NCBI GenBank assembly: GCA_024226335.1 | Contig: JAAELY010000176.1 | Span: 1 to 62,692, forward strand | From: a bacterium | GTDB lineage: Bacteria > Myxococcota_A > UBA9160 > SZUA-336 | DNA length: 62,692 nt | Direction of reading: 5' to 3' | Part shown: piece after piece, positions 1 through 62,692 of the stretch | Layout of the letters: each line of letters begins with the position of its first letter | Numbering within the stretch: the stretch's first letter is position 1 | Made by a program: the position numbers and the translations under genes | Notes under the pieces: generated by a model | What the model saw: only the letters and a program-made list of their open reading frames with translations | Database searches by the model: none | What the model was told of the DNA's origin: nothing

Positions 1-1595
1 GAGCGCGCCAGGGAGTGGAGTTCTTCCCGCCATTCCGGGTCATTCGTGTCAATCCGCACGTGTCGCTGTCGAGGCCATTCATCGGGCGTTTCGTGATGGT
101 TCAGACTCCGCTCCAGGAGTTCGGGGCCGGCGTCCGAGGCGCCGCTCCCGCTGGATGCACGGCGTTCGAGACGTTCACGCACGACATCTTCAGGGCAGAC
201 AATCTCCACCAGGATGACCTCGACGCCTTCCTTGCGACCCCAGGTCTGGAGAGTCGAACGGGTCGCGCGTCGGGCGAAGCTGGCGTCGAGAATTGCCGTT
301 CTTCCCGAATCTACGACTGGCTTCGCCCTCTCCAGAAGCCCTTCGTAGACCCGTTCCCGCGCCTCAGGTGTGTACAGGCCTTTGTTCCAGGCTGCCGAAG
401 CTCGATCGCTTGCCTTCAACCCCGCTTCGTGTTTGCGCACGTGATCCGAGGCGATGGGAACGCCCGGCAGGCTCTCGGCCAGTTCCTCGGCCACGGCGCT
501 CTTTCCAGTTCCGATCGTTCCGCACAGCGCCACGACGCTGCCCTTTGGACGCGACTCGAGCGCGCTCTTCGCGAGTGCAACGTGCGCGCTGACGCTCGCG
601 TGCGCTCCTGCCCTTTGTTCAGCCGGAAGCCGGGGATCGGCTCCGGCCAGCGAAGCGACCTTGGCACGCACGGCGGCGCGGTAGCTGATGAAGTAATCGA
701 TGACGCCGTACAGACCGAAGTCGTCGCTCTGGGCTGCGTACTTGCGGGCAAAGCGATGCGCCAGCCCGGGCCTTCCACGATAGCGCAGATCCATCAGCAG
801 AAAGGCGACGTCGGCCGCCGCATCGATTCTGCGCAGTTCGCTACTGAATTCCAGACAGTCGATGACGATCGGCCGGTCTTCCCGCTCGAACCACAGGTGT
901 TGGAGATGCAGATCTCCGTGCCCATCGACGACACGCCCTTCGACGCGTCTTTGCTCCAGTCGCTCCCAGTGAACGGATTCGAAGCTACGCGTCAGCTGGC
1001 GACAGCTCTCGATTTCGTCGAGCAATTCCTCCGAGCTGTTTGCGGCGAGCGCGTCGAAGTTGTCGCTCACGGGTTCGACGATGTGCTTCTTCCACTCGCT
1101 CGCGCTGAAGGGGGCTGGCCGACCCAGGCCGTGCTCCGCGTGGAAACCGGCGAGGCGTTCGGCCACCAGATCGAGCATCTCGGCGCGAAACTCGCCCCCC
1201 TCGAGCAGAGACAGGGCATCCCGCCCCTGAGCCAGTCTTCGCATGACGACCACGTGTTCCAGATCGGCATCGAAGTCCGCAACGGCCGAAACTGCACCGA
1301 GCTCGAAGAGACCGGCCACTCGCTGGATCGGCGCAATCCCCAGATACACGTCGGGGGCGAGCCTGCGATTCAGGTCGACCTCGTTCCGACAGTCGGTGTT
1401 GCGAGCGTGTGTGCTTCCAAAGTCAACGAAACCGAAGCTCACCGCCTTGCGCAGCTTGTAGACTCGCTCGGGCGTCAAGAAAACATGCGAGAGGTGAGTC
1501 TGGACGTGCTCCACGCCCCGCTCGGCACTGCGATCGTGCGGGTATGCGCGCACCTGTGTCAGTGCTTCCACCAGTTCCGCTTCGTAGTCCTGCAT
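1..1595 (-). CDS. Bifunctional APH-like / P-loop kinase-like protein (3' end beyond window)
   Basis: Open for 531 codons from an ATG at 1595 to the window edge, so the C-terminus is missing. The N-terminal half resembles the aminoglycoside phosphotransferase fold of COG2187: HGDLH catalytic loop at residues 226-230 and a following IDCLEF motif. The C-terminal half is a COG0645-type P-loop kinase domain with GTIGTGKS (Lys365). This two-domain arrangement is common in proteobacteria and often sits beside universal stress protein genes, as here. Substrate unknown; despite the fold, resistance to aminoglycosides should not be assumed. It is the last gene of the minus-strand stress block, 26 bp after the Usp gene. 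Confidence 0.85.
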   Translation of the reverse strand, partial: MQDYEAELVEALTQVRAYPHDRSAERGVEHVQTHLSHVFLTPERVYKLRKAVSFGFVDFGSTHARNTDCRNEVDLNRRLAPDVYLGIAPIQRVAGLFELGAVSAVADFDADLEHVVVMRRLAQGRDALSLLEGGEFRAEMLDLVAERLAGFHAEHGLGRPAPFSASEWKKHIVEPVSDNFDALAANSSEELLDEIESCRQLTRSFESVHWERLEQRRVEGRVVDGHGDLHLQHLWFEREDRPIVIDCLEFSSELRRIDAAADVAFLLMDLRYRGRPGLAHRFARKYAAQSDDFGLYGVIDYFISYRAAVRAKVASLAGADPRLPAEQRAGAHASVSAHVALAKSALESRPKGSVVALCGTIGTGKSAVAEELAESLPGVPIASDHVRKHEAGLKASDRASAAWNKGLYTPEARERVYEGLLERAKPVVDSGRTAILDASFARRATRSTLQTWGRKEGVEVILVEIVCPEDVVRERLERRASSGSGASDAGPELLERSLNHHETPDEWPRQRHVRIDTNDPEWREELHSLAR

Positions 1596-1621
1596 TGCGG
1601 AACTCCTCCTCGAGAGTGGCG

Positions 1622-2503
1622 CTACTTCTCTGGCGGACCCGTTGTCAGCACCGGGCATTCGGCTTCGCGCACGACCCGCTCCGCGACGCTGCCGAGCAGG
1701 AAGCGCGACAATCCTCCGCGCCCGTGCGTGCCGATTGCGATCAGATCGGCGTTATTCGTCTTGGCGACATCGACGATCAAGCGCTCGGGAACGCCGGGTT
1801 CGAGGACGAAATCGGAAGTCAGTCCGGCGTCTTGAAGCTCGAGCACCATCGGTTCGAGGCGTTCCGCAACCGGTGCCAGCGAAGGCCTCGGCAGCGGGGT
1901 ACCCTGTTCCTTGAACAGCGCTTCGACGTCGGGCGGAATGTAGTGCGCGTGCACCAGGATCAATCTTGCCGGACCCATCTTGGACGCAAACTGCCGGGCG
2001 AGTGCGAGTGCCCTGCTCGCGGGATCCGAGAAGTCCATGGCCACGACGATAGTCGCGAAGGTTTCTTCGGGACCGCAGTCGCGGCGGACCGTCAGGACGG
2101 GACAGTGGGCCGTGCGAACCGTTCGCTCGGCGACGCTACCCAGGAAGACGTGCTCCAAGCCTTTGGCGCCGCGACTTCCCATTACGATCAGGTCCACAGA
2201 GTGGCGCTTTGCTGCAGCGGAGATCGCGACCAGTGGGGATTCGTCGACGGCTTCCGCAGAGGATGTGATCCCGTGCTTGCTCAGTCCATCCTGCAGTTCT
2301 TCCAGTCCCTGCACACTCATCTCGTGCAGCTGATCCTGATAGGGCGCCGGAATCGGCGCCACCACTTCCAGCGGCAGTTGGTAGGCGTGGAGCAGGTGGA
2401 CCTTTGCTTCCATCTTCCGAGCGATCGACGTGGCCATGGCCAGCGCCTTGTCGCTCGGTTTCGAAAAGTCCGTGGGTACCAGGATTGTCTTGATGTCGCT
2501 CAA
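1622..2503 (-). CDS. Universal stress protein, tandem UspA domains
   Basis: A 293-residue protein with two UspA domains (about residues 1-150 and 151-293). Both domains keep the ATP-binding signature G-x2-G-x9-G-S: GSRGAKGLEHVFLGS in the first and GTHGRGGLSRFLLGS in the second. I chose the TTG at 2503 because AAAGGAGG lies 6 bases upstream and the Usp fold starts directly after it (SDIKTILVPTDFS); an in-frame ATG at 2557 has no such site. Cytoplasmic. Tandem-domain Usps of this type are often induced by low oxygen or respiratory stress, matching the neighbouring haem-sensor kinase. A GC-rich hairpin lies just upstream. Confidence 0.9.
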   Translation of the reverse strand: MSDIKTILVPTDFSKPSDKALAMATSIARKMEAKVHLLHAYQLPLEVVAPIPAPYQDQLHEMSVQGLEELQDGLSKHGITSSAEAVDESPLVAISAAAKRHSVDLIVMGSRGAKGLEHVFLGSVAERTVRTAHCPVLTVRRDCGPEETFATIVVAMDFSDPASRALALARQFASKMGPARLILVHAHYIPPDVEALFKEQGTPLPRPSLAPVAERLEPMVLELQDAGLTSDFVLEPGVPERLIVDVAKTNNADLIAIGTHGRGGLSRFLLGSVAERVVREAECPVLTTGPPEK

Positions 2504-2528
2504 AGACGACCTCCTTTCCCGTTCGTTT

Positions 2529-2552
2529 CCGGGGGAGTTCGAGCTTCCCCGG
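2529..2552 (-). promoter_or_regulatory. GC-rich stem-loop in leader of Usp gene
   Basis: CCGGGGGAG and CTTCCCCGG form a 9-bp stem (one G-T mismatch) around the loop TTCGAG. On the minus strand it ends 9 bases before the AAAGGAGG of the Usp gene. No U-tract follows, so it looks more like a leader structure than an intrinsic terminator. The rest of the 215-bp gap to the CBS gene shows no other clear element. Confidence 0.4.
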
Positions 2553-2718
2553 GCCATCGAACCAGAAGTGCCCCGTGCGAGGGAAAATCGCGTACAGCAG
2601 AATTATCGGAGGTGAACTGCACGCCTATTGAACTAGCAAGTGAGGTGCCAGTCCCGCGAGGCATTAGAGGCACAAGAACTCACAATCTGAGCCAATACGC
2701 CACGAATGGGGCGAAAAG

Positions 2719-3132
2719 CTACGATCTGGGCGAATTAGCGACCACTGCCACGAAGTCCGATTCTGTGAGGATGCCGACGAGCTTGCCGTCCTCCACGACG
2801 GGCAGGCAGCCTATCTTTCGTTCGAGCATCAGCTTGGCGGCCGCGCGTGCGTCGTGATCGGGCGACACGGTCTCGACACCCGTGCTCATGACCTCTTTGA
2901 CCGGGAGGGTTTTGAGTACCTGTCGGAGTTGACGATCGCCAAAGCCCATGGCTTTGAAGAGCGCGCCTCCGAAAAGATCGCGCTGGCTGACCACACCGAC
3001 GACACGCCCGGACTCGTCGATGACGGGCATGTGACGGATGCGCCCGAGGCGCATCACGTCATCGGCGAGACTCAGTTCGTCATTGCGGCCCAGGGTGGTG
3101 ACCTCCGAGGACATCAGATCTCTGACTTTCAC
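2719..3132 (-). CDS. CBS-domain pair protein
   Basis: About 137 residues, consisting only of two CBS motifs (a Bateman module). It begins VRDLMSSEVTTLGRNDELSLAD and carries the typical HMPVIDE...GVVSQRDLF and CLPVVEDGKLVGILTESDF strands. CBS pairs bind adenosine nucleotides and act as energy-state sensors; no effector domain is attached. I chose the GTG start at 3132, which follows GGGGAGGAA and overlaps the stop of the upstream Usp gene (GTGA), implying translational coupling. It ends 215 bp before the next Usp gene. Confidence 0.9.
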   Translation of the reverse strand: MKVRDLMSSEVTTLGRNDELSLADDVMRLGRIRHMPVIDESGRVVGVVSQRDLFGGALFKAMGFGDRQLRQVLKTLPVKEVMSTGVETVSPDHDARAAAKLMLERKIGCLPVVEDGKLVGILTESDFVAVVANSPRS

Positions 3133-4007
3133 TCTCGTTCCTCCCCATCTTCTGGCCACACGAGCAGTACTGCGTCGAGTCCTGCCCGAACCACGTGGTC
3201 GACCACACGACCAGGCGAGTCACTTTGATTTCGCTCCACACCCATCACAGTAAGATGCGCGTCGATCTCGCTGGCAACGGCCTGGATCACGTCTTCCGGA
3301 ATGCCAGAACGTACCACGGTCTCTACCGGAATCGTCGGGTCGATGGCGGCTGCCACGGCTCGCATACGCGGAGCGGCGTTTTCCGCGTGCAGCTCTACGT
3401 GCCTTCGGTCGGAGATGTAGCCACGCGGCGGCAGAGCGTGCAACAAAATGAGTTCGCCGCGCAGGTCGTGGGCGATCCCCACGGCTAGTTTGAGCGCCGG
3501 TGTCTCGAGGTCGGGCAGTTCCATGGCGACCAAGATGCGCTTGACCTCACCCGCGGCTGGGCTGCGGTTGACCAGCAATAGCGGACAGCCGGGTTCGCGC
3601 AACATGCGTTCGGAGACGCTGCCCAGGAGGAGCCGGCGAAACCCGCGCAGTCCAGTGGCGCCCAGCACCAGCAGATCGGCTCCGATCTGCTCCCGGAAAG
3701 CGACCATCTGAGCGACGGGGTCACCCGTGCGCACATGAGTCTTCAAATCGGGCCCCCCGAGTTCCCGAGCGCGTGCGCACAACTGTTCGACGCTGCGTGT
3801 GCGTGGCCCTCTGTAACTCGCCGCGTAGTCCAGGATGCGATCGAGGGGCTTGTAGCCGGTCAGCACGTGAACCGGGTCCTGAGCGACGTGCAAGAGGTGC
3901 AGGTCCGATCCCTCGCGATAGGCAAATGCGCGCGCCACGGCGTGCGCTGCATCAGCGCTAGCCGAAAAGTCGCTACCGAGCAGGATGCGCTTCGGGGGCC
4001 AGTCCAC
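3129..4007 (-). CDS. Universal stress protein, tandem domains, second domain degenerate
   Basis: A 292-residue tandem UspA protein starting with GTG at 4007 (weak AGGGA upstream). The first domain keeps the ATP-binding loop (GATGLRGFRRLLLGS). In the second domain the equivalent stretch reads GVERNQSDSPGRVVDHVVR, so the glycine signature is lost and this half probably does not bind ATP in the classical way. The stop codon overlaps the start of the CBS gene. Cytoplasmic stress protein; the partner of its degenerate domain cannot be told from sequence. Confidence 0.9.
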   Translation of the reverse strand: MDWPPKRILLGSDFSASADAAHAVARAFAYREGSDLHLLHVAQDPVHVLTGYKPLDRILDYAASYRGPRTRSVEQLCARARELGGPDLKTHVRTGDPVAQMVAFREQIGADLLVLGATGLRGFRRLLLGSVSERMLREPGCPLLLVNRSPAAGEVKRILVAMELPDLETPALKLAVGIAHDLRGELILLHALPPRGYISDRRHVELHAENAAPRMRAVAAAIDPTIPVETVVRSGIPEDVIQAVASEIDAHLTVMGVERNQSDSPGRVVDHVVRAGLDAVLLVWPEDGEERE

Positions 4008-4150
4008 TCGCGTTGTCCCTTTCTTGAAAAGGATGCATGAAAGAGAACTGCAACCAGCGTGCCTTGCTGCAAACCCGCTTCGAGTGCTCTGGTGTACTGG
4101 CGTGTGGCGCGATGCCCCGGCTCACTTCTGCGTTCACCGAGGCTCCGGTC

Positions 4151-5548
4151 TCAGGCGTTCGGCGTCGAAGAACTCGGTGTCGAAGGATTCGGTGTCTCGT
4201 GCTCGCCCCTTCGGTACAGCGTGCGCCGGTTGATGCCGAGTGCACGCGCCGCGCGTACCTTGTTTCCGCCCGAGTGCTTGAGCACCCGCTCGATGTACAG
4301 GTCGCCGAGCTGGCGCAGTGTGAGACCCCGCTCGAGTGCTTCGTCCAGAAGCGCGACTTCGGAGTCGACGGGTTCGATTTCCTTTTCGGCCTCGGGGCTT
4401 GGGAAATCCTCGGCAACCAACTCCCGATCCGGCGAAAGTACGAGCGCGCGCTCGATCGCGTTCTCCAGTTCGCGCGCATTGCCTTCCCAGCGCATTCGCT
4501 TCAGGCGTTCCTGCGCGTCGGGTGAAAGGGTTCGTGTTTCGGATCCGGAATGCTTGCGCAGGAACGCATCTGCCAACACGGGAATGTCTTCGGGTCGTTC
4601 CCGCAGCGGTGGGATGTGGATCGGAATCACATTCAATCGGTAGAAGAGATCCTGGCGAAACTCACCCGCTTCGATCTTTGCTGCCAGATCCGAGTTCGTG
4701 GCGGTGATCAAGCGTACGTCGACCTTGATCGAGCGCGTGCCGCCGACGGGTCGAACCAGGCCGTCCTGCACCACGCGCAGGAGCTTGCCCTGCAGGCCGA
4801 AAGGCATGTCGCCGATCTCGTCCAGGAAGAGCGTGCCTCCATGGGCCTCTTCGAACAGGCCTTTCTTGGAGGTGTGCGCACCGGTGAAGGCTCCGCGCAC
4901 ATGACCGAAGAGTTCGCTCTCCAGTAGACCTTCCGGCATCGCGGTGCAATTGATGGGGACGAAGGGATGGCCCGTGCGTGCACCTGCGAAGTGGAGCGTG
5001 CGCGCGACCACATCCTTTCCGGTGCCGCTCTCGCCGGTGATCAACACGTTCGTGCGACTTCCCGAGACCTTGCGGATCAGTGCGAAGATCTCGCGCATCG
5101 AAGGACTGGCACCGATCAGATCGCCGAACTTCGTGCTGCGGTCGATCGCCCTGCGCAATCTGCGGTTTTCTTCCTCGAGTGCCCGGTGCTCGAAAGCGCG
5201 GTCGAGGCTGGCCACGATCGCATCGCGCTTGAACGGCTTGGTCACATAGTCGAAGGCGCCCGCGCGCATGGCGCTTACCGCCGAATCGATGCTCCCGAAA
5301 GCAGTCATCAGGATGACCGGAGTCTCCGGCCGCAACCGGCGGAGCTCGGAGGTGAGTTCGATGCCGTCCTTGCCAGGCATGCGGATGTCGGAGATCACCA
5401 GACCGTATTCCGTCTCGCGTGCGGTTTCGATGGCGGCGTCCGCCGAGCCCACCGCAGAGGCCAGGATCCCCTGTTCCTCTAGCAGAGATACGAGCATCTC
5501 TCGCATCGCAGCATCATCATCGACCACGAGAACTGAGCGCTGTGCCAT
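4151..5548 (-). CDS. NtrC-family sigma-54 response regulator
   Basis: 465 residues with receiver domain (acidic DDD at 10-12, phospho-acceptor Asp54 in SDIRMPG, Lys104), sigma-54 AAA+ domain (Walker A GESGTGKD 172-179, GAFTGA loop 219-224 that contacts sigma-54, Walker B FLDEIGD) and a C-terminal Fis-type helix-turn-helix (VRAARALGINRRTLYRR), followed by a Ser/Pro-rich tail. ATG at 5548 preceded by GAGGAGGG. It lies 95 bp downstream of the globin-coupled kinase in the same direction, so the two probably form a two-component system that activates sigma-54 promoters, perhaps including the nearby stress genes. I did not find a convincing -24/-12 site within this block. Confidence 0.95.
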   Translation of the reverse strand: MAQRSVLVVDDDAAMREMLVSLLEEQGILASAVGSADAAIETARETEYGLVISDIRMPGKDGIELTSELRRLRPETPVILMTAFGSIDSAVSAMRAGAFDYVTKPFKRDAIVASLDRAFEHRALEEENRRLRRAIDRSTKFGDLIGASPSMREIFALIRKVSGSRTNVLITGESGTGKDVVARTLHFAGARTGHPFVPINCTAMPEGLLESELFGHVRGAFTGAHTSKKGLFEEAHGGTLFLDEIGDMPFGLQGKLLRVVQDGLVRPVGGTRSIKVDVRLITATNSDLAAKIEAGEFRQDLFYRLNVIPIHIPPLRERPEDIPVLADAFLRKHSGSETRTLSPDAQERLKRMRWEGNARELENAIERALVLSPDRELVAEDFPSPEAEKEIEPVDSEVALLDEALERGLTLRQLGDLYIERVLKHSGGNKVRAARALGINRRTLYRRGEHETPNPSTPSSSTPNA

Positions 5549-5643
5549 AGGCCCTCCTCTATAGCAGGGACCGTGCCCGCCAGGGGCGCCGTTCTGCCCG
5601 TGGGGGCTCAGTCCGAGCTATGACATTATATCCCAATGGGCCA

Positions 5644-6906
5644 TTATGGCGCATTTTGCTGGGAACGCAGTCGCAACCGGAACTCCGTACCCCGCCCCAC
5701 CTCGCTCTGCACGCTCAATTCACCGCCGTGCTCTTCGGCGATCCCGCGGGCGACCATCAGGCCCAGGCCGCTGCCCGCTCCGGCGGCTTTGGAGGTGTAG
5801 AAGGGCTCGAAGACGCGCTCGAGTTCTGCGGGGCGGATTCCCCGCCCGGTGTCCGAAACCACGATTTCGACTTCCCGGGATCCGATGCGCTCCGCGCCCA
5901 CCTGCAGCGTGCCGCCATCGGGCATCGCGTCGGCCGCGTTGAGGAACAGATTCAAGAAGAGCTGCTGCAACTTCTGGAAATCGGCTTCGATCGTGACCTC
6001 GTCCGGCAGACGGGTCTCTATCTGAATGCCCCGTTTTTGCAGTTTCTCGGCGACGAAAGAAAGGCAGTCCTGGATGGTCGAGCTGAGATCGATCTGTGTG
6101 AATTCAGTGGGTCGCGGACGCGCGATGTCGAGCAAGGTGTGGATGATCCGCGAGATGCGATCGATCTGTTCGCGAATCGTTTTCAGCCGCCAGTGGCCGC
6201 GATCGTCGCTGACTGAAGACTCCAGCATCTCCGCGTGTCCCTGGATCACGCCCATGGGCGTTCCGATCTCGTGCGCGAGTCCCGCGACCAGCGCACCGAT
6301 GGAAGCCAGTCGTTCGGCCGCGCGTGCGCGTTCGGCCGTCTCGCGCAGTTCTCCACCCTGTTTGTCGTAGGAGCGTTCGAGTTCCCGGCTGGTTGCGGCC
6401 AGTTCGCGCGCCAGAAACTCCAACTGCTCCTCGCGGCGCGTGATGTAGGTTTCCATCGCGAGTTGAGAATCGAGCATCTGAAGCTTGTTCAGGGCGTTGA
6501 GGCTGAGGATCAGCTGATCGGGCTGGCCGCGGTATAGATCGGCGATCAGCGGAAGCAGAATTGACACGTACACACCGTAAGCGCCCAGATACCAGCGAGG
6601 CTCGAGGCCGACGCGCTCGTGGGCGGCACCGATCTTGCGCCGACTCTCGATGTACTGCTCATCGATACGGCCCGAGGCCAGGCTCAAGAGATACTCTCGC
6701 TGCGTAGTGAGCAGGCGGTCCCGAACTTCGGGATTCGACAGCAGGTTTCGAGTCGGCTCGAATCCGAGCAGATGTCGGTAGAAGGCCGAGACCAGCTCGT
6801 CGGCGTGTTCCTCTAACACGGGGCGCAGCTTCACCAGAGCGGACCGATCCTCGTCCGTCCACTGCAGGTAATCGAGACGCGTTTGCAGATCGTCTTCTAC
6901 AGCCAC
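5644..6906 (-). CDS. Globin-coupled sensor histidine kinase
   Basis: 420 residues, no transmembrane segment. Residues 1-155 match the protoglobin/globin-coupled sensor fold: KIGAAHERVGLEPRWYLGAY contains the expected proximal haem ligand, His96. A coiled-coil linker (about 157-200) leads to a HisKA domain (GLAHEIGTPMGV, phospho-His212) and a HATPase domain with N box (LNLFLNAADAMPDGG), DTGRGI and GSGLGLM motifs. GTG start at 6906; no strong ribosome binding site. Known globin-coupled kinases bind O2, NO or CO and change autophosphorylation. The likely partner is the sigma-54 regulator directly downstream. Ligand preference cannot be read from sequence. Confidence 0.92.
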   Translation of the reverse strand: MAVEDDLQTRLDYLQWTDEDRSALVKLRPVLEEHADELVSAFYRHLLGFEPTRNLLSNPEVRDRLLTTQREYLLSLASGRIDEQYIESRRKIGAAHERVGLEPRWYLGAYGVYVSILLPLIADLYRGQPDQLILSLNALNKLQMLDSQLAMETYITRREEQLEFLARELAATSRELERSYDKQGGELRETAERARAAERLASIGALVAGLAHEIGTPMGVIQGHAEMLESSVSDDRGHWRLKTIREQIDRISRIIHTLLDIARPRPTEFTQIDLSSTIQDCLSFVAEKLQKRGIQIETRLPDEVTIEADFQKLQQLFLNLFLNAADAMPDGGTLQVGAERIGSREVEIVVSDTGRGIRPAELERVFEPFYTSKAAGAGSGLGLMVARGIAEEHGGELSVQSEVGRGTEFRLRLRSQQNAP

Positions 6907-6909
6907 TCG

Positions 6910-6922
6910 GTCAATTATTGAC
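6910..6922. promoter_or_regulatory. Palindrome GTCAATTATTGAC upstream of kinase
   Basis: Perfect 6-bp arms GTCAAT/ATTGAC around a single T, four bases before the GTG start of the globin-coupled kinase. Position and symmetry suggest a regulator binding site. The half-sites are not the standard FNR or CRP sequence. Confidence 0.35.
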
Positions 6923-6976
6923 TCCGAGGAGGCTGCGTCAACCGCGGGTCGAATTCAGAGCGGTGAGGCCGCGGGG

Positions 6977-7360
6977 CTATTGCACGAAGCGAAGCAGGTC
7001 GAAGCTCGAAATGATCCCGAGAATTTCGCTTTCCTCGACGACCAGAACCCGGTGCAGATGCCCGTCGATCATGAGCTGGGCGATATCGCGCACGCTCGTA
7101 TTGGGTTCTACCGAGATGATGTCACGGGTCATCACGTCCTCGACCGTCAGCGTCTGGAGCCAGGGCTCCTGTCCTTCGGAAACCTGCGAGATTGCGCTCA
7201 CGATATCGCTCTTGGTCGCGATTCCAACCGCCCGCCCATCGGATCCGGTCACGGGCGCGCCGCTGATTTCTTCTCGTGTCAGCAACTCCTCGAAATCCTT
7301 GAGCCCAAGCTCAGGGCTGACGCAGATGATGCTCTTCTCCATGACATCGGCGGCCTTCAT
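6977..7360 (-). CDS. CBS-domain pair protein
   Basis: 127 residues made up of two CBS motifs: KAADVMEKSIICVSPELG...GAPVTGSDGRAVGIATKSDI and VEDVMTRDIISVEPNTSV...HRVLVVEESEILGIISSFDLL. ATG at 7360 follows GGAG at good spacing. It is upstream of the globin kinase on the same strand (70-bp gap) and is only distantly similar to the other CBS protein at 2719-3132. Probably a nucleotide-sensing accessory of the same stress regulon; no effector domain is present. Confidence 0.9.
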   Translation of the reverse strand: MKAADVMEKSIICVSPELGLKDFEELLTREEISGAPVTGSDGRAVGIATKSDIVSAISQVSEGQEPWLQTLTVEDVMTRDIISVEPNTSVRDIAQLMIDGHLHRVLVVEESEILGIISSFDLLRFVQ

Positions 7361-7552
7361 TTCCGATCTCCATTAGTTTGCGGGTTTACGGGAGAAGAAA
7401 GAGCAAGCTCCATGCCCGGTGGAACGTCGTTTGAGACTGTTCCTATATGCGCACCCGGGGCAGGATGTCGCTTTTTCGCTTCCCAATGGGAAGTCCTGGC
7501 GCAGTCGAAGCCACTGCTCGCCCGGCGAGCGGTCCTCAGCGGATTCCCGGCC

Positions 7553-7600
7553 GTCAACCGTTCGGAGTGTCAGCCGTTCCGATCGTCAACCGTCCAGAAC
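7553..7600. repeat. Three 16-bp degenerate tandem repeats
   Basis: GTCAACCGTTCGGAGT, GTCAGCCGTTCCGATC and GTCAACCGTCCAGAAC follow each other without spacer. The third overlaps the stop codon (7586-7588) of the acyl-CoA dehydrogenase, so the array may have extended its C-terminus. The rest of 7361-7585 shows no gene. Confidence 0.55.
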
Positions 7601-8704
7601 GTCGGCGGCGACCCGCTCCTCGAGGTAGGGCGTGTCCCACCAGCTGAGCTGCAACTGCTTGGCGCGTCGGAAGAACAACTGACAGTCGTACTCGATGGTG
7701 AAAGCGACACCGCCCCAGATCTGCGCGCACGCCCGCGTCGTTTCTCGATAGGCTTCGCAGCAGAAGAGCTTGGCCATGGGAGCGAGCCGCGAGATCGAGC
7801 GACCCTGCGCGCGATTCCACGCCGCTTCGTGCACCAGCACGCGCCCTCCTTCGATGGCAGTCGAAGCGTCGGCCATGTAGTGGGCCAGCGCCTGAAAAGC
7901 GCCCAGCGGTTTGTCGAATTGCACGCGTTCCTTCGCGTAGGCCACCGTTTCGAGCAGCGTGCGGTCGGCTCCGCCGATCGCCTGGGCGGCCAGCAGGATG
8001 ATGCCGTCGTGCATGATCTTGTCGAAGCTCGTCCAGCCCGAGCCCGCTGCGCCAATACGGGCGCTGGAGGGAACCCGGACCTCGTTGAAATCGACCCGGT
8101 ACTGACAGTCCGAGCCCTGTGAAAGCTGGTGCGTCAGTTTCACGCCGTCCGAATTCGGGTCGACCAGGTACAGATCGACACCGGCGTCGCCACGCGCCAA
8201 CACGATCATGCGATCGGCCGAACTCGCGAAGTGAACATGGCGCTTGACTCCTGAAAGTACGACGCCGTCGCCGTCGCTCTTCGCCTGCATCGCCACGCCG
8301 ACCTGGCTATAGCCGCGATCCGGCTCCAGCCAGGCGAGTGTGAGGATGGCATCGCCGCTGGCGATCGTGCCCAGCCACTCTTCTCGTTGCGCGTCGCTAC
8401 CGGCTTCGAGCAGGAGGCCGGCGCCGATGACGCAGCTCACGAAGTGGGGAGTGGAGGCGAGTGCACGCCCCAATTCTTCATAGACCAGCGCGGCTTCGAG
8501 CAGGGTCTGCCCACCGCCGCCGTAACTCTCGGGGATCAACAATCCGTTGAGCCCGAGTTCGCTCATCTGTTTCCAGAGCGCGTCGGGGTAGCCCTTGGGA
8601 TCGTCTTCCATCTCGCGCACGACGTCGATCGAGGAGTGCTCGTTGAGCATTCCTCGAGTCATGTCGACAATCATCTGCTGCTCTTCGCTGAAGTCGATAT
8701 CCAT
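7586..8704 (-). CDS. Acyl-CoA dehydrogenase family protein (second subunit type)
   Basis: 372 residues, FAD-dependent acyl-CoA dehydrogenase fold: N-terminal helical domain from MDIDFSEEQQMIVDMTRGML, PESYGGGGQTLLEAALVYEELG, middle beta domain and C-terminal helices with QIWGGVAFTIEYDCQLFFRRAK. It is more divergent than its neighbour, and pairs of unequal dehydrogenases like this commonly form alpha2beta2 enzymes for CoA esters of sterols or other polycyclic or branched acids. It starts 12 bp after the stop of the upstream dehydrogenase, in one operon. Substrate unknown. Confidence 0.9.
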   Translation of the reverse strand: MDIDFSEEQQMIVDMTRGMLNEHSSIDVVREMEDDPKGYPDALWKQMSELGLNGLLIPESYGGGGQTLLEAALVYEELGRALASTPHFVSCVIGAGLLLEAGSDAQREEWLGTIASGDAILTLAWLEPDRGYSQVGVAMQAKSDGDGVVLSGVKRHVHFASSADRMIVLARGDAGVDLYLVDPNSDGVKLTHQLSQGSDCQYRVDFNEVRVPSSARIGAAGSGWTSFDKIMHDGIILLAAQAIGGADRTLLETVAYAKERVQFDKPLGAFQALAHYMADASTAIEGGRVLVHEAAWNRAQGRSISRLAPMAKLFCCEAYRETTRACAQIWGGVAFTIEYDCQLFFRRAKQLQLSWWDTPYLEERVAADVLDG

Positions 8705-8716
8705 TGTGGGATCCCG

Positions 8717-9901
8717 CTAGAAGTTCTTCGGCAAGCCGAGGTGGCGCCGGGCGATGATGTTCTTCTGGATTTCCGAAGAACCGCCACCGACGGTTTCGTT
8801 CATGGTGGCGCGATAGGCGCCTTCGAAACGCCCGGCCAACGGTGCGTCATCCTGGCCTTCGCGCATCTGCCCGGCGGCTCCGGTGATGTCGAGTGCGTCC
8901 TTGCAGACGCGTTGTGAGAGCGTCGTGGTAAACAGCTTGTACTGCGAAGACTCCACCGACGGTGGCTTGCCGTTCACAGCCTTCGCCGCGCAGAGGAAGC
9001 GCGTGCTCAGACACCTCGCCAGTGCCGTGTCCGTTGCGATATGCGCGATCAATCGGCGCACGTTCGGATCTTCGCGCAGCGGTTTGTCGTCGCGCCGGGC
9101 GGTCTTGACCCAGTCGATCAGAACGCGCGATCGCTCGCTGATCGGAGACAGTGTGAACAAGGTGAAGCGCTCGAGGTCGAGGGCCTCGGCGATGTACTGG
9201 AAGCCGCGACCGCGCGTACCTACCAGATAGTCGTCGGGTACGAACACGTCCTTGAAAAAGACTTGATTGGTTGTGTCCTTGCCGATCGTCGGCAGGCTCT
9301 GCACCTCGAGCCCCTCGTGATCCATCGGAATCAGGAACAGGCTCAGTCCGTCGTGCTTGGCCTTGTCGGGATCGGTGCGCGCACCCACCCAGTACCAGTC
9401 CGCGAAATGCGCGGAGGTGGTCCACATCTTCTGGCCGTTCAGGTTCCAGCCGCCGTCGACCTTGTCGGCCTTCAGTTGCATGTTCGCCGCATCGGAACCG
9501 GCCTGTGGCTCGCTATAACCCACGGCGAACTCGACCTCGGCGGCCAGGATCTTCGGCAGGAATTCCTTCTTCAGTTTCTCACTGCCGTGTCGGATCAGCG
9601 TCTTGCCGATGATGCCCACGCCCTTGCCTATCTGGGGGGCGGCGTGTCGCGCCAGCGCTTCGTTCAAGATGAACTCGTACACGCCTTCGATGCCCTGTCC
9701 GCCGTATTCCTTTGGCCAGCTCATGCCCAGCCAGCCCTTCTTGGCGAGCTTCTTCATGAACGCACGGCGCTCCGGAGTGTCGGCGAGCTGAGTGAAATTC
9801 TCGCGCGTGGGGTCCATGACAACCGGATCGTGGTTGTCGACCAGCCATTGCTCGACCTCTTCGGCGAATTTCTGCTCTTCCGGGGAGAAATCGAAGTCCA
9901 C
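8717..9901 (-). CDS. Acyl-CoA dehydrogenase
   Basis: 394 residues from GTG at 9901, which follows AGGAGG; upstream in-frame ATGs would add about 220 residues unlike the family. Typical dehydrogenase landmarks: WPKEYGGQG, YSEPQAGSDAANMQLKA, QKMWTTSAHFADWYW (flavin-binding beta domain) and the C-terminal NETVGGGSSEIQKNIIARRHLG. Oxidises an acyl-CoA to the enoyl-CoA, passing electrons to ETF. First gene of a two-gene operon with the dehydrogenase at 7586-8704, transcribed from a promoter that contains an operator-like palindrome. Confidence 0.93.
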   Translation of the reverse strand: MDFDFSPEEQKFAEEVEQWLVDNHDPVVMDPTRENFTQLADTPERRAFMKKLAKKGWLGMSWPKEYGGQGIEGVYEFILNEALARHAAPQIGKGVGIIGKTLIRHGSEKLKKEFLPKILAAEVEFAVGYSEPQAGSDAANMQLKADKVDGGWNLNGQKMWTTSAHFADWYWVGARTDPDKAKHDGLSLFLIPMDHEGLEVQSLPTIGKDTTNQVFFKDVFVPDDYLVGTRGRGFQYIAEALDLERFTLFTLSPISERSRVLIDWVKTARRDDKPLREDPNVRRLIAHIATDTALARCLSTRFLCAAKAVNGKPPSVESSQYKLFTTTLSQRVCKDALDITGAAGQMREGQDDAPLAGRFEGAYRATMNETVGGGSSEIQKNIIARRHLGLPKNF

Positions 9902-9926
9902 GGGTGTCCTCCTGGATGGGAAGCCA

Positions 9927-9955
9927 ATCATATACGATACGGACCGTATTGAAAA
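9927..9955 (-). promoter_or_regulatory. Promoter with operator in spacer, acyl-CoA dehydrogenase operon
   Basis: On the minus strand TTTTCA (9955-9950) and TATGAT (9932-9927) are separated by 17 bp. The palindrome ATACGG-A-CCGTAT (9937-9949) fills most of the spacer, and one mismatch extends it to 17 bp. This is the classic place for a TetR-type repressor. Predicted start of transcription is about 20 bases before the AGGAGG. Confidence 0.55.
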
Positions 9956-10098
9956 CCGGGGTTGTGGTCCGAAGAATGTGCCCGATGCCCGTGAAGCCGG
10001 ATCGAGGATTTCAGGCAACTCTGCGGGGCGCATTTCGGCCATCCCGCCGCTGCTCGGGGGCCTCGACGGAGCCAAGCACATTCTCCGGACCACAACTC

Positions 10099-11757
10099 TT
10101 AGTTTGGGGTGTAGACGTACTCGTCTTCGGGCGTGTCGTACTGGCCCAGGTGCTTGTCCACGTTCACCGGCACCTCCGCACGCGAGGGCCAGCCCGGAGC
10201 GCTCTGCTCTGCATTGTGGACGGCGAGTGCCGCTCGCAGGTCTGCCACGCGCTGCGGCTCGCGATCGGCCAGGTTGTTCTGCTCGGTCGGGTCTTCCAGT
10301 GTGTTGAACAACCAGGTCTTGCCGGGGCGTTCGTTTACCTGGAGCTTCCAGCCATCGACCAGGGCGATCTGGGAGTGGCCGGCGCGCCAGAACAGGCGCT
10401 CGTGGGGCGAGCCGCGGCGCTCGCCGGCGGCGTAGGGCACCAGGTCCACGCCGTCGATCTTGCGATCCTTCGGCAATGGCACGCCCGCGGCCGCGGCCGC
10501 GGTGGCGTAGATGTCGAAACCGTGTACCGGCGCGTCGACGCTCTTTCCCGCGGGAAGGCGACCGGGCCACTTGATGAAGTAGGGCACGTGGATGCCGCCT
10601 TCGAAGAAGGTGATCTTCCAGCCGCGGTAGGGCTTGTTGACCTCCGGAAGTCCGATGTAATGCGCGCCTCCGTTATCGGAGGTGAAGAACACAAGCGTGT
10701 CGTCTTCCAGGCCGTTCGCCTTCAGGGCATCGAGTACGCGGCCCACGCCGCGATCCAATGCGCGGATCATCGCGGCGTAGACGCGCAGTCGGTGATCTTC
10801 GATGTGTGAGAGCGCATCGTAGTCGGCGCGCGTCGCCTGAAGCGGTGAGTGCGGAGCCCAGTGCGCCAGGTACAGAAAGAAGGGACGGTCCTTGTTCGCC
10901 TCGATCGCCTTGACGGCCTCGTCGGTGTAGTAGTCCGTCAGGTAGCCGCCGGGTTTGAATGCGGGTCCTTCATTGAACGTTGCGGCGTGTTGCATGGCAG
11001 CCCATAGAAACTTGTCGATCCCATCGAAGTCCTGCTTGGAGTTGACGACGTTTGCGTCGTCTTCGGGCAGGTACAATCCGCTCGCCATCAGCAAGCTCTC
11101 GTCGAAGCCCTGGTCGGTGGCCGCCATGCCGTGCTCGCGTCCTACGTGCCACTTGCCGATGTGCAAGGTCTGGTAGTCGGCCTGCTTCAGTAGTTCGGCC
11201 AGCGTGATCTCCGAGGCCGGCATTCCCATTTCCTCAAAACCGAGTTCGGTGCCCGAGTTTTCGGGTATGTATGGTTTGCGCAGGCGACCCGGTTGGTTGC
11301 CCGAGACTATTCCGACGACGCGAATCATTCCGGGAGGAGTAGGTGTGAACTCGAAGCCAAAACGGGTTCCGTAGCGTCCGGAAAGAATGGCCGCCCGGGA
11401 CGGCGCGCAGGTGCTGTGGGCGGAATAGCCGCGTGTGAAGCTCACGCCATCGCGCGCGATCGAGTCGATGTTAGGAGTTGGAACCGTTCCCTCCGCAACG
11501 CCGCCTCCGGCGAAGCTGAGATCGTTGAAGCCCAGATCGTCTGCCAGAATCACCACGATGTTAGGCGGACGCTCGCCCGATGCGCGCCCCGCGGGATCCG
11601 GCCCACTCTGCCAGGTGACCTCTTGATGCGGTCCGACCGAGGTGCGCAGCTTGACCAGGAATCCGATACCCGAGAGCGCGATCGGCTCCCGGAAGAGCCA
11701 GCCCAGGGCCGCCAGTAACAGCAGCGCGAGCGCCGCTCGCTTCGCAATCCGTCCCAT
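10099..11757 (-). CDS. Sulfatase, membrane-anchored or exported (Cys-type)
   Basis: 552 residues. N-terminal hydrophobic segment (about 8-20) suggests a signal anchor. Alkaline-phosphatase-superfamily sulfatase: metal-binding NIVVILADDLGFNDL (Asp73-Asp74), active-site signature C117-A-P-S-R121 whose Cys is converted to formylglycine by FGE, HIGKWHVG, and SDNGG metal site. Hydrolyses sulfate esters, probably in the periplasm; substrate unknown. ATG at 11757 preceded by GGAGG ten bases upstream. No FGE gene is in the window. Divergent from the aldehyde dehydrogenase. Confidence 0.93.
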   Translation of the reverse strand: MGRIAKRAALALLLLAALGWLFREPIALSGIGFLVKLRTSVGPHQEVTWQSGPDPAGRASGERPPNIVVILADDLGFNDLSFAGGGVAEGTVPTPNIDSIARDGVSFTRGYSAHSTCAPSRAAILSGRYGTRFGFEFTPTPPGMIRVVGIVSGNQPGRLRKPYIPENSGTELGFEEMGMPASEITLAELLKQADYQTLHIGKWHVGREHGMAATDQGFDESLLMASGLYLPEDDANVVNSKQDFDGIDKFLWAAMQHAATFNEGPAFKPGGYLTDYYTDEAVKAIEANKDRPFFLYLAHWAPHSPLQATRADYDALSHIEDHRLRVYAAMIRALDRGVGRVLDALKANGLEDDTLVFFTSDNGGAHYIGLPEVNKPYRGWKITFFEGGIHVPYFIKWPGRLPAGKSVDAPVHGFDIYATAAAAAGVPLPKDRKIDGVDLVPYAAGERRGSPHERLFWRAGHSQIALVDGWKLQVNERPGKTWLFNTLEDPTEQNNLADREPQRVADLRAALAVHNAEQSAPGWPSRAEVPVNVDKHLGQYDTPEDEYVYTPN

Positions 11758-11784
11758 TTTTCACCGACCTCCGAGCCCCACTCG

Positions 11785-11872
11785 GCTCCGTGATATGACA
11801 CGATGATTGTCAGAATGTCATAGGCTGGGATGCGGGCACAAGTGCAGGCAGCCGCTCGAACTGTCCTGATAA
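11785..11872. promoter_or_regulatory. Divergent intergenic region with TGTCA/TGACA half-sites
   Basis: Between the sulfatase and aldehyde dehydrogenase starts there are several copies of one pentamer: TGACA-N7-TGTCA, a further TGTCA close by, and CTGTC...GACAG near the aldehyde dehydrogenase. Repeated inverted half-sites in a divergent promoter suggest a shared regulator. I cannot name it or place the promoter hexamers with confidence. Confidence 0.35.
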
Positions 11873-11897
11873 ACTGACAGAATCCAAGTCGGAGGAT

Positions 11898-13307
11898 ATG
11901 ACCATGAGCGCTCCCGCCATCGCGACCGGACCCCATACAGAGATCGATTCGATTCCCCAGTGCGTGGCCCGTCTGCGTCGGGCTTTTGACTCCGGTCGGA
12001 CGCGCCCACTGGCCTGGCGAGAGGCTCAGCTCAAAGCGCTGATCGCGCTGTGCAAGGAGCACAAGCAGGAATTCCTGGAGGCGTTGCGCGCCGATTTCGG
12101 CAAACCGCCATTCGAGGCCCTGCTGGCCGACGTATCCCAAGGTGCGATCGAGGCGCGCTCCGCACTCAAGAACCTGAAAAAGTGGACCCGGCCCCAGCGC
12201 GTGGGAACGCTGCCCTTGATAGGCAAGGCTCGAATCCTGCGCGATCCCCTGGGCGTGGTATTGATCATCTCGCCCTGGAATTACCCGGTCGGTCTGCTGT
12301 TCGCGCCGCTGGTCGGGGCGATCGCCGCGGGCAACGCAGTCGTGCTCAAGCCCTCGGAGGTCACTCCGAATGTTTCGGCGCTGCTCGCGAAGCTCGTTCC
12401 CCGGTATTTCGACGAGGAGGCGATCACGCTGGTGGAAGGCGGCGTCGCAGAGACGACTGCGGTGCTCGAGCAGCGCTTCGACCACATTCTGTACACGGGC
12501 AACGGTCGGGTCGCGCGGGTGATCCTGGAGGCCGCCGCCAAGAACCTGACTCCCGTCACGCTGGAACTCGGCGGCAAGAGTCCCTGCATCGTGGCCGAGG
12601 ACGCCAACATCGAGATCGCGGCCACCCGGATCGCCTGGGGCAAGTTCATCAACTCCGGTCAGACCTGCATCGCGCCCGACTACGTGCTGGTGCACGAAAA
12701 CCGCGAGCAGGAACTGGTCGATGCTCTGGGCGCGGCGATTGAACGCTTCTACGGCTCCTCTCCGCAGGATTCACCGGACTACGCGCGCATCGTCAACCAC
12801 CGACACCACGAGCGCGTGGCCACTTTGATCAAGGACGGGACGCCGGCTTTCGGAGGCGAGACCGATGCCGAGGACAAGTTCATTGCGCCCACGGTGTTGC
12901 GCGGTGTCTCGAGCGATTCCCGCATCATGCGGGAGGAAATCTTCGGCCCCGTGCTCCCGGTGCTGACGGTCAAGAGTGTGGACGAGGCGATCGACTTCGT
13001 GAATGAGCGCGAAAAACCGCTTGCGCTGTACGTGTTTAGCGAGAGTTCGGCCGTCGAAGACAAGGTGCTCGCCGAAACCAGTTCAGGGGGCGCCACGGTC
13101 AACGGAACGATCGTGCACCTGATGGATCCGAGGCTGCCTTTCGGCGGCGTCGGTTCCAGCGGGACGGGTGCCTATCACGGGAAGTGGTCGTTCGAGACTT
13201 TCAGCCATCGAAAATCCGTCATGAGCCGGGGCACGCGCTTCGATCTGAGCGTCATGTACCCGCCGTACAAGGGCTTTTTTCGCCGGCTCCTGCAGCGCAG
13301 TATGTAG
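11898..13307 (+). CDS. Aldehyde dehydrogenase (ALDH3-like)
   Basis: 469 residues; NAD(P)-dependent oxidation of an aldehyde to the acid. Landmarks: ISPWNYPVGL, general base Glu223 in LELGGKSP, nucleophile Cys257 in NSGQTCIAP, EEIFGPVLPV, and a C-terminal basic RRLLQRS. Length and the lack of an N-terminal extension fit the class 3/fatty aldehyde dehydrogenase group. Two starts are possible: ATG 11898 is only 2 bases from GGAGG, ATG 11904 is 8 bases away and is the better spaced, which would shorten the protein by two residues. Next to lipid oxidation genes, so a medium- or long-chain aldehyde is a reasonable guess. Confidence 0.93.
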   Translation: MTMSAPAIATGPHTEIDSIPQCVARLRRAFDSGRTRPLAWREAQLKALIALCKEHKQEFLEALRADFGKPPFEALLADVSQGAIEARSALKNLKKWTRPQRVGTLPLIGKARILRDPLGVVLIISPWNYPVGLLFAPLVGAIAAGNAVVLKPSEVTPNVSALLAKLVPRYFDEEAITLVEGGVAETTAVLEQRFDHILYTGNGRVARVILEAAAKNLTPVTLELGGKSPCIVAEDANIEIAATRIAWGKFINSGQTCIAPDYVLVHENREQELVDALGAAIERFYGSSPQDSPDYARIVNHRHHERVATLIKDGTPAFGGETDAEDKFIAPTVLRGVSSDSRIMREEIFGPVLPVLTVKSVDEAIDFVNEREKPLALYVFSESSAVEDKVLAETSSGGATVNGTIVHLMDPRLPFGGVGSSGTGAYHGKWSFETFSHRKSVMSRGTRFDLSVMYPPYKGFFRRLLQRSM

Positions 13308-13498
13308 GCACCTCGGGCTTCGCTTCGCGGGCCGATTCGCCGCAAAGCCGCGTCTTGCACTCCGGAGCGTTTCCGGTGGCAGGGTTCCCGAGTCCGAGGT
13401 CTGCAAGTTCCTGAAATGAGTTGGGAATTCTGATCGAGGCGCGGGATTTGGCCCTCGGGCTGATTTTCCTCCCACCCCAACCGGGTTACTGCCTGTTG

Positions 13499-13513
13499 AA
13501 GCACACATTTTGC
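13499..13513 (+). promoter_or_regulatory. Possible sigma-54 -24/-12 promoter for PEP-CTERM gene
   Basis: AAGCACACATTTTGC keeps GCAC-N5-TTGC of the sigma-54 consensus, with AG in place of the -24 GG. PEP-CTERM genes in other bacteria are often driven by sigma-54 through PrsK/PrsR-type systems, which makes the match worth noting despite the imperfect -24. A TSS here would give an untranslated leader of about 95 bases. Confidence 0.3.
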
Positions 13514-13558
13514 GCTTCCCTTTCCGCCTCCTGATGTAGTAAGGTGAGACCCACGGAT

Positions 13559-13589
13559 CGGATTCCGCCACTGCCTAGGTGCGAATCCG
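13559..13589 (+). promoter_or_regulatory. Stem-loop in leader of first PEP-CTERM gene
   Basis: CGGATTC and GAATCCG form a perfect 7-bp stem with a 17-base loop, 30 bases before the chosen TTG start. It does not match a riboswitch that I recognise. The rest of the 310-bp gap after the aldehyde dehydrogenase (13308-13618) contains only the promoter-like site above and a short CCGGA/TCCGG hairpin near 13360. Confidence 0.35.
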
Positions 13590-13618
13590 GTTCTCTTGCG
13601 GCTCTTGGGAGGGATGTT

Positions 13619-14326
13619 TTGAGGTTTTTTCAGGGAGTAGTATCTGCGCTGGCACTCATCGCCAGCTTGGGAATCTGCGGAAACGCAGCTGCCGCGACCA
13701 CGAACTACGTGTTTAGTTCGGGAACCGCGGACGTCACTGCGACGACTGGGGCGGCGACCATCGCTTCGCAGAGTCTGAATTTTAACGGCGCCTCGGCGAT
13801 CTTCGACGTGACCGCCGGCGTGGGAACGCTGATCGACTTCGAGTTCACTTTGGCGCCCTCGCAGGTGCTGACGTTCGAGCCGGGAGAAACCTATGGCGGG
13901 CTCAGCGCGGTGACGATCACCAACGCGAGCTTGATTCCGTGCGACACGGGTACTTCGGCGGTCTGCACTTCCGATTTCGCGCAGTCGTTCTCGTTTCTCT
14001 CGGGACCCGACACGTACACCGTCTTCACGGGTCCGGTCGAGGTCGATTCGACCTACAATGGCGGCGTCGACTTGAACTTCGAGAACGCGACTCTCAACGG
14101 CACGGTCAATGTTCCGTTGGGCGCTTTCAATTTCACGGGGGTGTCCCTTGGCATTCTCGACAAAGCGGGGTTTCCGGGCGAAGCAAACGACCTGGTCATC
14201 AGCGCAAACATCAACTGGACCGGGACCGTGCTTCCCGAGCCCGGGAGCGCCAGCCTGATAGGGCTGGGCTTTGCAGCCTGCCTCGCTCTTCGAGGCCGGC
14301 GCGCACTTTCCGACGCACGTAACTAG
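13619..14326 (+). CDS. PEP-CTERM secreted protein
   Basis: About 235 residues from TTG at 13619, which has GGGAGGGA just upstream and gives a proper signal peptide ending ...GICGNAAAA; a far upstream ATG would add 25 residues before it. The mature part is Gly/Thr/Ser-rich beta-type sequence with a single cysteine pair region (PCDTGTSAVC). The C-terminus is a standard exosortase sorting signal: PEP motif, hydrophobic helix (SLIGLGFAACLAL) and RGRR. Exosortase (EpsH/XrtA-type) would cleave it for surface or EPS-associated display. Function of the passenger unknown. Not obviously homologous to the two PEP-CTERM proteins that follow. Confidence 0.85.
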   Translation: MRFFQGVVSALALIASLGICGNAAAATTNYVFSSGTADVTATTGAATIASQSLNFNGASAIFDVTAGVGTLIDFEFTLAPSQVLTFEPGETYGGLSAVTITNASLIPCDTGTSAVCTSDFAQSFSFLSGPDTYTVFTGPVEVDSTYNGGVDLNFENATLNGTVNVPLGAFNFTGVSLGILDKAGFPGEANDLVISANINWTGTVLPEPGSASLIGLGFAACLALRGRRALSDARN

Positions 14327-14353
14327 AAAATAGTCGAACCGAAAGGTAGGGCG

Positions 14354-15067
14354 ATGAAGCAGGGGGCCTTGATTTGGGCGGCAATGCTGACGTTTGTGCT
14401 GTCAGCGGCAACTAATGTGCAAGCAACCACGGATCTTCACTTTGGCCTTGTAGGTGGCGGTATCTCTGCGCCGTCGAGCAACGGCGGATGTGAGGCCGGC
14501 GCCAGCCTTTGCCTCGATACAGATCAGGTCTTCGAACTCGATCCGGGTGTTGCGCCCGCGACCGGCTACGTCGAGTACACCGGCGTCGGCGTTGGTGTCA
14601 CGGGTCTGGTCGATATCGATGTGGCATCGCTCGGCTTCTCCTTGATTGCCGGCAAGAGCGCCGCCGGCGGTGCCGAAGCCATTCTGTTCACGAATCTGAA
14701 CTACACCGGTTCGATTACGAGCTTCGCAACCGGCGACCCGACCGTCAGCTTTAGCTCAGCCGCCATGGGTTCGGGCGCGGGCGGAATCACGGGCAATTAC
14801 ACGGCCCTCGATGGCGGCGGCGGTACGGTCGATTCGGGCACGATCAACGCGACACCCGTCCTGACCAGCTTGAATTGCACGATTTCTTCCGGCTTCGGCC
14901 AGTGCCCGATGTTGTACGACGTGTTCACGATTTCGATCGCGGGCACGGACTACGATTTCCTTCACGCCATAAATCCGATCGTCGATCCTCCGCTTCCAGA
15001 GCCGAGCGCCGCACTCCTCCTGGTGCTGGTACTCGCCGGGGGCGCGATTGCACGGCGCAGCAGATAA
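14354..15067 (+). CDS. PEP-CTERM secreted protein, paralogue A
   Basis: 237 residues. Signal peptide MKQGALIWAAMLTFVLSA...VQA, a Gly/Thr/Ser-rich body, then PLPEPSAALLLVLVLAGGAIARRSR as PEP-CTERM signal. It carries four cysteines in two motifs (GGCEAGASLC and NCTISSGFGQC) that are also present in the next gene; the two proteins align along most of their length (FTNLNYTG / FTNMNYSG, DFLHAIN / DFIHALN, VDPPLPEP in both), showing tandem duplication. 27 bp after the preceding PEP-CTERM gene, so probably co-transcribed. Confidence 0.9.
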   Translation: MKQGALIWAAMLTFVLSAATNVQATTDLHFGLVGGGISAPSSNGGCEAGASLCLDTDQVFELDPGVAPATGYVEYTGVGVGVTGLVDIDVASLGFSLIAGKSAAGGAEAILFTNLNYTGSITSFATGDPTVSFSSAAMGSGAGGITGNYTALDGGGGTVDSGTINATPVLTSLNCTISSGFGQCPMLYDVFTISIAGTDYDFLHAINPIVDPPLPEPSAALLLVLVLAGGAIARRSR

Positions 15068-15079
15068 GAGAGGCCGCAG

Positions 15080-15775
15080 TTGAGATTTCGGATTCCGCAC
15101 CTTCTCCTGAGCCCACTTTTCGTCCTGGGTTTTTCAGCTTCGACAGCGCAAGCCGCCGGGACGTATCCCGACTTCACCGTACTCGGCGGCGGGTTGAGAA
15201 CGCCGTCGACCAACGGAGCCTGCGTCTCCGGTACCAGCCTGTGCCTTACGAACGAGGTCCTCGACCTCAACGGCGAAGGTGAGGCCACCGGTGTGGTGAC
15301 GGTCCCCGCCGAGGGAAATACCTTCGCATCCTTCGTCTTCGACGTGGCCAGCGTCAGCTTCACGGGTAGCTCCGGAAACGTCGCCGAGGTCTTGTTCACG
15401 AATATGAACTACAGCGGCGCCGCACCGGTTTTCGCAAGCGGTGACCCGTTGGTGAGCTTCACGGCGACGCCGGTCGGTGTGGGTGGCGCGACCGTCACCG
15501 GAAACTACTCCGTACTGGACTCGGGCGGCGGCTCCCTCGGGGGCGGTGCGTTGAATCTGCCGGCCGTTCCGGTCATGGTCGACTGTCTGATCAACTCGGG
15601 ATTTGGACAGTGCAGCGCGAATCTCTTCGCGTTCACCCTCAGTCTCGATGGCGTCGATCACGACTTCATCCACGCGTTGAACGTGACCGTCGATCCGCCG
15701 TTGCCAGAACCGCGCGCGGGACTGCTCGCGCTACTGGTCATGACTGGCTTCGCACTGCGTCGCGCCCGCCGCTGA
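15080..15775 (+). CDS. PEP-CTERM secreted protein, paralogue B
   Basis: 231 residues from TTG at 15080, 12 bp after paralogue A. Signal peptide ending ASTAQAA, beta-rich body with the same four-cysteine pattern (GACVSGTSLC, DCLINSGFGQC), and C-terminal LPEPRAGLLALLVMTGFALRRARR. The start codon is inferred from the signal peptide and a GAGAGG upstream. Likely exported and anchored or released by an exosortase; the conserved cysteines probably form disulfides in the periplasm. Confidence 0.88.
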   Translation: MRFRIPHLLLSPLFVLGFSASTAQAAGTYPDFTVLGGGLRTPSTNGACVSGTSLCLTNEVLDLNGEGEATGVVTVPAEGNTFASFVFDVASVSFTGSSGNVAEVLFTNMNYSGAAPVFASGDPLVSFTATPVGVGGATVTGNYSVLDSGGGSLGGGALNLPAVPVMVDCLINSGFGQCSANLFAFTLSLDGVDHDFIHALNVTVDPPLPEPRAGLLALLVMTGFALRRARR

Positions 15776-15822
15776 AGGCACGCCACTACCGATAATTCGG
15801 CGACCGGCGTTACACTTCCGGC

Positions 15823-16425
15823 GTGATCGATAACGCCTTCCGCGGCATTCTGCCTCGTTTTGCGCGCCCTCTTACGCGTCTGTACGCGAAGCTGAACCTC
15901 ACGCCCAATGGCGTCAGTGTGATCGCGTTCGCCTTGGGTTGTCTCGCGGCTCTGTGCGTCGCACAGGGTTGGGCTCTGGCCGCCGTGGCGCTGTGGTGGG
16001 TCGGTCGTCTGGCAGACGGAACCGACGGGATCTACGCGCGCGAAACGGGCCAGGCCAGTTCCTTCGGAGCGTACTTCGACATCGTTCTCGACATGGCGGC
16101 CTACGGCATCATGATCGTCGGTTTCGCCTTTCTTCACCCCGAATTGCAGACGAATTGGTTGTTGATCCAGTTCCTGTACGTGCTTTGCATTGCCAGTGCG
16201 CTCGCGCTGGGCATGCAGGAAGCGGCCCTGGATCTACAACCCCGCGACGATCGCGGTCTGCGCCTGGGGGCCGGTCTGGCCGAAGGCGGAGAAACGGGAA
16301 TTGCCTACACCGCTTTCTTGTTTTTCCCACAACACGTGGAGGCTCTCAGTCAGTTCTGGATCCTCGTACTTTCGATCACCGTGATCGCCCGAACCCTGCT
16401 CGCCCGACGCCAGCTCGCTTCCTAG
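15823..16425 (+). CDS. CDP-alcohol phosphatidyltransferase family protein
   Basis: 200 residues, GTG start. The family signature D-x2-D-G-x2-A-R-x8-G-x3-D-x3-D is complete in DGTDGIYARETGQASSFGAYFDIVLD. Several transmembrane helices, as expected for these integral membrane enzymes, which transfer a phosphatidyl or similar group from a CDP-activated lipid to an alcohol, or use CDP-alcohols. The substrate is not evident; the length fits the small bacterial members rather than PssA or PgsA specifically. Confidence 0.9.
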   Translation: MIDNAFRGILPRFARPLTRLYAKLNLTPNGVSVIAFALGCLAALCVAQGWALAAVALWWVGRLADGTDGIYARETGQASSFGAYFDIVLDMAAYGIMIVGFAFLHPELQTNWLLIQFLYVLCIASALALGMQEAALDLQPRDDRGLRLGAGLAEGGETGIAYTAFLFFPQHVEALSQFWILVLSITVIARTLLARRQLAS

Positions 16426-16471
16426 ATCAGCAGCCAGCATCCGAAAGGCGCTTGCTCGCTGGAACGCGTAG

Positions 16472-16947
16472 CATCCGCCGACCGTCGAGCACAGTCTGAG
16501 CTTCGTCGACCACACCGGTCGATCCATTTAGGAACGGGACCTCGAGGGCGAGTACCTGCTCATCTTCTTCGGCTACACCCACTGCCCGGACGTCTGCCCG
16601 ACGGGACTTCAGGTGATGAGCACCGCGATTCGCCGCCTCGGACCACTGGCGGAGCGCATCCGGCCGGTCTTCATCAGCCTCGATCCCGCCCGGGATACTC
16701 CCGAAGTCTTGAGGCGGAGATTCAAGCGGCGACGAGAGCCTGCGATATGATCTTCATTCGAGGTGCGCCCGACGAGAGTGGGAGTTATGCCATCAGCCAA
16801 GAGGACGATCTCTACCTGGTTGGACCCGACGGGGCAGCGGTCGCGATTCTCGATGACAGAGCGGGTATGGACGGACCTGTTGCCCAGATCCAGAAACACA
16901 TGAGCGCTCCAGCGGTGGATGCCGGGCAGTCGGAGGGACAGCCATGA
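16472..16947 (+). pseudogene. SCO1/SenC copper chaperone, decayed
   Basis: The SCO core is obvious: SFVDHTGRSI, then an in-frame TAG, then ERDLEGEYLLIFFGYTHCPDVCPTG (copper-binding CxxxC) and PVFISLDPARDTPEVL. The frame is then lost after RRRFK, and the C-terminal part (DDLYLVGPDGAAVAILDDRAG) continues in another frame to a stop at 16947 that overlaps the ATG of the next gene. The N-terminal membrane anchor is not recognisable. So the gene has lost its start, gained a nonsense codon and lost the middle including the usual copper-ligand His region. Either a real pseudogene or consensus errors; two independent lesions favour decay. Confidence 0.8.
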
Positions 16948-17432
16948 GCGGGTCTTGCAGGACCGGGATCTTGTCGGCTTTCGTCGCGATCACACTGATT
17001 TCATCGCTGGCCTGTGTTTCTCCTCAGGCCGGGATCCTGGTTGCGAAGGCCTGGTCGCGCGAGACGGTAGGCAGCGGCGGTGCGGGTATCGTCTATCTGA
17101 CGATCGAAAATCGGGGCACGCATACCGAGCGAATTGTGTCTCTGTCGACGCCGGTCGCCGCTCAGGCTTCGGTGCACGAGACGGTTCACAGCGGCGGAAT
17201 GGTGGAAATGAACTCCCGTCCGGACCTGGAGATTCCACCGGGGTCGCACGTTTCGTTTGAGCCGGGTGGGTTGCACGTCATGCTCATGGGACTTCACGCT
17301 CCACTCGCACGCGGCAGTCGCTTTCCGCTCACGATCCAGTTCGAACGAGCGGGTTCGATCCAGGTTGAGGTTCAAACAGGGAGTATCGGAGCTGCGGGCC
17401 ATCCCGATGCGTCCGACGCGAACGATCGCTAA
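16944..17432 (+). CDS. PCu(A)C-type copper chaperone
   Basis: 162 residues with a lipoprotein-like or signal-type N-terminus (SAFVAITLISSLACVSP). The PCu(A)C/DUF461 Cu(I)-binding pattern of His and Met is present: HETVHSGGMVEMNSRP followed by EPGGLHVMLMGL. These periplasmic chaperones deliver copper to the CuA or CuB site of cytochrome oxidase together with SCO1. Its ATG overlaps the stop of the decayed SCO1 frame, the remains of a normal SCO1-PCu(A)C operon. The chaperone itself looks intact. Confidence 0.88.
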   Translation: MSGSCRTGILSAFVAITLISSLACVSPQAGILVAKAWSRETVGSGGAGIVYLTIENRGTHTERIVSLSTPVAAQASVHETVHSGGMVEMNSRPDLEIPPGSHVSFEPGGLHVMLMGLHAPLARGSRFPLTIQFERAGSIQVEVQTGSIGAAGHPDASDANDR

Positions 17433-17435
17433 ACA

Positions 17436-17642
17436 CTACTCCGTAATCGGCTGACCCAGTATCCACAGATTGATGCACGTGTAGGCGACCATCAGCACGA
17501 GCATTGGGGCCTGGCTCCACAGAGCGCTGCGCCGGTCCGGAAACGCGCGAAGCGCGAGAACGTGCGACAGGTAACCGGCGATGTCGAAGCGCGCGACTTC
17601 GGGCTCGGCGAAGGGACCGCGCTCAGCCCTTTTCAGTCGACC
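17436..17642 (-). other. Unassigned membrane-protein-like ORF or gene remnant
   Basis: An open frame of 69 codons with no good start, read as ...FDIAGYLSHVLALRAFPDR... and ...MLVLMVAYTCINLWILGQPITE. It ends in a clear transmembrane helix. It looks like the C-terminal end of a longer membrane protein and is preceded by two adjacent stop codons in frame. It overlaps the end of the next ORF (17623) in another frame. Could be a separate short gene or a truncated remnant of the copper/oxidase locus; I do not recognise the family. Confidence 0.35.
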
Positions 17643-17997
17643 CTACTACGCGTCCGTGGAGCGGGGAGTAGTAGCGATAGTGTCCCGGCATATGGGATGA
17701 GACTGCGCCGATCACGGCCACCAGGGTCAATAGCCAGACGCGATAGTCCCACGCGAAGTGAGCGGCTACGACCAGTGCGATCTTGGTGATCGTGGCCAAG
17801 CCACGCATCTGCACCAGAGACAGCGGCTCGCGCAACACATCGAGGAGGACGAGTGCAGCGCCGCTGACGATCGTGGTCAGAAGCGCGGGTAGGAGCCGAT
17901 CGGCCGTGACACCGTAGAGATGCCCGCCGTACAGAGACGCAAACCCGAGCAGGTGGAGGGTCCTGAGTGTGATCCGGATCAGACGTGACGAGCGAAT
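17623..17997 (-). CDS. Small integral membrane protein, non-canonical start
   Basis: About 124 codons encoding three or four hydrophobic helices, containing LHLLGFASLYGGHLYGV, LALVVAAHFAWDY-like segments and the tail SSHMPGHYRYYSPLHGR. A TGA lies shortly upstream and there is no ATG, GTG or TTG before the first helix; AGGAG is followed 6 bases later by ATT (17997), which may be the start, otherwise the gene is 5'-truncated or begins internally at GTG/ATG near residue 60. Short conserved-looking membrane family of unknown function, beside copper/oxidase assembly genes. Confidence 0.5.
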   Translation of the reverse strand: MRSSRLIRITLRTLHLLGFASLYGGHLYGVTADRLLPALLTTIVSGAALVLLDVLREPLSLVQMRGLATITKIALVVAAHFAWDYRVWLLTLVAVIGAVSSHMPGHYRYYSPLHGRVVGSTEKG

Positions 17998-18039
17998 GGC
18001 GATCTCCTGGCTTCATTTGATTATCAGCCTCAGCGATCG

Positions 18040-19521
18040 TCAGTGCCAACCTCGTGGATTGTCGCGGATCTCCTTGCGCTTGGCCTGTAGCGCCTGCGAG
18101 AGCTCCTCGGCCACTTCGGGATGCTTGCGCCGCAGGTCGTGGGCTTCGATGTCGACGTCTAGCCGGGAAAGATGAGGGCGATTGCGACCGACGTCATTCG
18201 TATTGAGCAGGTACTTGTAGCGATGATCTCGAACCGCTTCGGGTTCGGGGGCCCAGATCGAGAAGTAGAACAGATGGTCGTGAGGGCTGGCTGCGTTCGC
18301 GGTCATGACCTGTGTCAAGTCTCGACCGTCGATCGCCCGATCCTCGGGCATGGGAAGTCCGGCGAGTCCCAGAAGCGTGGGGAAGAGGTCGATGTTCATA
18401 CCCATAGCGTCGCTCTGGATGTTCTCGGGAATCCGGCCGGGCCAGCGTACGATCATCGGTACGCGCTGGCCGCCTTCGTAGACCTGCGTCTTGCGACCGC
18501 GTAAACCTCCCGGGCTGCCCAGATAGTCAGCGCCATTATCGCTGGTGATGATTACGAGTGTGTTCTCGTCGAGGTTCAGTCGTTCGAGCGCGTCGAGTAC
18601 CGCACCCGTGCTGCGGTCTAGATCCTCGACCACGTCGCCGTAAAGTCCTCCCGCCGATTCACCCGCGTGCTCCGGCGATGCGTAATGGGGTACGTGCGGG
18701 AAGTTATGAGACAGATACAGGAAGAAGGGCCGATCGGTGTTGCGTTCCAGGAAGTCGATCGCTTCATGCGTGTAGTCCTGAGTCAGATGCGTCTGATCGA
18801 TTCCGCCCGCACCCAAGGGCCTTTCTTCATCGCGCTCGCCCGTGAAATTGAATCCCCGGGCATCTTCGCGCTCAATCTCGTCGTTGCGAAACAGATGCAA
18901 CGGCCACATATCATTGCTCCACAACACGCCGTACCACGAGTCGAAGCCGAAGTCGGTGGGGCGATGGCCCGGACGTCCGCCCAGATGCCACTTGCCGATC
19001 ATGCCCGTCGAGTACCCGGCGGCACGCAGCGCCTCCGGGATCATGATTTCATCGCGCGCCAGTTGATTTTCCTGTCCGAGGAAGCGGCGCCCGATTCCGA
19101 CCGCGCTCTCGTCCGGGAAGTACACGACGCGAATATCGCGCCGTCCCGGATAGCGACCCGAAAGAAGTCCCATGCGCGACGGCGTGCAGACCGGAGAACT
19201 GGAGTAGAAGTGATTCATGCGCAGGCCTTCGGACGCGACCTGATCGATGCGAGGCGTGCGGATCAGCGCATTGCCTTGAATCGAAAGATCCCCCCAGCCC
19301 AGATCGTCAAAAAGGATCACGATGAAGTTGGGCACGGTCTTCGGATCCACCTTGGGGAGCGATTCCAGGTAGCTCAGTTTCTGCTCGTAGTGTTCCAGCG
19401 CCGGTGGCGAATAGAAGAATACGACCTGGACCAGGCGCGCGATGATCGCGACGCTACCCAGGATCAACACGAGTGCGAGCGGATAACCCAATCCCAGGGC
19501 GATGCTTCGCAGGATCTTCAT
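18040..19521 (-). CDS. Sulfatase, membrane-anchored (Cys-type)
   Basis: 493 residues. N-terminal transmembrane helix (about 10-36), then sulfatase core: FIVILFDDLGWGDLS (metal Asp pair), C112-T-P-S-R116 signature for formylglycine formation, MIGKWHLGG, and TSDNGADYLGSPGGLRGRK. Similar domain plan to the sulfatase at 10099-11757 but clearly a different subfamily (CTPSR rather than CAPSR). Probably acts on sulfated sugars or other esters outside the inner membrane. It is 23 bp downstream of xylose isomerase in the same direction, so may belong to a sugar catabolic operon. Confidence 0.93.
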   Translation of the reverse strand: MKILRSIALGLGYPLALVLILGSVAIIARLVQVVFFYSPPALEHYEQKLSYLESLPKVDPKTVPNFIVILFDDLGWGDLSIQGNALIRTPRIDQVASEGLRMNHFYSSSPVCTPSRMGLLSGRYPGRRDIRVVYFPDESAVGIGRRFLGQENQLARDEIMIPEALRAAGYSTGMIGKWHLGGRPGHRPTDFGFDSWYGVLWSNDMWPLHLFRNDEIEREDARGFNFTGERDEERPLGAGGIDQTHLTQDYTHEAIDFLERNTDRPFFLYLSHNFPHVPHYASPEHAGESAGGLYGDVVEDLDRSTGAVLDALERLNLDENTLVIITSDNGADYLGSPGGLRGRKTQVYEGGQRVPMIVRWPGRIPENIQSDAMGMNIDLFPTLLGLAGLPMPEDRAIDGRDLTQVMTANAASPHDHLFYFSIWAPEPEAVRDHRYKYLLNTNDVGRNRPHLSRLDVDIEAHDLRRKHPEVAEELSQALQAKRKEIRDNPRGWH

Positions 19522-19544
19522 GTCTTGTCTCCCCCGATCCGACG

Positions 19545-20885
19545 TCAGTCGGTTCCGGCTGAACTTTCGATGCCCCGGCGAACCCAGTTTTCGAGTTGCT
19601 CCTGGCGCCCGGATACTGGCTCGGGATCTTCTTCGGAATCGGATACCCGCTTCCAGAGATCATCGAGACTCAACTCGCCTTTGCGAATGCCACGACCCAG
19701 GTCGCCCTGCCAGCCTGCATAACGTGCTTCGAGGTTGCTCTGTAGTTGACCGTCTTGAAGGAGAGTATCGGCGGCCGCAAACGCGCGCGCGAGCGTGTCG
19801 ATTCCGCCGATGTGAGCGTGGAAGAGATCATTCCGGTGCAGGCTTTGACGGCGTAGTTTTGCATCGAAGTTGAAACCACCCGTGCTGAACCCGCCCCCGC
19901 GCAGGACTTCGTAGAGCACTAACGTCATTTCTTCGACGCTATTCGGGAACTGATCGGTGTCCCAGCCATTCTGTGGATCACCTCGGTTCGCATCGATGCT
20001 GCCGAAGATCCCGTAGGCCAGAGCCTGAGCGATTTCGTGCTGGAAACTGTGGCCAGCCAGAGTTGCGTGGTTCGCTTCGATGTTCACCCGGATCTCGTTC
20101 TCGAGTCCGTACTTCTGCAGGAATGCGAACACATGCGCCACGTCTCGATCGTACTGGTGCTTCGTGGGTTCATGCGGTTTCGGCTCGATCAAAAGAGTGC
20201 CTTCAAAGCCGATCCGATGTTTGTGTTCGACGACCAACTGCATGAAGCGACCCAGCTGATCGGACTCGCGGACCAGGTCCGTGTTGAGCAGAGTTTCGTA
20301 ACCTTCGCGCCCTCCCCAGAGCACGTAGTTTTCGCCTCCCAGACGCAAGGTCGCTTCCAGTACGTGTTTGACCTGTGCTGCAGCAAACGCGAAGACCTCG
20401 GGGTCGGGGTTGGTCGCGGCCCCCGCGGCGTAGCGTGGATGGCCAAACAAGTTCGCCGTGCCCCAGAGCAGCCGCACGCCAGTGCGTTCCATGTGTTGCG
20501 CCATGCGATCGACCATATGATCCAGGTGCGTGCAGCTCTCGCGAAACGTCCCGCCTTCGGGAGCGATATCCCGATCGTGAAAACAGAAGAACGGAACGCC
20601 CAGCTTCTCGAAGAACTCGAACGCGACATCGGTTCTGTGCTCCGCCTGGAGCAGAGCGTCACCGTCGCTGGCGAGCCAGGGCCGATCGAAAGTCCCGGCG
20701 CCAAAAACATCGCTACCCGGCCAGCCAAACCCGTGCCAGTAGCACGCCGAGATCCGCAGATGATCCACGAGCCGTTTGCCGTGCACGACTCGTTCGGCGT
20801 CGTAGTGCCGAAAGGCCAGATCGCTTCGTGAATCTGGACCCTCGTACGCGATTTTGCCGACGTCCGGAAAGAACTCCTCACTCAT
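19545..20885 (-). CDS. xylA: Xylose isomerase
   Basis: 446 residues from ATG at 20885 (GAGGG upstream). Family landmarks in order: [31 protein letters not shown] (catalytic His-Asp), [45 protein letters not shown] (metal ligand Glu), [37 protein letters not shown]. Converts D-xylose to D-xylulose (also glucose/fructose) with two divalent metals. Full length and all active-site residues appear intact. No xylulokinase is in the window. Followed by a sulfatase; divergent from an MFS exporter. Confidence 0.96.
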
Positions 20886-21130
20886 GTCTGACCCTCTCGT
20901 GCCTCGCTGGCCATGGGATTCTACGACAGATTGGAGATTCCCTGGAAAACCGACCGAGTTCGTGCTCAGAATCCGGCTTCGGATCCCTGGCGTAAATGCG
21001 CAAGCATGTCTCACTCCGCGCTCTGCAACGTCGCTACTTCAGCAGCGTTGGCGGTGCAGGTTTGACCAACCGCTTGCAATTGACTGAACTCTCTTCCGGG
21101 TCGAAACCGACCCGGAGGAAATCTCCGGAA

Positions 21131-22387
21131 ATGAGCCAACCCCGAGCCGGCACGAAGTCGATGATCTTCATCCTGATCACGGTCTTCGTGGATACGCTCG
21201 GCTTCGGTGTGATCATTCCGGTGGTTCCGGATCTGATTCAGGACCTGACGGGCGAGGGGATTGGAGCGGCCGCGCGGTACGGCGGTTGGCTGATGTTCGT
21301 TTTCGCCCTCATGCAGTTCGTGTTTGCTCCAGTGCTGGGCAATCTCTCGGACCGTTTCGGTCGCCGACCGGTCCTGCTCCTATCGCTTCTGGCTCTGGGC
21401 GCGAATTACCTGCTGATGGGTTTCGCACCGACGATCGGCTGGCTGTTCGCGGGACGAATCCTGGCCGGGGGCTTCGCCGCGACCCACGCCACGGCCAATG
21501 CCTACGTGGTCGACATCAGTGAACGAGACAAGCGGGCCAAGAATTTCGGCCTGATCGGTGCGATCTGGGGCATAGGCTTCACTCTCGGCCCTGTGGTCGG
21601 GGGTCTGCTCGGAGAGTTCGGTCCACGAGTTCCATTCTTTGCTGCGGCGGGGCTCGCTCTGCTCAACACACTGTACGGCCTGTTCGTCTTGCCCGAGACG
21701 CTCGCGCCGGAGCAGCGCCGACCTTTCTCACTGGCGCGCGCCAATGTATTCGGTGCCGCGCGACAACTGCGCCGCTACGGCGGGATAACCGCGCTATTTG
21801 CATCGTTCATGCTCTACGCACTTGCCCACGACTCACTACCCGCAACCTGGTCGTATTGCGGTATCGAGAAGTTCGGCTGGACGCCCGCCGACATCGGCTA
21901 TTCCCTGGGAGTGGTCGGCCTTGCCGTCATGTTCGTGCAGGCGGGACTGATCGGTCCGATCGTCGCGCGCTTCGGCGAGCGCCGCACCGCATTTTTCGGC
22001 TTCGCATCCATGGCCATCGGCTATATGGGTTTCGCCTATGCTCCTACGACTTCGATGCTCTACGTGTTCGTTATTCCGTTCGCGTTGGGGGGAGTGGCCA
22101 TGCCCGCCTTGCGCAGCATCATGACCAGCAGGGTTCCAGAGGATGCGCAAGGCGAACTGGCCGGTGCGATCTCGGGCATCATGAGCATCATGGCAATACC
22201 CGCGCCGATCTTCATGACCCAGCTCTTCGACATCTTTACCGCCGAGACGGCAGTCTTCTACTTTCCCGGCGCGAGCTTTCTTGCGGCGGGCTTGTTGATG
22301 CTGGGTGCCGCGGCAATTGTGTCCGGTGTCTTGCGCGGGAGCGACGAAGCGCCCAATGGAACGAGCGAAGCACCGCACACGACCTGA
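21131..22387 (+). CDS. MFS transporter, TetA/DHA1-like
   Basis: 418 residues, 12 predicted helices. Starts MSQPRAGTKSMIFILITVFVDTLGFGVIIPVVPDL; the loop 2-3 motif GNLSDRFGRRPVLL is the MFS motif A and motif C-like sequence GFTLGPVVGGLLGEFG follows in helix 5. The ATG at 21131 is the first that leaves a standard N-terminus; upstream codons give an atypical extension. These proton antiporters export drugs such as tetracyclines or other small hydrophobic compounds. Substrate unknown; no linked regulator. Confidence 0.9.
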   Translation: MSQPRAGTKSMIFILITVFVDTLGFGVIIPVVPDLIQDLTGEGIGAAARYGGWLMFVFALMQFVFAPVLGNLSDRFGRRPVLLLSLLALGANYLLMGFAPTIGWLFAGRILAGGFAATHATANAYVVDISERDKRAKNFGLIGAIWGIGFTLGPVVGGLLGEFGPRVPFFAAAGLALLNTLYGLFVLPETLAPEQRRPFSLARANVFGAARQLRRYGGITALFASFMLYALAHDSLPATWSYCGIEKFGWTPADIGYSLGVVGLAVMFVQAGLIGPIVARFGERRTAFFGFASMAIGYMGFAYAPTTSMLYVFVIPFALGGVAMPALRSIMTSRVPEDAQGELAGAISGIMSIMAIPAPIFMTQLFDIFTAETAVFYFPGASFLAAGLLMLGAAAIVSGVLRGSDEAPNGTSEAPHTT

Positions 22388-22461
22388 CCCGATCTGCGGT
22401 TTCTGGCACAATGGCTGTCAGTATTTCCCGACCGGCTAGGCCGTTCGGAAAGGAGGCCAGA

Positions 22462-23487
22462 TTGTCACTCCCCATCAAGATCCTCGGTGCCCCGGGTTCG
22501 CCGTACAGTCGCAAGCTGCGTTCGGTGTTGCGCTACCGTCGCATTCCCCACGTCTGGATTCAGCGCGGCTCGAAGCACCAGGGCCACGTTCCAAAGACTC
22601 CGGTTTCTCTCATTCCCATCCTGGTGTTTCCGGGTTCGGACGGTTCGTACAGTGAAGCCGCAATCGATACCACGCCGTTGATTCGGCGTCTCGAAGGTGA
22701 GTACAAGGAGCGCTCGGTCATCCCGCCAGACCCCGCACTCGCGTTCATCGATGCGCTGATCGAGGACTACGCCGATGAGTGGCTCACGAAGTGCATGTTT
22801 CACTACCGCTGGGCCTTCTCGCAGGATGTGGAGTACGCCAGTCGCGTACTGCCGTACTGGCATAGATTCGATCTGAACGACGAAGAGATTCGGCCGATGG
22901 CGAAGCAGTTCGCAGACCGCCAGGTCGAGCGACTCTGGGTCGTCGGTTCGAACGAGACGACCGGCCCGGTCATCGAGCAGAGTTACAAGCGCCTGTTGAA
23001 GCTCCTGTCCGAGCGACTCGAAGAGTCGGCCTTCGTGCTCGGCGACCGCCCGTCTTCGTGCGATTTCGGACTCTTCGGCCAGTTGACCCAGTTGATCCAG
23101 GTCGACCCCACACCGCTGGCGGTCGCGCGCGCGAAATTCCACCGCGTCGTGGCCTGGCTCGATCTCGTAGAGGATCTCTCAGGCCTGGAAGCGGATGAAT
23201 CGGACTGGACGTCTCGCGATGCAATCAGCGATCGGCTACGCGCGCTCCTCGGCGAGTTGGGTCGCGTCTACACCCCGTTCCTTCTGGCGAACGCCAGGGC
23301 ACTCGAGACGGGCGCCGAAAAGGTCGAATGTGAGATCGACGGACGTCCCTGGATACAGAAACCCTTCCCTTATCAGGGGAAGTGTCTCGTCGAGTTGCGC
23401 AAGCACTACGCCGGACTCCAGACCAGCGACCGGGCCATCGTCGACAAGATCCTGGCAGGAACCGGCTGCGAGCCGCTGATCAGCTAG
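22462..23487 (+). CDS. Glutathione S-transferase-like protein
   Basis: 341 residues from TTG at 22462, five bases after AAGGAGG. N-terminal thioredoxin-like domain opens LPIKILGAPGSPYSRKLRSVLRYRRIPHVWI, the arrangement of GST proteins (Ser/Tyr in SPYSRK near the active site). PVSLIPILVFPGSDGSYSEAAIDTTPLIRRLE matches the cis-Pro and the SE glutathione-binding motif. C-terminal helical domain (about 90-341) is longer than usual. Probably cytoplasmic, binding glutathione or a related thiol; substrate unknown. Directly follows the MFS gene. Confidence 0.8.
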   Translation: MSLPIKILGAPGSPYSRKLRSVLRYRRIPHVWIQRGSKHQGHVPKTPVSLIPILVFPGSDGSYSEAAIDTTPLIRRLEGEYKERSVIPPDPALAFIDALIEDYADEWLTKCMFHYRWAFSQDVEYASRVLPYWHRFDLNDEEIRPMAKQFADRQVERLWVVGSNETTGPVIEQSYKRLLKLLSERLEESAFVLGDRPSSCDFGLFGQLTQLIQVDPTPLAVARAKFHRVVAWLDLVEDLSGLEADESDWTSRDAISDRLRALLGELGRVYTPFLLANARALETGAEKVECEIDGRPWIQKPFPYQGKCLVELRKHYAGLQTSDRAIVDKILAGTGCEPLIS

Positions 23488-23491
23488 CACA

Positions 23492-24565
23492 CTACTGTTT
23501 TGAAACTTCGATGCTCTGCGAATCCCGCGGCATCGAGATCATTGTACCGTCGACACCTAGCGTGATGTCTCCACTGAATGCTTTCGCAGTTCCCTCGAGG
23601 AAAACTGCCGACATGCCCGGGAGAATCAGCGGCGGTACGACGTGGTAGTACAGAAGGTGGCTTGCACCGGCTTCTTCTGCGGCCTCCGCCGCTTCGACCG
23701 GTGATGTGTGGTAGCCCGGGATGTCGGACAGGATCTTCTTCAGGCGCGGGCGGTCGAGTTCTGTTGCTGTTTCTTCCAGTACTCCGACGATCTTGTCGTC
23801 CAGCGCCTCGTGGATCAGTAGATCCACACCGCGGGCGTGAAAGATCAAGTTATCGGATTTCGAGGTGTCGCCACTGATCACGACCGAACGACCGCCGTAG
23901 TCGAATCGATAACCGACGGCGGGATCCACCGGAGCGTGCTCGACCTGGAATGCGCTGACGCGCAAACCGGCTTCGCTGATCAGAACGATCGATTTGCGCT
24001 GCGTGGGAAGAGGGAAGGGCACGGCTTTGAGGCCTGCACCGCTCGGAACGACCGTTTCCGCACCGTGATGAGCGATGCGATAACCCTGATCGTGTCGGTA
24101 GGCGAGATTGAAACCGTCGACTACTTCTTCCACGCCACCGGGGGCGTGCACCGGTAATGGGCTGTCCCGGCCGGAACCCGCCCAGCGCTGCATGGAGAGT
24201 TCCCCCAGGCCGTCGATGTGGTCGGAGTGGAAGTGGGTCAGGAAGAGCGCTTCTGTGAGGCCGGGCGGTACGCCCATTTGCTGCATATTGCGGCTTCCTC
24301 CGCTACCTGCATCCACCACGTATACGGACTTGCCCGCGATCACCGTGACACAGGGTCCCGAGCGTTGCGGATCGGGGAGTGGACCACCGGCGCCGCATAA
24401 CAACACGTGCAGGCCGTCGTCGAGCGATCCGACGAAATCACTTGCCATGATCTGCGGTGCGGCCTGGCGCATCACCGTCATGGCGATGGGGCCACGGAAG
24501 AGCACGAGAGTGACCGCGATCATGAAGATTGCGAACACCAGGCCGATGAGTAGACGTCGGATCAA
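23492..24565 (-). CDS. MBL-fold hydrolase, membrane-anchored, RNase Z/AtsA-like
   Basis: 357 residues, TTG start after AAAGGAA. N-terminal helix (RRLLIGLVFAIFMIAVTLVLF) anchors or exports it. Metallo-beta-lactamase core: zinc motif THFHSDHIDG, VVISGDTSKSDN and the later YYHVVPP. This arrangement matches the arylsulfatase AtsA/RNase Z-like branch of the MBL superfamily. Exported hydrolase of an ester, possibly a sulfate ester as two sulfatases are near, but the substrate is not shown by the sequence. It is convergent with the GST gene (gap 4 bp). Confidence 0.8.
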   Translation of the reverse strand: MIRRLLIGLVFAIFMIAVTLVLFRGPIAMTVMRQAAPQIMASDFVGSLDDGLHVLLCGAGGPLPDPQRSGPCVTVIAGKSVYVVDAGSGGSRNMQQMGVPPGLTEALFLTHFHSDHIDGLGELSMQRWAGSGRDSPLPVHAPGGVEEVVDGFNLAYRHDQGYRIAHHGAETVVPSGAGLKAVPFPLPTQRKSIVLISEAGLRVSAFQVEHAPVDPAVGYRFDYGGRSVVISGDTSKSDNLIFHARGVDLLIHEALDDKIVGVLEETATELDRPRLKKILSDIPGYHTSPVEAAEAAEEAGASHLLYYHVVPPLILPGMSAVFLEGTAKAFSGDITLGVDGTMISMPRDSQSIEVSKQ

Positions 24566-24623
24566 ATTCGATTCCTTTCGGTTCGGGTAAGGCGTGAGGC
24601 CGTTTCGAAGGCTCTAGTGGATC

Positions 24624-25757
24624 CTATCTACCGGAAGCTTCCAACTCGTTGTCCCAGACCGAGATCACGTGGCCTTCGTTGGGGGCACAGCGGCCCTCGA
24701 GTGTGTCCTTGAACACTTTCTCGACGACCGACGGACCGTACCCCCGCACGACTTTCAACCAGTTGTCGGAGGCGTTGGCGAACTCGCCCCAGGCCTGGCC
24801 GATACGTTCTTGCAGACCCGCGGGACCCCAGTCTTTGGCCCGTTTCTGGATCTGGCCCGGTGCGAAGAAGAACTCCGGCTTCGGTCCGGGCAGATCCGCA
24901 CCTCCGCCGGAAAGCACGTTACCGCCGCCGGCCTTTTCCCAATGTGTCGCACCCACGCTGCAACTCAGTTTGAGCTGGTCGCCAAAGTGGTGGTGCAGGG
25001 CGCTTTTGAACTCCGCATTACCGGCCATGTCGACGAAGACGCTGGGCACGTCATTGGGAACGCTCGTGATCTGGTCGTAGGTGACGACCCGGTCGTAGAA
25101 TCCCAGGCTCTCGACGAAAGAGGCATTGCTTGCGGAGGTCAAGCCGATGACCGGGCCGTGGCCGCGCTTCGAAAGCAGGAAGCCCAGTGCGATTGAAGTC
25201 TTGCTCGACGCACTGGAAACCAACGCCGCGCGAGCTCCGAAATGGTCATTGTCGGCGATGTAGTCATCGACTAGAAACGAAGTCATGAACAGTCCGCGCA
25301 TCAGCGCAATCTGGTCTTCCCGCGCGGGATCGTAGTTCGGGTCCAGATCCGTGCGCGAGTACTGGCGGTACACGGGTGCGGTCTCGGCCCGATGGGCCGC
25401 CGTGTCGGTGAATCCGTCTCCCGTAGCCGCCGGTTGCACGATCAGGTATTTCGACATCGGGAAGAAGCCGAAGACGCGCTGCCCGACCGCTACATCCGGG
25501 TGTTTTGACTGGATGACATCGCCAAAGCCCATGGTCGGGATGCGTCCCCAACCTTCGGGTGCCGGATAGAAATTCCAGTAGTTCAGCGAGTCGCCCGCCA
25601 GGCAGTAGGAGATGTTATTGGCCGTGAAAGCGAATCGATCGACGCGTAGAAGCGCCTGTCCCTCTTCAATCTCAGCGGGGATCTCGGCCGAGAGGAAGCG
25701 ACAGTCCTTCCAGTCGCTCTTGTTGACCATGAAATCGGTGTCGGGAATGCCGGCCAT
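24624..25757 (-). CDS. DUF2855 family protein
   Basis: 377 residues from ATG at 25757, seven bases after AAGGAG. Matches DUF2855 proteins (FTANNISYCLAGDSLNYWNFYPAPEGWGRIPTMGFGDV), a group distantly related to medium-chain dehydrogenase/reductases; the middle part ALVSSASSKTSIALGFLLSKRG...VIGLTSASN looks like a Rossmann dinucleotide site. No biochemical role is known to me. It is divergent from a TetR gene, and the shared region carries a palindrome inside its promoter, so it is very likely the target of that repressor. Confidence 0.88.
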   Translation of the reverse strand: MAGIPDTDFMVNKSDWKDCRFLSAEIPAEIEEGQALLRVDRFAFTANNISYCLAGDSLNYWNFYPAPEGWGRIPTMGFGDVIQSKHPDVAVGQRVFGFFPMSKYLIVQPAATGDGFTDTAAHRAETAPVYRQYSRTDLDPNYDPAREDQIALMRGLFMTSFLVDDYIADNDHFGARAALVSSASSKTSIALGFLLSKRGHGPVIGLTSASNASFVESLGFYDRVVTYDQITSVPNDVPSVFVDMAGNAEFKSALHHHFGDQLKLSCSVGATHWEKAGGGNVLSGGGADLPGPKPEFFFAPGQIQKRAKDWGPAGLQERIGQAWGEFANASDNWLKVVRGYGPSVVEKVFKDTLEGRCAPNEGHVISVWDNELEASGR

Positions 25758-25855
25758 TTCGGACTCCTTCTCTCCGCGCGCACCGGGTGCATTCGCGGGT
25801 GGGGGCTTTGGGCGGGTACTCCGGGCATGCTCGCCCATTTGGAGTCCGTTCGCGG

Positions 25856-25885
25856 ATTATGGCATAATCATGCCAATAGTGTCAG
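25856..25885 (-). promoter_or_regulatory. Promoter-operator for DUF2855 gene
   Basis: Minus strand CTGACA (25885-25880), 18-bp spacer, CATAAT (25861-25856), each matching five of six consensus bases. The 16-bp palindrome TGGCAT-N4-ATGCCA (25860-25875) lies in the spacer and overlaps the -10. It resembles the element at 45162-45191, which also lies beside a paralogous TetR gene. Confidence 0.6.
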
Positions 25886-25905
25886 GCCTCGCTCAGGAGG
25901 ATTCC

Positions 25906-25956
25906 ATGAAGGTCGAAAACGCAGCCATGACCACCCGCGAGCAGATCCGGGAGTGA
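25906..25956 (+). CDS. Possible 16-residue leader peptide coupled to TetR
   Basis: ATG at 25906 follows AGGAGG at 5-base spacing. It encodes MKVENAAMTTREQIRE and ends in TGA at 25954-25956, overlapping the GTG start of the TetR gene (GTGA). This ribosome binding site is far better than any directly before the TetR GTG, so translation of the repressor probably depends on it. Alternatively the repressor was once longer and lost frame here. Confidence 0.5.
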   Translation: MKVENAAMTTREQIRE

Positions 25957-26549
25957 GTCGCCCGATCTCGCCTGCGCCCGACGGAAGGGCGCTGCGCTCC
26001 CAGCGCAATCGCGAGGCGATTGTCGATGCGATGTTGGAGTTGATCGAGGAGGGTTCTCAGCAGCCGACCGCAGAGCAGGTGGCCGATTTCACAGGTCTGG
26101 GGATCCGAACGGTTTTTCGGCACCTGTCGGACTCAGAGAGGCTATTCGAGGCAATCAATGCGCGTGTCAGTGCAGAGGCCGCGCCTCTGCTCCAGGCGGC
26201 CCGACCCGAAGGGGATCTTCGCGAGCGAGTGAAGATGCTGGTGCGCGTGCGCAGTCGCTTCTTCGAGCGCGTCGCCGTCTACAAACGCGCCGGTGCGCTC
26301 AAGCGCTGGCGTTCGCCCTTCCTCCGCGGCCGCCACGGAGCTTTGGTGAAGGAACTGCGGATGGATCTCCTGCGCTGGTTGCCCGAACTCGAAGGCGAGT
26401 CTTCAAACCTGATCGATGCACTCGACCTCTTGACCTCTTTCGAAGCCTGGGACCGTCTTCGAACCGAGCAGGACCTGGGCCAGAAACGCGCGCTCGCCAC
26501 GATCGAGCGCTCAGTACTGGCTCTGGTGGGCGAGTTTGCGCCCGCTTGA
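25953..26549 (+). CDS. TetR-family regulator (paralogue 1)
   Basis: 198 residues from GTG at 25953. N-terminal HTH: RNREAIVDAMLELIEEG...PTAEQVADFTGLGIRTVFRHLSDSERLFEAI. The C-terminal ligand domain is short and helical. It aligns with the TetR at 44535-45176 through the whole HTH and in the C-terminal segment LLTSFEAWDRLR / LLTSFETWDKLR, so the two are paralogues. Likely represses the divergent DUF2855 gene by binding the palindrome at 25860-25875. Effector unknown. Confidence 0.88.
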   Translation: MSRPISPAPDGRALRSQRNREAIVDAMLELIEEGSQQPTAEQVADFTGLGIRTVFRHLSDSERLFEAINARVSAEAAPLLQAARPEGDLRERVKMLVRVRSRFFERVAVYKRAGALKRWRSPFLRGRHGALVKELRMDLLRWLPELEGESSNLIDALDLLTSFEAWDRLRTEQDLGQKRALATIERSVLALVGEFAPA

Positions 26550-26578
26550 AGGCGATCTCTACAAGACCCGTCCGGCTT

Positions 26579-28729
26579 CTAATCGGTGATGAGTGAGACA
26601 GGCATACAGACGCGCGTCGAAAAGAACTCCGCCAGGTTTTCGATCACGCCCGGCTCGTGGTGCGCCCGCGAGATGACGAAGGCCTGAATCTCCCGCGCCT
26701 GCTCCTCGCTCACCAGGTCTGCGAAACTCGCCATGCCGTGAGCGCCGCGCGTACCCCCAAGCACGATCGCAGTCCATTGCTCGTGAACTTCGGATTTCGA
26801 AAAGCGCAGGTCGGGTAGGAGACCCATGCTGCGTGCACCTATGCCGTGACAGCGCAGGCAGTGTCGCGCGTACGCTTCTGCACCTCGGGCAACGACTTCT
26901 CGACTCACTTCGATGCGCTTGACCGTGACCCGGCCCTCGGGTTTTGCTCGAACGTCGGGCATCGTCTCATTTCCGCCCAATTTCCAGACGATCAGACGTC
27001 CTTCATTCTCGTAACTGTGGCCCTCGGCATTCAGACCCATGGCACCGCCGACTCCAGCCAGAACTGCAACGTACTGCTCTCCCCGAACAGAGTAGGTGAC
27101 GGGCGCGGCCATGATGCCGATGCCGACTTCGCTCGACCAGAGCCGCGCGCCAGTCTCGGCGTCATAGGCCGAAAAGACTCCGCCCCCACCGCCCTGGAAT
27201 ATCAATCCACCGGCGGTCGAGAGTACGCCGCCCGGGATCAGTGATTCGTGGCGTACTTCCCACTCGAGCTTCTGTTCGACCGGATCCCAGGCCAGAAGCC
27301 GGGTTGCTCCGCAGGGATTCGGAATCTTCAGTTGGAAGTTCTGGAAGTCCGCCTGCAGTGCGGAGTAGTTCTCCGCCGTGTTCATGGCACGGTGCACGAA
27401 CTGGAAGTTTGGATCGGGGTCGAAGATGTAGGGCATCTCGATTGCCGGTATATACACAAGACCGGTGTCGGGGGAGAAGCTCATCGGGTGCCAGCTGTGA
27501 GCTCCGAAAACCGCAGGCGAAATGAACTTTCTTTCTTCCTCCCAGTTGGCTTCTTCGCGTTCGACCGGACGGCCCGTCTTCGAATCGACGTGGGACGCCC
27601 AGCTGACGTGTACGAATTTCTCGGCCGACAGAAACTCGCCAGTCTCCCGATCGAGCACGTAGAAAAAGCCGTTCTTCGGTGCCTGCATCAGCACCTTGCG
27701 CTTGCGACCTTCGATTTCGAGGTCGGCCAGTACCATCTGCTGCGTCGCCGTGTAGTCGAAGTGCTCACCCGGAACTGTCTGGTAGTGCCAGGCCAGTCGG
27801 CCTGTGTCCGGATGCACGGCGAGGATCGAAGCGAGAAAGAGGTTGTCGCCACCGCCCGGGCTGCGATAACGCCTGAGATAGACGGAAGAATTTCCCGTGC
27901 CGACGTAGAGCAGGTCCAGTTCCGGGTCATAGGCCATGGAATCCCATACGGTTCCACCGAGGCCCGACTTCCAGAGTGAATCCTTCGACCACGTGCGCGC
28001 AGCCATCTCCAGTTCTGGATGCTCGTGCGGACCTTCGTAGCTTGCGGGTACCGTGTAGAAACGCCAGACGAGCTCACCCGTGCGCGCGTCGTATGCGCTA
28101 AAGTAGCCGCGAACACCGAATTCCGCACCGCCATTGCCGATGATGACCTTGCCTTTGACGACGCGTGGCGCGGCCGTAATCGTGTAGGCCTGCTCTGGAT
28201 CGGTCGTGAGCGTCTCCCACATCAGGTTTCCGGAAAACGCGTCGAGTGCAATCAAGCGCCCGTCGATCGTGCCGACGAATACACGGCCTTCGTGCACTGC
28301 GACTCCGCGGTTCACCACGTCGCAGCAAGCATCTCGCCCCTTGGCCTTGGGTACCTTCGGGTCGAACCGCCAGAGCTCCTTGCCTGTAGCAGCGTCGAGT
28401 GCGAATACGACACTCCATGAGCCGGTCGCGTACATCACGCCGTCGATCACGATCGGTGTTGCTTCGAGACCGCGCTTCGTTCCAGTTGCGTAGGACCAGG
28501 CCACCCCGAGTTGATCGATGTTTCCGCGGTGGATTGCATTGAGCGGACTGTGTCGTTGTTCGTCGAGAGTTCGTCCGTGCAACGGCCAGTCGCCCGAGAC
28601 ATCGGTCGCCGGAACCGGTGCGTCATAGGCGGGTCCGGAGCCAGAGCGATCGCAGCCCGCAAGCAGCAAAAGGCCCAAAATCAGCGCCAGGCGGGGAATG
28701 CTCGAAAATGTGGAGAAGCGAATGATCAA
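26579..28729 (-). CDS. PQQ-dependent quinohaemoprotein dehydrogenase, lipoprotein
   Basis: About 716 residues. TTG at 28729 gives a signal with lipobox LLLAGC (Cys26); no strong ribosome binding site, so the start is tentative. The PQQ beta-propeller carries the vicinal disulfide Cys135-Cys136 (RDACCDVVNRG), W-motifs and GTGNSS, all typical of PQQ alcohol/glucose dehydrogenases. The C-terminus is a fused cytochrome c with haem motif C624-L-R-C-H628 and a likely Met ligand in GAHGMASF. It would oxidise an alcohol or sugar in the periplasm and pass electrons through its own haem. Substrate unknown; no pqq genes in the window. Confidence 0.9.
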   Translation of the reverse strand: MIIRFSTFSSIPRLALILGLLLLAGCDRSGSGPAYDAPVPATDVSGDWPLHGRTLDEQRHSPLNAIHRGNIDQLGVAWSYATGTKRGLEATPIVIDGVMYATGSWSVVFALDAATGKELWRFDPKVPKAKGRDACCDVVNRGVAVHEGRVFVGTIDGRLIALDAFSGNLMWETLTTDPEQAYTITAAPRVVKGKVIIGNGGAEFGVRGYFSAYDARTGELVWRFYTVPASYEGPHEHPELEMAARTWSKDSLWKSGLGGTVWDSMAYDPELDLLYVGTGNSSVYLRRYRSPGGGDNLFLASILAVHPDTGRLAWHYQTVPGEHFDYTATQQMVLADLEIEGRKRKVLMQAPKNGFFYVLDRETGEFLSAEKFVHVSWASHVDSKTGRPVEREEANWEEERKFISPAVFGAHSWHPMSFSPDTGLVYIPAIEMPYIFDPDPNFQFVHRAMNTAENYSALQADFQNFQLKIPNPCGATRLLAWDPVEQKLEWEVRHESLIPGGVLSTAGGLIFQGGGGGVFSAYDAETGARLWSSEVGIGIMAAPVTYSVRGEQYVAVLAGVGGAMGLNAEGHSYENEGRLIVWKLGGNETMPDVRAKPEGRVTVKRIEVSREVVARGAEAYARHCLRCHGIGARSMGLLPDLRFSKSEVHEQWTAIVLGGTRGAHGMASFADLVSEEQAREIQAFVISRAHHEPGVIENLAEFFSTRVCMPVSLITD

Positions 28730-28910
28730 CTCCGAGTCAGGGGGGTCAAGAGGCCGCGCAAGTTTGACACAGATGCGAACCGGGCGGCTCCCCGTGGATT
28801 CCGCCGGGCCGCGCGCACCCGAGCGCACCTGATCGCCAAGCGTCCCGACTGACGCATCTGCCTCTTCATCGCGTTGACAGTCTTGCAGCACGTCGCGAAT
28901 TTCTCTTGAA

Positions 28911-29948
28911 GTGATGGGTGCGTTCAATCCGTATTGCCTGAGTTCATATCTGGCCTACCGCTATGTGATTGGCGAGGCTGAAGCCTGGAAACCGGGCCTG
29001 GCTCCGTCACTTCCACAGGTCGATTTCGACGAACAGATTCCGGTTGTGGATGCAGACCAGGTCGAGCGAGCTCTGGCGGAACTGGTCACGCCGGACTCCG
29101 AGACGGGCATCCTGCTCAGCGGCGGTATCGACTCGGCCATCCTCGCGTCGTATCTGCCTGCCGGAACGCGCGCCTATACGATCCGCTTCATGGCCGAAGG
29201 CGCGATCGACGAGAGCCAGATGGCACAGGTCTACGCCGAGCGTCTCGGATTGAACCTGCAGGTCGTGCAGGTCGGTTGGGAGGACTATCAGCGCGACTGC
29301 GATGCGTTGATGCGAAACAAGTCCGCACCTCTGCACGCCATCGAACCGGCTCTATTTGTCGCTGCATCGCAGGCGAAGCGCGATGGTCTTTCGCGTCTGG
29401 TCGTGGGAAATGGCGCGGACAGCACCTTCGGAGGTCTCGACAAGCTTCTGGCGCGGGACTGGTCATTCGACGCGTTTGTCGCGCGCTATACCTTCATCGA
29501 CCCCGCGGCCGTGCTGGAAGAACCCGTGGATCTGCGCAGGGTCTTCGAGCCATTCCGCGAGGCCGATGGCATCGACGCTCAGGCCTTCTTGAAGAGCGTG
29601 CACGGCCTGGGAATCATTCAGGCCTTTGACAACGCGGTGGGTCTGGCGGGAATCTCGCTCGTCGAACCCTACGAAAACCTGCGCTTCGAAGGTGAACTCG
29701 ATCTGGTGCGCATCCGCAATGGGGAATCGAAGTACGTGCTGCGTGCGCTCTTCGAACGCCGTTTCCACGGGCTGGAAATCCCCGAAAAGATCGCGTTCGC
29801 GCGACCGATGGATCGCTGGCTGGAGGACTGGTCCGGTCCGAAGCGCGATGAGTTCCTCCGCTTTGATATCGACGCCTTCAGCGGGGACCAGCGCTGGCTG
29901 CTCTGGTGCCTGGAACGCTTCCTGGATCGCTGCGAAGCGCAGGACTGA
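28911..29948 (+). CDS. Asparagine-synthetase-like ATP-dependent ligase without glutaminase domain
   Basis: 345 residues (GTG 28911 or ATG 28914). Contains only the C-terminal synthetase half of AsnB: PP-loop LLSGGIDSAILASYL near residue 70, YTIRF, and later GNGADSTFGG, KYVLRALFE, and IPEKIAFARPMDRW. The N-terminal Ntn glutaminase domain is absent, so ammonia or an amino donor must come from elsewhere, or the enzyme forms another amide or lactam bond. The next gene (DUF362) starts one base after its stop, so the two are translationally coupled. Being next to a glycan cluster, amidation of a sugar or acidic ligand is possible but unproven. Confidence 0.85.
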   Translation: MMGAFNPYCLSSYLAYRYVIGEAEAWKPGLAPSLPQVDFDEQIPVVDADQVERALAELVTPDSETGILLSGGIDSAILASYLPAGTRAYTIRFMAEGAIDESQMAQVYAERLGLNLQVVQVGWEDYQRDCDALMRNKSAPLHAIEPALFVAASQAKRDGLSRLVVGNGADSTFGGLDKLLARDWSFDAFVARYTFIDPAAVLEEPVDLRRVFEPFREADGIDAQAFLKSVHGLGIIQAFDNAVGLAGISLVEPYENLRFEGELDLVRIRNGESKYVLRALFERRFHGLEIPEKIAFARPMDRWLEDWSGPKRDEFLRFDIDAFSGDQRWLLWCLERFLDRCEAQD

Positions 29949-29949
29949 A

Positions 29950-31425
29950 GTGCTCGTCTCGGTCGCGAAGTCCAGCACCTCCTATCCGAAGCAGGCGGTC
30001 TTTGATCCCGATACCGCATACCCGGAGTACCCCGGAAGCGCAATCTCCGAGCAGCCCAACGGCGTCTACCGAGCGGTTCGGGACGCCCTTGCATTGCTAG
30101 GCTATGACGGTGCCCACTTCGGCCAACGCGACTGGAATCCTCTGGGTCAGCTGATCACACCCGGCCAGACGGTATTCATCAAACCCAATATGGTCGACGA
30201 CCGTCACCGCTTCGACCAGGACCTGTTCTCTGTCGTGACCCATCCCTCGGTGCTGCGCGCCGTGGCTGACTATGTCGCGATCGCTTTGAAAGGTCGCGGC
30301 AAGATCGTGATCGGTGACAATCCGCACGTGGACGCCGACTTCGACAAGCTCCGAGAACACTGCTCACTCGATGCACTTGCCCGGAATCTCCGCGACACCC
30401 ACGGACTAGAAGTCGAGGTGGTGGACCTGCGTTTCTGGCATATGCCCGATTTGCGTTACTACGGCTTCAAAGAGGGCCGCCGTGCACTCAGCGGAGACCC
30501 AAAAGGTGAAACCGAGATCGACTTAGGCCGGTCCTCTTTGCTCGAAGGTGTACCCGTGTGGTTGCTGCGCGGTACCTACCAGAACCGACTCGAGACGATC
30601 AGGCATCACTTCTTTGGACGGCATCGCTATGTGTTTTCGAACTCGATCCTCGACGCAGATGTGTTCATCTCGATCCCGAAATTGAAAGCACACGCAAAGG
30701 TCGGCGCAACGCTGAACATCAAGGGTCTGATCGGAACGATCGCCAACAAGAACTGTCTGGTGCATTGGCGAATTGGCTATCCGCTCCTCGGCGGTGACGA
30801 GTATCCGCCGCCTTCGCGCAAGATCGACTATCTGAAGCTGTACCTACAGCACCTGCTGAGCGATCTTCTGCCGTCTCGATTGTATTTCCGTCTGCGCAAC
30901 TTCTTGAACGCCACGGCCCTGGGCCGCTGGTACAACCGAACGATCTCCGTCGAAGCGCAAGACCGGCGGATGTTGCGCGGAGCCTGGGAGTCCAACGACA
31001 CCATCTGGCGGATGACCGTGGACGTCTACAATGCATTCGTAAACGACGTCGCTCGCGTCCGGGCGAAACGGGGCAAGCAGACCCGTTTCTTTTCCGTGGT
31101 CGATGGCATCGTCGGTGGAGATACGGACGGCCCACACTTTCCGCATCCCGTGGACAGTCATGTGATCGTCGCGGGTGAAGATCTACTCGCCGTCGATCTG
31201 GTGGCCGCGCGCCTGATGGACTACCGGGTATCGGCCATACCCTATCTGAACTACCTGTCGCAGCAGGAAGGCCTGAAGCTCGAAGACATCAGCATTGCTT
31301 CGGATGAGTTCGACATCGAAGTGCTGCGCGATCCGAAACGAGAAGTCCTGGGCTTCCGGCCACCGTATCGCTGGCCTTCGCTCTCTGCGCAAGCCAAGGA
31401 ACCCGGACCTTCCTTCCTACCCTGA
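29950..31425 (+). CDS. DUF362 domain protein
   Basis: 491 residues from GTG at 29950. Starts with VLVSVAKSSTSYPKQAVF and runs through FIKPNMVDDRHRFDQDLFSVVTHPSV and FISIPKLKAHAKVGATLNIKGLIGTIANK, the conserved core of DUF362. The Fe-S cysteine clusters seen in many DUF362 proteins are not present, so this is the cluster-less type. Directly coupled to the asparagine-synthetase-like gene, implying a joint step. The reaction is unknown. Ends in a 9-bp convergent overlap with the next gene on the other strand. Confidence 0.85.
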   Translation: MLVSVAKSSTSYPKQAVFDPDTAYPEYPGSAISEQPNGVYRAVRDALALLGYDGAHFGQRDWNPLGQLITPGQTVFIKPNMVDDRHRFDQDLFSVVTHPSVLRAVADYVAIALKGRGKIVIGDNPHVDADFDKLREHCSLDALARNLRDTHGLEVEVVDLRFWHMPDLRYYGFKEGRRALSGDPKGETEIDLGRSSLLEGVPVWLLRGTYQNRLETIRHHFFGRHRYVFSNSILDADVFISIPKLKAHAKVGATLNIKGLIGTIANKNCLVHWRIGYPLLGGDEYPPPSRKIDYLKLYLQHLLSDLLPSRLYFRLRNFLNATALGRWYNRTISVEAQDRRMLRGAWESNDTIWRMTVDVYNAFVNDVARVRAKRGKQTRFFSVVDGIVGGDTDGPHFPHPVDSHVIVAGEDLLAVDLVAARLMDYRVSAIPYLNYLSQQEGLKLEDISIASDEFDIEVLRDPKREVLGFRPPYRWPSLSAQAKEPGPSFLP

Positions 31426-32451
31426 GTCCTTCTCGAAACGCTCTAGGGCATCGACCAGGCTAGAAGCGGCGTGTCTGGCCGCCGTGCCGTCGCGGAATGC
31501 GACTGCGCGATTGCACCAGGCCGGGCGCGTGGGAAAACTCGGAGCGTCCTGGACGTTGCGTGTCACGAGTCCCGCGAGGGCGGCCGGTTCCGTGCACAGA
31601 TCGGCCAGGAGATCGGCGCCCACCGGTCGCAACCACAGGTCGAGTTCTGCGGGATCAGCTACGAGTCCCACAGTCGGGCGCCCTAGAAGTATCGACTCCG
31701 TAAACGCTCCACTTCGTGCGTCTGCGAGAACCACGTCGGCCAGGGCGAAGAGCATTTCCAGGTCGCCGGTTCCTTCCGCGAGACGGGCACCAGAGGCGCG
31801 AATCCGCTGCATGCGCTCCGGTTCCATGCGGATCGTGCAGTGGTGTGGCTTGATCACGACGTCGAAGTCTCGCTGGAGTTCGCTGACCGAATCCAGGAAG
31901 CGATCGAGCGAAGAGTTGTGCTCCCACGTCGGAAAGTAGACGAGTACGGGTCGCTTCCCGTCGATTCCCAGTTCCCGCTGCAGGGGATCGGTCTCGACGC
32001 GTCCCGCGAAGCTATCGTCGTAGCGGGCAAACCCGGCCAGAAGCAAGCGCTCGGGATCTTTCCACTGCGCAAAGTGTTCGGTGTACATCAGTCCGTGTGC
32101 GAGGATCAGATCGAAGGGGGTGACGGAAATCTCGTTCAATCCCCAGGCCATGGGAAAGACCACTGCTCCGTACATCAGGCGCACGTGTAGGCCGCGATGC
32201 CGCGCGAGGATTTCGCCGTTCTGTGTCGTAACTGCGTGGGCTTCGGGGTCGGCGCGGGTATCGAACGGAATACCGCGTTCGCGATAAGCCTGAGCCGTTC
32301 GATCGAAGTCAAACCAGCCATCCGCTGCAGTGTTCTCGTTTCCGGGTACGCAGACCAGCCTCGCCTCCACGCCCATACGACACAGTTCTCGCCACAATGG
32401 CGTGTAGTGCGGCGCTTCCATGGCGTCGATGTGGTAGAGGTCGATCTTCAT
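31417..32451 (-). CDS. CDP-glycerol-type glycero/polyol phosphotransferase-like protein
   Basis: 344 residues. Ends VLVYFPTWEHNSSLDRFLDSVSELQ ... VVIKPHHC ... VLADARSGAFTESILLGRPTVGLV, features of the Glyphos_transf fold used by TagB/TagF-like enzymes and some glycosyltransferases of the GT-B type. Transfers a CDP-activated polyol phosphate or a similar group to a glycan. The gene is 4 bp after the nucleotidyltransferase, which would provide the activated donor. Overlaps 9 bp with the convergent DUF362 gene. Confidence 0.75.
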   Translation of the reverse strand: MKIDLYHIDAMEAPHYTPLWRELCRMGVEARLVCVPGNENTAADGWFDFDRTAQAYRERGIPFDTRADPEAHAVTTQNGEILARHRGLHVRLMYGAVVFPMAWGLNEISVTPFDLILAHGLMYTEHFAQWKDPERLLLAGFARYDDSFAGRVETDPLQRELGIDGKRPVLVYFPTWEHNSSLDRFLDSVSELQRDFDVVIKPHHCTIRMEPERMQRIRASGARLAEGTGDLEMLFALADVVLADARSGAFTESILLGRPTVGLVADPAELDLWLRPVGADLLADLCTEPAALAGLVTRNVQDAPSFPTRPAWCNRAVAFRDGTAARHAASSLVDALERFEKDSG

Positions 32452-32455
32452 CGGG

Positions 32456-33265
32456 TCACCCGGAACCGTCTCCGGAATCCGCGCGTAGCGCCGCGTCCAC
32501 GGCCGAGGCCACTTTCAGTTCGCGCACACTGCCGCGTACGAGTTCGCGCATCCGGTCCACATCCACGTGGAAATCGACTTCCTGCCATTTCGAGGCAGCG
32601 TCGAAAGTCCAGGGGCGCACCAGTACGCCTCGCTCGTACAAGCAATTGAAGACCTCGAGCCAATAGCGATCGATCGAAGACGAGTGACGCGCCAGAAGCT
32701 CCAGGTGATCGACGAAGATCGAGCGGGCCCGTTCACCGCGAACCAGGCAGAGGCCGGGTGACTCCGCATCGATCTCATCGGCCTCGATCTCCTTGCTGAC
32801 GCGACGAATCGCACCTTCGTCGAAACTCACCTTCATATCATCGAAGTCGTAGTCGCCCTTTTCGCTGGTCGCGAGCCAGATGCCCTCGCGGGTATCCGCG
32901 CAGAAGTCGCTGAAAACGCCCGGTGTGAACAGATTGTCGCCATTGGTGATCAGGAAATCCGAGGTCATCTCGTGGCGAGCCAGCCATAACGACATCAAGT
33001 TGTTTGAGATGGCATAGAACGGGTTGAAGACCGTTCTGACGCGCAATCCGTCTACGTCGTAGGTCTTGATCTTCGCTTCGATCTGCTCCGCGAGGTGTCC
33101 GATCACTAGCACGACTTCGTCAACGATTCGAGAATCGCGCAGGCTGGCGAGCTGCTCTTCGATCAGAGTCAGCCCGTTGCCCATGTCGAGCAGCGGCTTG
33201 GGTGTGTTGCGGGTCAGCGGCATGAGCCGTTCGCCCTTTCCCGCTGCAAGGATGATGATCTTCAT
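32456..33265 (-). CDS. Nucleotidyltransferase (LicC/sugar-phosphate nucleotidyltransferase-like)
   Basis: 269 residues. N-terminal activation motif IILAAGKGERLMPLTRNTPKPLL is the signature of nucleotidyltransferases; FLITNGDNLF supplies the metal-binding Asp. The small size and the absence of a left-handed beta-helix suggest the CTP:phosphocholine cytidylyltransferase (LicC) or similar small group rather than a GlmU/RmlA enzyme. Probably makes the CDP- or UDP-activated substrate for the adjacent phosphotransferase. ATG at 33265 with GGAG upstream. Confidence 0.85.
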   Translation of the reverse strand: MKIIILAAGKGERLMPLTRNTPKPLLDMGNGLTLIEEQLASLRDSRIVDEVVLVIGHLAEQIEAKIKTYDVDGLRVRTVFNPFYAISNNLMSLWLARHEMTSDFLITNGDNLFTPGVFSDFCADTREGIWLATSEKGDYDFDDMKVSFDEGAIRRVSKEIEADEIDAESPGLCLVRGERARSIFVDHLELLARHSSSIDRYWLEVFNCLYERGVLVRPWTFDAASKWQEVDFHVDVDRMRELVRGSVRELKVASAVDAALRADSGDGSG

Positions 33266-33290
33266 GATCCGCTCCGTGTTGAATAGGAAC

Positions 33291-36200
33291 TCAGTGAATC
33301 TCGGGGAGACCCTTCAATACTGCGGCCCGGCGCACGGCCGCGACCAGGCCCGAAGGATCGATGGATTCCATTCGACGGGCGAAGGCCGCCCCTGCGCGCT
33401 TGCCGATTGCCTTGCGCAGTTCCGGATCGTCGTGCAGGCGGGCCATCCAGTCGACGGCCTCGGGGATGGAAGGTTCCGCCCAGACGGCGTCGGGCCCGGT
33501 GAACTCCGGCAGGTAGGCGGCCTGGGTGGTCGAATGCACCGGAACCAGTGTGTGCCCGACCAGGCAGGAGTTGTCGTCGTCCATGAAGTCCAGATTTCCC
33601 GACCAGCCCGTGGCGATGACTGGCTTGCCTAAAGCCATAGCCTCGAGCAGGGACAGTCCCAGACCTTCGGCCCGGTGCAATGAGACCATGACGTCTGCAG
33701 TTTCATACAGAGACATCACCTCCGAGTAGCTCAGTACCCGATCGAGAATCAAGATGTCAGGCCTCGCTGCAGCGCGGCTTTCCAGTTCGCGGACATGCAC
33801 GTCAAAACTCGGGCAGCTGTGTGAGTTGTTCACCTTGACGACGAGTCGGGCATTGTCACCCGGTGCGAAGGTCCGTTCGAAGGCCTCGATCGCGGCGAAA
33901 GGATTCTTGCGATTGATGTCACTGGCCATTTCAAAGCTCGTGACGAAAACCGTCGCTTCTTCCGGAAGCCCCCAGCCGGCACGGTCGGGCGGCCCGACGG
34001 CATCCACGAAGAGTGGCTGAGGGAAATAGCGTACAGCGACGTTGGAGAGAGAAGCGAGAAACGAACCTTCGATGAAGCGACTCGCTGCGAGCACCACGTC
34101 CATCGATTCGAGCATCGCCTGCCAGCCCGGGGGAATGCGGGTGAGTTCCCAGAAGGGCAGACACACATTTACGCGATCCTGGCAGCGGATCGCTTGCGGC
34201 GGATTTGGAAGGACCAGGGAGAGATCACTCGGGTTCAGGATGAAGAGGTTCACCGGCCAAGGGGTCTGTTCCTCGAGTGAGCGGGCCGAAAACGGTACGT
34301 GGTCGGCGCGACCCCCACCGACCTTGATGTCGACCGGACAGACGCGATGTCCCGATTCTCTCAGCAGGCGCACAATCTGGCGCGCACTTACGCCGAGTCC
34401 GAGGTTTCCACTCAGAAATCCGAAGACATTGAATCCCAGTTCCGATGGTCCTGCGGAACTCTTGCCCACGATCCTGCAGCGCGAGCGTTCGATACCCAAA
34501 CCGAATCTGCGAAGCACTTGCACGATCTCGGAATCACCGGTACTCGACCAGCGATTGTCCGGCAACGCTCCACCGTTCTGAGCTTCGAGCTGAGACCACA
34601 ACTCGCGCACCGAAGCCACTCCGGGTTCGCATTCGATCACGAAGCGGATGCAGTCGGCTGCTTCGGCCAATTGACCTTCACCCAGTAGAGTGTTGGCCAG
34701 TTCGAGCACCTCCGATGCCTCTGCGTTTCCAAGCTTGCTGTGCAACCAGCCGACATCGCGATCCTCCGAGCGCCGGAAGGTATGCCGTCCGATGCACGTG
34801 TAGCTCCCGTCGGCGTGGATCGCACAGCTTTCTGAATTGTGCGTGATTCGAAAGCCAGCCTCTCTGCAGCGTCGTGAGAAGTCGATGTCTTCTTCCTCGT
34901 AGAAGGCTCGCTGCTCGTCCCAATGCACAGCATCGGCCACACGTCGCTGCATGACCCACGCGCCGCCACCCGTCATATAGGAGTGCTCGTCGGACTCCCA
35001 TGGAGCAAGCATGCAATGGCCGCGCGGTCCTCCAAAGGTCGCGTGATCCCAGTAACGCGAGCCATCGGGAACGCGCAGCTGAGAGGTCAGGATGTCAAAG
35101 TCCGGGCCGTGCGAACAAAGACCCTCGTACCAGCCCGGCTCCAGGAGTATGTCGTCGTCCATGATGACCAGTACCGGATGCTTTGCCTCGGAAACCGCAC
35201 GATTGCGCATCTCTCCCAGGCGTCCTGCCGCGGCGGCCTCGCCGGCTTCGATCTTCCGCGCTCCTTCGGGAACTGTTCCAGCGCCGGACACCAGGATCTC
35301 GGCGTTCGGAATGTTCTGAGCTCGAATGCTCTCCACGACTGCGTCCAGCATCTCCGGCCGCTGTCCGGCACTGATGATGCAGAAGCTGATGGCATCGAGT
35401 GAGCCGATCTCCGTAGTCGCCGATGCAGTCCATGAGAATTCGCGTCGCTGCTCCTCCTGAAGAGCGCGGAAATTCTGTGGATCGGGTCCGATCACCGGGA
35501 GTGTCGCCGGGTCTCCAATACCCAGCATTTCACACAACTCTCGGGTGCGCGCCTCGTGTCCCGAACGGGCGCAGGCCACGGCGAGACACGCCGCGATTTC
35601 TCCGGAGTCCGGCCGTCGCTTGAAGGCCGCTTCGAGGAAGGCCGCGGCCAGTTCTGGATTGCAGAACGGGGAACGCAGCAGGCGTGTACCGAAATCGTGG
35701 CAGGCGTCGGCTTCATCATCGGGGCTGATTCCGGAGCTCAGAACCGGGTAGAGCTGCGCGAGCGTCAACTCGTTTCCTGCACGCTGCAGCGCCTGTTGAA
35801 ATACCGTCTGGCTGGCCTTGAACACGCGTTCCGGCATCTGCCCGGTCATGCTATTGGGGTGTTCTCGGTAGTAGTACAGGATCTCCGGTACGTATACGGC
35901 GGGCGCCCTTTCGACTAGACGCAGCCACATGTCCCAGTCTTCGGCACCTTCGAGTTCTGGGGCGTAGCTACCGACTTGTTCCTGGATTTCGCGCCGGTAC
36001 ATGAAAGAGGCCGTCCCCGGATTCATGCACAGGAAACCTCGATAGCTCAGGTCCTGATCGCGTGTGAAGCGGGTGATCTGCGCCTGTTCGTCAATCCATG
36101 CGAAGGCCGAGCTTGCGAAGCCTGCTTCGGGAAAGGCGTCGAGTGCGCCGACCAGAGCTTCGAGGAACATCGGAGCGCAGTAGTTGTCCGACGAGATCCA

Positions 36201-36503
36201 GGTCAACAGCTCGCCCCTGGCTTCGTCAAAGCCCGCATTCAAGGCGCGCGGCAGTCGCTTGTTCTCCTGGTAGAGAACTCGCAATCGGGGATGCTGGACG
36301 GAATCAAGCAACGCAGCGGTGCCGTCGGTCGAACCATCGTCGACGACGATCACCTCGTAGTCCTGGTAGGTCTGGTTCAGGATACTCTCGAGGGAAAGCG
36401 GAAGCATGGACGCCCGATTGAAGGTCGGTAGCACGACGCTGACGCGCGGTTTCGAAGTGTCAGTCAGAGACACGGATTCCGCTCCAGCACACGAAGAGGC
36501 CAT
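33291..36503 (-). CDS. Three-module glycosyltransferase (GT2-GT2-GT4-like)
   Basis: About 1060-1070 residues. Module 1: GT-A (GT2) with SVVLPTFNRASMLPLSLESILNQ and VVDDGSTDGT. Module 2: another GT2-like domain with VLVIMDDDILLEPGWYEGL and the aspartates DDD, and RCREAGFRITHNS. Module 3: GT-B (GT4) region with GFLSGNLGLGVSARQIVRLL and RAEGLGLSLLEAMALGKPVIATGWSGNLDF. So one polypeptide could add two or three sugars in sequence. Two starts compete: ATG 36503 (GGGAGG, only 3 bases away) and GTG 36473. It overlaps the end of the upstream methyltransferase fusion by 14 or 44 bp. Confidence 0.9.
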   Translation of the reverse strand: MASSCAGAESVSLTDTSKPRVSVVLPTFNRASMLPLSLESILNQTYQDYEVIVVDDGSTDGTAALLDSVQHPRLRVLYQENKRLPRALNAGFDEARGELLTWISSDNYCAPMFLEALVGALDAFPEAGFASSAFAWIDEQAQITRFTRDQDLSYRGFLCMNPGTASFMYRREIQEQVGSYAPELEGAEDWDMWLRLVERAPAVYVPEILYYYREHPNSMTGQMPERVFKASQTVFQQALQRAGNELTLAQLYPVLSSGISPDDEADACHDFGTRLLRSPFCNPELAAAFLEAAFKRRPDSGEIAACLAVACARSGHEARTRELCEMLGIGDPATLPVIGPDPQNFRALQEEQRREFSWTASATTEIGSLDAISFCIISAGQRPEMLDAVVESIRAQNIPNAEILVSGAGTVPEGARKIEAGEAAAAGRLGEMRNRAVSEAKHPVLVIMDDDILLEPGWYEGLCSHGPDFDILTSQLRVPDGSRYWDHATFGGPRGHCMLAPWESDEHSYMTGGGAWVMQRRVADAVHWDEQRAFYEEEDIDFSRRCREAGFRITHNSESCAIHADGSYTCIGRHTFRRSEDRDVGWLHSKLGNAEASEVLELANTLLGEGQLAEAADCIRFVIECEPGVASVRELWSQLEAQNGGALPDNRWSSTGDSEIVQVLRRFGLGIERSRCRIVGKSSAGPSELGFNVFGFLSGNLGLGVSARQIVRLLRESGHRVCPVDIKVGGGRADHVPFSARSLEEQTPWPVNLFILNPSDLSLVLPNPPQAIRCQDRVNVCLPFWELTRIPPGWQAMLESMDVVLAASRFIEGSFLASLSNVAVRYFPQPLFVDAVGPPDRAGWGLPEEATVFVTSFEMASDINRKNPFAAIEAFERTFAPGDNARLVVKVNNSHSCPSFDVHVRELESRAAARPDILILDRVLSYSEVMSLYETADVMVSLHRAEGLGLSLLEAMALGKPVIATGWSGNLDFMDDDNSCLVGHTLVPVHSTTQAAYLPEFTGPDAVWAEPSIPEAVDWMARLHDDPELRKAIGKRAGAAFARRMESIDPSGLVAAVRRAAVLKGLPEIH

Positions 36504-37941
36504 CGGCCTCCCGGTGGTCTTCGTAGGCGATGAGTTCGGATCTTCCCTGAATTCCCAGTGCAGCCAGTCGACACATCAGATCTTCCGGGTAGAACCACTG
36601 TTCCCAGGATTCGATCTGCAACTGCCCCTGCTTCTGGCGATTCTTATCGATGATCACCAGGCAGCCTCCCGGTCGGAGAACGCGAACCATCTCGCGCAGT
36701 GCCTCGTCCGGTCGCACGGAGTGCTCCAGAGCTTCGACGCAGAGCACGGCGTCGAAGCTCTCATCCTCAAAAGGCAGGTCGAGCATTCCGTGCTGTACGG
36801 TCTCGATGCCTTCTGGCACGTGACGCAACATCTCGGCCGATACGTCGAGAGCGGTGATCTGCGCGGCGGGGAAGTGTCGGGCCAGCAACGTTGCGTAGCG
36901 TCCCTTGCCACATCCGGCGTCGAGAATTCGCGCCGGAGAAACAGCTTGCAGTCGATTGACGACCGCCCGTGCGCGTCCGTCGTTCTCGCTGATTGTCGCC
37001 GCGTAGTCAGACACGGTCGCGTCGAAGTGGGCCGCAATTGCCGCCTGCTCGGTTTCAATTGCGTACTTGCAGGCCCAGGAGATCTCTTCACTCGGAAAGT
37101 AGCTCGCACCTGGACCGTAGGATCCAAAGAAGCCACCGCTGGGATTCTGGAGGTTTCTCAGAAAGTCGAGTGCCGCGCTAGCGCGCTCTTGCTCGCCCAA
37201 CTGCAACCAGACCCAGGCAAGTTGAGCCAGGCCGGTGGAACATACCCAGGGAACACCCGCGTATCCGGGAACAGCGCCATTCGTTTGCTGGAAGTGCGCC
37301 ACGGCCTGCATCCCCTCGGCGGCCACTTCTTCGCAACCCAGTTCGATCAGGGCCTGCTGTACGTAGGCATAGAAGTGGGTCAGGCACTCCGGTCTTTCGA
37401 AGTTCGTCAGCGGGATGGAACGCAGATAGAAATCGCGCGAGCGTTCGGCAAACTGCGTGTAACTCTTTTCGTCGAGGTGTTCTCCCGCGCGTCGCAAAGG
37501 ATCGAGTGTGTACAGGTGGATGGCTTCGCTCACTTCTCCTCGAGTTCCGAGCGACCACGCACCGCCCGCCTCGGGTACCGGAAGCCGGCCGTTGAAGGAG
37601 TCCGCAGCTTCGAGCATCCAATTGCAGGCCCGGCGCAATGGCATCTCGAGTTCGGGCGCGGAGTCCACCAGCTCTATCCAGCCGCGAATCACCTGGCCGG
37701 TGTCGAAGGCGAAGCCAGACGCACTTCCGGCCCCTGCGAACGACCCGTCGGATCTCTGTTCACCGACCAGCCAGCGTCCGTACTGAAGAGCCAGTCCGCG
37801 TTCACCTAGCGACAGCAGAGTAGGTATGAAGTAGCCGGTCACCTCGGGGTAGCAGAGTCGCTGGTGTGAGGTGATCACGATTCCCTCACCCGGAAGCGTG
37901 TTGTTGCGAATCCATTTCGCAGCCTCGGAGGTTAAACTCAT
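36460..37941 (-). CDS. Alpha/alpha toroid-like protein fused to SAM methyltransferase
   Basis: 493 residues. The first ~320 residues contain toroid-type repeats (GYFIPTLLSLGERGLALQYGRWLVGEQRSDGSFAG ... NLQNPSGGFFGSYG) as in prenyltransferase/squalene-cyclase-like or glycan-processing barrel folds, with no recognisable catalytic triad. Residues from ~325 form a class I methyltransferase: ILDAGCGKGRYATLL, then IETVQHGMLDLPFEDESFDAVLCVEALEHS and VLRPGGCLVI. Probably methylates a glycan or lipid-linked intermediate, with the toroid giving substrate recognition. Its ATG overlaps the wecB stop by 4 bp (ATGA). I do not know this exact fusion. Confidence 0.85.
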   Translation of the reverse strand: MSLTSEAAKWIRNNTLPGEGIVITSHQRLCYPEVTGYFIPTLLSLGERGLALQYGRWLVGEQRSDGSFAGAGSASGFAFDTGQVIRGWIELVDSAPELEMPLRRACNWMLEAADSFNGRLPVPEAGGAWSLGTRGEVSEAIHLYTLDPLRRAGEHLDEKSYTQFAERSRDFYLRSIPLTNFERPECLTHFYAYVQQALIELGCEEVAAEGMQAVAHFQQTNGAVPGYAGVPWVCSTGLAQLAWVWLQLGEQERASAALDFLRNLQNPSGGFFGSYGPGASYFPSEEISWACKYAIETEQAAIAAHFDATVSDYAATISENDGRARAVVNRLQAVSPARILDAGCGKGRYATLLARHFPAAQITALDVSAEMLRHVPEGIETVQHGMLDLPFEDESFDAVLCVEALEHSVRPDEALREMVRVLRPGGCLVIIDKNRQKQGQLQIESWEQWFYPEDLMCRLAALGIQGRSELIAYEDHREADGLFVCWSGIRVSD

Positions 37942-39083
37942 GCGGGCCTCGCCGCTGCGAGCAACGCTTCACAGATTCTTTCGGAAGCGTGGCCGTCACC
38001 ATATGCGTCGCTCGGGTGAGCCATCTTGGCGTGCGCATCCGGATCGTCCAGAAGGTGTTTCGCCTCTGCGACGATGCGTTTGGGATCGCTACCTACCAGG
38101 ATGGCATTTCCGCCTTCCAGGCCTTCGTTGCGTTCGGTCGTTTCGCGCATGACCAGCGCAGGTTTGCCCAGGCTGGCCGCCTCTTCCTGGATTCCGCCCG
38201 AGTCCGTCAGGACCATATGCGAGCGATCGAGCACCTGGGCGAAGCAGCCGTAGTCGAGGGGTTCGACAAGCGTGATGCCATCGATGCCGCCGAGTCGCGA
38301 GTGTACGAGTTCCGAAACCTGCGGATTGGGGTGGACCGGTAGAAGAATCGTCGTTGTTTGGCCTCGTTCGTGCGCGAGTGTGCGCAGGGCGTCACAGATC
38401 CGCTCGAGTGGCGCGCCAAAGCTCTCGCGTCGGTGTACCGTCACAAGGGTGATCTTGCGATCCGACAGGGGGTCGAGGATGCGCGCGGCCGAGTCGTGGG
38501 GCAGATCGATCGCCATGCGCAACGCGTCGAGACCGGTGTTCCCGGTGACGACGACGCGATCCCTGGGTATGCCCTCGGCCAGCAGGTTCTGCGCGGAAGA
38601 CTCCGTGGGTGCCAGGCAAAGACGCGCGAACACGTCGACGATGCGTCGGTTCAGTTCTTCGGGGAAGGGCGCATCCAGGTCGCCGGTGCGCAGGCCGGCC
38701 TCTACGTGCGCGACGGGCACGTGAGCGTGAAAAGCACACAGGGCCGCCGCAAAGGTCGTAGTGGTGTCTCCCTGGACCACGACCCAATCCGGGCGCACTT
38801 CGTTCACCACACCCGACACCGCTTCGACGGTGCGCGCGAAGAGCCCGTTCAGGTCCTGATTCTCTCGCATCAGATCCAGATCGAAATCGGCCTTCAGACC
38901 GAAGACCGCCAGTGCCTGGTCGAGCATCTGGCGATGCTGCGAGGTGACGCAGATGCGCACATCGAAGTCCTGTGCTCGGGCGCGAAGAGCAGAGATCAGT
39001 GGCGCCATCTTGATCGCTTCTGGGCGCGTCCCGAATACGACCAGTACCCGGCGCCGGCCCGTTGCGTTCGCTGCCTTCATCAC
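37938..39083 (-). CDS. wecB: UDP-N-acetylglucosamine 2-epimerase (non-hydrolysing)
   Basis: 381 residues. Classic motif set: VFGTRPEAIKMAPLI at the start, VTSQHRQMLDQAL, VVVQGDTTTTFA, HVEAGLRTGD, PEELNRRIVD, GNTGLDAL, VTVHRRESFG, LLPVHPNP, LTDSGGIQEEAASLGKPALVMRETTERNEG. Makes UDP-N-acetylmannosamine for surface polysaccharide. First of a five-gene minus-strand operon leading to the phosphotransferase at 31417. GTG 39083 or ATG 39080 as start; no strong ribosome binding site. Confidence 0.96.
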   Translation of the reverse strand: MMKAANATGRRRVLVVFGTRPEAIKMAPLISALRARAQDFDVRICVTSQHRQMLDQALAVFGLKADFDLDLMRENQDLNGLFARTVEAVSGVVNEVRPDWVVVQGDTTTTFAAALCAFHAHVPVAHVEAGLRTGDLDAPFPEELNRRIVDVFARLCLAPTESSAQNLLAEGIPRDRVVVTGNTGLDALRMAIDLPHDSAARILDPLSDRKITLVTVHRRESFGAPLERICDALRTLAHERGQTTTILLPVHPNPQVSELVHSRLGGIDGITLVEPLDYGCFAQVLDRSHMVLTDSGGIQEEAASLGKPALVMRETTERNEGLEGGNAILVGSDPKRIVAEAKHLLDDPDAHAKMAHPSDAYGDGHASERICEALLAAARPA

Positions 39084-39254
39084 CTACACGAATCGGCAAC
39101 ATCGGCTTGCACTTGAACGTAGAAGCAGGCAAAAGCAGTTCCTGCGACCGACCGAGCAATCGCGGCGACACAAGCGCTATATTCCCGCAGACGCCCGCCG
39201 TTCGCGACGCCTGACGACTGGGTACTGAGACATGGATGGGTACGGAGACAAGAC

Positions 39255-39905
39255 TTGCTCCTGATCGGGATGACCGGAATGCTGGCCGGCGCTCTACACG
39301 TTGTGTTTGGCGCTGACCACCTTGCGTCACTGGCCCCGTTTTCGATCGAGGCGCGCCGGGGGGCGTGGGCCATCGGCTTGCGCTGGGGTGTGGGACATGC
39401 GCTCGGCCTGCTCGCGGTTGGCCTCGGGTTCTACGCATTGGCGGATCTGCTCGACCTCGAGGTCATGCATCAGGGCGGCGATTACGTGGTGGGACTGGTC
39501 CTGGTCGGGGTCGGTCTGTGGAGCCTGAACCATCTGCGAACCGGCGGGGCGGCGCTGGCCAGTCCGCGCGAAACTCCCGCGCACGTACACACCGGTGCGG
39601 CCCTGCTAGTGGGTGGATTGCACGGGATCGCCGGGACAGCGAGCGTATTCGGGGTATTGCCCGCGCTCGGCATGGACTCCTGGGTCGATGCCGTCTTCTA
39701 CCTGGGAGGATTCGCCACCGGCACGATTGGCGCAATGACCGGGATGGCCGCACTCCTGGGGGTGGTGACGCTGGGCGTATCGAGCCGAACGGAGCGCGCC
39801 TACACGCTGATCCTGGGAGGTGCCGGTTTGATCGCGCTCTTCATGGGCGTCGTGTGGATGCTCCTGGCCTGGCAGGGTGTCGAACTCCACGGCGGCGCTT
39901 CCTGA
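39255..39905 (+). CDS. NicO/UreH-like membrane transporter family protein
   Basis: 216 residues, about six hydrophobic helices. TTG start, seven bases after GGAG. The first helix has the His-Asp-His pattern (GALHVVFGADHLASL) resembling the metal-binding motifs of nickel/cobalt permeases (NicO, UreH and NiCoT), and RWGVGHALGLLAVG supplies a second His. Spacing differs from the H-x4-D-H of classical NiCoT (five residues between). Likely a metal or small-molecule permease; substrate unknown. Alone on this strand, divergent from wecB. Confidence 0.7.
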   Translation: MLLIGMTGMLAGALHVVFGADHLASLAPFSIEARRGAWAIGLRWGVGHALGLLAVGLGFYALADLLDLEVMHQGGDYVVGLVLVGVGLWSLNHLRTGGAALASPRETPAHVHTGAALLVGGLHGIAGTASVFGVLPALGMDSWVDAVFYLGGFATGTIGAMTGMAALLGVVTLGVSSRTERAYTLILGGAGLIALFMGVVWMLLAWQGVELHGGAS

Positions 39906-39940
39906 GCCGAGTGTTTCAGCGCTGGATGTCGCGCCTACAC

Positions 39941-40921
39941 CTATAGATAGGGCACCACCTTCTCGGCGAATAACTCCAGGCTCTTCCAGCCCACGGCGGG
40001 CGGCGCGCCTCCGCCGAGCGGGAAGTGGCTGAACCACGCGCTCTGCCCGTGTTCTTCGACCCAGGCCAGGCATTGCTCCGGTGTCCATACGCGGAATTTG
40101 CCCTCGGCGCGCAACTCTTCGATGTTCGTAGCGTGGGAGTGCTGATAGGAACGCTGCCCCGGAACCTGCCAGCTGGCGTAGGAAAGTGCCTCGCGTAGCC
40201 AGTGCGGACCGATCTGCTTCCAGCCCTCGTCGGGATCCTCCGCCACGTACAGACTGAACGGTTCGCGCGGGTCTACGACGACCGGTGACTCGACTCCGAG
40301 CCTCTTACACTCATCTATGTATACCTGATTGAGTTCGGCGTCCGAAATAGGCGGTCCGAAGGGCAATCCGAAACGCGCTGCACGGCGCGCACCGGCCGGT
40401 GTTGACCCACCGACGATGATCCTCGGGTGCGGCTGAGTGAAGGGCTTTGGTGTGACTTGGATCGTCTCACCGTTGTACTCGAAAGGCTCGCCGCTCCAGG
40501 CCTTGAGGAGTGTCTCGATTACCTGGTCGAGCAACTTTCCGCGGCGACGGAATTCCTTGTTCGTGGCCGTGTACTCGATCGGCCGGTAGCCCATCCCCAG
40601 GACGAACGAGGCGCGTCCGGCGGAGATCAGGTCGAGGACGGATACGTCTTCTGCCAGTCGGATCGGATCGTAGAGGGGCGCCAGGAGTGCCGAGACCATC
40701 AACGCGATCCGGCGAGTCCGGCCGGCGATTGCGGCGGCCATCACCAGCGGCGAAGGCATGAAACCGCCTTCCGTGCAGTGGTGTTCCGACAGCACGACCA
40801 TGCCGAAGCCCTTCTCCTCGGCGAACTCGGCCATCTCGAGAGCGGCCTCGTAGATCTCGCGATGCCCGGGTTCTCCGCCCGGGGGCGCAGACAGCACGAA
40901 ACGCAGCATTGAAAAGGCCAT
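39941..40921 (-). CDS. LLM-class flavin-dependent oxidoreductase
   Basis: 326 residues from ATG at 40921 (GGGAG upstream). Luciferase-like TIM barrel: MLRFVLSAPPGGE at the start, GMVVLSEHHCTEGGFMPSPLVMAAAIAGRT, LAEDVSVLDLISAGRASFVLGMGYRP, RRRGKLLDQVIETLLKAW, RIIVGGSTPAGARRAARFG. Uses FMNH2 or coenzyme F420 to oxidise or reduce a substrate. Divergent from a Rieske dioxygenase; a 19-bp palindrome overlaps its -35 so the two may be controlled together. Confidence 0.9.
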   Translation of the reverse strand: MAFSMLRFVLSAPPGGEPGHREIYEAALEMAEFAEEKGFGMVVLSEHHCTEGGFMPSPLVMAAAIAGRTRRIALMVSALLAPLYDPIRLAEDVSVLDLISAGRASFVLGMGYRPIEYTATNKEFRRRGKLLDQVIETLLKAWSGEPFEYNGETIQVTPKPFTQPHPRIIVGGSTPAGARRAARFGLPFGPPISDAELNQVYIDECKRLGVESPVVVDPREPFSLYVAEDPDEGWKQIGPHWLREALSYASWQVPGQRSYQHSHATNIEELRAEGKFRVWTPEQCLAWVEEHGQSAWFSHFPLGGGAPPAVGWKSLELFAEKVVPYL

Positions 40922-41004
40922 GGGACTCCCATTCTGGATCTGAAGTTCGATCCGACGTGACAACCCGAGGTTGCCCAATTCCGGCTAGACCGAACAACTC
41001 CCAT

Positions 41005-41038
41005 GGTATAGGCTTCGCGAACTTTATGTCATAAAGTT
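41005..41038 (-). promoter_or_regulatory. LLM promoter with 19-bp operator palindrome
   Basis: AACTTTATG-T-CATAAAGTT (41020-41038) is a perfect 19-bp palindrome in the LLM-Rieske divergent region. On the minus strand ATGACA (41032-41027), inside it, and TATACC (41010-41005) are 16 bp apart and can serve as -35/-10 for the LLM gene. It is 17 bp before the Rieske ATG. The TetR downstream of the dioxygenase is the obvious candidate ligand. Confidence 0.6.
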
Positions 41039-41054
41039 GATTTCGGAGGGTTCC

Positions 41055-42359
41055 ATGGTCGACATCGAAAAGCTCGTCAGCCCCGACGGGAGTCTGGTCA
41101 GCCGCCGGCTCTGGTTCGACGAGGAGGTCTATCGCCTCGAACAGGAGCGCGTGTTCGGCCGCTGCTGGTTGTTCCTCGGGCACGAGAGCCAGATCCGCGA
41201 TCCGGGCGAGTACTTCACCACCACGATCGGTGAGGCCCCCGTCATCATCGTGCGCGGGAAGGATGGGAAGATCCACGGTCATCTCAACTCCTGCACTCAC
41301 CGAGGACTGCGCGTATGTCGATCCGATTCCGGCAAGGCTGCGAATTTCGTCTGTCCGTACCACGGCTGGATCTTCGCGAACGATGGACGGCTGGTCGGGA
41401 TGCCCGAACAACGCGAGGCGTATTCGGATCTCGACATGTCGAAGTGGGGTTTGATTCCGGTCGCTCGGGTCGAGAGCTACAAGGGTTTGATCTTCGGAAA
41501 CCTGGACGCCAACGCGATCTCGCTGCGCGACTATCTAGGTGACCTGGCCTTCTATCTGGACGCGCAGGTCGACCGTCGAGAAGGCGGAACCGAACTGGTG
41601 GGCGGGGTACATCGCTGGCGTGTGAAGGCGAACTGGAAGATGCCGGCCGAGAACATGGTTGGCGATGTCTACCACGCCGCCTGGAGTCACCAGTCGATCG
41701 TGCGCCTGCAGAGCATGAGCCCCTTGAATAGCGATCCCGACGGCGTCATCAGCGGCTATGGGGACATCCAACAGCACGGGGTGAACTTCGCTTGCGCAAA
41801 CGGACACGGGGGAACGACTCGCTTCTACCCGGTCGATGCACATCCGGAACAGCGGATGCCGGGGGAGGCACCCGAGATTCGGCCGCCGGAGGTCAATGAG
41901 TATTTCCGTCGCGTACAGCCGGAAGCGGATGAACGTCTCGGACCGGTCAAGAGCCGCATCAAGGGTGCGACGCTCACGGTGTTTCCGACACTGTCGATCC
42001 TGGGAAGCGTCTTCACGATTCGTGTGGCGCATCCCCGCGGACCGCAGGAAAGCGAGATCTGGTCCTGGGTTCTCGTGGATCGCGATGCGCCGCAGGAGGT
42101 GAAGGACTACATCCGCGGCTACTACACCTTCACGTTCGGTCCCGGAGGGACCTTCGAGTCCGACGATGGAGAGAACTGGGAGCAGGTCACCGAAGGTGCG
42201 CGCATCGCCGCGGCGGCCGATCATCCCTTTCACTTCGGGATGTCGCAGGGCAAGGAGTACGCGCACGCGGAGCTTCCCGGTCAGTGCGGTCCGATTCTCT
42301 CCGAGCATACGCAACGGGCCATGTACCGCCAGTGGCACGATCTTATGGTGAAGCCATGA
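41055..42359 (+). CDS. Aromatic ring-hydroxylating dioxygenase, alpha subunit
   Basis: 434 residues from ATG at 41055 (GGAGG upstream). Rieske [2Fe-2S] ligands C80-T-H82 and C100-P-Y-H103; mononuclear iron ligands in ENMVGDVYHAAWSH (His207, His212, with bridging Asp204 and the later Asp expected in the C-terminal helix). Catalytic oxygenase of a two-component or three-component dioxygenase; the beta subunit follows with 4-bp overlap. No reductase or ferredoxin is adjacent. Substrate unknown; aromatic acids or sterol-like rings are both possible. Confidence 0.94.
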   Translation: MVDIEKLVSPDGSLVSRRLWFDEEVYRLEQERVFGRCWLFLGHESQIRDPGEYFTTTIGEAPVIIVRGKDGKIHGHLNSCTHRGLRVCRSDSGKAANFVCPYHGWIFANDGRLVGMPEQREAYSDLDMSKWGLIPVARVESYKGLIFGNLDANAISLRDYLGDLAFYLDAQVDRREGGTELVGGVHRWRVKANWKMPAENMVGDVYHAAWSHQSIVRLQSMSPLNSDPDGVISGYGDIQQHGVNFACANGHGGTTRFYPVDAHPEQRMPGEAPEIRPPEVNEYFRRVQPEADERLGPVKSRIKGATLTVFPTLSILGSVFTIRVAHPRGPQESEIWSWVLVDRDAPQEVKDYIRGYYTFTFGPGGTFESDDGENWEQVTEGARIAAAADHPFHFGMSQGKEYAHAELPGQCGPILSEHTQRAMYRQWHDLMVKP

Positions 42360-42883
42360 GTGCTCAAGTGACTCACCACGAGATCGAACAGTTTCTGTTC
42401 GAGGAGGCCTATCTGCTCGATGAACGGCGCTTCGACGACTGGCTTGCGTTGCTTAGCGACGACGTGCGCTACTGGATGCCAACGCGGCGTGTGGTTGCAA
42501 AGTCGCGCCCGGACACACAGACCACGGTTCGGGAAGAACTGGCCGGTGAAGCGGAACTGGGCTGGTTCGAGGATACGAAGCTCAGTCTTCTGGCGCGTGT
42601 TCTGCGCTTGAAAGGGGGGATCACATGGTCGGAGGATCCGCCCTCGCGCACGCGGCGCATCGTGTCCAATGTGCATGTACGAGCGGCAGACCAGCCGGAT
42701 GAATACCACGTACGCAGCTATTTCCTCTTGCACCGGACGCGGCATCTGCGCGAGCGCGAGTCATTCATCGGCAGTCGCAACGATCTATTGCGCAATACCA
42801 AGGACGGCATCCGCATCGCCGCACGGGAAATCATTCTGGATGAAGCTGTACTCGACTCACCGAACCTGAGCGTGTTCTTCTGA
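42356..42883 (+). CDS. Aromatic ring-hydroxylating dioxygenase, beta subunit
   Basis: 175 residues from ATG at 42356, overlapping the alpha stop (ATGA). SnoaL/NTF2-like fold: IEQFLFEEAYLLDERRFDDWLALLSDDVRYWMPT, then SNVHVRAA and the YFLLHRTR strand. Beta subunits have a structural role in alpha3beta3 oxygenases. All neighbours agree with an alpha-beta oxygenase operon; a TetR regulator follows two bases later. Confidence 0.92.
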   Translation: MSAQVTHHEIEQFLFEEAYLLDERRFDDWLALLSDDVRYWMPTRRVVAKSRPDTQTTVREELAGEAELGWFEDTKLSLLARVLRLKGGITWSEDPPSRTRRIVSNVHVRAADQPDEYHVRSYFLLHRTRHLRERESFIGSRNDLLRNTKDGIRIAAREIILDEAVLDSPNLSVFF

Positions 42884-42885
42884 GC

Positions 42886-43503
42886 ATGGCGGCCTCGGTC
42901 GGCAGATCCCGAGCGCACGAGCGGCGCAAGACCCGCCCCCGCCCCCGCCCCCGCCCCCGCGGCTCGCTTTCGCGCGAGGAGATCGTGAAGGCGGGTCTGC
43001 GCATCGCGCGAAGAAACGAGTTGCGGGGGCTCACGATGCAACGCATCGGCGACGAACTGGGCGTGACCGGCATGGCGCTGTACAGCCACTTCAGCAACAA
43101 GCAGGAACTGATCGATGGAATCCTCGATCAGTTTACCCGCGAAACCGCGGTCACGAGTCACGGTACCGGCAAGCGTCACTGGCGGCTCTGGCTGTGTCGA
43201 ACCGCGGATGCGATGTATCGCGCGCTTGCCGAAACTCCCAGTGTTCTGCCCTTCGTCGCGACGCATACTGGATGGCGTTTCGGTCCGGCGGCCAGTGCCG
43301 TGCTCGACGAGAGTCTGCACGTGCTTCGCGACGCCGGCTTCTCGCGGCGCGAGTCCTTCGAGGTCTATATGACCGCGCTCGCACTCACGATCGGCTGGGC
43401 GACACTCGACTCCACCGACGACAACGCTCCCGACTACGCGTCGGCGAGTCTGTTCAATTCTCGGCTGCGTCAGTACCTGGATTCGATCGAGCCCAAATCC
43501 TGA
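42886..43503 (+). CDS. TetR-family regulator
   Basis: 205 residues. The N-terminus holds a run of RP dipeptides (R-P-R-P-R-P-R-P-R) encoded by the CCCCCG hexanucleotide array at 42932-42960. HTH: SREEIVKAGLRIARRNELRGLTMQRIGDELGVTGMALYSHFSNKQELIDGI. The C-terminal domain resembles the TetR C-terminal family seen near oxygenase genes. Two bases after the beta subunit, so probably in the same operon and controlling it through the 19-bp palindrome. Effector unknown, perhaps the oxygenase substrate. Confidence 0.9.
   Translation: MAASVGRSRAHERRKTRPRPRPRPRGSLSREEIVKAGLRIARRNELRGLTMQRIGDELGVTGMALYSHFSNKQELIDGILDQFTRETAVTSHGTGKRHWRLWLCRTADAMYRALAETPSVLPFVATHTGWRFGPAASAVLDESLHVLRDAGFSRRESFEVYMTALALTIGWATLDSTDDNAPDYASASLFNSRLRQYLDSIEPKS
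42932..42960 (+). repeat. Hexanucleotide microsatellite (CCCCCG)n in TetR gene
   Basis: G residues at 42935, 42941, 42947, 42953 and 42959 in a C background give a period of 6, nearly five units. It encodes Arg-Pro repeats. Copy changes keep frame and would change the length of the basic N-terminal tail of the regulator. Confidence 0.8.
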
Positions 43504-43526
43504 CCCCGAGTTTTCCGGCCGGACTT

Positions 43527-44399
43527 CTACAGGATGTCGTCCCCGCCGGAGTGATGCTGGCGCTTGGGCAGATCGGCGAATTCGCCGCTGCGCTTTTGAG
43601 CGTTCGCCGCCATCGCCTCGCCCATCTCGTCGGGCATCAGCATGCTCGCGTTCCAGATTCCGATGTAGTCCAGGCCGTCGGCGGTCGAATGGTCTCGGGC
43701 GTAGTTGATCATGCGCTTGCAGCCATAGATGGCTAACGGGGCTTTGCTCGCAATTTCCTGGGCGATCTTCATGACCTCTTCGAGCATGGTCTGCGAGTCT
43801 GGGAAGACTCGATTCACGAGTCCGACGGCCTGAGCTTCGCTCGCAGGCATGCGCCGACCGGTGTACGCCATTTCGCGCACGATGCCTTCGGGGATCAGCT
43901 TGACCAGACGTGGGAAAGTGCCGACGTCCGCGGTCATGCCGATGTTGATCTCGAAAATCGTCAGGAATGCGTCTTCTGTCGCGTAGCGCATATCGCATGC
44001 GGTCGCGAGATCCACACCGCCGCCGATGGCGCCACCCTGGATTGCGACTAACACGGGAATCCGGCAATTCTCCAGGCAGGAAAAACTGTCCTGCATGCGC
44101 TGTACGGTCTGGTAGAAGCGAGCCGGGCGCTGGCGTCGCGCGCGCGTCTGCTCTTCGGGACTCGACTTCTCCGAACTCCCTCCACCGGAAAAGGCCGAAA
44201 CGTCCAGACCCGAGGAGAAGTGCGGTCCGGTCGACGAGATCACGATCGCGCGAGCACGCGCGTTGTCATCGATGTCGCGGATGATCGCCGGAAGCTCATC
44301 CCAGAACTCGGGGATCATGCTGTTGCGTTTTTCCGGTCGGCTCAAAATGATGTGCGCGACTCCATCCTCGATCGAAACGTCGAAACAGCGGTATCCCAT
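43527..44399 (-). CDS. Enoyl-CoA hydratase/dienoyl-CoA isomerase (ECH1-like)
   Basis: 290 residues from ATG at 44399 (AGGAGG upstream). Crotonase fold: HFSSGLDVSAF (oxyanion region), LVAIQGGAIGGGVDLATACDMRYATEDAFLTIFEINIGMTADVGTFPRLVKLIPEG. The insertion between the first two core motifs and the acidic residues in DADVGT-like context match delta3,5-delta2,4-dienoyl-CoA isomerases more than ordinary hydratases. Works on unsaturated acyl-CoA, in keeping with the acyl-CoA synthetase and dehydrogenases nearby. Convergent with the TetR at 42886. Confidence 0.88.
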   Translation of the reverse strand: MGYRCFDVSIEDGVAHIILSRPEKRNSMIPEFWDELPAIIRDIDDNARARAIVISSTGPHFSSGLDVSAFSGGGSSEKSSPEEQTRARRQRPARFYQTVQRMQDSFSCLENCRIPVLVAIQGGAIGGGVDLATACDMRYATEDAFLTIFEINIGMTADVGTFPRLVKLIPEGIVREMAYTGRRMPASEAQAVGLVNRVFPDSQTMLEEVMKIAQEIASKAPLAIYGCKRMINYARDHSTADGLDYIGIWNASMLMPDEMGEAMAANAQKRSGEFADLPKRQHHSGGDDIL

Positions 44400-44534
44400 G
44401 GTCTTTCCTCCTGTGGCCGCGGCCGGCGCGGCGGGACAGATATTATGAAGGCTCGCGCCTCGCGCCGCACAACGGGTCGAAGTCACGGTGCGGGCTTTGA
44501 AATTCTGGCCTGGAGCTTCGAGCGATCCGACCCA

Positions 44535-45176
44535 TCAGCCCGTTTCGAGCAGCGCCAGAGATGCCGTCATCACGACTTCCTGGGCGCGTTCCTTGCCGAG
44601 TCCCTGGTCCTCGCGCAGCTTGTCCCAGGTTTCGAACGAGGTCAGTAGTTCGAGCGCCTGCTGATGCGCTGCGGGCAGGTCGGAAATCTCGGGAATCGCC
44701 GAGCGGAGCTGTTTCCGGAGCAACGTGAGCATCTTCTCGTGATGCTCCTGCAGGAGAGCAGAACGCCAGCGCGAAGCCTGTTCCGACCGCTTGAAAGGAG
44801 CGATCTTCTCGAACAAGACGCCGCGCCGCTTGACCAGTTCTCGCAGGCGCTCATCGCGACCGCCCGTAGTTTTCCATCCGAACGCCTCTGGCTTAACCAG
44901 CTCCGTTACCCGCGCATGGGTTTCCGAGTACAGGCTTTCCATGTCTTCGAAATGACGAAAAATGGTACGCAGTCCCACGTCGGCGCGCGTGGCGACCTGC
45001 TCGCCGGTGGGTTGTAACTCGCCCTCTCGAATCAGGTCCAGCAAAGCGTCTATGATCTTGGCCCGGCTCCGGGCGCTGCGCTGCAGACGGCCGTCCGCGC
45101 TCTCTTCTTCTTCTCCGACCGGGGGGCGAGTTTGCCGTTCCTTCTTCATCTCGACGGAAGTCTGACATGAAGGCAT
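44535..45176 (-). CDS. TetR-family regulator (paralogue 2)
   Basis: About 205-213 residues; ATG could be 45188, 45176 or 45149, none with a strong ribosome binding site. HTH: RSARSRAKIIDALLDLIREGELQPTGEQVATRADVGLRTIFRHFEDMESLY. Closely related to the regulator at 25953-26549 (same order of HTH, and the LLTSFETWDKLR element in the C-terminal part). Divergent from a dipeptidase gene, with an operator-like sequence of the same design as at the other locus. Effector unknown. Confidence 0.87.
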   Translation of the reverse strand: MPSCQTSVEMKKERQTRPPVGEEEESADGRLQRSARSRAKIIDALLDLIREGELQPTGEQVATRADVGLRTIFRHFEDMESLYSETHARVTELVKPEAFGWKTTGGRDERLRELVKRRGVLFEKIAPFKRSEQASRWRSALLQEHHEKMLTLLRKQLRSAIPEISDLPAAHQQALELLTSFETWDKLREDQGLGKERAQEVVMTASLALLETG

Positions 45177-45191
45177 GATGTGTGCCATATC
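45162..45191 (+). promoter_or_regulatory. Promoter-operator for dipeptidase gene
   Basis: CTGACA (45162-45167), 18-bp spacer, CATATC (45186-45191), with inverted half-sites GGCA...TGCC (45172-45186) inside the spacer. The sequence CTGACA-N4-GGCATGAT-N3-TGCCATA is nearly superimposable on the promoter at 25856-25885. It also covers possible start codons of the TetR gene. Confidence 0.5.
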
Positions 45192-45198
45192 TCTTGGA

Positions 45199-45214
45199 CC
45201 CCGGATTTCCGGGG
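45199..45214. promoter_or_regulatory. Palindrome CCCCGGA-TT-TCCGGGG before dipeptidase
   Basis: Perfect 7-bp arms with a 2-bp centre. Its right end runs into GGGGAGGAG, the ribosome binding site of the dipeptidase (ATG 45227). It could be an operator or a hairpin that sequesters the site. Confidence 0.4.
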
Positions 45215-45226
45215 AGGAGTCGCCGG

Positions 45227-46390
45227 ATGAAGCGCTGGTCAGGGATTCTGGGCATCGGATTCGTGTTGATCGTCCTGGCTGGCTTTGCCTTCCTGCCGGG
45301 CCTCGTGGAGAACGCTGCGAACAAGCGGACTCCCCACGCGGCCTGGTCGATTTCCGATCCCGCCCGCAAGCTTCACGAAGGGTTGGCGGTCGCGGATCTG
45401 CACACCGATACGCTCGGTTGGAAGCGCGATCTCTTGAAACGGGCAACGCGAGGACATTCCGATATCCCACGCATACTCGAGGGCAATGTCGCGCTTCAGG
45501 TATTCGGAGTATTCACGAAGTCGCCGCGCGGCCAGAACTACGAAGAGAACTCCGCCGACAGTGACAACGTTACCGCGCTGGTCATCGCCCAACGTTGGCC
45601 GATCCGGACCTACACGAGTCTGCTCGAACGGGCGCTGTATCAGGCCGAGAAACTGCGCGATGTCGAGCGTCGCGCTCCTGAGTCCCTGCGTGTCGTGCGC
45701 ACCGCCGCCGATCTGGATGCAGTCCTGAAGTCGCGAGCCGACGGCCGGCCGATTCTCGCCGGCCTGCTCGCCAGCGAAGGCGGGCACCCGCTCGAAGGCG
45801 ACCTGAACAACCTCCAGAAGCTGTACGACGCTGGCTTTCGCATGTTGGGCTTGCACCACTTCTTCGACAATGCGCTCGGAGGTTCGCTGCACGGCAAGAG
45901 CGACTCCGGTCTGACCGAGTTCGGCCGTAGCGTGGTTCGCGAACTGGAGGCCAGGAAGATCATCATCGATGTGGCGCACTCTTCGCCAGCTTCGGTCGAC
46001 GACGTCCTCGAGATGGCGACCCGACCGATCGTCGTCTCACATACCGGGATGCGGGGCGCCTGTGATTCTCCACGAAACCTCGACGATGCCCGGCTGAAGC
46101 GCATCGCCGATCGGGGCGGCTTGATCGGGATCGGTTTCTGGGAAGGTGCGGTCTGCGATCATTCCCCAAAGGGCGTGGTCCGTTCGATTCGCCACGCGGT
46201 CAACGTTCTGGGCGTCGATCATGTGGCGTTGGGATCGGACTACGACGGGGCGACGACCGTGCTCTTCGACATCTCGGAGATCGCGGTGCTGACTCATGAG
46301 ATGCTCGAGAGCGGTTTCTCGAGCGCCGAGATTCGCAAGATCATGGGCGGAAATACTCTGCGCTTTCTAGGCGAGAATCTGCCGCAGTAG
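45227..46390 (+). CDS. Membrane dipeptidase (peptidase family M19)
   Basis: 387 residues from ATG at 45227 (GGAGGAG, 7 bases). N-terminal helix (GILGIGFVLIVLAGFAFLP) anchors or exports it. Renal-dipeptidase fold: zinc ligands in VADLHTDTLG, catalytic Glu in LLASEGGHPLEGD, IIDVAHSS, VSHTGMRGACDSPRNLDD and HVALGSDYDG. Family members cleave dipeptides (including D-residues or cystinyl-bis-glycine) or lactone-like substrates. Under likely TetR control from the divergent gene. Confidence 0.92.
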   Translation: MKRWSGILGIGFVLIVLAGFAFLPGLVENAANKRTPHAAWSISDPARKLHEGLAVADLHTDTLGWKRDLLKRATRGHSDIPRILEGNVALQVFGVFTKSPRGQNYEENSADSDNVTALVIAQRWPIRTYTSLLERALYQAEKLRDVERRAPESLRVVRTAADLDAVLKSRADGRPILAGLLASEGGHPLEGDLNNLQKLYDAGFRMLGLHHFFDNALGGSLHGKSDSGLTEFGRSVVRELEARKIIIDVAHSSPASVDDVLEMATRPIVVSHTGMRGACDSPRNLDDARLKRIADRGGLIGIGFWEGAVCDHSPKGVVRSIRHAVNVLGVDHVALGSDYDGATTVLFDISEIAVLTHEMLESGFSSAEIRKIMGGNTLRFLGENLPQ

Positions 46391-46463
46391 CGGGCACTGT
46401 CCTCGGAGGCAGTCTTCTGAGGCAACCTGATGGTACGATACGGGTCCACCAGGAGGATCCGAC

Positions 46464-47729
46464 ATGCCCTCTCTGCACAAGCTTTCCGATCAGCTCTGGA
46501 GTGGTGAGCTCTCGACTCGTCAGCCAGAGCACCATCCCATGGCCACCTACAATACGACCGAAGAAGTCGCCGACGGCGTCGCCTTCTACAAGGACTTCGT
46601 CAACGTGACGGGCGTCCGCACCGACGTGGGACTGCTGTTGATCGACACCGGCAGTTTTCACCCGGTCCAGAATCAGCGCAGTCACTCGGGCATCCGCGCG
46701 CACATCTCGGAACCCCTGCACACGGCGGTCTATACGCACGGCCACGTCGATCACGCGTACGGACTTCCGCCGTTTCTCGCCGAAGATCCGGACCGGGTAC
46801 GTCCGCAGATCATCGGCCACGAGAACGTTGCCCCGCGCATGGATCGCTACGAAGAGACCGCTGGTTACAACACCGTGATCAATACGCGTCAGTTCGGTGT
46901 TCCGATCCAGTGGCCGTGCGACGGAATGCGTCCGAACGTGAGTTTCCGCGAGAGCCTGGACCTGAGCCTGGGCAACACGGAAGTGCGATTGTTTCACACG
47001 CGTGGCGAGACCGACGATCACACCTGGGCCTGGCTGCCGCAGCAGCGCGTGCTCTGCACGGGAGATCTCTTCATCTGGGCGGCGCCCAACGCGGGCAATC
47101 CGCAGAAGGTGCAGCGCTACGCAAAGGACTGGGCACTGGGTCTGCGCAAGATGGCGGCCTTCGAACCCGAAATACTGCTGCCCGGACACGGCCTGCCGAT
47201 CTTCGGCGCAACTCGCGTCCGCGAAGCCCTGACGAACACCGCCGCCTATCTCGAATCGCTGTACGGACAGACGCTCGAACTGCTCAACCAGGGGGCGCGC
47301 ATCTACGACATCATCGAAACGGTGAAGCCACCGGCGGAGCTAGCGGAGCTTCCTTACCTGCTTCCGGTGTACGACGAGCCGGAGTTCATCGTGCGCAATA
47401 TCTGCCGTCACCTGGGAGGCTGGTATTCCGGTGTTCCCAGTGATCTTCTTCCGGCACCGCGTGCAGCTCAGGCGCGCGAGATCGCCGAGCTCGCAGGCGG
47501 GCTCGACAAACTGCTCGCGCGCGCTCAGGCCTGTCTGAAGTCGGGCGATCTACCCCTGGCGTCTCACCTGATCGACTGGGCCGCCGATGCGGATCCGGAA
47601 AGCACCGAGGTGCACCGCCTGCGCGCGGAGATCTACACCCAACAGAGTCTCGGTGCCGATTCGACGATGGCCCGCGGCGTCTACACGGGAGCGGCGCGCG
47701 AGAGCCAGAAGCTGAGCGGCGAGGCTTGA
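46464..47729 (+). CDS. MBL-fold alkylsulfatase-like hydrolase
   Basis: 421 residues with AGGAGG and 7-base spacing. Metallo-beta-lactamase core: LLIDTGSFHP, THGHVDHAYG, ETDDHTWAWLPQQRVLCTGDLF, LPGHGLPI. C-terminal part (about 290-390) matches the dimerisation domain of SdsA/BDS1-type secondary alkylsulfatases and related MBL hydrolases. No signal peptide. It could hydrolyse an ester; the sulfate-ester assignment is tentative. Followed one base later by an SDR gene. Confidence 0.85.
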   Translation: MPSLHKLSDQLWSGELSTRQPEHHPMATYNTTEEVADGVAFYKDFVNVTGVRTDVGLLLIDTGSFHPVQNQRSHSGIRAHISEPLHTAVYTHGHVDHAYGLPPFLAEDPDRVRPQIIGHENVAPRMDRYEETAGYNTVINTRQFGVPIQWPCDGMRPNVSFRESLDLSLGNTEVRLFHTRGETDDHTWAWLPQQRVLCTGDLFIWAAPNAGNPQKVQRYAKDWALGLRKMAAFEPEILLPGHGLPIFGATRVREALTNTAAYLESLYGQTLELLNQGARIYDIIETVKPPAELAELPYLLPVYDEPEFIVRNICRHLGGWYSGVPSDLLPAPRAAQAREIAELAGGLDKLLARAQACLKSGDLPLASHLIDWAADADPESTEVHRLRAEIYTQQSLGADSTMARGVYTGAARESQKLSGEA

Positions 47730-47730
47730 T

Positions 47731-48510
47731 GTGACGAAACTCTCCCAGCTCAGTCGATCGATCGCGGGTAAAGTCGCGCTGGTCACGGGGGCCGCGAGCG
47801 GCATGGGTCGGGCGACCTGCCATCTCTTCGCCGACGAAGGGGCGCGGGTCGTGGTCACCGACGTGAACACAGACGGTGCAGACGCGGTCGCTGCGGAAAT
47901 CACCGGGGCCGGGGGAGAAGCGCTGAGTTATGGGCTTGATGTCTCCAACCTCGACAATGTGCGCGAAGTCGTGACCGCCGCCGTCGATCGCTTTGGCGGA
48001 ATGGACATCCTGATCAACAACGCCGGAATCAGCCGGTTTTCTCCAATCCTGGGAGATGACTACGACAAGGCCTGGGCCGAAACGCTCGCGGTCAATCTGA
48101 CCGGCGAAATGCAGATGATCCGCGCTTGTCTGCCCCACCTGCAACGCGGGGGAGCGGGACGCATCGTGAACATCGCGTCGACCGAAGGTCTGGGCGCGAC
48201 CGCGTTGGGCAGTCCGTACACGGCTTCCAAACACGGGGTGGTCGGACTGACTCGAAGCCTGGCCGTGGAACTCGGAGACCAGGGCGTGACCGTGAACTGC
48301 ATCTGCCCGGGACCGATCAATACGGGCATGACCCAGGTGATTCCCGACGACGCCAAGCGAAAGTTCGCCCGGCGTCGCGTGCCCCTACGCCGTTATGGCG
48401 ATCCCGAAGAAGTGGCGCACGCGACCCTGAGCCTGGTGTTGCCGGCGTCCTCGTTCATCAACGGAGCGATTCTTCCGGTCGACGGTGGGTTGGTGGTGCA
48501 GAACACCTAG
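47731..48510 (+). CDS. Short-chain dehydrogenase/reductase
   Basis: 259 residues from GTG at 47731, one base after the MBL stop. Classical SDR: GAASGMGRAT (cofactor), VVTDVN, ILINNAGISRF, IVNIASTEGLG (Ser catalytic), SPYTASKHGVVGLTRSLA (Tyr-x3-Lys), NCICPGPINTGM. The last codon is a TAG lying in the CTAG flank of an inserted MITE, so the insertion touches the stop. The SDR fold ends normally (PVDGGLVV), so it is probably functional. Substrate unknown; likely works with the MBL hydrolase. Confidence 0.92.
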   Translation: MTKLSQLSRSIAGKVALVTGAASGMGRATCHLFADEGARVVVTDVNTDGADAVAAEITGAGGEALSYGLDVSNLDNVREVVTAAVDRFGGMDILINNAGISRFSPILGDDYDKAWAETLAVNLTGEMQMIRACLPHLQRGGAGRIVNIASTEGLGATALGSPYTASKHGVVGLTRSLAVELGDQGVTVNCICPGPINTGMTQVIPDDAKRKFARRRVPLRRYGDPEEVAHATLSLVLPASSFINGAILPVDGGLVVQNT

Positions 48511-48675
48511 GGAATCTCTGCACAGGGAGGATTCGAGCGAGAAGCGGGAGTCGCCGCCTGAGCAAGAAGCGTGATCCGATCGCAGATCCGTAGATCTGCA
48601 GAGGTTCGCGCGACGCAGCGCAGGCGGATGCATCGCGCTTCGCAGCCGCAGCCTCCCTGTGCAGAGGTTCCCTAG
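48507..48675. mobile_element. MITE with 20-bp terminal inverted repeats and CTAG flanks
   Basis: GGAATCTCTGCACAGGGAGG (48511-48530) and CCTCCCTGTGCAGAGGTTCC (48652-48671) are inverted repeats with one mismatch, enclosing a 161-bp element without a gene. CTAG occurs directly outside each end (48507-48510, 48672-48675), the 4-bp target duplication typical of IS5-group elements. The left CTAG contains the TAG stop of the SDR gene. The core has a further internal CTGCAGAGGTT, similar to the repeat end. Confidence 0.8.
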
Positions 48676-48723
48676 AGGGCAGCCCGGGGTCAACCACTGG
48701 CTCAATCGTACGCGAAAACTGGG

Positions 48724-50331
48724 CTACCTCACGACCTTGAAGCCGGCAGCCGTTGCGTCCCAGGTCTGCGGGGTCACACCTCGTTCGCGTAGCTTGTACT
48801 TCTGGATTCGGCCACTTGGCGTGTACGGCAGTTTGTCGACGAACTCGATGTAGCGCGGAACGAAGAAGTAGGGCGCGTTCTCGTTGACGAAGCGCGCGAG
48901 TTCTTCTGCCGTCAGGCTGGCACCTTCGCGCAGCACGACTGCGATCTTGAGTTCGGCTTCGGCTTCGAGTTCGGCCGAGGTTACGCCGTGGGCTGCGACT
49001 TCGGCGACGGCCTCATGTGCGCCCACCATGGCCTCGACGGCAAATGAGGAGATATTGCGTCCCTTGAAGCGGATGAAGTCCGCCTTGCGGTCCACGAAGA
49101 AGTAGTCGTCGTCTTCGTCCTGTCGCGCGAGATCTCCGCTGTGGTACCAGAGGTTGCGGAAGGCCGCGAGCGTGGCTTCGGGATTGTTGTAGTAGCCGTT
49201 GAAGATCGAGAAGGGTTCCACGGGTCGGATGCACACTTCCCCGACTTCTCCGGTCGCGACTTCGCGGTCTTCGTCGTCGAGTAGTTTGACCTCGATCCCG
49301 GGGAGCGGCGCACCCAGGCAGTTCGGCTTCCACTTGCGGTCGGGCGTCCGTGACATCAAACCCATGACTTCGCTCTGCCCGTAACCCTGAGAGATGCTCT
49401 CGATGCCGAAGCGCTTCTTGAAAGGCTCTTCGAGATCCCCGGGCATGGGGATCATCGAGGCGACCCGCACCGGGTTGTCGGCATCGTCGGGTCGTTCGGG
49501 AGCCTGCCACAGGAAGATGTGCATGGCTCCCAGGGTGAACACCGTCGTGGCGCCGTAGAAACGGGTTCGTTCCCAGAAGTCGGATGCAGAGAAACCCGGG
49601 TCGGTGGCGCAGGGAAGTCCGGTTACCAGAGCGCGATAGATGTTCGCGACCCAGGCGCCCGAGTTGTACAGCGGTAGCACGTTGTAGATCACGTCTCCGG
49701 CGCGAGCGTCTGCGGTGAGGGCACCGCTGATGGCCGCGTTGATCCACACGTTGTGACTCTGCATCACACCCTTGGAGCGGCCCGTGGTGCCCGATGTCCA
49801 GAGGACCGCGGCGGTGTCGCCGTAGTACAGCTCCGAGTCGTCGGGCTCGCTGTCGCCACATGTGAGGAGTTCTCCGAAATCCGACGTGGCACACGTGAGT
49901 TTGGCCTCGGGTTCGCCCAGTACGACCACGTGCTCGAAGGGCAGGTCTTCTCCCAGCGCGGCCAGGCGGGAGAGCAGCGCTCCGTCGGCGACCAGTACGC
50001 GGGAGCGACTGTCCTGCAGGCTCTCCAGTAGCCAGGTCCCCTTGTAGTCGGTGCTCGTCGGGATCCAGACGGCGCCCAGCTTGTTCAGGCCAAGCGTCGC
50101 GAACACGTACTCGGGGCAGGAATTGAGCAGGAACGCGACCGAGTCTCCGCGAGACACTCCCAGCTTTGCAAAGCCCGCAGCGCAGGAGTTGGCCAGAGTG
50201 TTTGCGCGCCCATAACTGTAGTGCTCGGTGTCGGCAATCAGGAAATCCAGATCGGGAATCGCCTCGGCCTGGCGGCGCAGGCATCTTCCCAGGAGTCGCT
50301 CCGACGAGTTTTCGAATTCCAACCAGTTCAT
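48724..50331 (-). CDS. Acyl-CoA synthetase (AMP-forming)
   Basis: 535 residues from ATG at 50331 (GGAGG, 7 bases), overlapping the upstream SDR stop (ATGA). ANL superfamily motifs: AVLWTSGTTGRSKGVMQSH (P-loop), GYGQSEVMGLMSRT, YHSGDLARQDEDDDYFFVDRKADFIRFKGRNIS, and the C-terminal lysine in TPSGRIQKYKLRE. Activates a carboxylic acid to its CoA ester. With the SDR it forms an operon for acid degradation; the substrate could be a cyclic or branched acid. It lies just downstream of the MITE, reading towards it. Confidence 0.95.
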   Translation of the reverse strand: MNWLEFENSSERLLGRCLRRQAEAIPDLDFLIADTEHYSYGRANTLANSCAAGFAKLGVSRGDSVAFLLNSCPEYVFATLGLNKLGAVWIPTSTDYKGTWLLESLQDSRSRVLVADGALLSRLAALGEDLPFEHVVVLGEPEAKLTCATSDFGELLTCGDSEPDDSELYYGDTAAVLWTSGTTGRSKGVMQSHNVWINAAISGALTADARAGDVIYNVLPLYNSGAWVANIYRALVTGLPCATDPGFSASDFWERTRFYGATTVFTLGAMHIFLWQAPERPDDADNPVRVASMIPMPGDLEEPFKKRFGIESISQGYGQSEVMGLMSRTPDRKWKPNCLGAPLPGIEVKLLDDEDREVATGEVGEVCIRPVEPFSIFNGYYNNPEATLAAFRNLWYHSGDLARQDEDDDYFFVDRKADFIRFKGRNISSFAVEAMVGAHEAVAEVAAHGVTSAELEAEAELKIAVVLREGASLTAEELARFVNENAPYFFVPRYIEFVDKLPYTPSGRIQKYKLRERGVTPQTWDATAAGFKVVR

Positions 50332-51119
50332 GACGCATCCTCCATCGAAACACGGCGTCCCGCGGTCCAGCCGCCGTCGACGACCAGGGATGAACCCGTG
50401 ACGAACGAGGCTTCGTCCGAAGCCAGGAACAGGGCTGCAGCGGCGACTTCTTCGGGCCGGCCACCCCTGCGCATGGCGTGAAAATCGCGCATCTGATTTC
50501 CGATTTTCTGAAGCTGCGGGACGTCTCGCAGGACCGCGGTCAGGGGAGTCTCGATCAGGCCCGGACACAGGCAGTTCACGCGAATGCCCTGGGTCCCGTA
50601 GTCGATCGCCATGGTCTTGGTCATCAGGACGACGCCACCTTTCGAAGCGTTATAAGGCAGGGAGCCACTCAGACCTTCGATGCCTTCGACACTGGCCAGG
50701 TGCACGATGCTGCCGGATTTCTGTTCGAGCATTTGTGGGATTACGTGCTTGGATACCAGGAAAGAACCCTTGAGATTGATGTCGACGACGCGGTCCCATT
50801 CCGATGTTTCGAGTGCGTGACACGGCGCGCCACCCCCCACGCCGGCTGCGTTGACCAGGATGTCGATGCGTCCGCAGTGCTCGATCGCATCCTTGCAGGC
50901 ACGGGCTACGGCGGGTTCGTCGCGCACGTCGATACCCTCGCGGAACAGCACCTTCGGTGCCGCGGATTCGACCTGTTTCCAGGCGGCCCCGTCGATCGGT
51001 TTCTGCAGATCGAGCCCGACGATCGATGCGCCTTCGGCCGCGAAGCGCTGCGCACAGGCCAGGCCGATTCCCGAGGCCGCGCCCGAGATCAGAGCAGTCT
51101 TTCCTTCCAAGCGTCCCAT
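50328..51119 (-). CDS. Short-chain dehydrogenase/reductase
   Basis: 263 residues from ATG at 51119 (GAGGAG). Classical SDR: LISGAASGIGLACAQRF, GLDLQ, ILVNAAGVGGG, IVHLASVEGIEG, LPYNASKGGVVLMTKTMA (Tyr-x3-Lys), NCLCPGLIETPL, SSLVVDGGWTAGRR. Overlaps the start of the acyl-CoA synthetase by 4 bp. NAD(P)-dependent; oxidoreduction of a hydroxyacyl or cyclic alcohol is likely. Not especially close to the SDR at 47731. Confidence 0.93.
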   Translation of the reverse strand: MGRLEGKTALISGAASGIGLACAQRFAAEGASIVGLDLQKPIDGAAWKQVESAAPKVLFREGIDVRDEPAVARACKDAIEHCGRIDILVNAAGVGGGAPCHALETSEWDRVVDINLKGSFLVSKHVIPQMLEQKSGSIVHLASVEGIEGLSGSLPYNASKGGVVLMTKTMAIDYGTQGIRVNCLCPGLIETPLTAVLRDVPQLQKIGNQMRDFHAMRRGGRPEEVAAAALFLASDEASFVTGSSLVVDGGWTAGRRVSMEDAS

Positions 51120-51270
51120 ACAGAGTTCTCCTCTCAGGAAAAAGGTGGGTGACAGGTAGCGATCCCGATCGTGTGATCCGGCCAGAACCCGGTGCCTTCG
51201 GCACTCCCGGGATACGGAGATCCGGCTTCCTTCCATTTCCACATGCATGTGATTCTACTAACTTCGCGGC

Positions 51271-52845
51271 GTGGGGGAGAAATCGACCAATGAGGGGGTC
51301 GGTCGGCGGCGAGGGTTCGCCCAGCGACCGACGGTGCTGATCTATCCGGCTTCGCTGCCCGAAGACGCCCTGATTGCGGAGGCGATCGAGCGCTGGGAGA
51401 TCTCCGGAAGCGCTCGTTTCGAAACCGTGGCGTCTCTGGGCGCCCTGGCGGAGCGGGTGGAGGGGCCGAGCTGCGGCGCGGTTCTGTTCCAGCTGAGCAC
51501 CCGCGGGCCCGCCGGACTCGACGTGTTACGCGGTTTGCGCTCGCGCGGTCGCGACCTGCCTTTCTTCTTGCTGGTTCGATCCGGAGATCGAAAGAGTGCC
51601 AAGCGGGGGCGCGAACTTGGGCACAGTGTGGTTGCCGAGCACAAGCACGTGACCGCTGAGGCTTTTGACGAACATCTGGGTGCGCTACTGGGAACGCCCC
51701 TCGAAATGCCTCCGGATGTCCGAGCCGATTTCCAGAGCGGCGAACAGAGCGACGCGAAACCCGAACCTGTCCCGGCTGCGGGCCAGCCAAGCAGCGCGCG
51801 ACTCGCACCGGCCATGTTGTGGAAGACGGATGCGCGCGGCCGTTTCACGCATTTCACCCGCCGCTTTTCTCTTTTCACCGGGAGAACCGAACAGGAAGAC
51901 TTCGGCTCTGGCTGGTTCGAGATCATTCACGACGATGATCTTCCGAATTGGCTCGAGACCTACGCCAGGGCGCTGGACGAGCAGGCCGCTTTCCAGGTGG
52001 ACGTGCGCATGCGCACCGCCGCGCGAGCAGACGTCTGGGTACGCCATGGCGGGACGCCGTGCGCAAATGCCCAGGGCGAATTTGAAGGCTTCGTGGGCTC
52101 GTCGTTTGAAGTCGACGACCTGGTGCGCTCCCGAGAAGAAGCCCGCGCGGAAATCGAGCGACTGCGCTCGCTCAACGGCGAACTCGATGAGCTGACCCAC
52201 GCGACCGCACACGATCTACAGGAACCGCTGCGCAATCTCGAGTACGTGCTCAAGCAGCTCGATGAAGTGAATCTGGATGCGATGCGCCAGCAGGCCCTCG
52301 CCGTGGCGGAGCACGGGCAGGATCTGGTGCGCGATCTACTGGATTACTCCAGTGCTGGTCGCAGCGCCTTGACGCTGGAGCGGGGCGATGCACTCGCGTC
52401 CGTCGAGTGGGCGCTGTCGAATCTGCGCAGCGTACTCGAAGAGGCCGAAGCCCAGGTCGACGTGGACCTTCTGCCGATCGTGGACGCCGATCGCATCCAG
52501 CTCGGTCGCGTGTTCCAGAACCTGATCGCGAATGCGGTTCGCTTCCGCGCTCAGGAGCCGCTGAAAGTCGAGGTCGGTGGTGAAATCAGGGAAGACGAGC
52601 CGGTCTTCTGGGTGCGCGACAACGGGATAGGAATTGCGCCGGAACACCACGAGAACATCTTTGGGATGTTCCGTCGCCTGCACGGCAGCGAGCGTCCGGG
52701 GACCGGCGCCGGACTCGCGATCTGTCGCCGGATCGTGGAGCGCCACGGCGGTCGGATCTGGGTCGAATCGGAGCCCGATCGGGGGGCCGTGTTCTGGTTT
52801 ACGCTGCGGACTCCTTGCCCGGGCTCTTATCCATGTGACCAGTAA
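51271..52845 (+). CDS. Histidine kinase with pseudo-receiver and PAS domains
   Basis: 524 residues, GTG start. Residues ~18-145 look like a receiver-type domain but the position of the phospho-acceptor reads VLFQLSTRGP with no Asp, so it is probably a pseudo-receiver. A PAS domain follows (RFTHFTRRFSLFTGRTEQED...WFEIIHDDD, ~180-285), then HisKA (LTHATAHDLQEPLRNLEY, His314, the phytochrome-like type) and HATPase (FQNLIANAVRF, DNGIGIAPEH, GTGAGLAICRRI). Soluble sensor; its partner regulator is not adjacent. Its last 47 bp overlap the convergent gene at 52799. Confidence 0.9.
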   Translation: MGEKSTNEGVGRRRGFAQRPTVLIYPASLPEDALIAEAIERWEISGSARFETVASLGALAERVEGPSCGAVLFQLSTRGPAGLDVLRGLRSRGRDLPFFLLVRSGDRKSAKRGRELGHSVVAEHKHVTAEAFDEHLGALLGTPLEMPPDVRADFQSGEQSDAKPEPVPAAGQPSSARLAPAMLWKTDARGRFTHFTRRFSLFTGRTEQEDFGSGWFEIIHDDDLPNWLETYARALDEQAAFQVDVRMRTAARADVWVRHGGTPCANAQGEFEGFVGSSFEVDDLVRSREEARAEIERLRSLNGELDELTHATAHDLQEPLRNLEYVLKQLDEVNLDAMRQQALAVAEHGQDLVRDLLDYSSAGRSALTLERGDALASVEWALSNLRSVLEEAEAQVDVDLLPIVDADRIQLGRVFQNLIANAVRFRAQEPLKVEVGGEIREDEPVFWVRDNGIGIAPEHHENIFGMFRRLHGSERPGTGAGLAICRRIVERHGGRIWVESEPDRGAVFWFTLRTPCPGSYPCDQ

Positions 52846-53800
52846 TGAGCGAATCTTCGGGCATTGGCTCGGAAGTCGAGACCTGACTCGCGGCCGCCTG
52901 TCCCATTAGCTTGGCGGTCTCGTCGCTCCCACCGCCACTACCCGGGAGCTCGGTCCGGTTCAGCTGTTCGCTCTTGGCGTTCTGCGCACCCCCGGTGGCG
53001 GATGCGTTTGCGCTCGCGTTCAGCAGATCGGCGCTATCGGTTCCGAGTTCCAGGTCCTGGACCTCGCGAGTCTCATTGGCTTCGCCCGATATAGCGGCCT
53101 TCGCGGCATCCGATTCAGACGATCCGGGTAGGACCATCTGCTGAGGCTCGAGTGTGGTGGAACTCTTCTGGGCTTCGATCTCCGGGTTCGCGTCGCTCAA
53201 GGCCTGCACGGCTTCGGTGAACTCCGCCTCACCGTCACCGATGATCCTGAGGGCCAATTCTTCCTGGTCTGAATTGGAGCCACTGCCCGGCAGCGGTAGC
53301 GCTTCGGTCTCCGGACTTCCCTTCACTCCAGGACTCTCAGCGGCGGCTTGCCGTTCATTGCTATTTTGCAGCAACTCGCTCACACGCGGCAGCGAGCGCT
53401 GGTGAAGTCCATCGCGCAGTGCGGAATCAGAGCTGGTCAGACCTTCGCCTCCCATCTGGACGGGCGAGGGACCAAAGCGAACGGCCAGGGTCTTTCCCGG
53501 TTCTACAAACTCACGCGCATTCATCTCGGCGGTGCGCGCCGCCTGTCGGGCTTCCCGCTGGGCTTCAGTTCGATCCTCGAGTCGCGCTCGAGCCTTTTCT
53601 CCGGACTCGGCCCGCGCCTGTTCTAGGATTCGTGCCTCGCGACGGGCATCGGCTTCCTCCATCGCTGCCGAAGAAATCTGAACATCTTCTTTTCTAGCGT
53701 GCCCCGAATCCACTGCTTTCGCATCTGCGCCGCCCTGTGCGTCGGACTTCTGCGTGTTGCTGGGTCGGATTGCTCGACTCTGTACGCCACTGATTTCCAT
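52799..53800 (-). CDS. Disordered Ala/Glu/Ser-rich protein of unknown function
   Basis: 333 residues, ATG at 53800 with GGAG upstream. Begins MEISGVQSRAIRPSNTQKSD and has an Arg/Glu/Ala-rich probable coiled coil at about 45-95 (ARREARILEQARAESGEKAR...AREF), followed by low-complexity Gly/Ser/Asn/Glu sequence without cysteine. The opening resembles the short N-termini of some flagellar or regulatory proteins (ISGV...VQISSAA) but I cannot assign a family. Convergent with, and 47 bp overlapping, the kinase gene. Codon composition looks normal for coding DNA, so probably real. Confidence 0.6.
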   Translation of the reverse strand: MEISGVQSRAIRPSNTQKSDAQGGADAKAVDSGHARKEDVQISSAAMEEADARREARILEQARAESGEKARARLEDRTEAQREARQAARTAEMNAREFVEPGKTLAVRFGPSPVQMGGEGLTSSDSALRDGLHQRSLPRVSELLQNSNERQAAAESPGVKGSPETEALPLPGSGSNSDQEELALRIIGDGEAEFTEAVQALSDANPEIEAQKSSTTLEPQQMVLPGSSESDAAKAAISGEANETREVQDLELGTDSADLLNASANASATGGAQNAKSEQLNRTELPGSGGGSDETAKLMGQAAASQVSTSEPMPEDSLITGHMDKSPGKESAA

Positions 53801-53976
53801 CTAATCTTCTCCAGGAACTCTCTGGAGAACTCTTCGACGCGACAGCAGCGACTCTTTAGGGAAATGACGGAAACCTGAGGAAATGCGGGAATCTAGTGTG
53901 CAGGATAGGTCATTCACTTCGTTATGCGGCCATCCTGCTTACGACTTGCCTCGAAAAGAGGTTGTCGGGGGACGCT

Positions 53977-54135
53977 TCAGGTCGAATCCTGGCCGGATTG
54001 GGCTGGACAGAGGCCTTCCGCGAATTTGAAAAACGTCGGTTCGAGGAGCACTCGGAAGCGAAGTCGTTCGTCCCCATCGCGGGATTCCAGATGGAGCAAG
54101 CCCTCCCGGTACAGTCGATCAAGCAGAACGTTCAC
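53977..54135 (-). CDS. Possible small protein overlapping phosphoesterase end
   Basis: 52 residues, GTG 54135, inside the last bases of the metallophosphoesterase gene in another frame. MNVLLDRLYREGLLHLESRDGDERLRF-type composition is unlike random translation and looks like a small helical or winged-type domain. No clear ribosome binding site. May be a separate gene, or the end of a longer original reading frame. The remaining intergenic part, 53801-53976, shows nothing. Confidence 0.3.
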   Translation of the reverse strand: MNVLLDRLYREGLLHLESRDGDERLRFRVLLEPTFFKFAEGLCPAQSGQDST

Positions 54136-54883
54136 CGCTCAGGTGAGCGATGATATAGCTCGAACCCGGGTGGCGCAGTTTCCGCATCTGTTCGATGACC
54201 GCATCTCGATCGTAGTCCACACGTTGATGCTTCACAGCATAATCATTTCGGGTGCAATCGAGAACCACATAGCTCGCTCGCAGGTCGGGAGCGGACGGGT
54301 TGCTCACGCTTCCCAGATTCACCAGGTGGAACGGATCGATTCTCACGTCAAGCGGCACGTGGTGGTGACCGCCGAACACCAGATCCGCCTCGCAGCCGTC
54401 AACGATCGCGAGAAGTTCGTCGTCGGAGCTGCCCGCGAGAACACCGCGCCCATCGTCGCTTCCCGGTGACGCGTGGATGCCTAGCGCGCGAGTTCCGTCC
54501 GGAAGTTCTTTCCGGATTTCCAGCGGGAGTTGCTCGAGCCACGCGATCCAATCCGTTGCGCTCAGGCGACCCTGGGTCCACGCGAAGCTCCCCGCGCATT
54601 CCACGAGGGCTGGAAGTTTCGCCGCGTCTCGCGAGGCCTCTTCAATCGAAGGTGGAGGCCGATCTTCTCCTGAGAACACGTAGCGGTCGGTGTTTCCGCG
54701 GATGATTCGCGTGGTGGGCAGATCGGCGAGTCTCTCCAGAACACGTTCTGGGGCCGGACCCAACGCGACGAGATCTCCGAGAACCCAGTACTCGTCGACA
54801 CCTCCAGAGTGCTCGATGTGATTCAGCACCGCCTCGAGTGCCACATCGTTGCCGTGAATATCGGAGAAGAGTGCGATACGCAT
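54119..54883 (-). CDS. Calcineurin-like metallophosphoesterase
   Basis: 254 residues (ATG, GAGG upstream). Motifs of the YfcE/MJ0936 group: IALFSDIHGNDVALEAVL (Asp-x-His), WVLGDLVALGP, RGNTDRYV, HASPGSDDG, VFGGHHHVPLD (GHHHxP). Binuclear metal phosphodiesterase; cyclic nucleotide or other phosphodiester substrate. Cytoplasmic. Last residues ...AHLSGERSA end at 54119. Confidence 0.92.
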   Translation of the reverse strand: MRIALFSDIHGNDVALEAVLNHIEHSGGVDEYWVLGDLVALGPAPERVLERLADLPTTRIIRGNTDRYVFSGEDRPPPSIEEASRDAAKLPALVECAGSFAWTQGRLSATDWIAWLEQLPLEIRKELPDGTRALGIHASPGSDDGRGVLAGSSDDELLAIVDGCEADLVFGGHHHVPLDVRIDPFHLVNLGSVSNPSAPDLRASYVVLDCTRNDYAVKHQRVDYDRDAVIEQMRKLRHPGSSYIIAHLSGERSA

Positions 54884-54922
54884 CGTCTACCTCGTGTCAC
54901 CTGATGGATCGATCTTCGAAAC

Positions 54923-55360
54923 TCAACTGCGATAGCCGCGCTTTTCGTATTCGAAGTCGCGCAATTCGCGGTTGGCCGGGTCCTGCAGATAGAAGTTGTT
55001 GTGGTAGGAGCGGATCTCCAGGATCTTGTCGGCTCCGTCGAAGAGGTACCACTCGGCGCCTCGCAGGAGCTCAGGCGTTCCGGTCTGCTTCGGAGTCCAT
55101 TGCATCGTCCATTCGATGACCGCTTCCGGTTCTTGCACGATGCAGTGGTCCAGCGTCCAGTGCGCCTGAGTCCGGGGGCCAATCTTGCTCCAGTAGCTGG
55201 CTAGAGCTTGCGCACCCGCAACCTGGCCGTGATCCACGAAGTAGTGGACTACATCGTCGGCGAAGGTAGACATCATGAGTTCGACATCGGCCGTGTTACA
55301 GCCCTGGTAGTAGGTCTTGATGATGTCCATGTACCGGTGACCCGTCTGTCTGATTTTCAT
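54923..55360 (-). CDS. SnoaL-like/NTF2-fold protein
   Basis: 145 residues (ATG, GGGAGA upstream). Starts YMDIIKTYYQGCNTADVELMMSTFADDVVHYFVDHG, the polyketide cyclase SnoaL/ketosteroid-isomerase-like arrangement, with SYWSKIG, WTLDHCIVQEPEAVIEWTMQW and EWYLFDGADKILEIRSY. Cone-shaped fold used for isomerases, dehydratases or as scaffold. No specific substrate. Upstream of the metallophosphoesterase on the same strand. Confidence 0.85.
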   Translation of the reverse strand: MKIRQTGHRYMDIIKTYYQGCNTADVELMMSTFADDVVHYFVDHGQVAGAQALASYWSKIGPRTQAHWTLDHCIVQEPEAVIEWTMQWTPKQTGTPELLRGAEWYLFDGADKILEIRSYHNNFYLQDPANRELRDFEYEKRGYRS

Positions 55361-55428
55361 CTCTACATCTCCCGGCGTGTACTCTCGATGCCAAGCATCG
55401 CGCTACCGCATCTCCGACGCATTGTCGT

Positions 55429-55873
55429 TCAACTGGGCTTGGTTGCCGACGCCAGCATGCAGCGGCCCCTGTGGATGTGGGGCGAGCCGTCCAGATACGT
55501 CTGTTCGAACTCGATTCCAAGCCGTTCCATGGGCTCCCAGACTCTGCGGTACAGGTCTGCCCGAGCGATCATAGTAGATCCCAGGTAGCTTCGAACACGC
55601 TCTCCCACTCGGGAATGACGCACAGGGCCAGGGAGTACATCAGTCTGTCGGGCTCGCTCCAGCATTCCTTGCGACGGATCAACACCGATCACCCGTCCTT
55701 CTGGTCCCACTCCCGCAACCATGTTTTGAAGATCCTGTCCGGACGCAAGCCGGTAGGAGCACCGTCGATCCTGCAGAGAGTCGCAGTGCCTCGGTTGCTT
55801 GAAGCCGATAGGGGCGATAGAGCGATTCCAGCGACGCGTCGTAGAACCGGGAAAAAATGTCGTACCAGCGCAT
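55429..55873 (-). pseudogene. SAM methyltransferase, decayed
   Basis: Fragments of one class I methyltransferase lie in three frames. Start MRWYDIFSRFYDASLESLYRPYR (ATG 55873, GAGGA upstream), frame lost at the SAM-binding loop, then MVAGVGPEGRVIGVDPSQGMLERARQ in another frame, a third piece SLALCVIPEWESVFEATWDLL, and an end with RRVWEPMERLGIEFEQTYLDG. Middle segments are also missing. So at least two frameshifts and an internal deletion; clearly non-functional. Confidence 0.7.
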
Positions 55874-55941
55874 GGGAATCCTCGAGTTGAACTGCAGCTC
55901 CAAAGCGGCCTGATCCATCCGGGTCCAAGCCCCGGAGCCGG

Positions 55942-56448
55942 CTACGTCTCAGAATCCGTCGGTCCCGACAGAGATGCGACCAGGCGGATGAACGACATCA
56001 CGAGGACGAAGAGCGGGGAAGCAAGGCAGGCTACGTAGACCGTGGCGCTGTTGCCGAGCACTCCGAGCGTGCTTGCGATCAGGGGCGGATAGGCGAGCCA
56101 GACAAAACTCCATCCGACGTAGTAGACCGCGTCACGCTGATATCTCCCGGAGGCGGCGAGACGGACCAGGCGTCGAGCAGCCGTGAGATTGATTACAAGC
56201 CAGGATGCGGCGAAGACTCCGCTGGCGATCCGCCAGGGGAAAGGGAGCCCGGCTTCGACGAGAAACAACGGGAACAGGCAGAGTCCGGCAATCAGCACTC
56301 CCAGTTCTCCGAGGTTCCGAACCCGATGCCAGTTGATCGCCGAAGAATCCGAGGAACGGTCCACACCGAAGACTCCGACGACCCCACTGAATCCAGCGAC
56401 AGCGATCGAGATTTCCGAAAGAGTCAGGAGAAAATTCTCGTATGCCAC
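55942..56448 (-). CDS. Small polytopic membrane protein (family A)
   Basis: 168 residues, GTG start, four or five predicted helices. Starts MAYENFLLTLSEISIAVAGFSGVVGVFG and has RRLVRLAASG-type basic loop. The first 25 residues resemble those of the protein at 60824-61318 (EILMTFSELALALGGFTGIV), so both belong to one family of about 165-residue membrane proteins. Function unknown. Confidence 0.65.
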   Translation of the reverse strand: MAYENFLLTLSEISIAVAGFSGVVGVFGVDRSSDSSAINWHRVRNLGELGVLIAGLCLFPLFLVEAGLPFPWRIASGVFAASWLVINLTAARRLVRLAASGRYQRDAVYYVGWSFVWLAYPPLIASTLGVLGNSATVYVACLASPLFVLVMSFIRLVASLSGPTDSET

Positions 56449-56609
56449 TTTACCCGCCGACCAACGCTCTGACGAAGGACGGCGGGGATCCGTCGCCTGG
56501 ATCGTCGAACTGAAAAGGGATGTTAGCAGAGAGCATAGCGCTCACTTGATTTCCGGGTTCGAAGGTCCGCCTCGCAAAAATGTCGTTCTGCGAGCTTCCG
56601 TATTGACCT

Positions 56610-57197
56610 CTAACCCCGTATGAGTCCATCGATCCCATCCTCTACATCCTGCCGAAACGCACCATCTGTCGTGTACAGATACCCGACACCACCGCGTTCT
56701 TTCCATGCGTCCAGGTTGGCTTGCTTGTTGTCGATCAACAATGCATCTGAAGGACCACAGCCGAGGCTCATCCTCTCGAGAGCCCGGGTACAGAGTTCTC
56801 CTTTGTCGATCGTCTTCTCTTGTCCCGACACGACGATCGCTTCGACTACTACTTCGAAGGCGCAACCTGGCACGATTACCTCGGTGAATAGTGTGGGATT
56901 GACCGTTACGATGGCCTGCGGAAGATGACGAGCGCGAAAGAACGCGTAGGTGAAGGGGAAGAACTCGAACAGATCAACCCGCTTCAGATGCGCGAGGATC
57001 TCCACTTCGGTAAGTGGCATGCGTTGGGCCAACTCGGCAACGAAGCCGCGCGTGTCGAGGTCGCCCAGATTCCAAGCGGCGCCGATCCCGTCGTCGAACG
57101 AATGGTAGACGGCCATCCAATCGGGGCTCACACGCCAAAGTGAAAGCTCGTCGCAGAGCGTGTCACCGAAGTCCCAGAGCAGGCATTGAATTGGCAT
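56610..57197 (-). CDS. HAD-superfamily hydrolase
   Basis: 195 residues from ATG at 57197; a TTG at 57239 is possible. Motif I in QCLLWDFGDTL (DxGDT, with the second Asp), motif IV in LLIDNKQANLDAWKERGG. Phosphatase or dehalogenase-like fold with a helical cap between the motifs. Cytoplasmic; substrate unknown. Isolated from the neighbours by short gaps. The upstream 160 bp (56449-56609) contain nothing of note. Confidence 0.82.
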   Translation of the reverse strand: MPIQCLLWDFGDTLCDELSLWRVSPDWMAVYHSFDDGIGAAWNLGDLDTRGFVAELAQRMPLTEVEILAHLKRVDLFEFFPFTYAFFRARHLPQAIVTVNPTLFTEVIVPGCAFEVVVEAIVVSGQEKTIDKGELCTRALERMSLGCGPSDALLIDNKQANLDAWKERGGVGYLYTTDGAFRQDVEDGIDGLIRG

Positions 57198-57254
57198 CGG
57201 CGTAGTCCCCGCGAACCGAGTTGCAGCTTCGGAATTCAACAGGCTTCAGTTAGT

Positions 57255-57665
57255 TCAACTCTCGAGTCGGGTGATGGCTTCAGGATGGCAGGGAATCGAA
57301 TCCTCAATGGAGTACCAGGTCGATTTGCAGGATGTCCAGACGTGCCCCGTGATGTTCACATCGAGATTCCCCGCAAACCCCCCGAGCCTGACCCGAATAT
57401 CGTCGGGGTCTTGGGATGATCGAGCATAGAGAGGGGATCCACACGTGGAACAAAACGCCTTGAACTTCCCCGGCTGATGTTCAAACTCGGAAATCTCGTC
57501 TTTCGGTCCTTCGAACGTCCATTGAGATCTGTGGACCCTGGCATTTGCTGAAAACGCAGTCCCATTTCCGCGCCGACACTGATTGCAATGACAATAACGC
57601 ACGTCCCCAAAGGTTCCGGTCACGCTGAACTGGAAGGTTCCACACAAGCAAGTACCGGTTGACAT
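57255..57665 (-). CDS. GFA/CENP-V domain protein
   Basis: 136 residues. Zinc-binding pattern of the glutathione-dependent formaldehyde-activating enzyme family: CLCGTFQFSVTG, YCHCNQCRRGNGTAF, FCSTCGSPLYAR. Despite the family name, most members have no proven role with formaldehyde. Reads like a complete copy. ATG at 57665 with weak GGTGAG upstream. Confidence 0.9.
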   Translation of the reverse strand: MSTGTCLCGTFQFSVTGTFGDVRYCHCNQCRRGNGTAFSANARVHRSQWTFEGPKDEISEFEHQPGKFKAFCSTCGSPLYARSSQDPDDIRVRLGGFAGNLDVNITGHVWTSCKSTWYSIEDSIPCHPEAITRLES

Positions 57666-57708
57666 CGTTTCTCACCAGATAGATTGAAAGGAGAGGGGAA
57701 GCGGCTAT

Positions 57709-57906
57709 TCACGGCACTACGAATCCCAAAGGATCATTCTGCGCCAGAATGGCGAAGAATTCCACGGACATTAGGCAGAGATAGATCACGGCCAGCCATA
57801 TTGCTGACCGAATCCGATCCTCTCCCGAGGTCTTCCACCGGAAAGCAACCGAGGCCAGTTGGGGTTCGGAATCGATATCTGCGATCTCCGCAACTCGGAC
57901 GTTCAT
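57709..57906 (-). CDS. Small single-pass membrane protein
   Basis: 65 residues, ATG preceded by GGAGG with six bases spacing. One hydrophobic helix (SAIWLAVIYLCLMSVEFFAILA) and a charged N-terminal part (VRVAEIADIDSEPQ). No family recognised. The good ribosome binding site makes it more than a chance frame. Confidence 0.5.
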   Translation of the reverse strand: MNVRVAEIADIDSEPQLASVAFRWKTSGEDRIRSAIWLAVIYLCLMSVEFFAILAQNDPLGFVVP

Positions 57907-58011
57907 GCTGGACCTCCGCCGTCACACAAGAGGGCTGGGCTAGGTGCCCTGAGAGGACATCGTCGAAGTCTGGTGCGCGCCGCGCAGCGTCATGAGATGC
58001 CGATCACCGCG

Positions 58012-58833
58012 TCAGCTCGGCGCGTCGGCACACAATACATTCGACACCATTCGCCCCATGGTCGTGCCATCGCTGCTCAAATTCGCAAGCAGGGTCGTGA
58101 GAGTTTCGCGAAAACCGAGCTGCGTCTCCTCGGGCAAACCGCGAAGTCTTGGTCCGATCGGCGTGGAATAGGCCGCTTCTAGCGCGTGTCGCATGCCCCC
58201 ATCCACGGTGAAGGGAAGCCGTTCCTGAGTGATGCGGACGCCCTGGAATCCGGTTGCTTCGAAATGCTGACTCAGCTCAGACTCTGGCATGAAATCAAAT
58301 GGAACTCGCATGGAGTGGGTTAGTTCCGCTTCGTCGATCGATTCGAGAGCTTCACAGACTTTCCCAAAGAACTCGCACTCCGCCACCGGGCGCCATGTCG
58401 CCAAGATGACCTTTCCGCGTTTTCGCAGAACTCTGGCCATCTCTTCGGCTGCGGCGGACTTATCGGGAAAGAACTGGAATCCCTGCTGACAAACGACCAC
58501 GTCGACGGACTCGTCTGGAATCGCCAGCGGATGAGCTGGTGATTCGATGAACTCGACAGGTGAGCGAGCACCGGTGCATCTGTGTCGGGCCAAGCTGAGC
58601 ATCTCAGCGTTGATGTCGGCGCCGATTACCTTCCCCTCAGGACCGACGTGTTTCGCCAGTTCGGCCGCAACGATGCCGGTCCCCGTCGCCAGGTCCAGAA
58701 CGCATAAGCCATTCCACGGCCGAAACTCGTCGACGAGTCGGGCTGCCCAAGGTTCGAAGAGGATGGGTACCAGGATGTCGTCGTAGGCCGCAGCCACCGA
58801 CTGGTCACCAAAGCTGAATGCAGGCTTTTCCAA
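58012..58833 (-). CDS. Class I SAM-dependent methyltransferase
   Basis: 273 residues. TTG at 58833 with AGGAGGAG upstream. Motifs: VLDLATGTGIVAAELAKHVGPEGKVIGADINAEML (SAM loop and acidic strand), VVVCQQGFQFFPDKSAAAEEMARVLRKRGKVILATW. UbiE/COQ5-type methyltransferase with a C-terminal substrate part. Substrate not identifiable. It is intact, in contrast to the decayed copy at 55429-55873, to which it is not obviously close. Confidence 0.88.
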   Translation of the reverse strand: MEKPAFSFGDQSVAAAYDDILVPILFEPWAARLVDEFRPWNGLCVLDLATGTGIVAAELAKHVGPEGKVIGADINAEMLSLARHRCTGARSPVEFIESPAHPLAIPDESVDVVVCQQGFQFFPDKSAAAEEMARVLRKRGKVILATWRPVAECEFFGKVCEALESIDEAELTHSMRVPFDFMPESELSQHFEATGFQGVRITQERLPFTVDGGMRHALEAAYSTPIGPRLRGLPEETQLGFRETLTTLLANLSSDGTTMGRMVSNVLCADAPS

Positions 58834-58968
58834 AAACGCTCCTCCTCAATTCCCGCTATCTGGTGAAAGAAGATTCGGATCTATCCCGATCAGGGGACGG
58901 CTCGTCTGCTCTTGCCTAACGGATTGGATTTCAGCCGCAACAGATCGCGCGCATCGAGCCAGCGGCGC

Positions 58969-59432
58969 TCAGCTCAGACCGGTGAAGATGGCCCGAGCGT
59001 GCATGGCAAGGAAACACACGACTGCGGCGACTGCAAGAATCCGATGTGTCCGCTCGTCTTTCGATACCAGACCGACCGAGTAGATCACCGCCCAGAAAAG
59101 GCCGAACGGTATTGCGGTGGGAGAGCGAGTCTCGAAAATCCCGCTTGCGACTCGGAATCACCCGGAACGAGTAGTGCAGCCCCGATGTAGAGCAAGGCGG
59201 GATAGACCAGGACCGCAAGAAACGATCCGAGATGCCATGAGGCTACATTCCTTGCGTCCCAGAATGACCACCAGTAGATCGCGAAGTTGGCCAGCGATAC
59301 GAGGACCCAGGAAGTATGTACCCAGTAATGATGCTCTCCATTGAGAGCGTGTGAAATCCCGTTGAGAATCCGAGCCACGCCCAGGGAGAGAATCAGCGAG
59401 ACTGCGATCGCTACGTATTCGAACTGGCTCAT
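58969..59432 (-). pseudogene. Membrane protein with frameshift
   Basis: The first 100 residues (MSQFEYVAIAVSLILSLGVARILNGI...NFAIYWWSFWDARN...LLYIGAALLVPGDSE) encode a polytopic protein of a common short family that starts MSxFEYxxxxxSxIxxLG. After about 59150 the reading shifts: the expected continuation, FGLFWAVIYSVGLVSKDERTHRILAVAAVVCFLAMHA, is in a different frame ending at 58969. A single frameshift would restore a full gene. Either natural inactivation or a sequencing indel. Confidence 0.65.
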
Positions 59433-59474
59433 GACATCATTTCGCAGTCCAGCGGATCGGCATTCAGCAGCTAG

Positions 59475-60212
59475 CTACGAGCTTGCCTTCGAACCGCCGA
59501 TCACGGCCTCGCGATACTCTCTCCAGAACACTTCGGAGTTGGATAATCCGGATTCACGAAGGATTCGAAGATCCTCATCCAGCGTCTGCGGTTGGTCCTG
59601 TTCCTGCGCTTCAAGCTCGCCGAGGTACTGCCGGGTGGCGTCTGTGCTGCTGAAACGCTCGTCCTTCGCCGGGGCACGATCGGTTACGGAATTGATACGG
59701 ATCTCCTGAATTCGCTGCTCCACAGCTGGGGCCGCGGCTACCACGATATCCGCATTCAAGAACCAACCCCCCGGTTTGATCGACTGGACGATCGAATTCA
59801 GGACGGCCCGTTTCTCCAGAGCATCCAGATGGTGAAGCGCATAAGACGAAAAGGCGACGTCGAAAGTATTGGGCTTCAGGAGCGTCGCGGGCATGGATTG
59901 AAAGTCGGAAAGGACCCACTCGACACGCTGGCCAAGAGCACCGAGTCTGGCTTTTGCAAGTTCCATCATAGAAGCCGCACCGTCGATCGCGACCACTTCT
60001 GAATCTGGGTACGCCTCCAGGAATCGCTTCGAAAAAACGCCTGTTCCAGTTCCGAGATCGAGAGCCCTCAAGGACTGCGTCTGATGGAACGGAAGAACCT
60101 CCAAGGCAACATCGATCATCTTCCAGCGCAGAGGATGCATGATGTCCATATCGGCATCGTAGGTCTGCACGCGGGCCGGAAGATCGTATGCTTCTGCACT
60201 GTCTGAATGCAT
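59475..60212 (-). CDS. Class I SAM-dependent methyltransferase
   Basis: 245 residues from ATG at 60212 (AAAGGA upstream). RALDLGTGTGVFSKRFLEAYPDSEVVAIDGAASMMELAK, FDVAFSSYALHHLDALEKRAVLNSIVQSIKPGGWFLNADI: SAM-binding and post-core motifs complete. The substrate part is C-terminal. Adjacent to the selenoprotein gene on the same strand (24-bp gap). Confidence 0.88.
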   Translation of the reverse strand: MHSDSAEAYDLPARVQTYDADMDIMHPLRWKMIDVALEVLPFHQTQSLRALDLGTGTGVFSKRFLEAYPDSEVVAIDGAASMMELAKARLGALGQRVEWVLSDFQSMPATLLKPNTFDVAFSSYALHHLDALEKRAVLNSIVQSIKPGGWFLNADIVVAAAPAVEQRIQEIRINSVTDRAPAKDERFSSTDATRQYLGELEAQEQDQPQTLDEDLRILRESGLSNSEVFWREYREAVIGGSKASS

Positions 60213-60236
60213 GCGGGTAGTCCTTTGATCCAGGCC

Positions 60237-60704
60237 CTATTCCGCTTCCTCTTCGATGATCCTGCCGAGCGCGCGGGCGGTCTGGCCCACCACTTGCTGG
60301 CAGTACTTCCGTCTACTGTCGCTCGCCTGGTAAAACGCCTTCACCTGGCTCATGTCCTGCCAGTCAACACGCGCGATGTCAGAGCAGTCTTTTCCACCGA
60401 ATTCCTGCGTGATTTCCTCGAAAGCCTTATCGAGCTTGTGCCCCAGCTTGAACATCGCGGGGGATTCCTTCTCGGATAGCCTTCCTCGACTGTACTGGCT
60501 GGAGATGCAGGCGATTCCTCCCAGCATTGCACCGCAGACACTCCCGGTTCCCGCGATTCCGCCACCGAACAGCCCGACGGCCTTGATGACGTCCGGATCA
60601 TCGACGCCCAGCTTCTCCTGTCCCACGGACAGAACAGCCTGGCTTCAGTGGAACGAGTCCTTCATCAGCTGTATGGCCTTCTTCTCCATTTCGTCAGGAC
60701 TCAT
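60237..60704 (-). CDS. C_GCAxxG_C_C family protein, probable selenoprotein (Sec20)
   Basis: ATG at 60704 follows GGAGG by seven bases. Codons run 19 residues (MSPDEMEKKAIQLMKDSFH), then TGA at codon 20 (60645-60647), then SQAVLSVGQEKLGVDD and on to a stop at 60237: 155 residues with the TGA read through, same frame on both sides. In the C_GCAxxG_C_C redox family the context is typically FNCSQAV: here the Cys position is TGA. The other family cysteines are present: SVCGAMLGG, KDCSDI and RKYCQQVV. I infer selenocysteine. A hairpin with the right spacing follows the TGA. If the TGA were a normal stop, the remainder would need the GTG at 60626 and would miss the first redox residue. Confidence 0.8.
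60608..60642 (-). promoter_or_regulatory. SECIS-like hairpin immediately 3' of the TGA
   Basis: Minus strand: CTGTCC and GGACAG (60618-60632) form a 6-bp stem with loop GTG. CCAG/CTGG pairs (60639-60642 and 60608-60611) extend it outwards with an internal loop. The loop starts 18 bases after the TGA, in the range known for bacterial SECIS elements, and its first base is G, as required for SelB binding in E. coli fdhF. Confidence 0.65.
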
Positions 60705-60823
60705 GGTAGTACCTCCAAGAGAGATGGGAACTCACCAGGCATCAGCGTACACCCGATCCTCGGCCCGCTTCAAGCTTCTTGCGATCTGCATATATCCGGT
60801 TCCAAACGTGGTTCAAGGACAAG

Positions 60824-61318
60824 CTATTCCGCTTCTTCGAAAATGAGGGTGCGAGAAAACGCAACTGCACCTGAGGCGAAGTACCACGTCAGGCCGGCGA
60901 ACAAAATGGCAAATTCGTGAGCTGGGAATACGCCGAAGACGTTGACGGTCTGGGCCAGGCCATTTGCAGCGGAGATACAGTAGATGAACACGCCGAACCA
61001 CCCAGGCCCGCTAGAGGGCTCCCGCGTCCGTTCCATTTGCGGTACCACGGCGCCGAACCACACAACGGCCGTGGCCACCAGGAGCAGACTTCCAATCCGC
61101 CAGGCGACCGATGGGTCGGCGCAAAAGTTGAGCACAGCTACACATATGACTGGGATGATGGCCGCTCCGAAGACGATCATCAGAAGCGTCACCAAAAGAG
61201 GTCTTGGAAGGCCGGGTCCGCCGCCGCCGCGGGAGCGCAGTGCCAGGACAATGCCGGTGAATCCGCCCAGCGCGAGCGCCAACTCGGAGAACGTCATTAG
61301 GATCTCACGTTGATCCAC
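60824..61318 (-). CDS. Small polytopic membrane protein (family A)
   Basis: 164 residues from GTG at 61318 (GGAAG upstream); TTG 61330 is an alternative. About four helices: EILMTFSELALALGGFTGIVLAL, LLVTLLMIVFGAAIIPVICVAVL, WRIGSLLLVATAVVWFGAVVP, and a C-terminal pair. Same family as the protein at 55942-56448, with identical layout of the first helix. Unknown function. Confidence 0.65.
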   Translation of the reverse strand: MDQREILMTFSELALALGGFTGIVLALRSRGGGGPGLPRPLLVTLLMIVFGAAIIPVICVAVLNFCADPSVAWRIGSLLLVATAVVWFGAVVPQMERTREPSSGPGWFGVFIYCISAANGLAQTVNVFGVFPAHEFAILFAGLTWYFASGAVAFSRTLIFEEAE

Positions 61319-61509
61319 TGTTGCTTCCAAAGGGTTCGGGCAAAAGCTGCAACAGACAGCGCCGACCGTCAGCGTGATGCCACAGAGTCCCGACGGAAGA
61401 AGGCTACCGAATTCGGGAACGCCTGGCTGTCTGCAGGCATCCCGCCACCGGGTTCGACCGAATCACGAAAAGTCGATGCCAGAACAGCACGCCCGTCACC
61501 TGAGCCTCG

Positions 61510-62019
61510 CTATTCCGCGCCCGGTTCAACGGCTTGTTGAGTGGCAGCTGAGTTCGTGCCTCCCTCCACGAGAATGCGGTCTACGTACGCAGCGAACGGA
61601 TCACTATAGGCGCTTCGGGATCTCTCCCACTGGCCCCTTGCACCCGGCGTTCTCATGCTCGAAGAGAGTGTTCGTTCTGTTGTCTGCCAATGCTCCGAAT
61701 CGACGAAGCCGCGCAGCTGTTGGTAGTAGGCGTTCTCCACGCGGCGAAAATAGGTTGCAAACAGGAAGTTGAACTGAAGTCGCTCTTCGGGACTGAGTTC
61801 AGAGTCTCCGGCCAGGCCCAGCATGTAGACGCGCGCGATCTGCGGGTCGGCGCCAAGCATTTCCGTTACTCGCGCTAGCGACTCCGAAATTGCCGCCGAT
61901 GTTCCCGCGCGAACCGTCATCGTGTTGTGACGAATCTGCAGTGCCAGGTAGACCAGTGAAACGAGGACTGCGATGGCCCCTACAAACTCACCAGCATTTC
62001 CCAGATCCTCGAGAGTCAC
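61510..62019 (-). CDS. Conserved hypothetical protein with one N-terminal membrane helix
   Basis: 169 residues, GTG start. Begins LEDLGNAGEFVGAIAVLVSLVYLALQIRHNTMTVRAGTSAA, the pattern of a common short environmental family with one helix and a cytoplasmic helical domain (ESLARVTEMLGADPQIARVYMLGL, LQFNFLFATYFRRVENAYYQQ). No function is known. The 179 bp before it (61331-61509) contain no gene that I can support. Confidence 0.75.
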   Translation of the reverse strand: MTLEDLGNAGEFVGAIAVLVSLVYLALQIRHNTMTVRAGTSAAISESLARVTEMLGADPQIARVYMLGLAGDSELSPEERLQFNFLFATYFRRVENAYYQQLRGFVDSEHWQTTERTLSSSMRTPGARGQWERSRSAYSDPFAAYVDRILVEGGTNSAATQQAVEPGAE

Positions 62020-62079
62020 GCTCCACCGCCTAATAATCTAGAGGTTGTGTACCCAGGGTACAGTGAAAAGTGGATGCTG

Positions 62080-62692
62080 CTATTCGGAGTCCGTCTTCAC
62101 GCCCAAACCAGACGGCGCGCCCCCGCCCAGAATCCACGAGTAGCCGCGGACGAGTTCTTCGCGGCCGCCATTCTCGGATACCTCGCCATGTGCGACGATG
62201 ATCCGGTCGAACGGCCATCCCAGAATTCGCTCCAATGAGTTGCGAAAGGCCGCCCGATCGCGCACCAGGAGCCGCTCGAGGAGTGTTGGAGCAAGCCTCC
62301 CGTACGTTCTCGCCAACCGGAAAGCAGCCCGGGTCAGCGGCGGACTGCTGGCACCGATGTTAAAGGCCAGGTCGGTCGCGATCAGAGTGGCGCTGGGCCG
62401 GTGGAAGAAGACAACCTCGTTCGCGAACGGAAAGCCACCGATAAGGACCTGGTCAACCACGTCCTTCCAGCCAGGTTCGGGTTCGTCACCAAGCACTCCT
62501 TCAAACGCCAGGTCAGCACGCTTGGTATCGAGCCCCGGGGCAACGTAGAGCAATGCGTCCGGACAGGCGCGCTGCCACTCACTGATGAAGAGATGATGGA
62601 GTCGGTTGGGGGCGACTATGTATGCAACAGGGCCGAGCGCCTTTACCTCGCGGACCAGATCAGGGGTCGCTGCAATCGGCGAGTGCAGCAAC
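62080..62692 (-). CDS. DUF4336 family protein (5' end beyond window)
   Basis: 203 codons in the window; the true start lies to the right, as the frame is open to the edge and LHSPIAAT is an internal motif of the family. DUF4336 proteins have a metallo-beta-lactamase-like core: APNRLHHLFISEW, LLYVAPGLDTKR, DLAFNIG, IIVAHGEVSENGGREELVRGYSWIL. Function unknown. The start therefore cannot be given. Confidence 0.85.
   Translation of the reverse strand, partial: LLHSPIAATPDLVREVKALGPVAYIVAPNRLHHLFISEWQRACPDALLYVAPGLDTKRADLAFEGVLGDEPEPGWKDVVDQVLIGGFPFANEVVFFHRPSATLIATDLAFNIGASSPPLTRAAFRLARTYGRLAPTLLERLLVRDRAAFRNSLERILGWPFDRIIVAHGEVSENGGREELVRGYSWILGGGAPSGLGVKTDSE

Follow-up and report, generated by a model that had tools for sequence, protein, structure and literature searches.

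The window analysed here is the whole 62,692-nucleotide stretch of a contig from a bacterium of the Myxococcota_A. Its minus strand carries a gene of 155 codons belonging to the C_GCAxxG_C_C family (Table 1). The earlier note had proposed an ATG start seven bases behind a GGAGG and left the strand unstated; both elements are present, on the minus strand. It had also described the frame as broken once, by a TGA at the first conserved cysteine of the family. This TGA is the only one in the frame, at codon 20, and F-H-TGA-S-Q-A-V of the window gene aligns to F-N-C-S-Q-A-V of the Cys homologues. Homology is unbroken on both sides of the codon, as claimed. The read-through product matches PF09719 from end to end (76.8 bits, cut-off 27; E-value 1.9e-21), with residues 18-148 covering profile positions 1-117 of 118. 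It also passes the TIGR01909 cut-off (56.5 bits; cut-off 47.4), and the homologues with TGA are likewise open and homologous on either side.

The three other cysteine motifs were correctly reported as retained and align with those of the Cys homologues. Eight columns are invariant in an alignment of 40 sequences: Sec/Cys20, G49, G54, C57, G58, G62, C107, and C135. The four conserved Cys/Sec positions and the GxxCGAxxG motif by which family membership is judged are thus all found in the window protein (Sec20, Cys57, Cys107, Cys135). No signal peptide is evident by eye. A gene caller had been expected to begin at the GTG at 60626 and to drop the active-site residue, and mechanical ORF calling did exactly this, returning a 129 aa frame.

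Table 1. Features of the selenoprotein locus in the window.
Feature	Position	Strand	Basis or detail
Coding frame of C_GCAxxG_C_C selenoprotein	60237..60704	-	ATG 60704-60702, TAG 60239-60237, single in-frame TGA
UGA codon 20, predicted to be read as selenocysteine; first invariant family position	60645..60647	-	Frame and homologue alignment
Shine-Dalgarno GGAGG	60712..60716	-	7-base spacer to ATG
Cys57, GxxCGAxxG motif, invariant	60534..60536	-	Frame and alignment
Cys107, invariant	60384..60386	-	Frame and alignment
Cys135, invariant	60300..60302	-	Frame and alignment
bSECIS region: UGA plus some 43 bases with DNA-level conservation relative to L057, hairpin fold	60602..60647	-	Folding and codon comparison
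Upper stem of 8 bp with 3-nt apical loop GUG (60626-60624), 18 nt past UGA	60616..60634	-	Folding
Class I SAM methyltransferase	59475..60212	-	24 bases downstream of selenoprotein gene, same strand

A scan of 84,980 species genomes yielded 80 homologous loci. The TGA faces an invariant Cys column: twelve homologues from other genomes carry TGA at exactly the position of codon 20, about 70 have Cys there, and no homologue with a normal stop at this place was found. The nearest UGA homologue (L057) comes from a Gammaproteobacteria metagenome-assembled genome and is 81-82% identical at the protein level. Other close UGA homologues are L058 (Desulfocapsa), L059 (Bryobacterales), L060, and L061 (Syntrophales), while seven more (L066, L069, L074, L097, L113, L122, L125) share 24-31% identity. 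According to the record titles, the Sec form is spread over Acidobacteriota, Pseudomonadota, Thermodesulfobacteriota, Myxococcota, Nitrospinota, and Nitrospirota. A selA gene over the cut-off was detected in 11 of the 12 UGA-form genomes, versus 3 of the 10 Cys-form genomes that were sampled.

In the family tree the window gene groups with L057. The Sec/Cys label needs five changes, at least three of which are forced by well supported branches. Judging from the sequences, selenocysteine is predicted in no fewer than three distinct parts of the tree, always at one position. Its recurrence there marks this position as functionally central. A separate Sec clade consists of L066 (1555-2034), L069 (2446-2937), L074 (1715-2221), and L097 (3513-4019), from Syntrophus-like and Nitrospinota genomes; these genes have the motif G-U-T-Q, and their hairpin loop, GCUU, is conserved. 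L113 (5989-6420), L122 (5989-6420), and L125 (5989-6417) lie in a third part of the tree and likewise have UGA at the first Cys.

The sequence following the UGA folds into a hairpin. The 48 bases from the UGA have a folding energy of -22.9 kcal/mol (z -3.8), and none of 200 shuffles was as low. With longer flanks the z-score weakens to -1.6 and -0.9, which is expected of a short local element. The published rules for bSECIS elements ask for a loop of 3-9 nt, a stem of 4-16 bp, a G in the first two loop positions, a spacing of 16-37 nt, and a minimum free energy of at most -7.5 (PMC13188914). A bSECIS prediction had been suggested in the earlier note, and the window hairpin fits all four of these published constraints with its GUG loop, 8 bp, 18 nt, and the energy given above. 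The apical loop is itself the GTG that a gene caller would pick as a start, meaning that automatic annotation here begins the protein within the bSECIS loop and loses the active-site residue.

Comparison with L057 indicates that the hairpin region is conserved at the nucleotide level. The gene as a whole shows saturation at synonymous sites, with a dN of 0.126, yet in codons 21-35 13 of the 14 codons specifying the same residue are identical, versus 39 of 105 elsewhere (Fisher p 7.5e-5). When the window sequence is recoded synonymously, just 1% of the variants fold equally well. Across the family, the region after codon 20 folds better in Sec genes than in Cys genes (13 vs 70, p 9e-6, an optimistic value given that the sequences are related), and the bSECIS rules are passed by 12 of 13 Sec genes versus 20 of 70 Cys genes (p 2e-5). 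The close Sec homologue L058 fails the automatic bSECIS test although it keeps 7 of the 8 stem pairs of the window. For several of the more distant Sec homologues, hairpin strength does not clearly exceed that obtained by synonymous recoding. One pair (19-27) changed on both sides (U-A, G-C, G-U), which with four close sequences is not significant alone. Searches with SECIS_1 (RF00031) and full Rfam found no SECIS at the locus; RF00031 was silent in all control genomes too and is uninformative on bSECIS.

The genome encodes the complete machinery that the earlier note had named as selA, selB, selC, and selD. The assembly (5.75 Mb in 556 contigs, 97.4% complete, 3.7% contaminated) contains SelA (514 bits), SelB (276 bits, or 301 with its neighbour in the frame), SelD (336 bits), and a tRNA-Sec (72.7 bits in Rfam; called by ARAGORN as tRNA-SeC with anticodon tca). 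These genes are spread over four contigs, and selA is present in 54 of the 60 genomes of the relatives search, the window's own genome counted. Decoding of selenocysteine thus belongs to the lineage as a whole and does not depend on any one contaminant contig. SelD (L023, contig C545:82897-83823, minus strand) is probably a second selenoprotein of the same genome: an in-frame UGA occupies its N-terminal active-site position (QLVPAGG-U-ARKLG).

The window gene is accordingly read as a full PF09719 selenoprotein of 155 residues in which UGA codon 20 specifies selenocysteine (probability about 0.96). SelB and tRNA-Sec would decode this codon with guidance from the bSECIS hairpin that begins at the UGA itself, a step which the evidence strongly supports.

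Selenocysteine in the C_GCAxxG_C_C family has been catalogued before, and the window protein, which shares a clade with L057-L061, is an additional example. The earlier note had stated that such forms have been annotated, which agrees with the name of TIGR01909, "(seleno)protein", and with the listing of the family in two reviews. Two Sec forms, 1 and 2, are on record (representatives MGD8741185.1 and WP_012158890.1); they go back to work on the Olavius symbiont in 2007 and to marine surveys of 2008 (PMC13188914). With the C-GCAxxG-C-C family (seleno)protein (PF09719/TIGR01909) the window protein, above both cut-offs, has the four invariant positions in common. Two narrower models are related. 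The HUGP/GUXX-star fusion selenoprotein NF045501 aligns at its positions 5-144 with window residues 1-139 (E-value 6.4e-13), and the name of this model suggests a His-Sec motif comparable to His19-Sec20; however, the window protein scores 48.8 bits, does not reach the cut-off of 325, and is without the second Sec domain. The DVU_1555 family C-GCAxxG-C-C protein NF045669 is the best NCBIfam match, at full length, but its 72.3 bits are below the cut-off of 103.

The AlphaFold2 model of the window protein is all-helical with a mean pLDDT of 96.2. A fold search placed it with split-Soret cytochrome c (PDB 1h21; Z 15.0, rmsd 3.6 over 140 residues), while the next chain had a Z of 4.8. The same entry, whose title names "A novel iron centre", was also found by sequence profile (E-value 7.5e-6). 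The two proteins share a fold, and split-Soret cytochrome c has Cys counterparts at Cys57, Cys107, and Cys135. It differs in having Ala48 at the Sec20 position and in its CxxCH haem motifs, of which the 155 residues of the window protein contain none. From EPR of split-Soret cytochrome c, Abreu et al. in 2003 reportedly proposed a [2Fe-2S]-like centre. In a limited literature search no statement of the link between the family and this fold was found; the link rests on public data. It offers a testable role, an iron or redox site, for an uncharacterised family and opens the way to comparing paired Sec and Cys forms. One family member is labelled "putative FeS cluster-binding" in a proteomic paper (PMC8322314), and in Clostridium ljungdahlii family members adjoin an aldehyde oxidoreductase cluster (PMC5640608).

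It is very likely that the selenocysteine is one of four residues of a functional site. The helical protein would unite Sec20, Cys57, Cys107, and Cys135 in a single redox or metal site, of which Sec20 may be the most reactive or most exchangeable residue. The window protein would then be a small, probably cytoplasmic electron-transfer or redox protein, and some redox role is rather probable. An iron or other metal site is suggested by the modelled fold at somewhat short of even odds, the idea deriving solely from the match to 1h21. It is unlikely that Sec20 directly ligates an iron or iron-sulfur centre together with the three cysteines. If true, selenolate ligation of iron would have a natural example here, one that came about several times within a single ancient family as Cys was exchanged for Sec.

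The strongest alternative is that Sec20, as a nucleophile, and one of the three cysteines form a reversible selenenylsulfide, making the protein a metal-free oxidoreductase of the thiol-disulfide type. This reading, at rather less than even odds, has precedent in bacterial selenoproteins, the majority of which are thiol oxidoreductases that have a Cys counterpart (PMC13188914). The replacement of one invariant Cys by Sec with three Cys left fits it as well, and split-Soret cytochrome c keeps the three cysteines without the first position, as for a separate nucleophile. However, invariance extends to all four positions together, the fold does not resemble that of thioredoxin, and the sole clear structural match is the entry titled with an iron centre. 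The metal-centre reading, in which Sec would be the fourth, exchangeable ligand, is slightly favoured by the modelled fold.

Readings in which codon 20 does not encode selenocysteine fare far worse. The UGA could be a true stop or a read error, leaving a pseudogene or a protein starting at GTG 60626; standard gene calling indeed gives that 129 aa frame and the assembly is fragmented (556 contigs). Against this, L057 has the same UGA despite saturated synonymous sites, the low dN extends to the part before the UGA, and 11 more homologues carry it. The GTG is the hairpin's apical loop, and the Cys homologues align well upstream of it. The earlier note had named reads with TGC or TGT as a possible refutation; the same TGA in an independent genome at 81% protein identity excludes a read error in practice, and this whole explanation is very improbable. 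Reassignment of UGA to tryptophan or another residue throughout the organism, under which a frame with a single UGA is also expected, is less probable still, as TGA ends 17 of the 33 large window frames, tRNA-Sec, SelA, SelB, and SelD are in the assembly, and homologues have Cys at this codon. Sequencing error, pseudogene, and changed genetic code were all dropped as excluded or very unlikely on the evidence of homologue UGA, dN, and machinery.

The selenoprotein gene was likely acquired horizontally, as far as sequence comparison indicates. Only 23 of 379 genomes in the phylum have PF09719, and no other member of the window genome's family is among them. The genome that carries the nearest homologue is labelled Gammaproteobacteria. 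Searches of viral contigs and plasmids returned distant matches or none. A large window protein of 1070 aa has only one partial match among 29 relatives and gave no guidance on where the contig belongs.

The downstream methyltransferase is possibly co-transcribed with the selenoprotein gene. One genome of the class (G012) contains a 71% homologue of it, and no C_GCAxxG_C_C protein was found there; the methyltransferase is therefore not an obligate partner. No conserved neighbours were found around L057-L062 and the other Sec homologues, where the adjacent genes include enoyl-CoA hydratase, TatD, FKBP, CobD, and glyoxalase. Since the neighbourhoods all differ, no functional partner can be named. 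Also near the selenoprotein gene in the window, on the same minus strand, are a GFA-domain protein (57255-57665) and a second class I methyltransferase (58012-58833).
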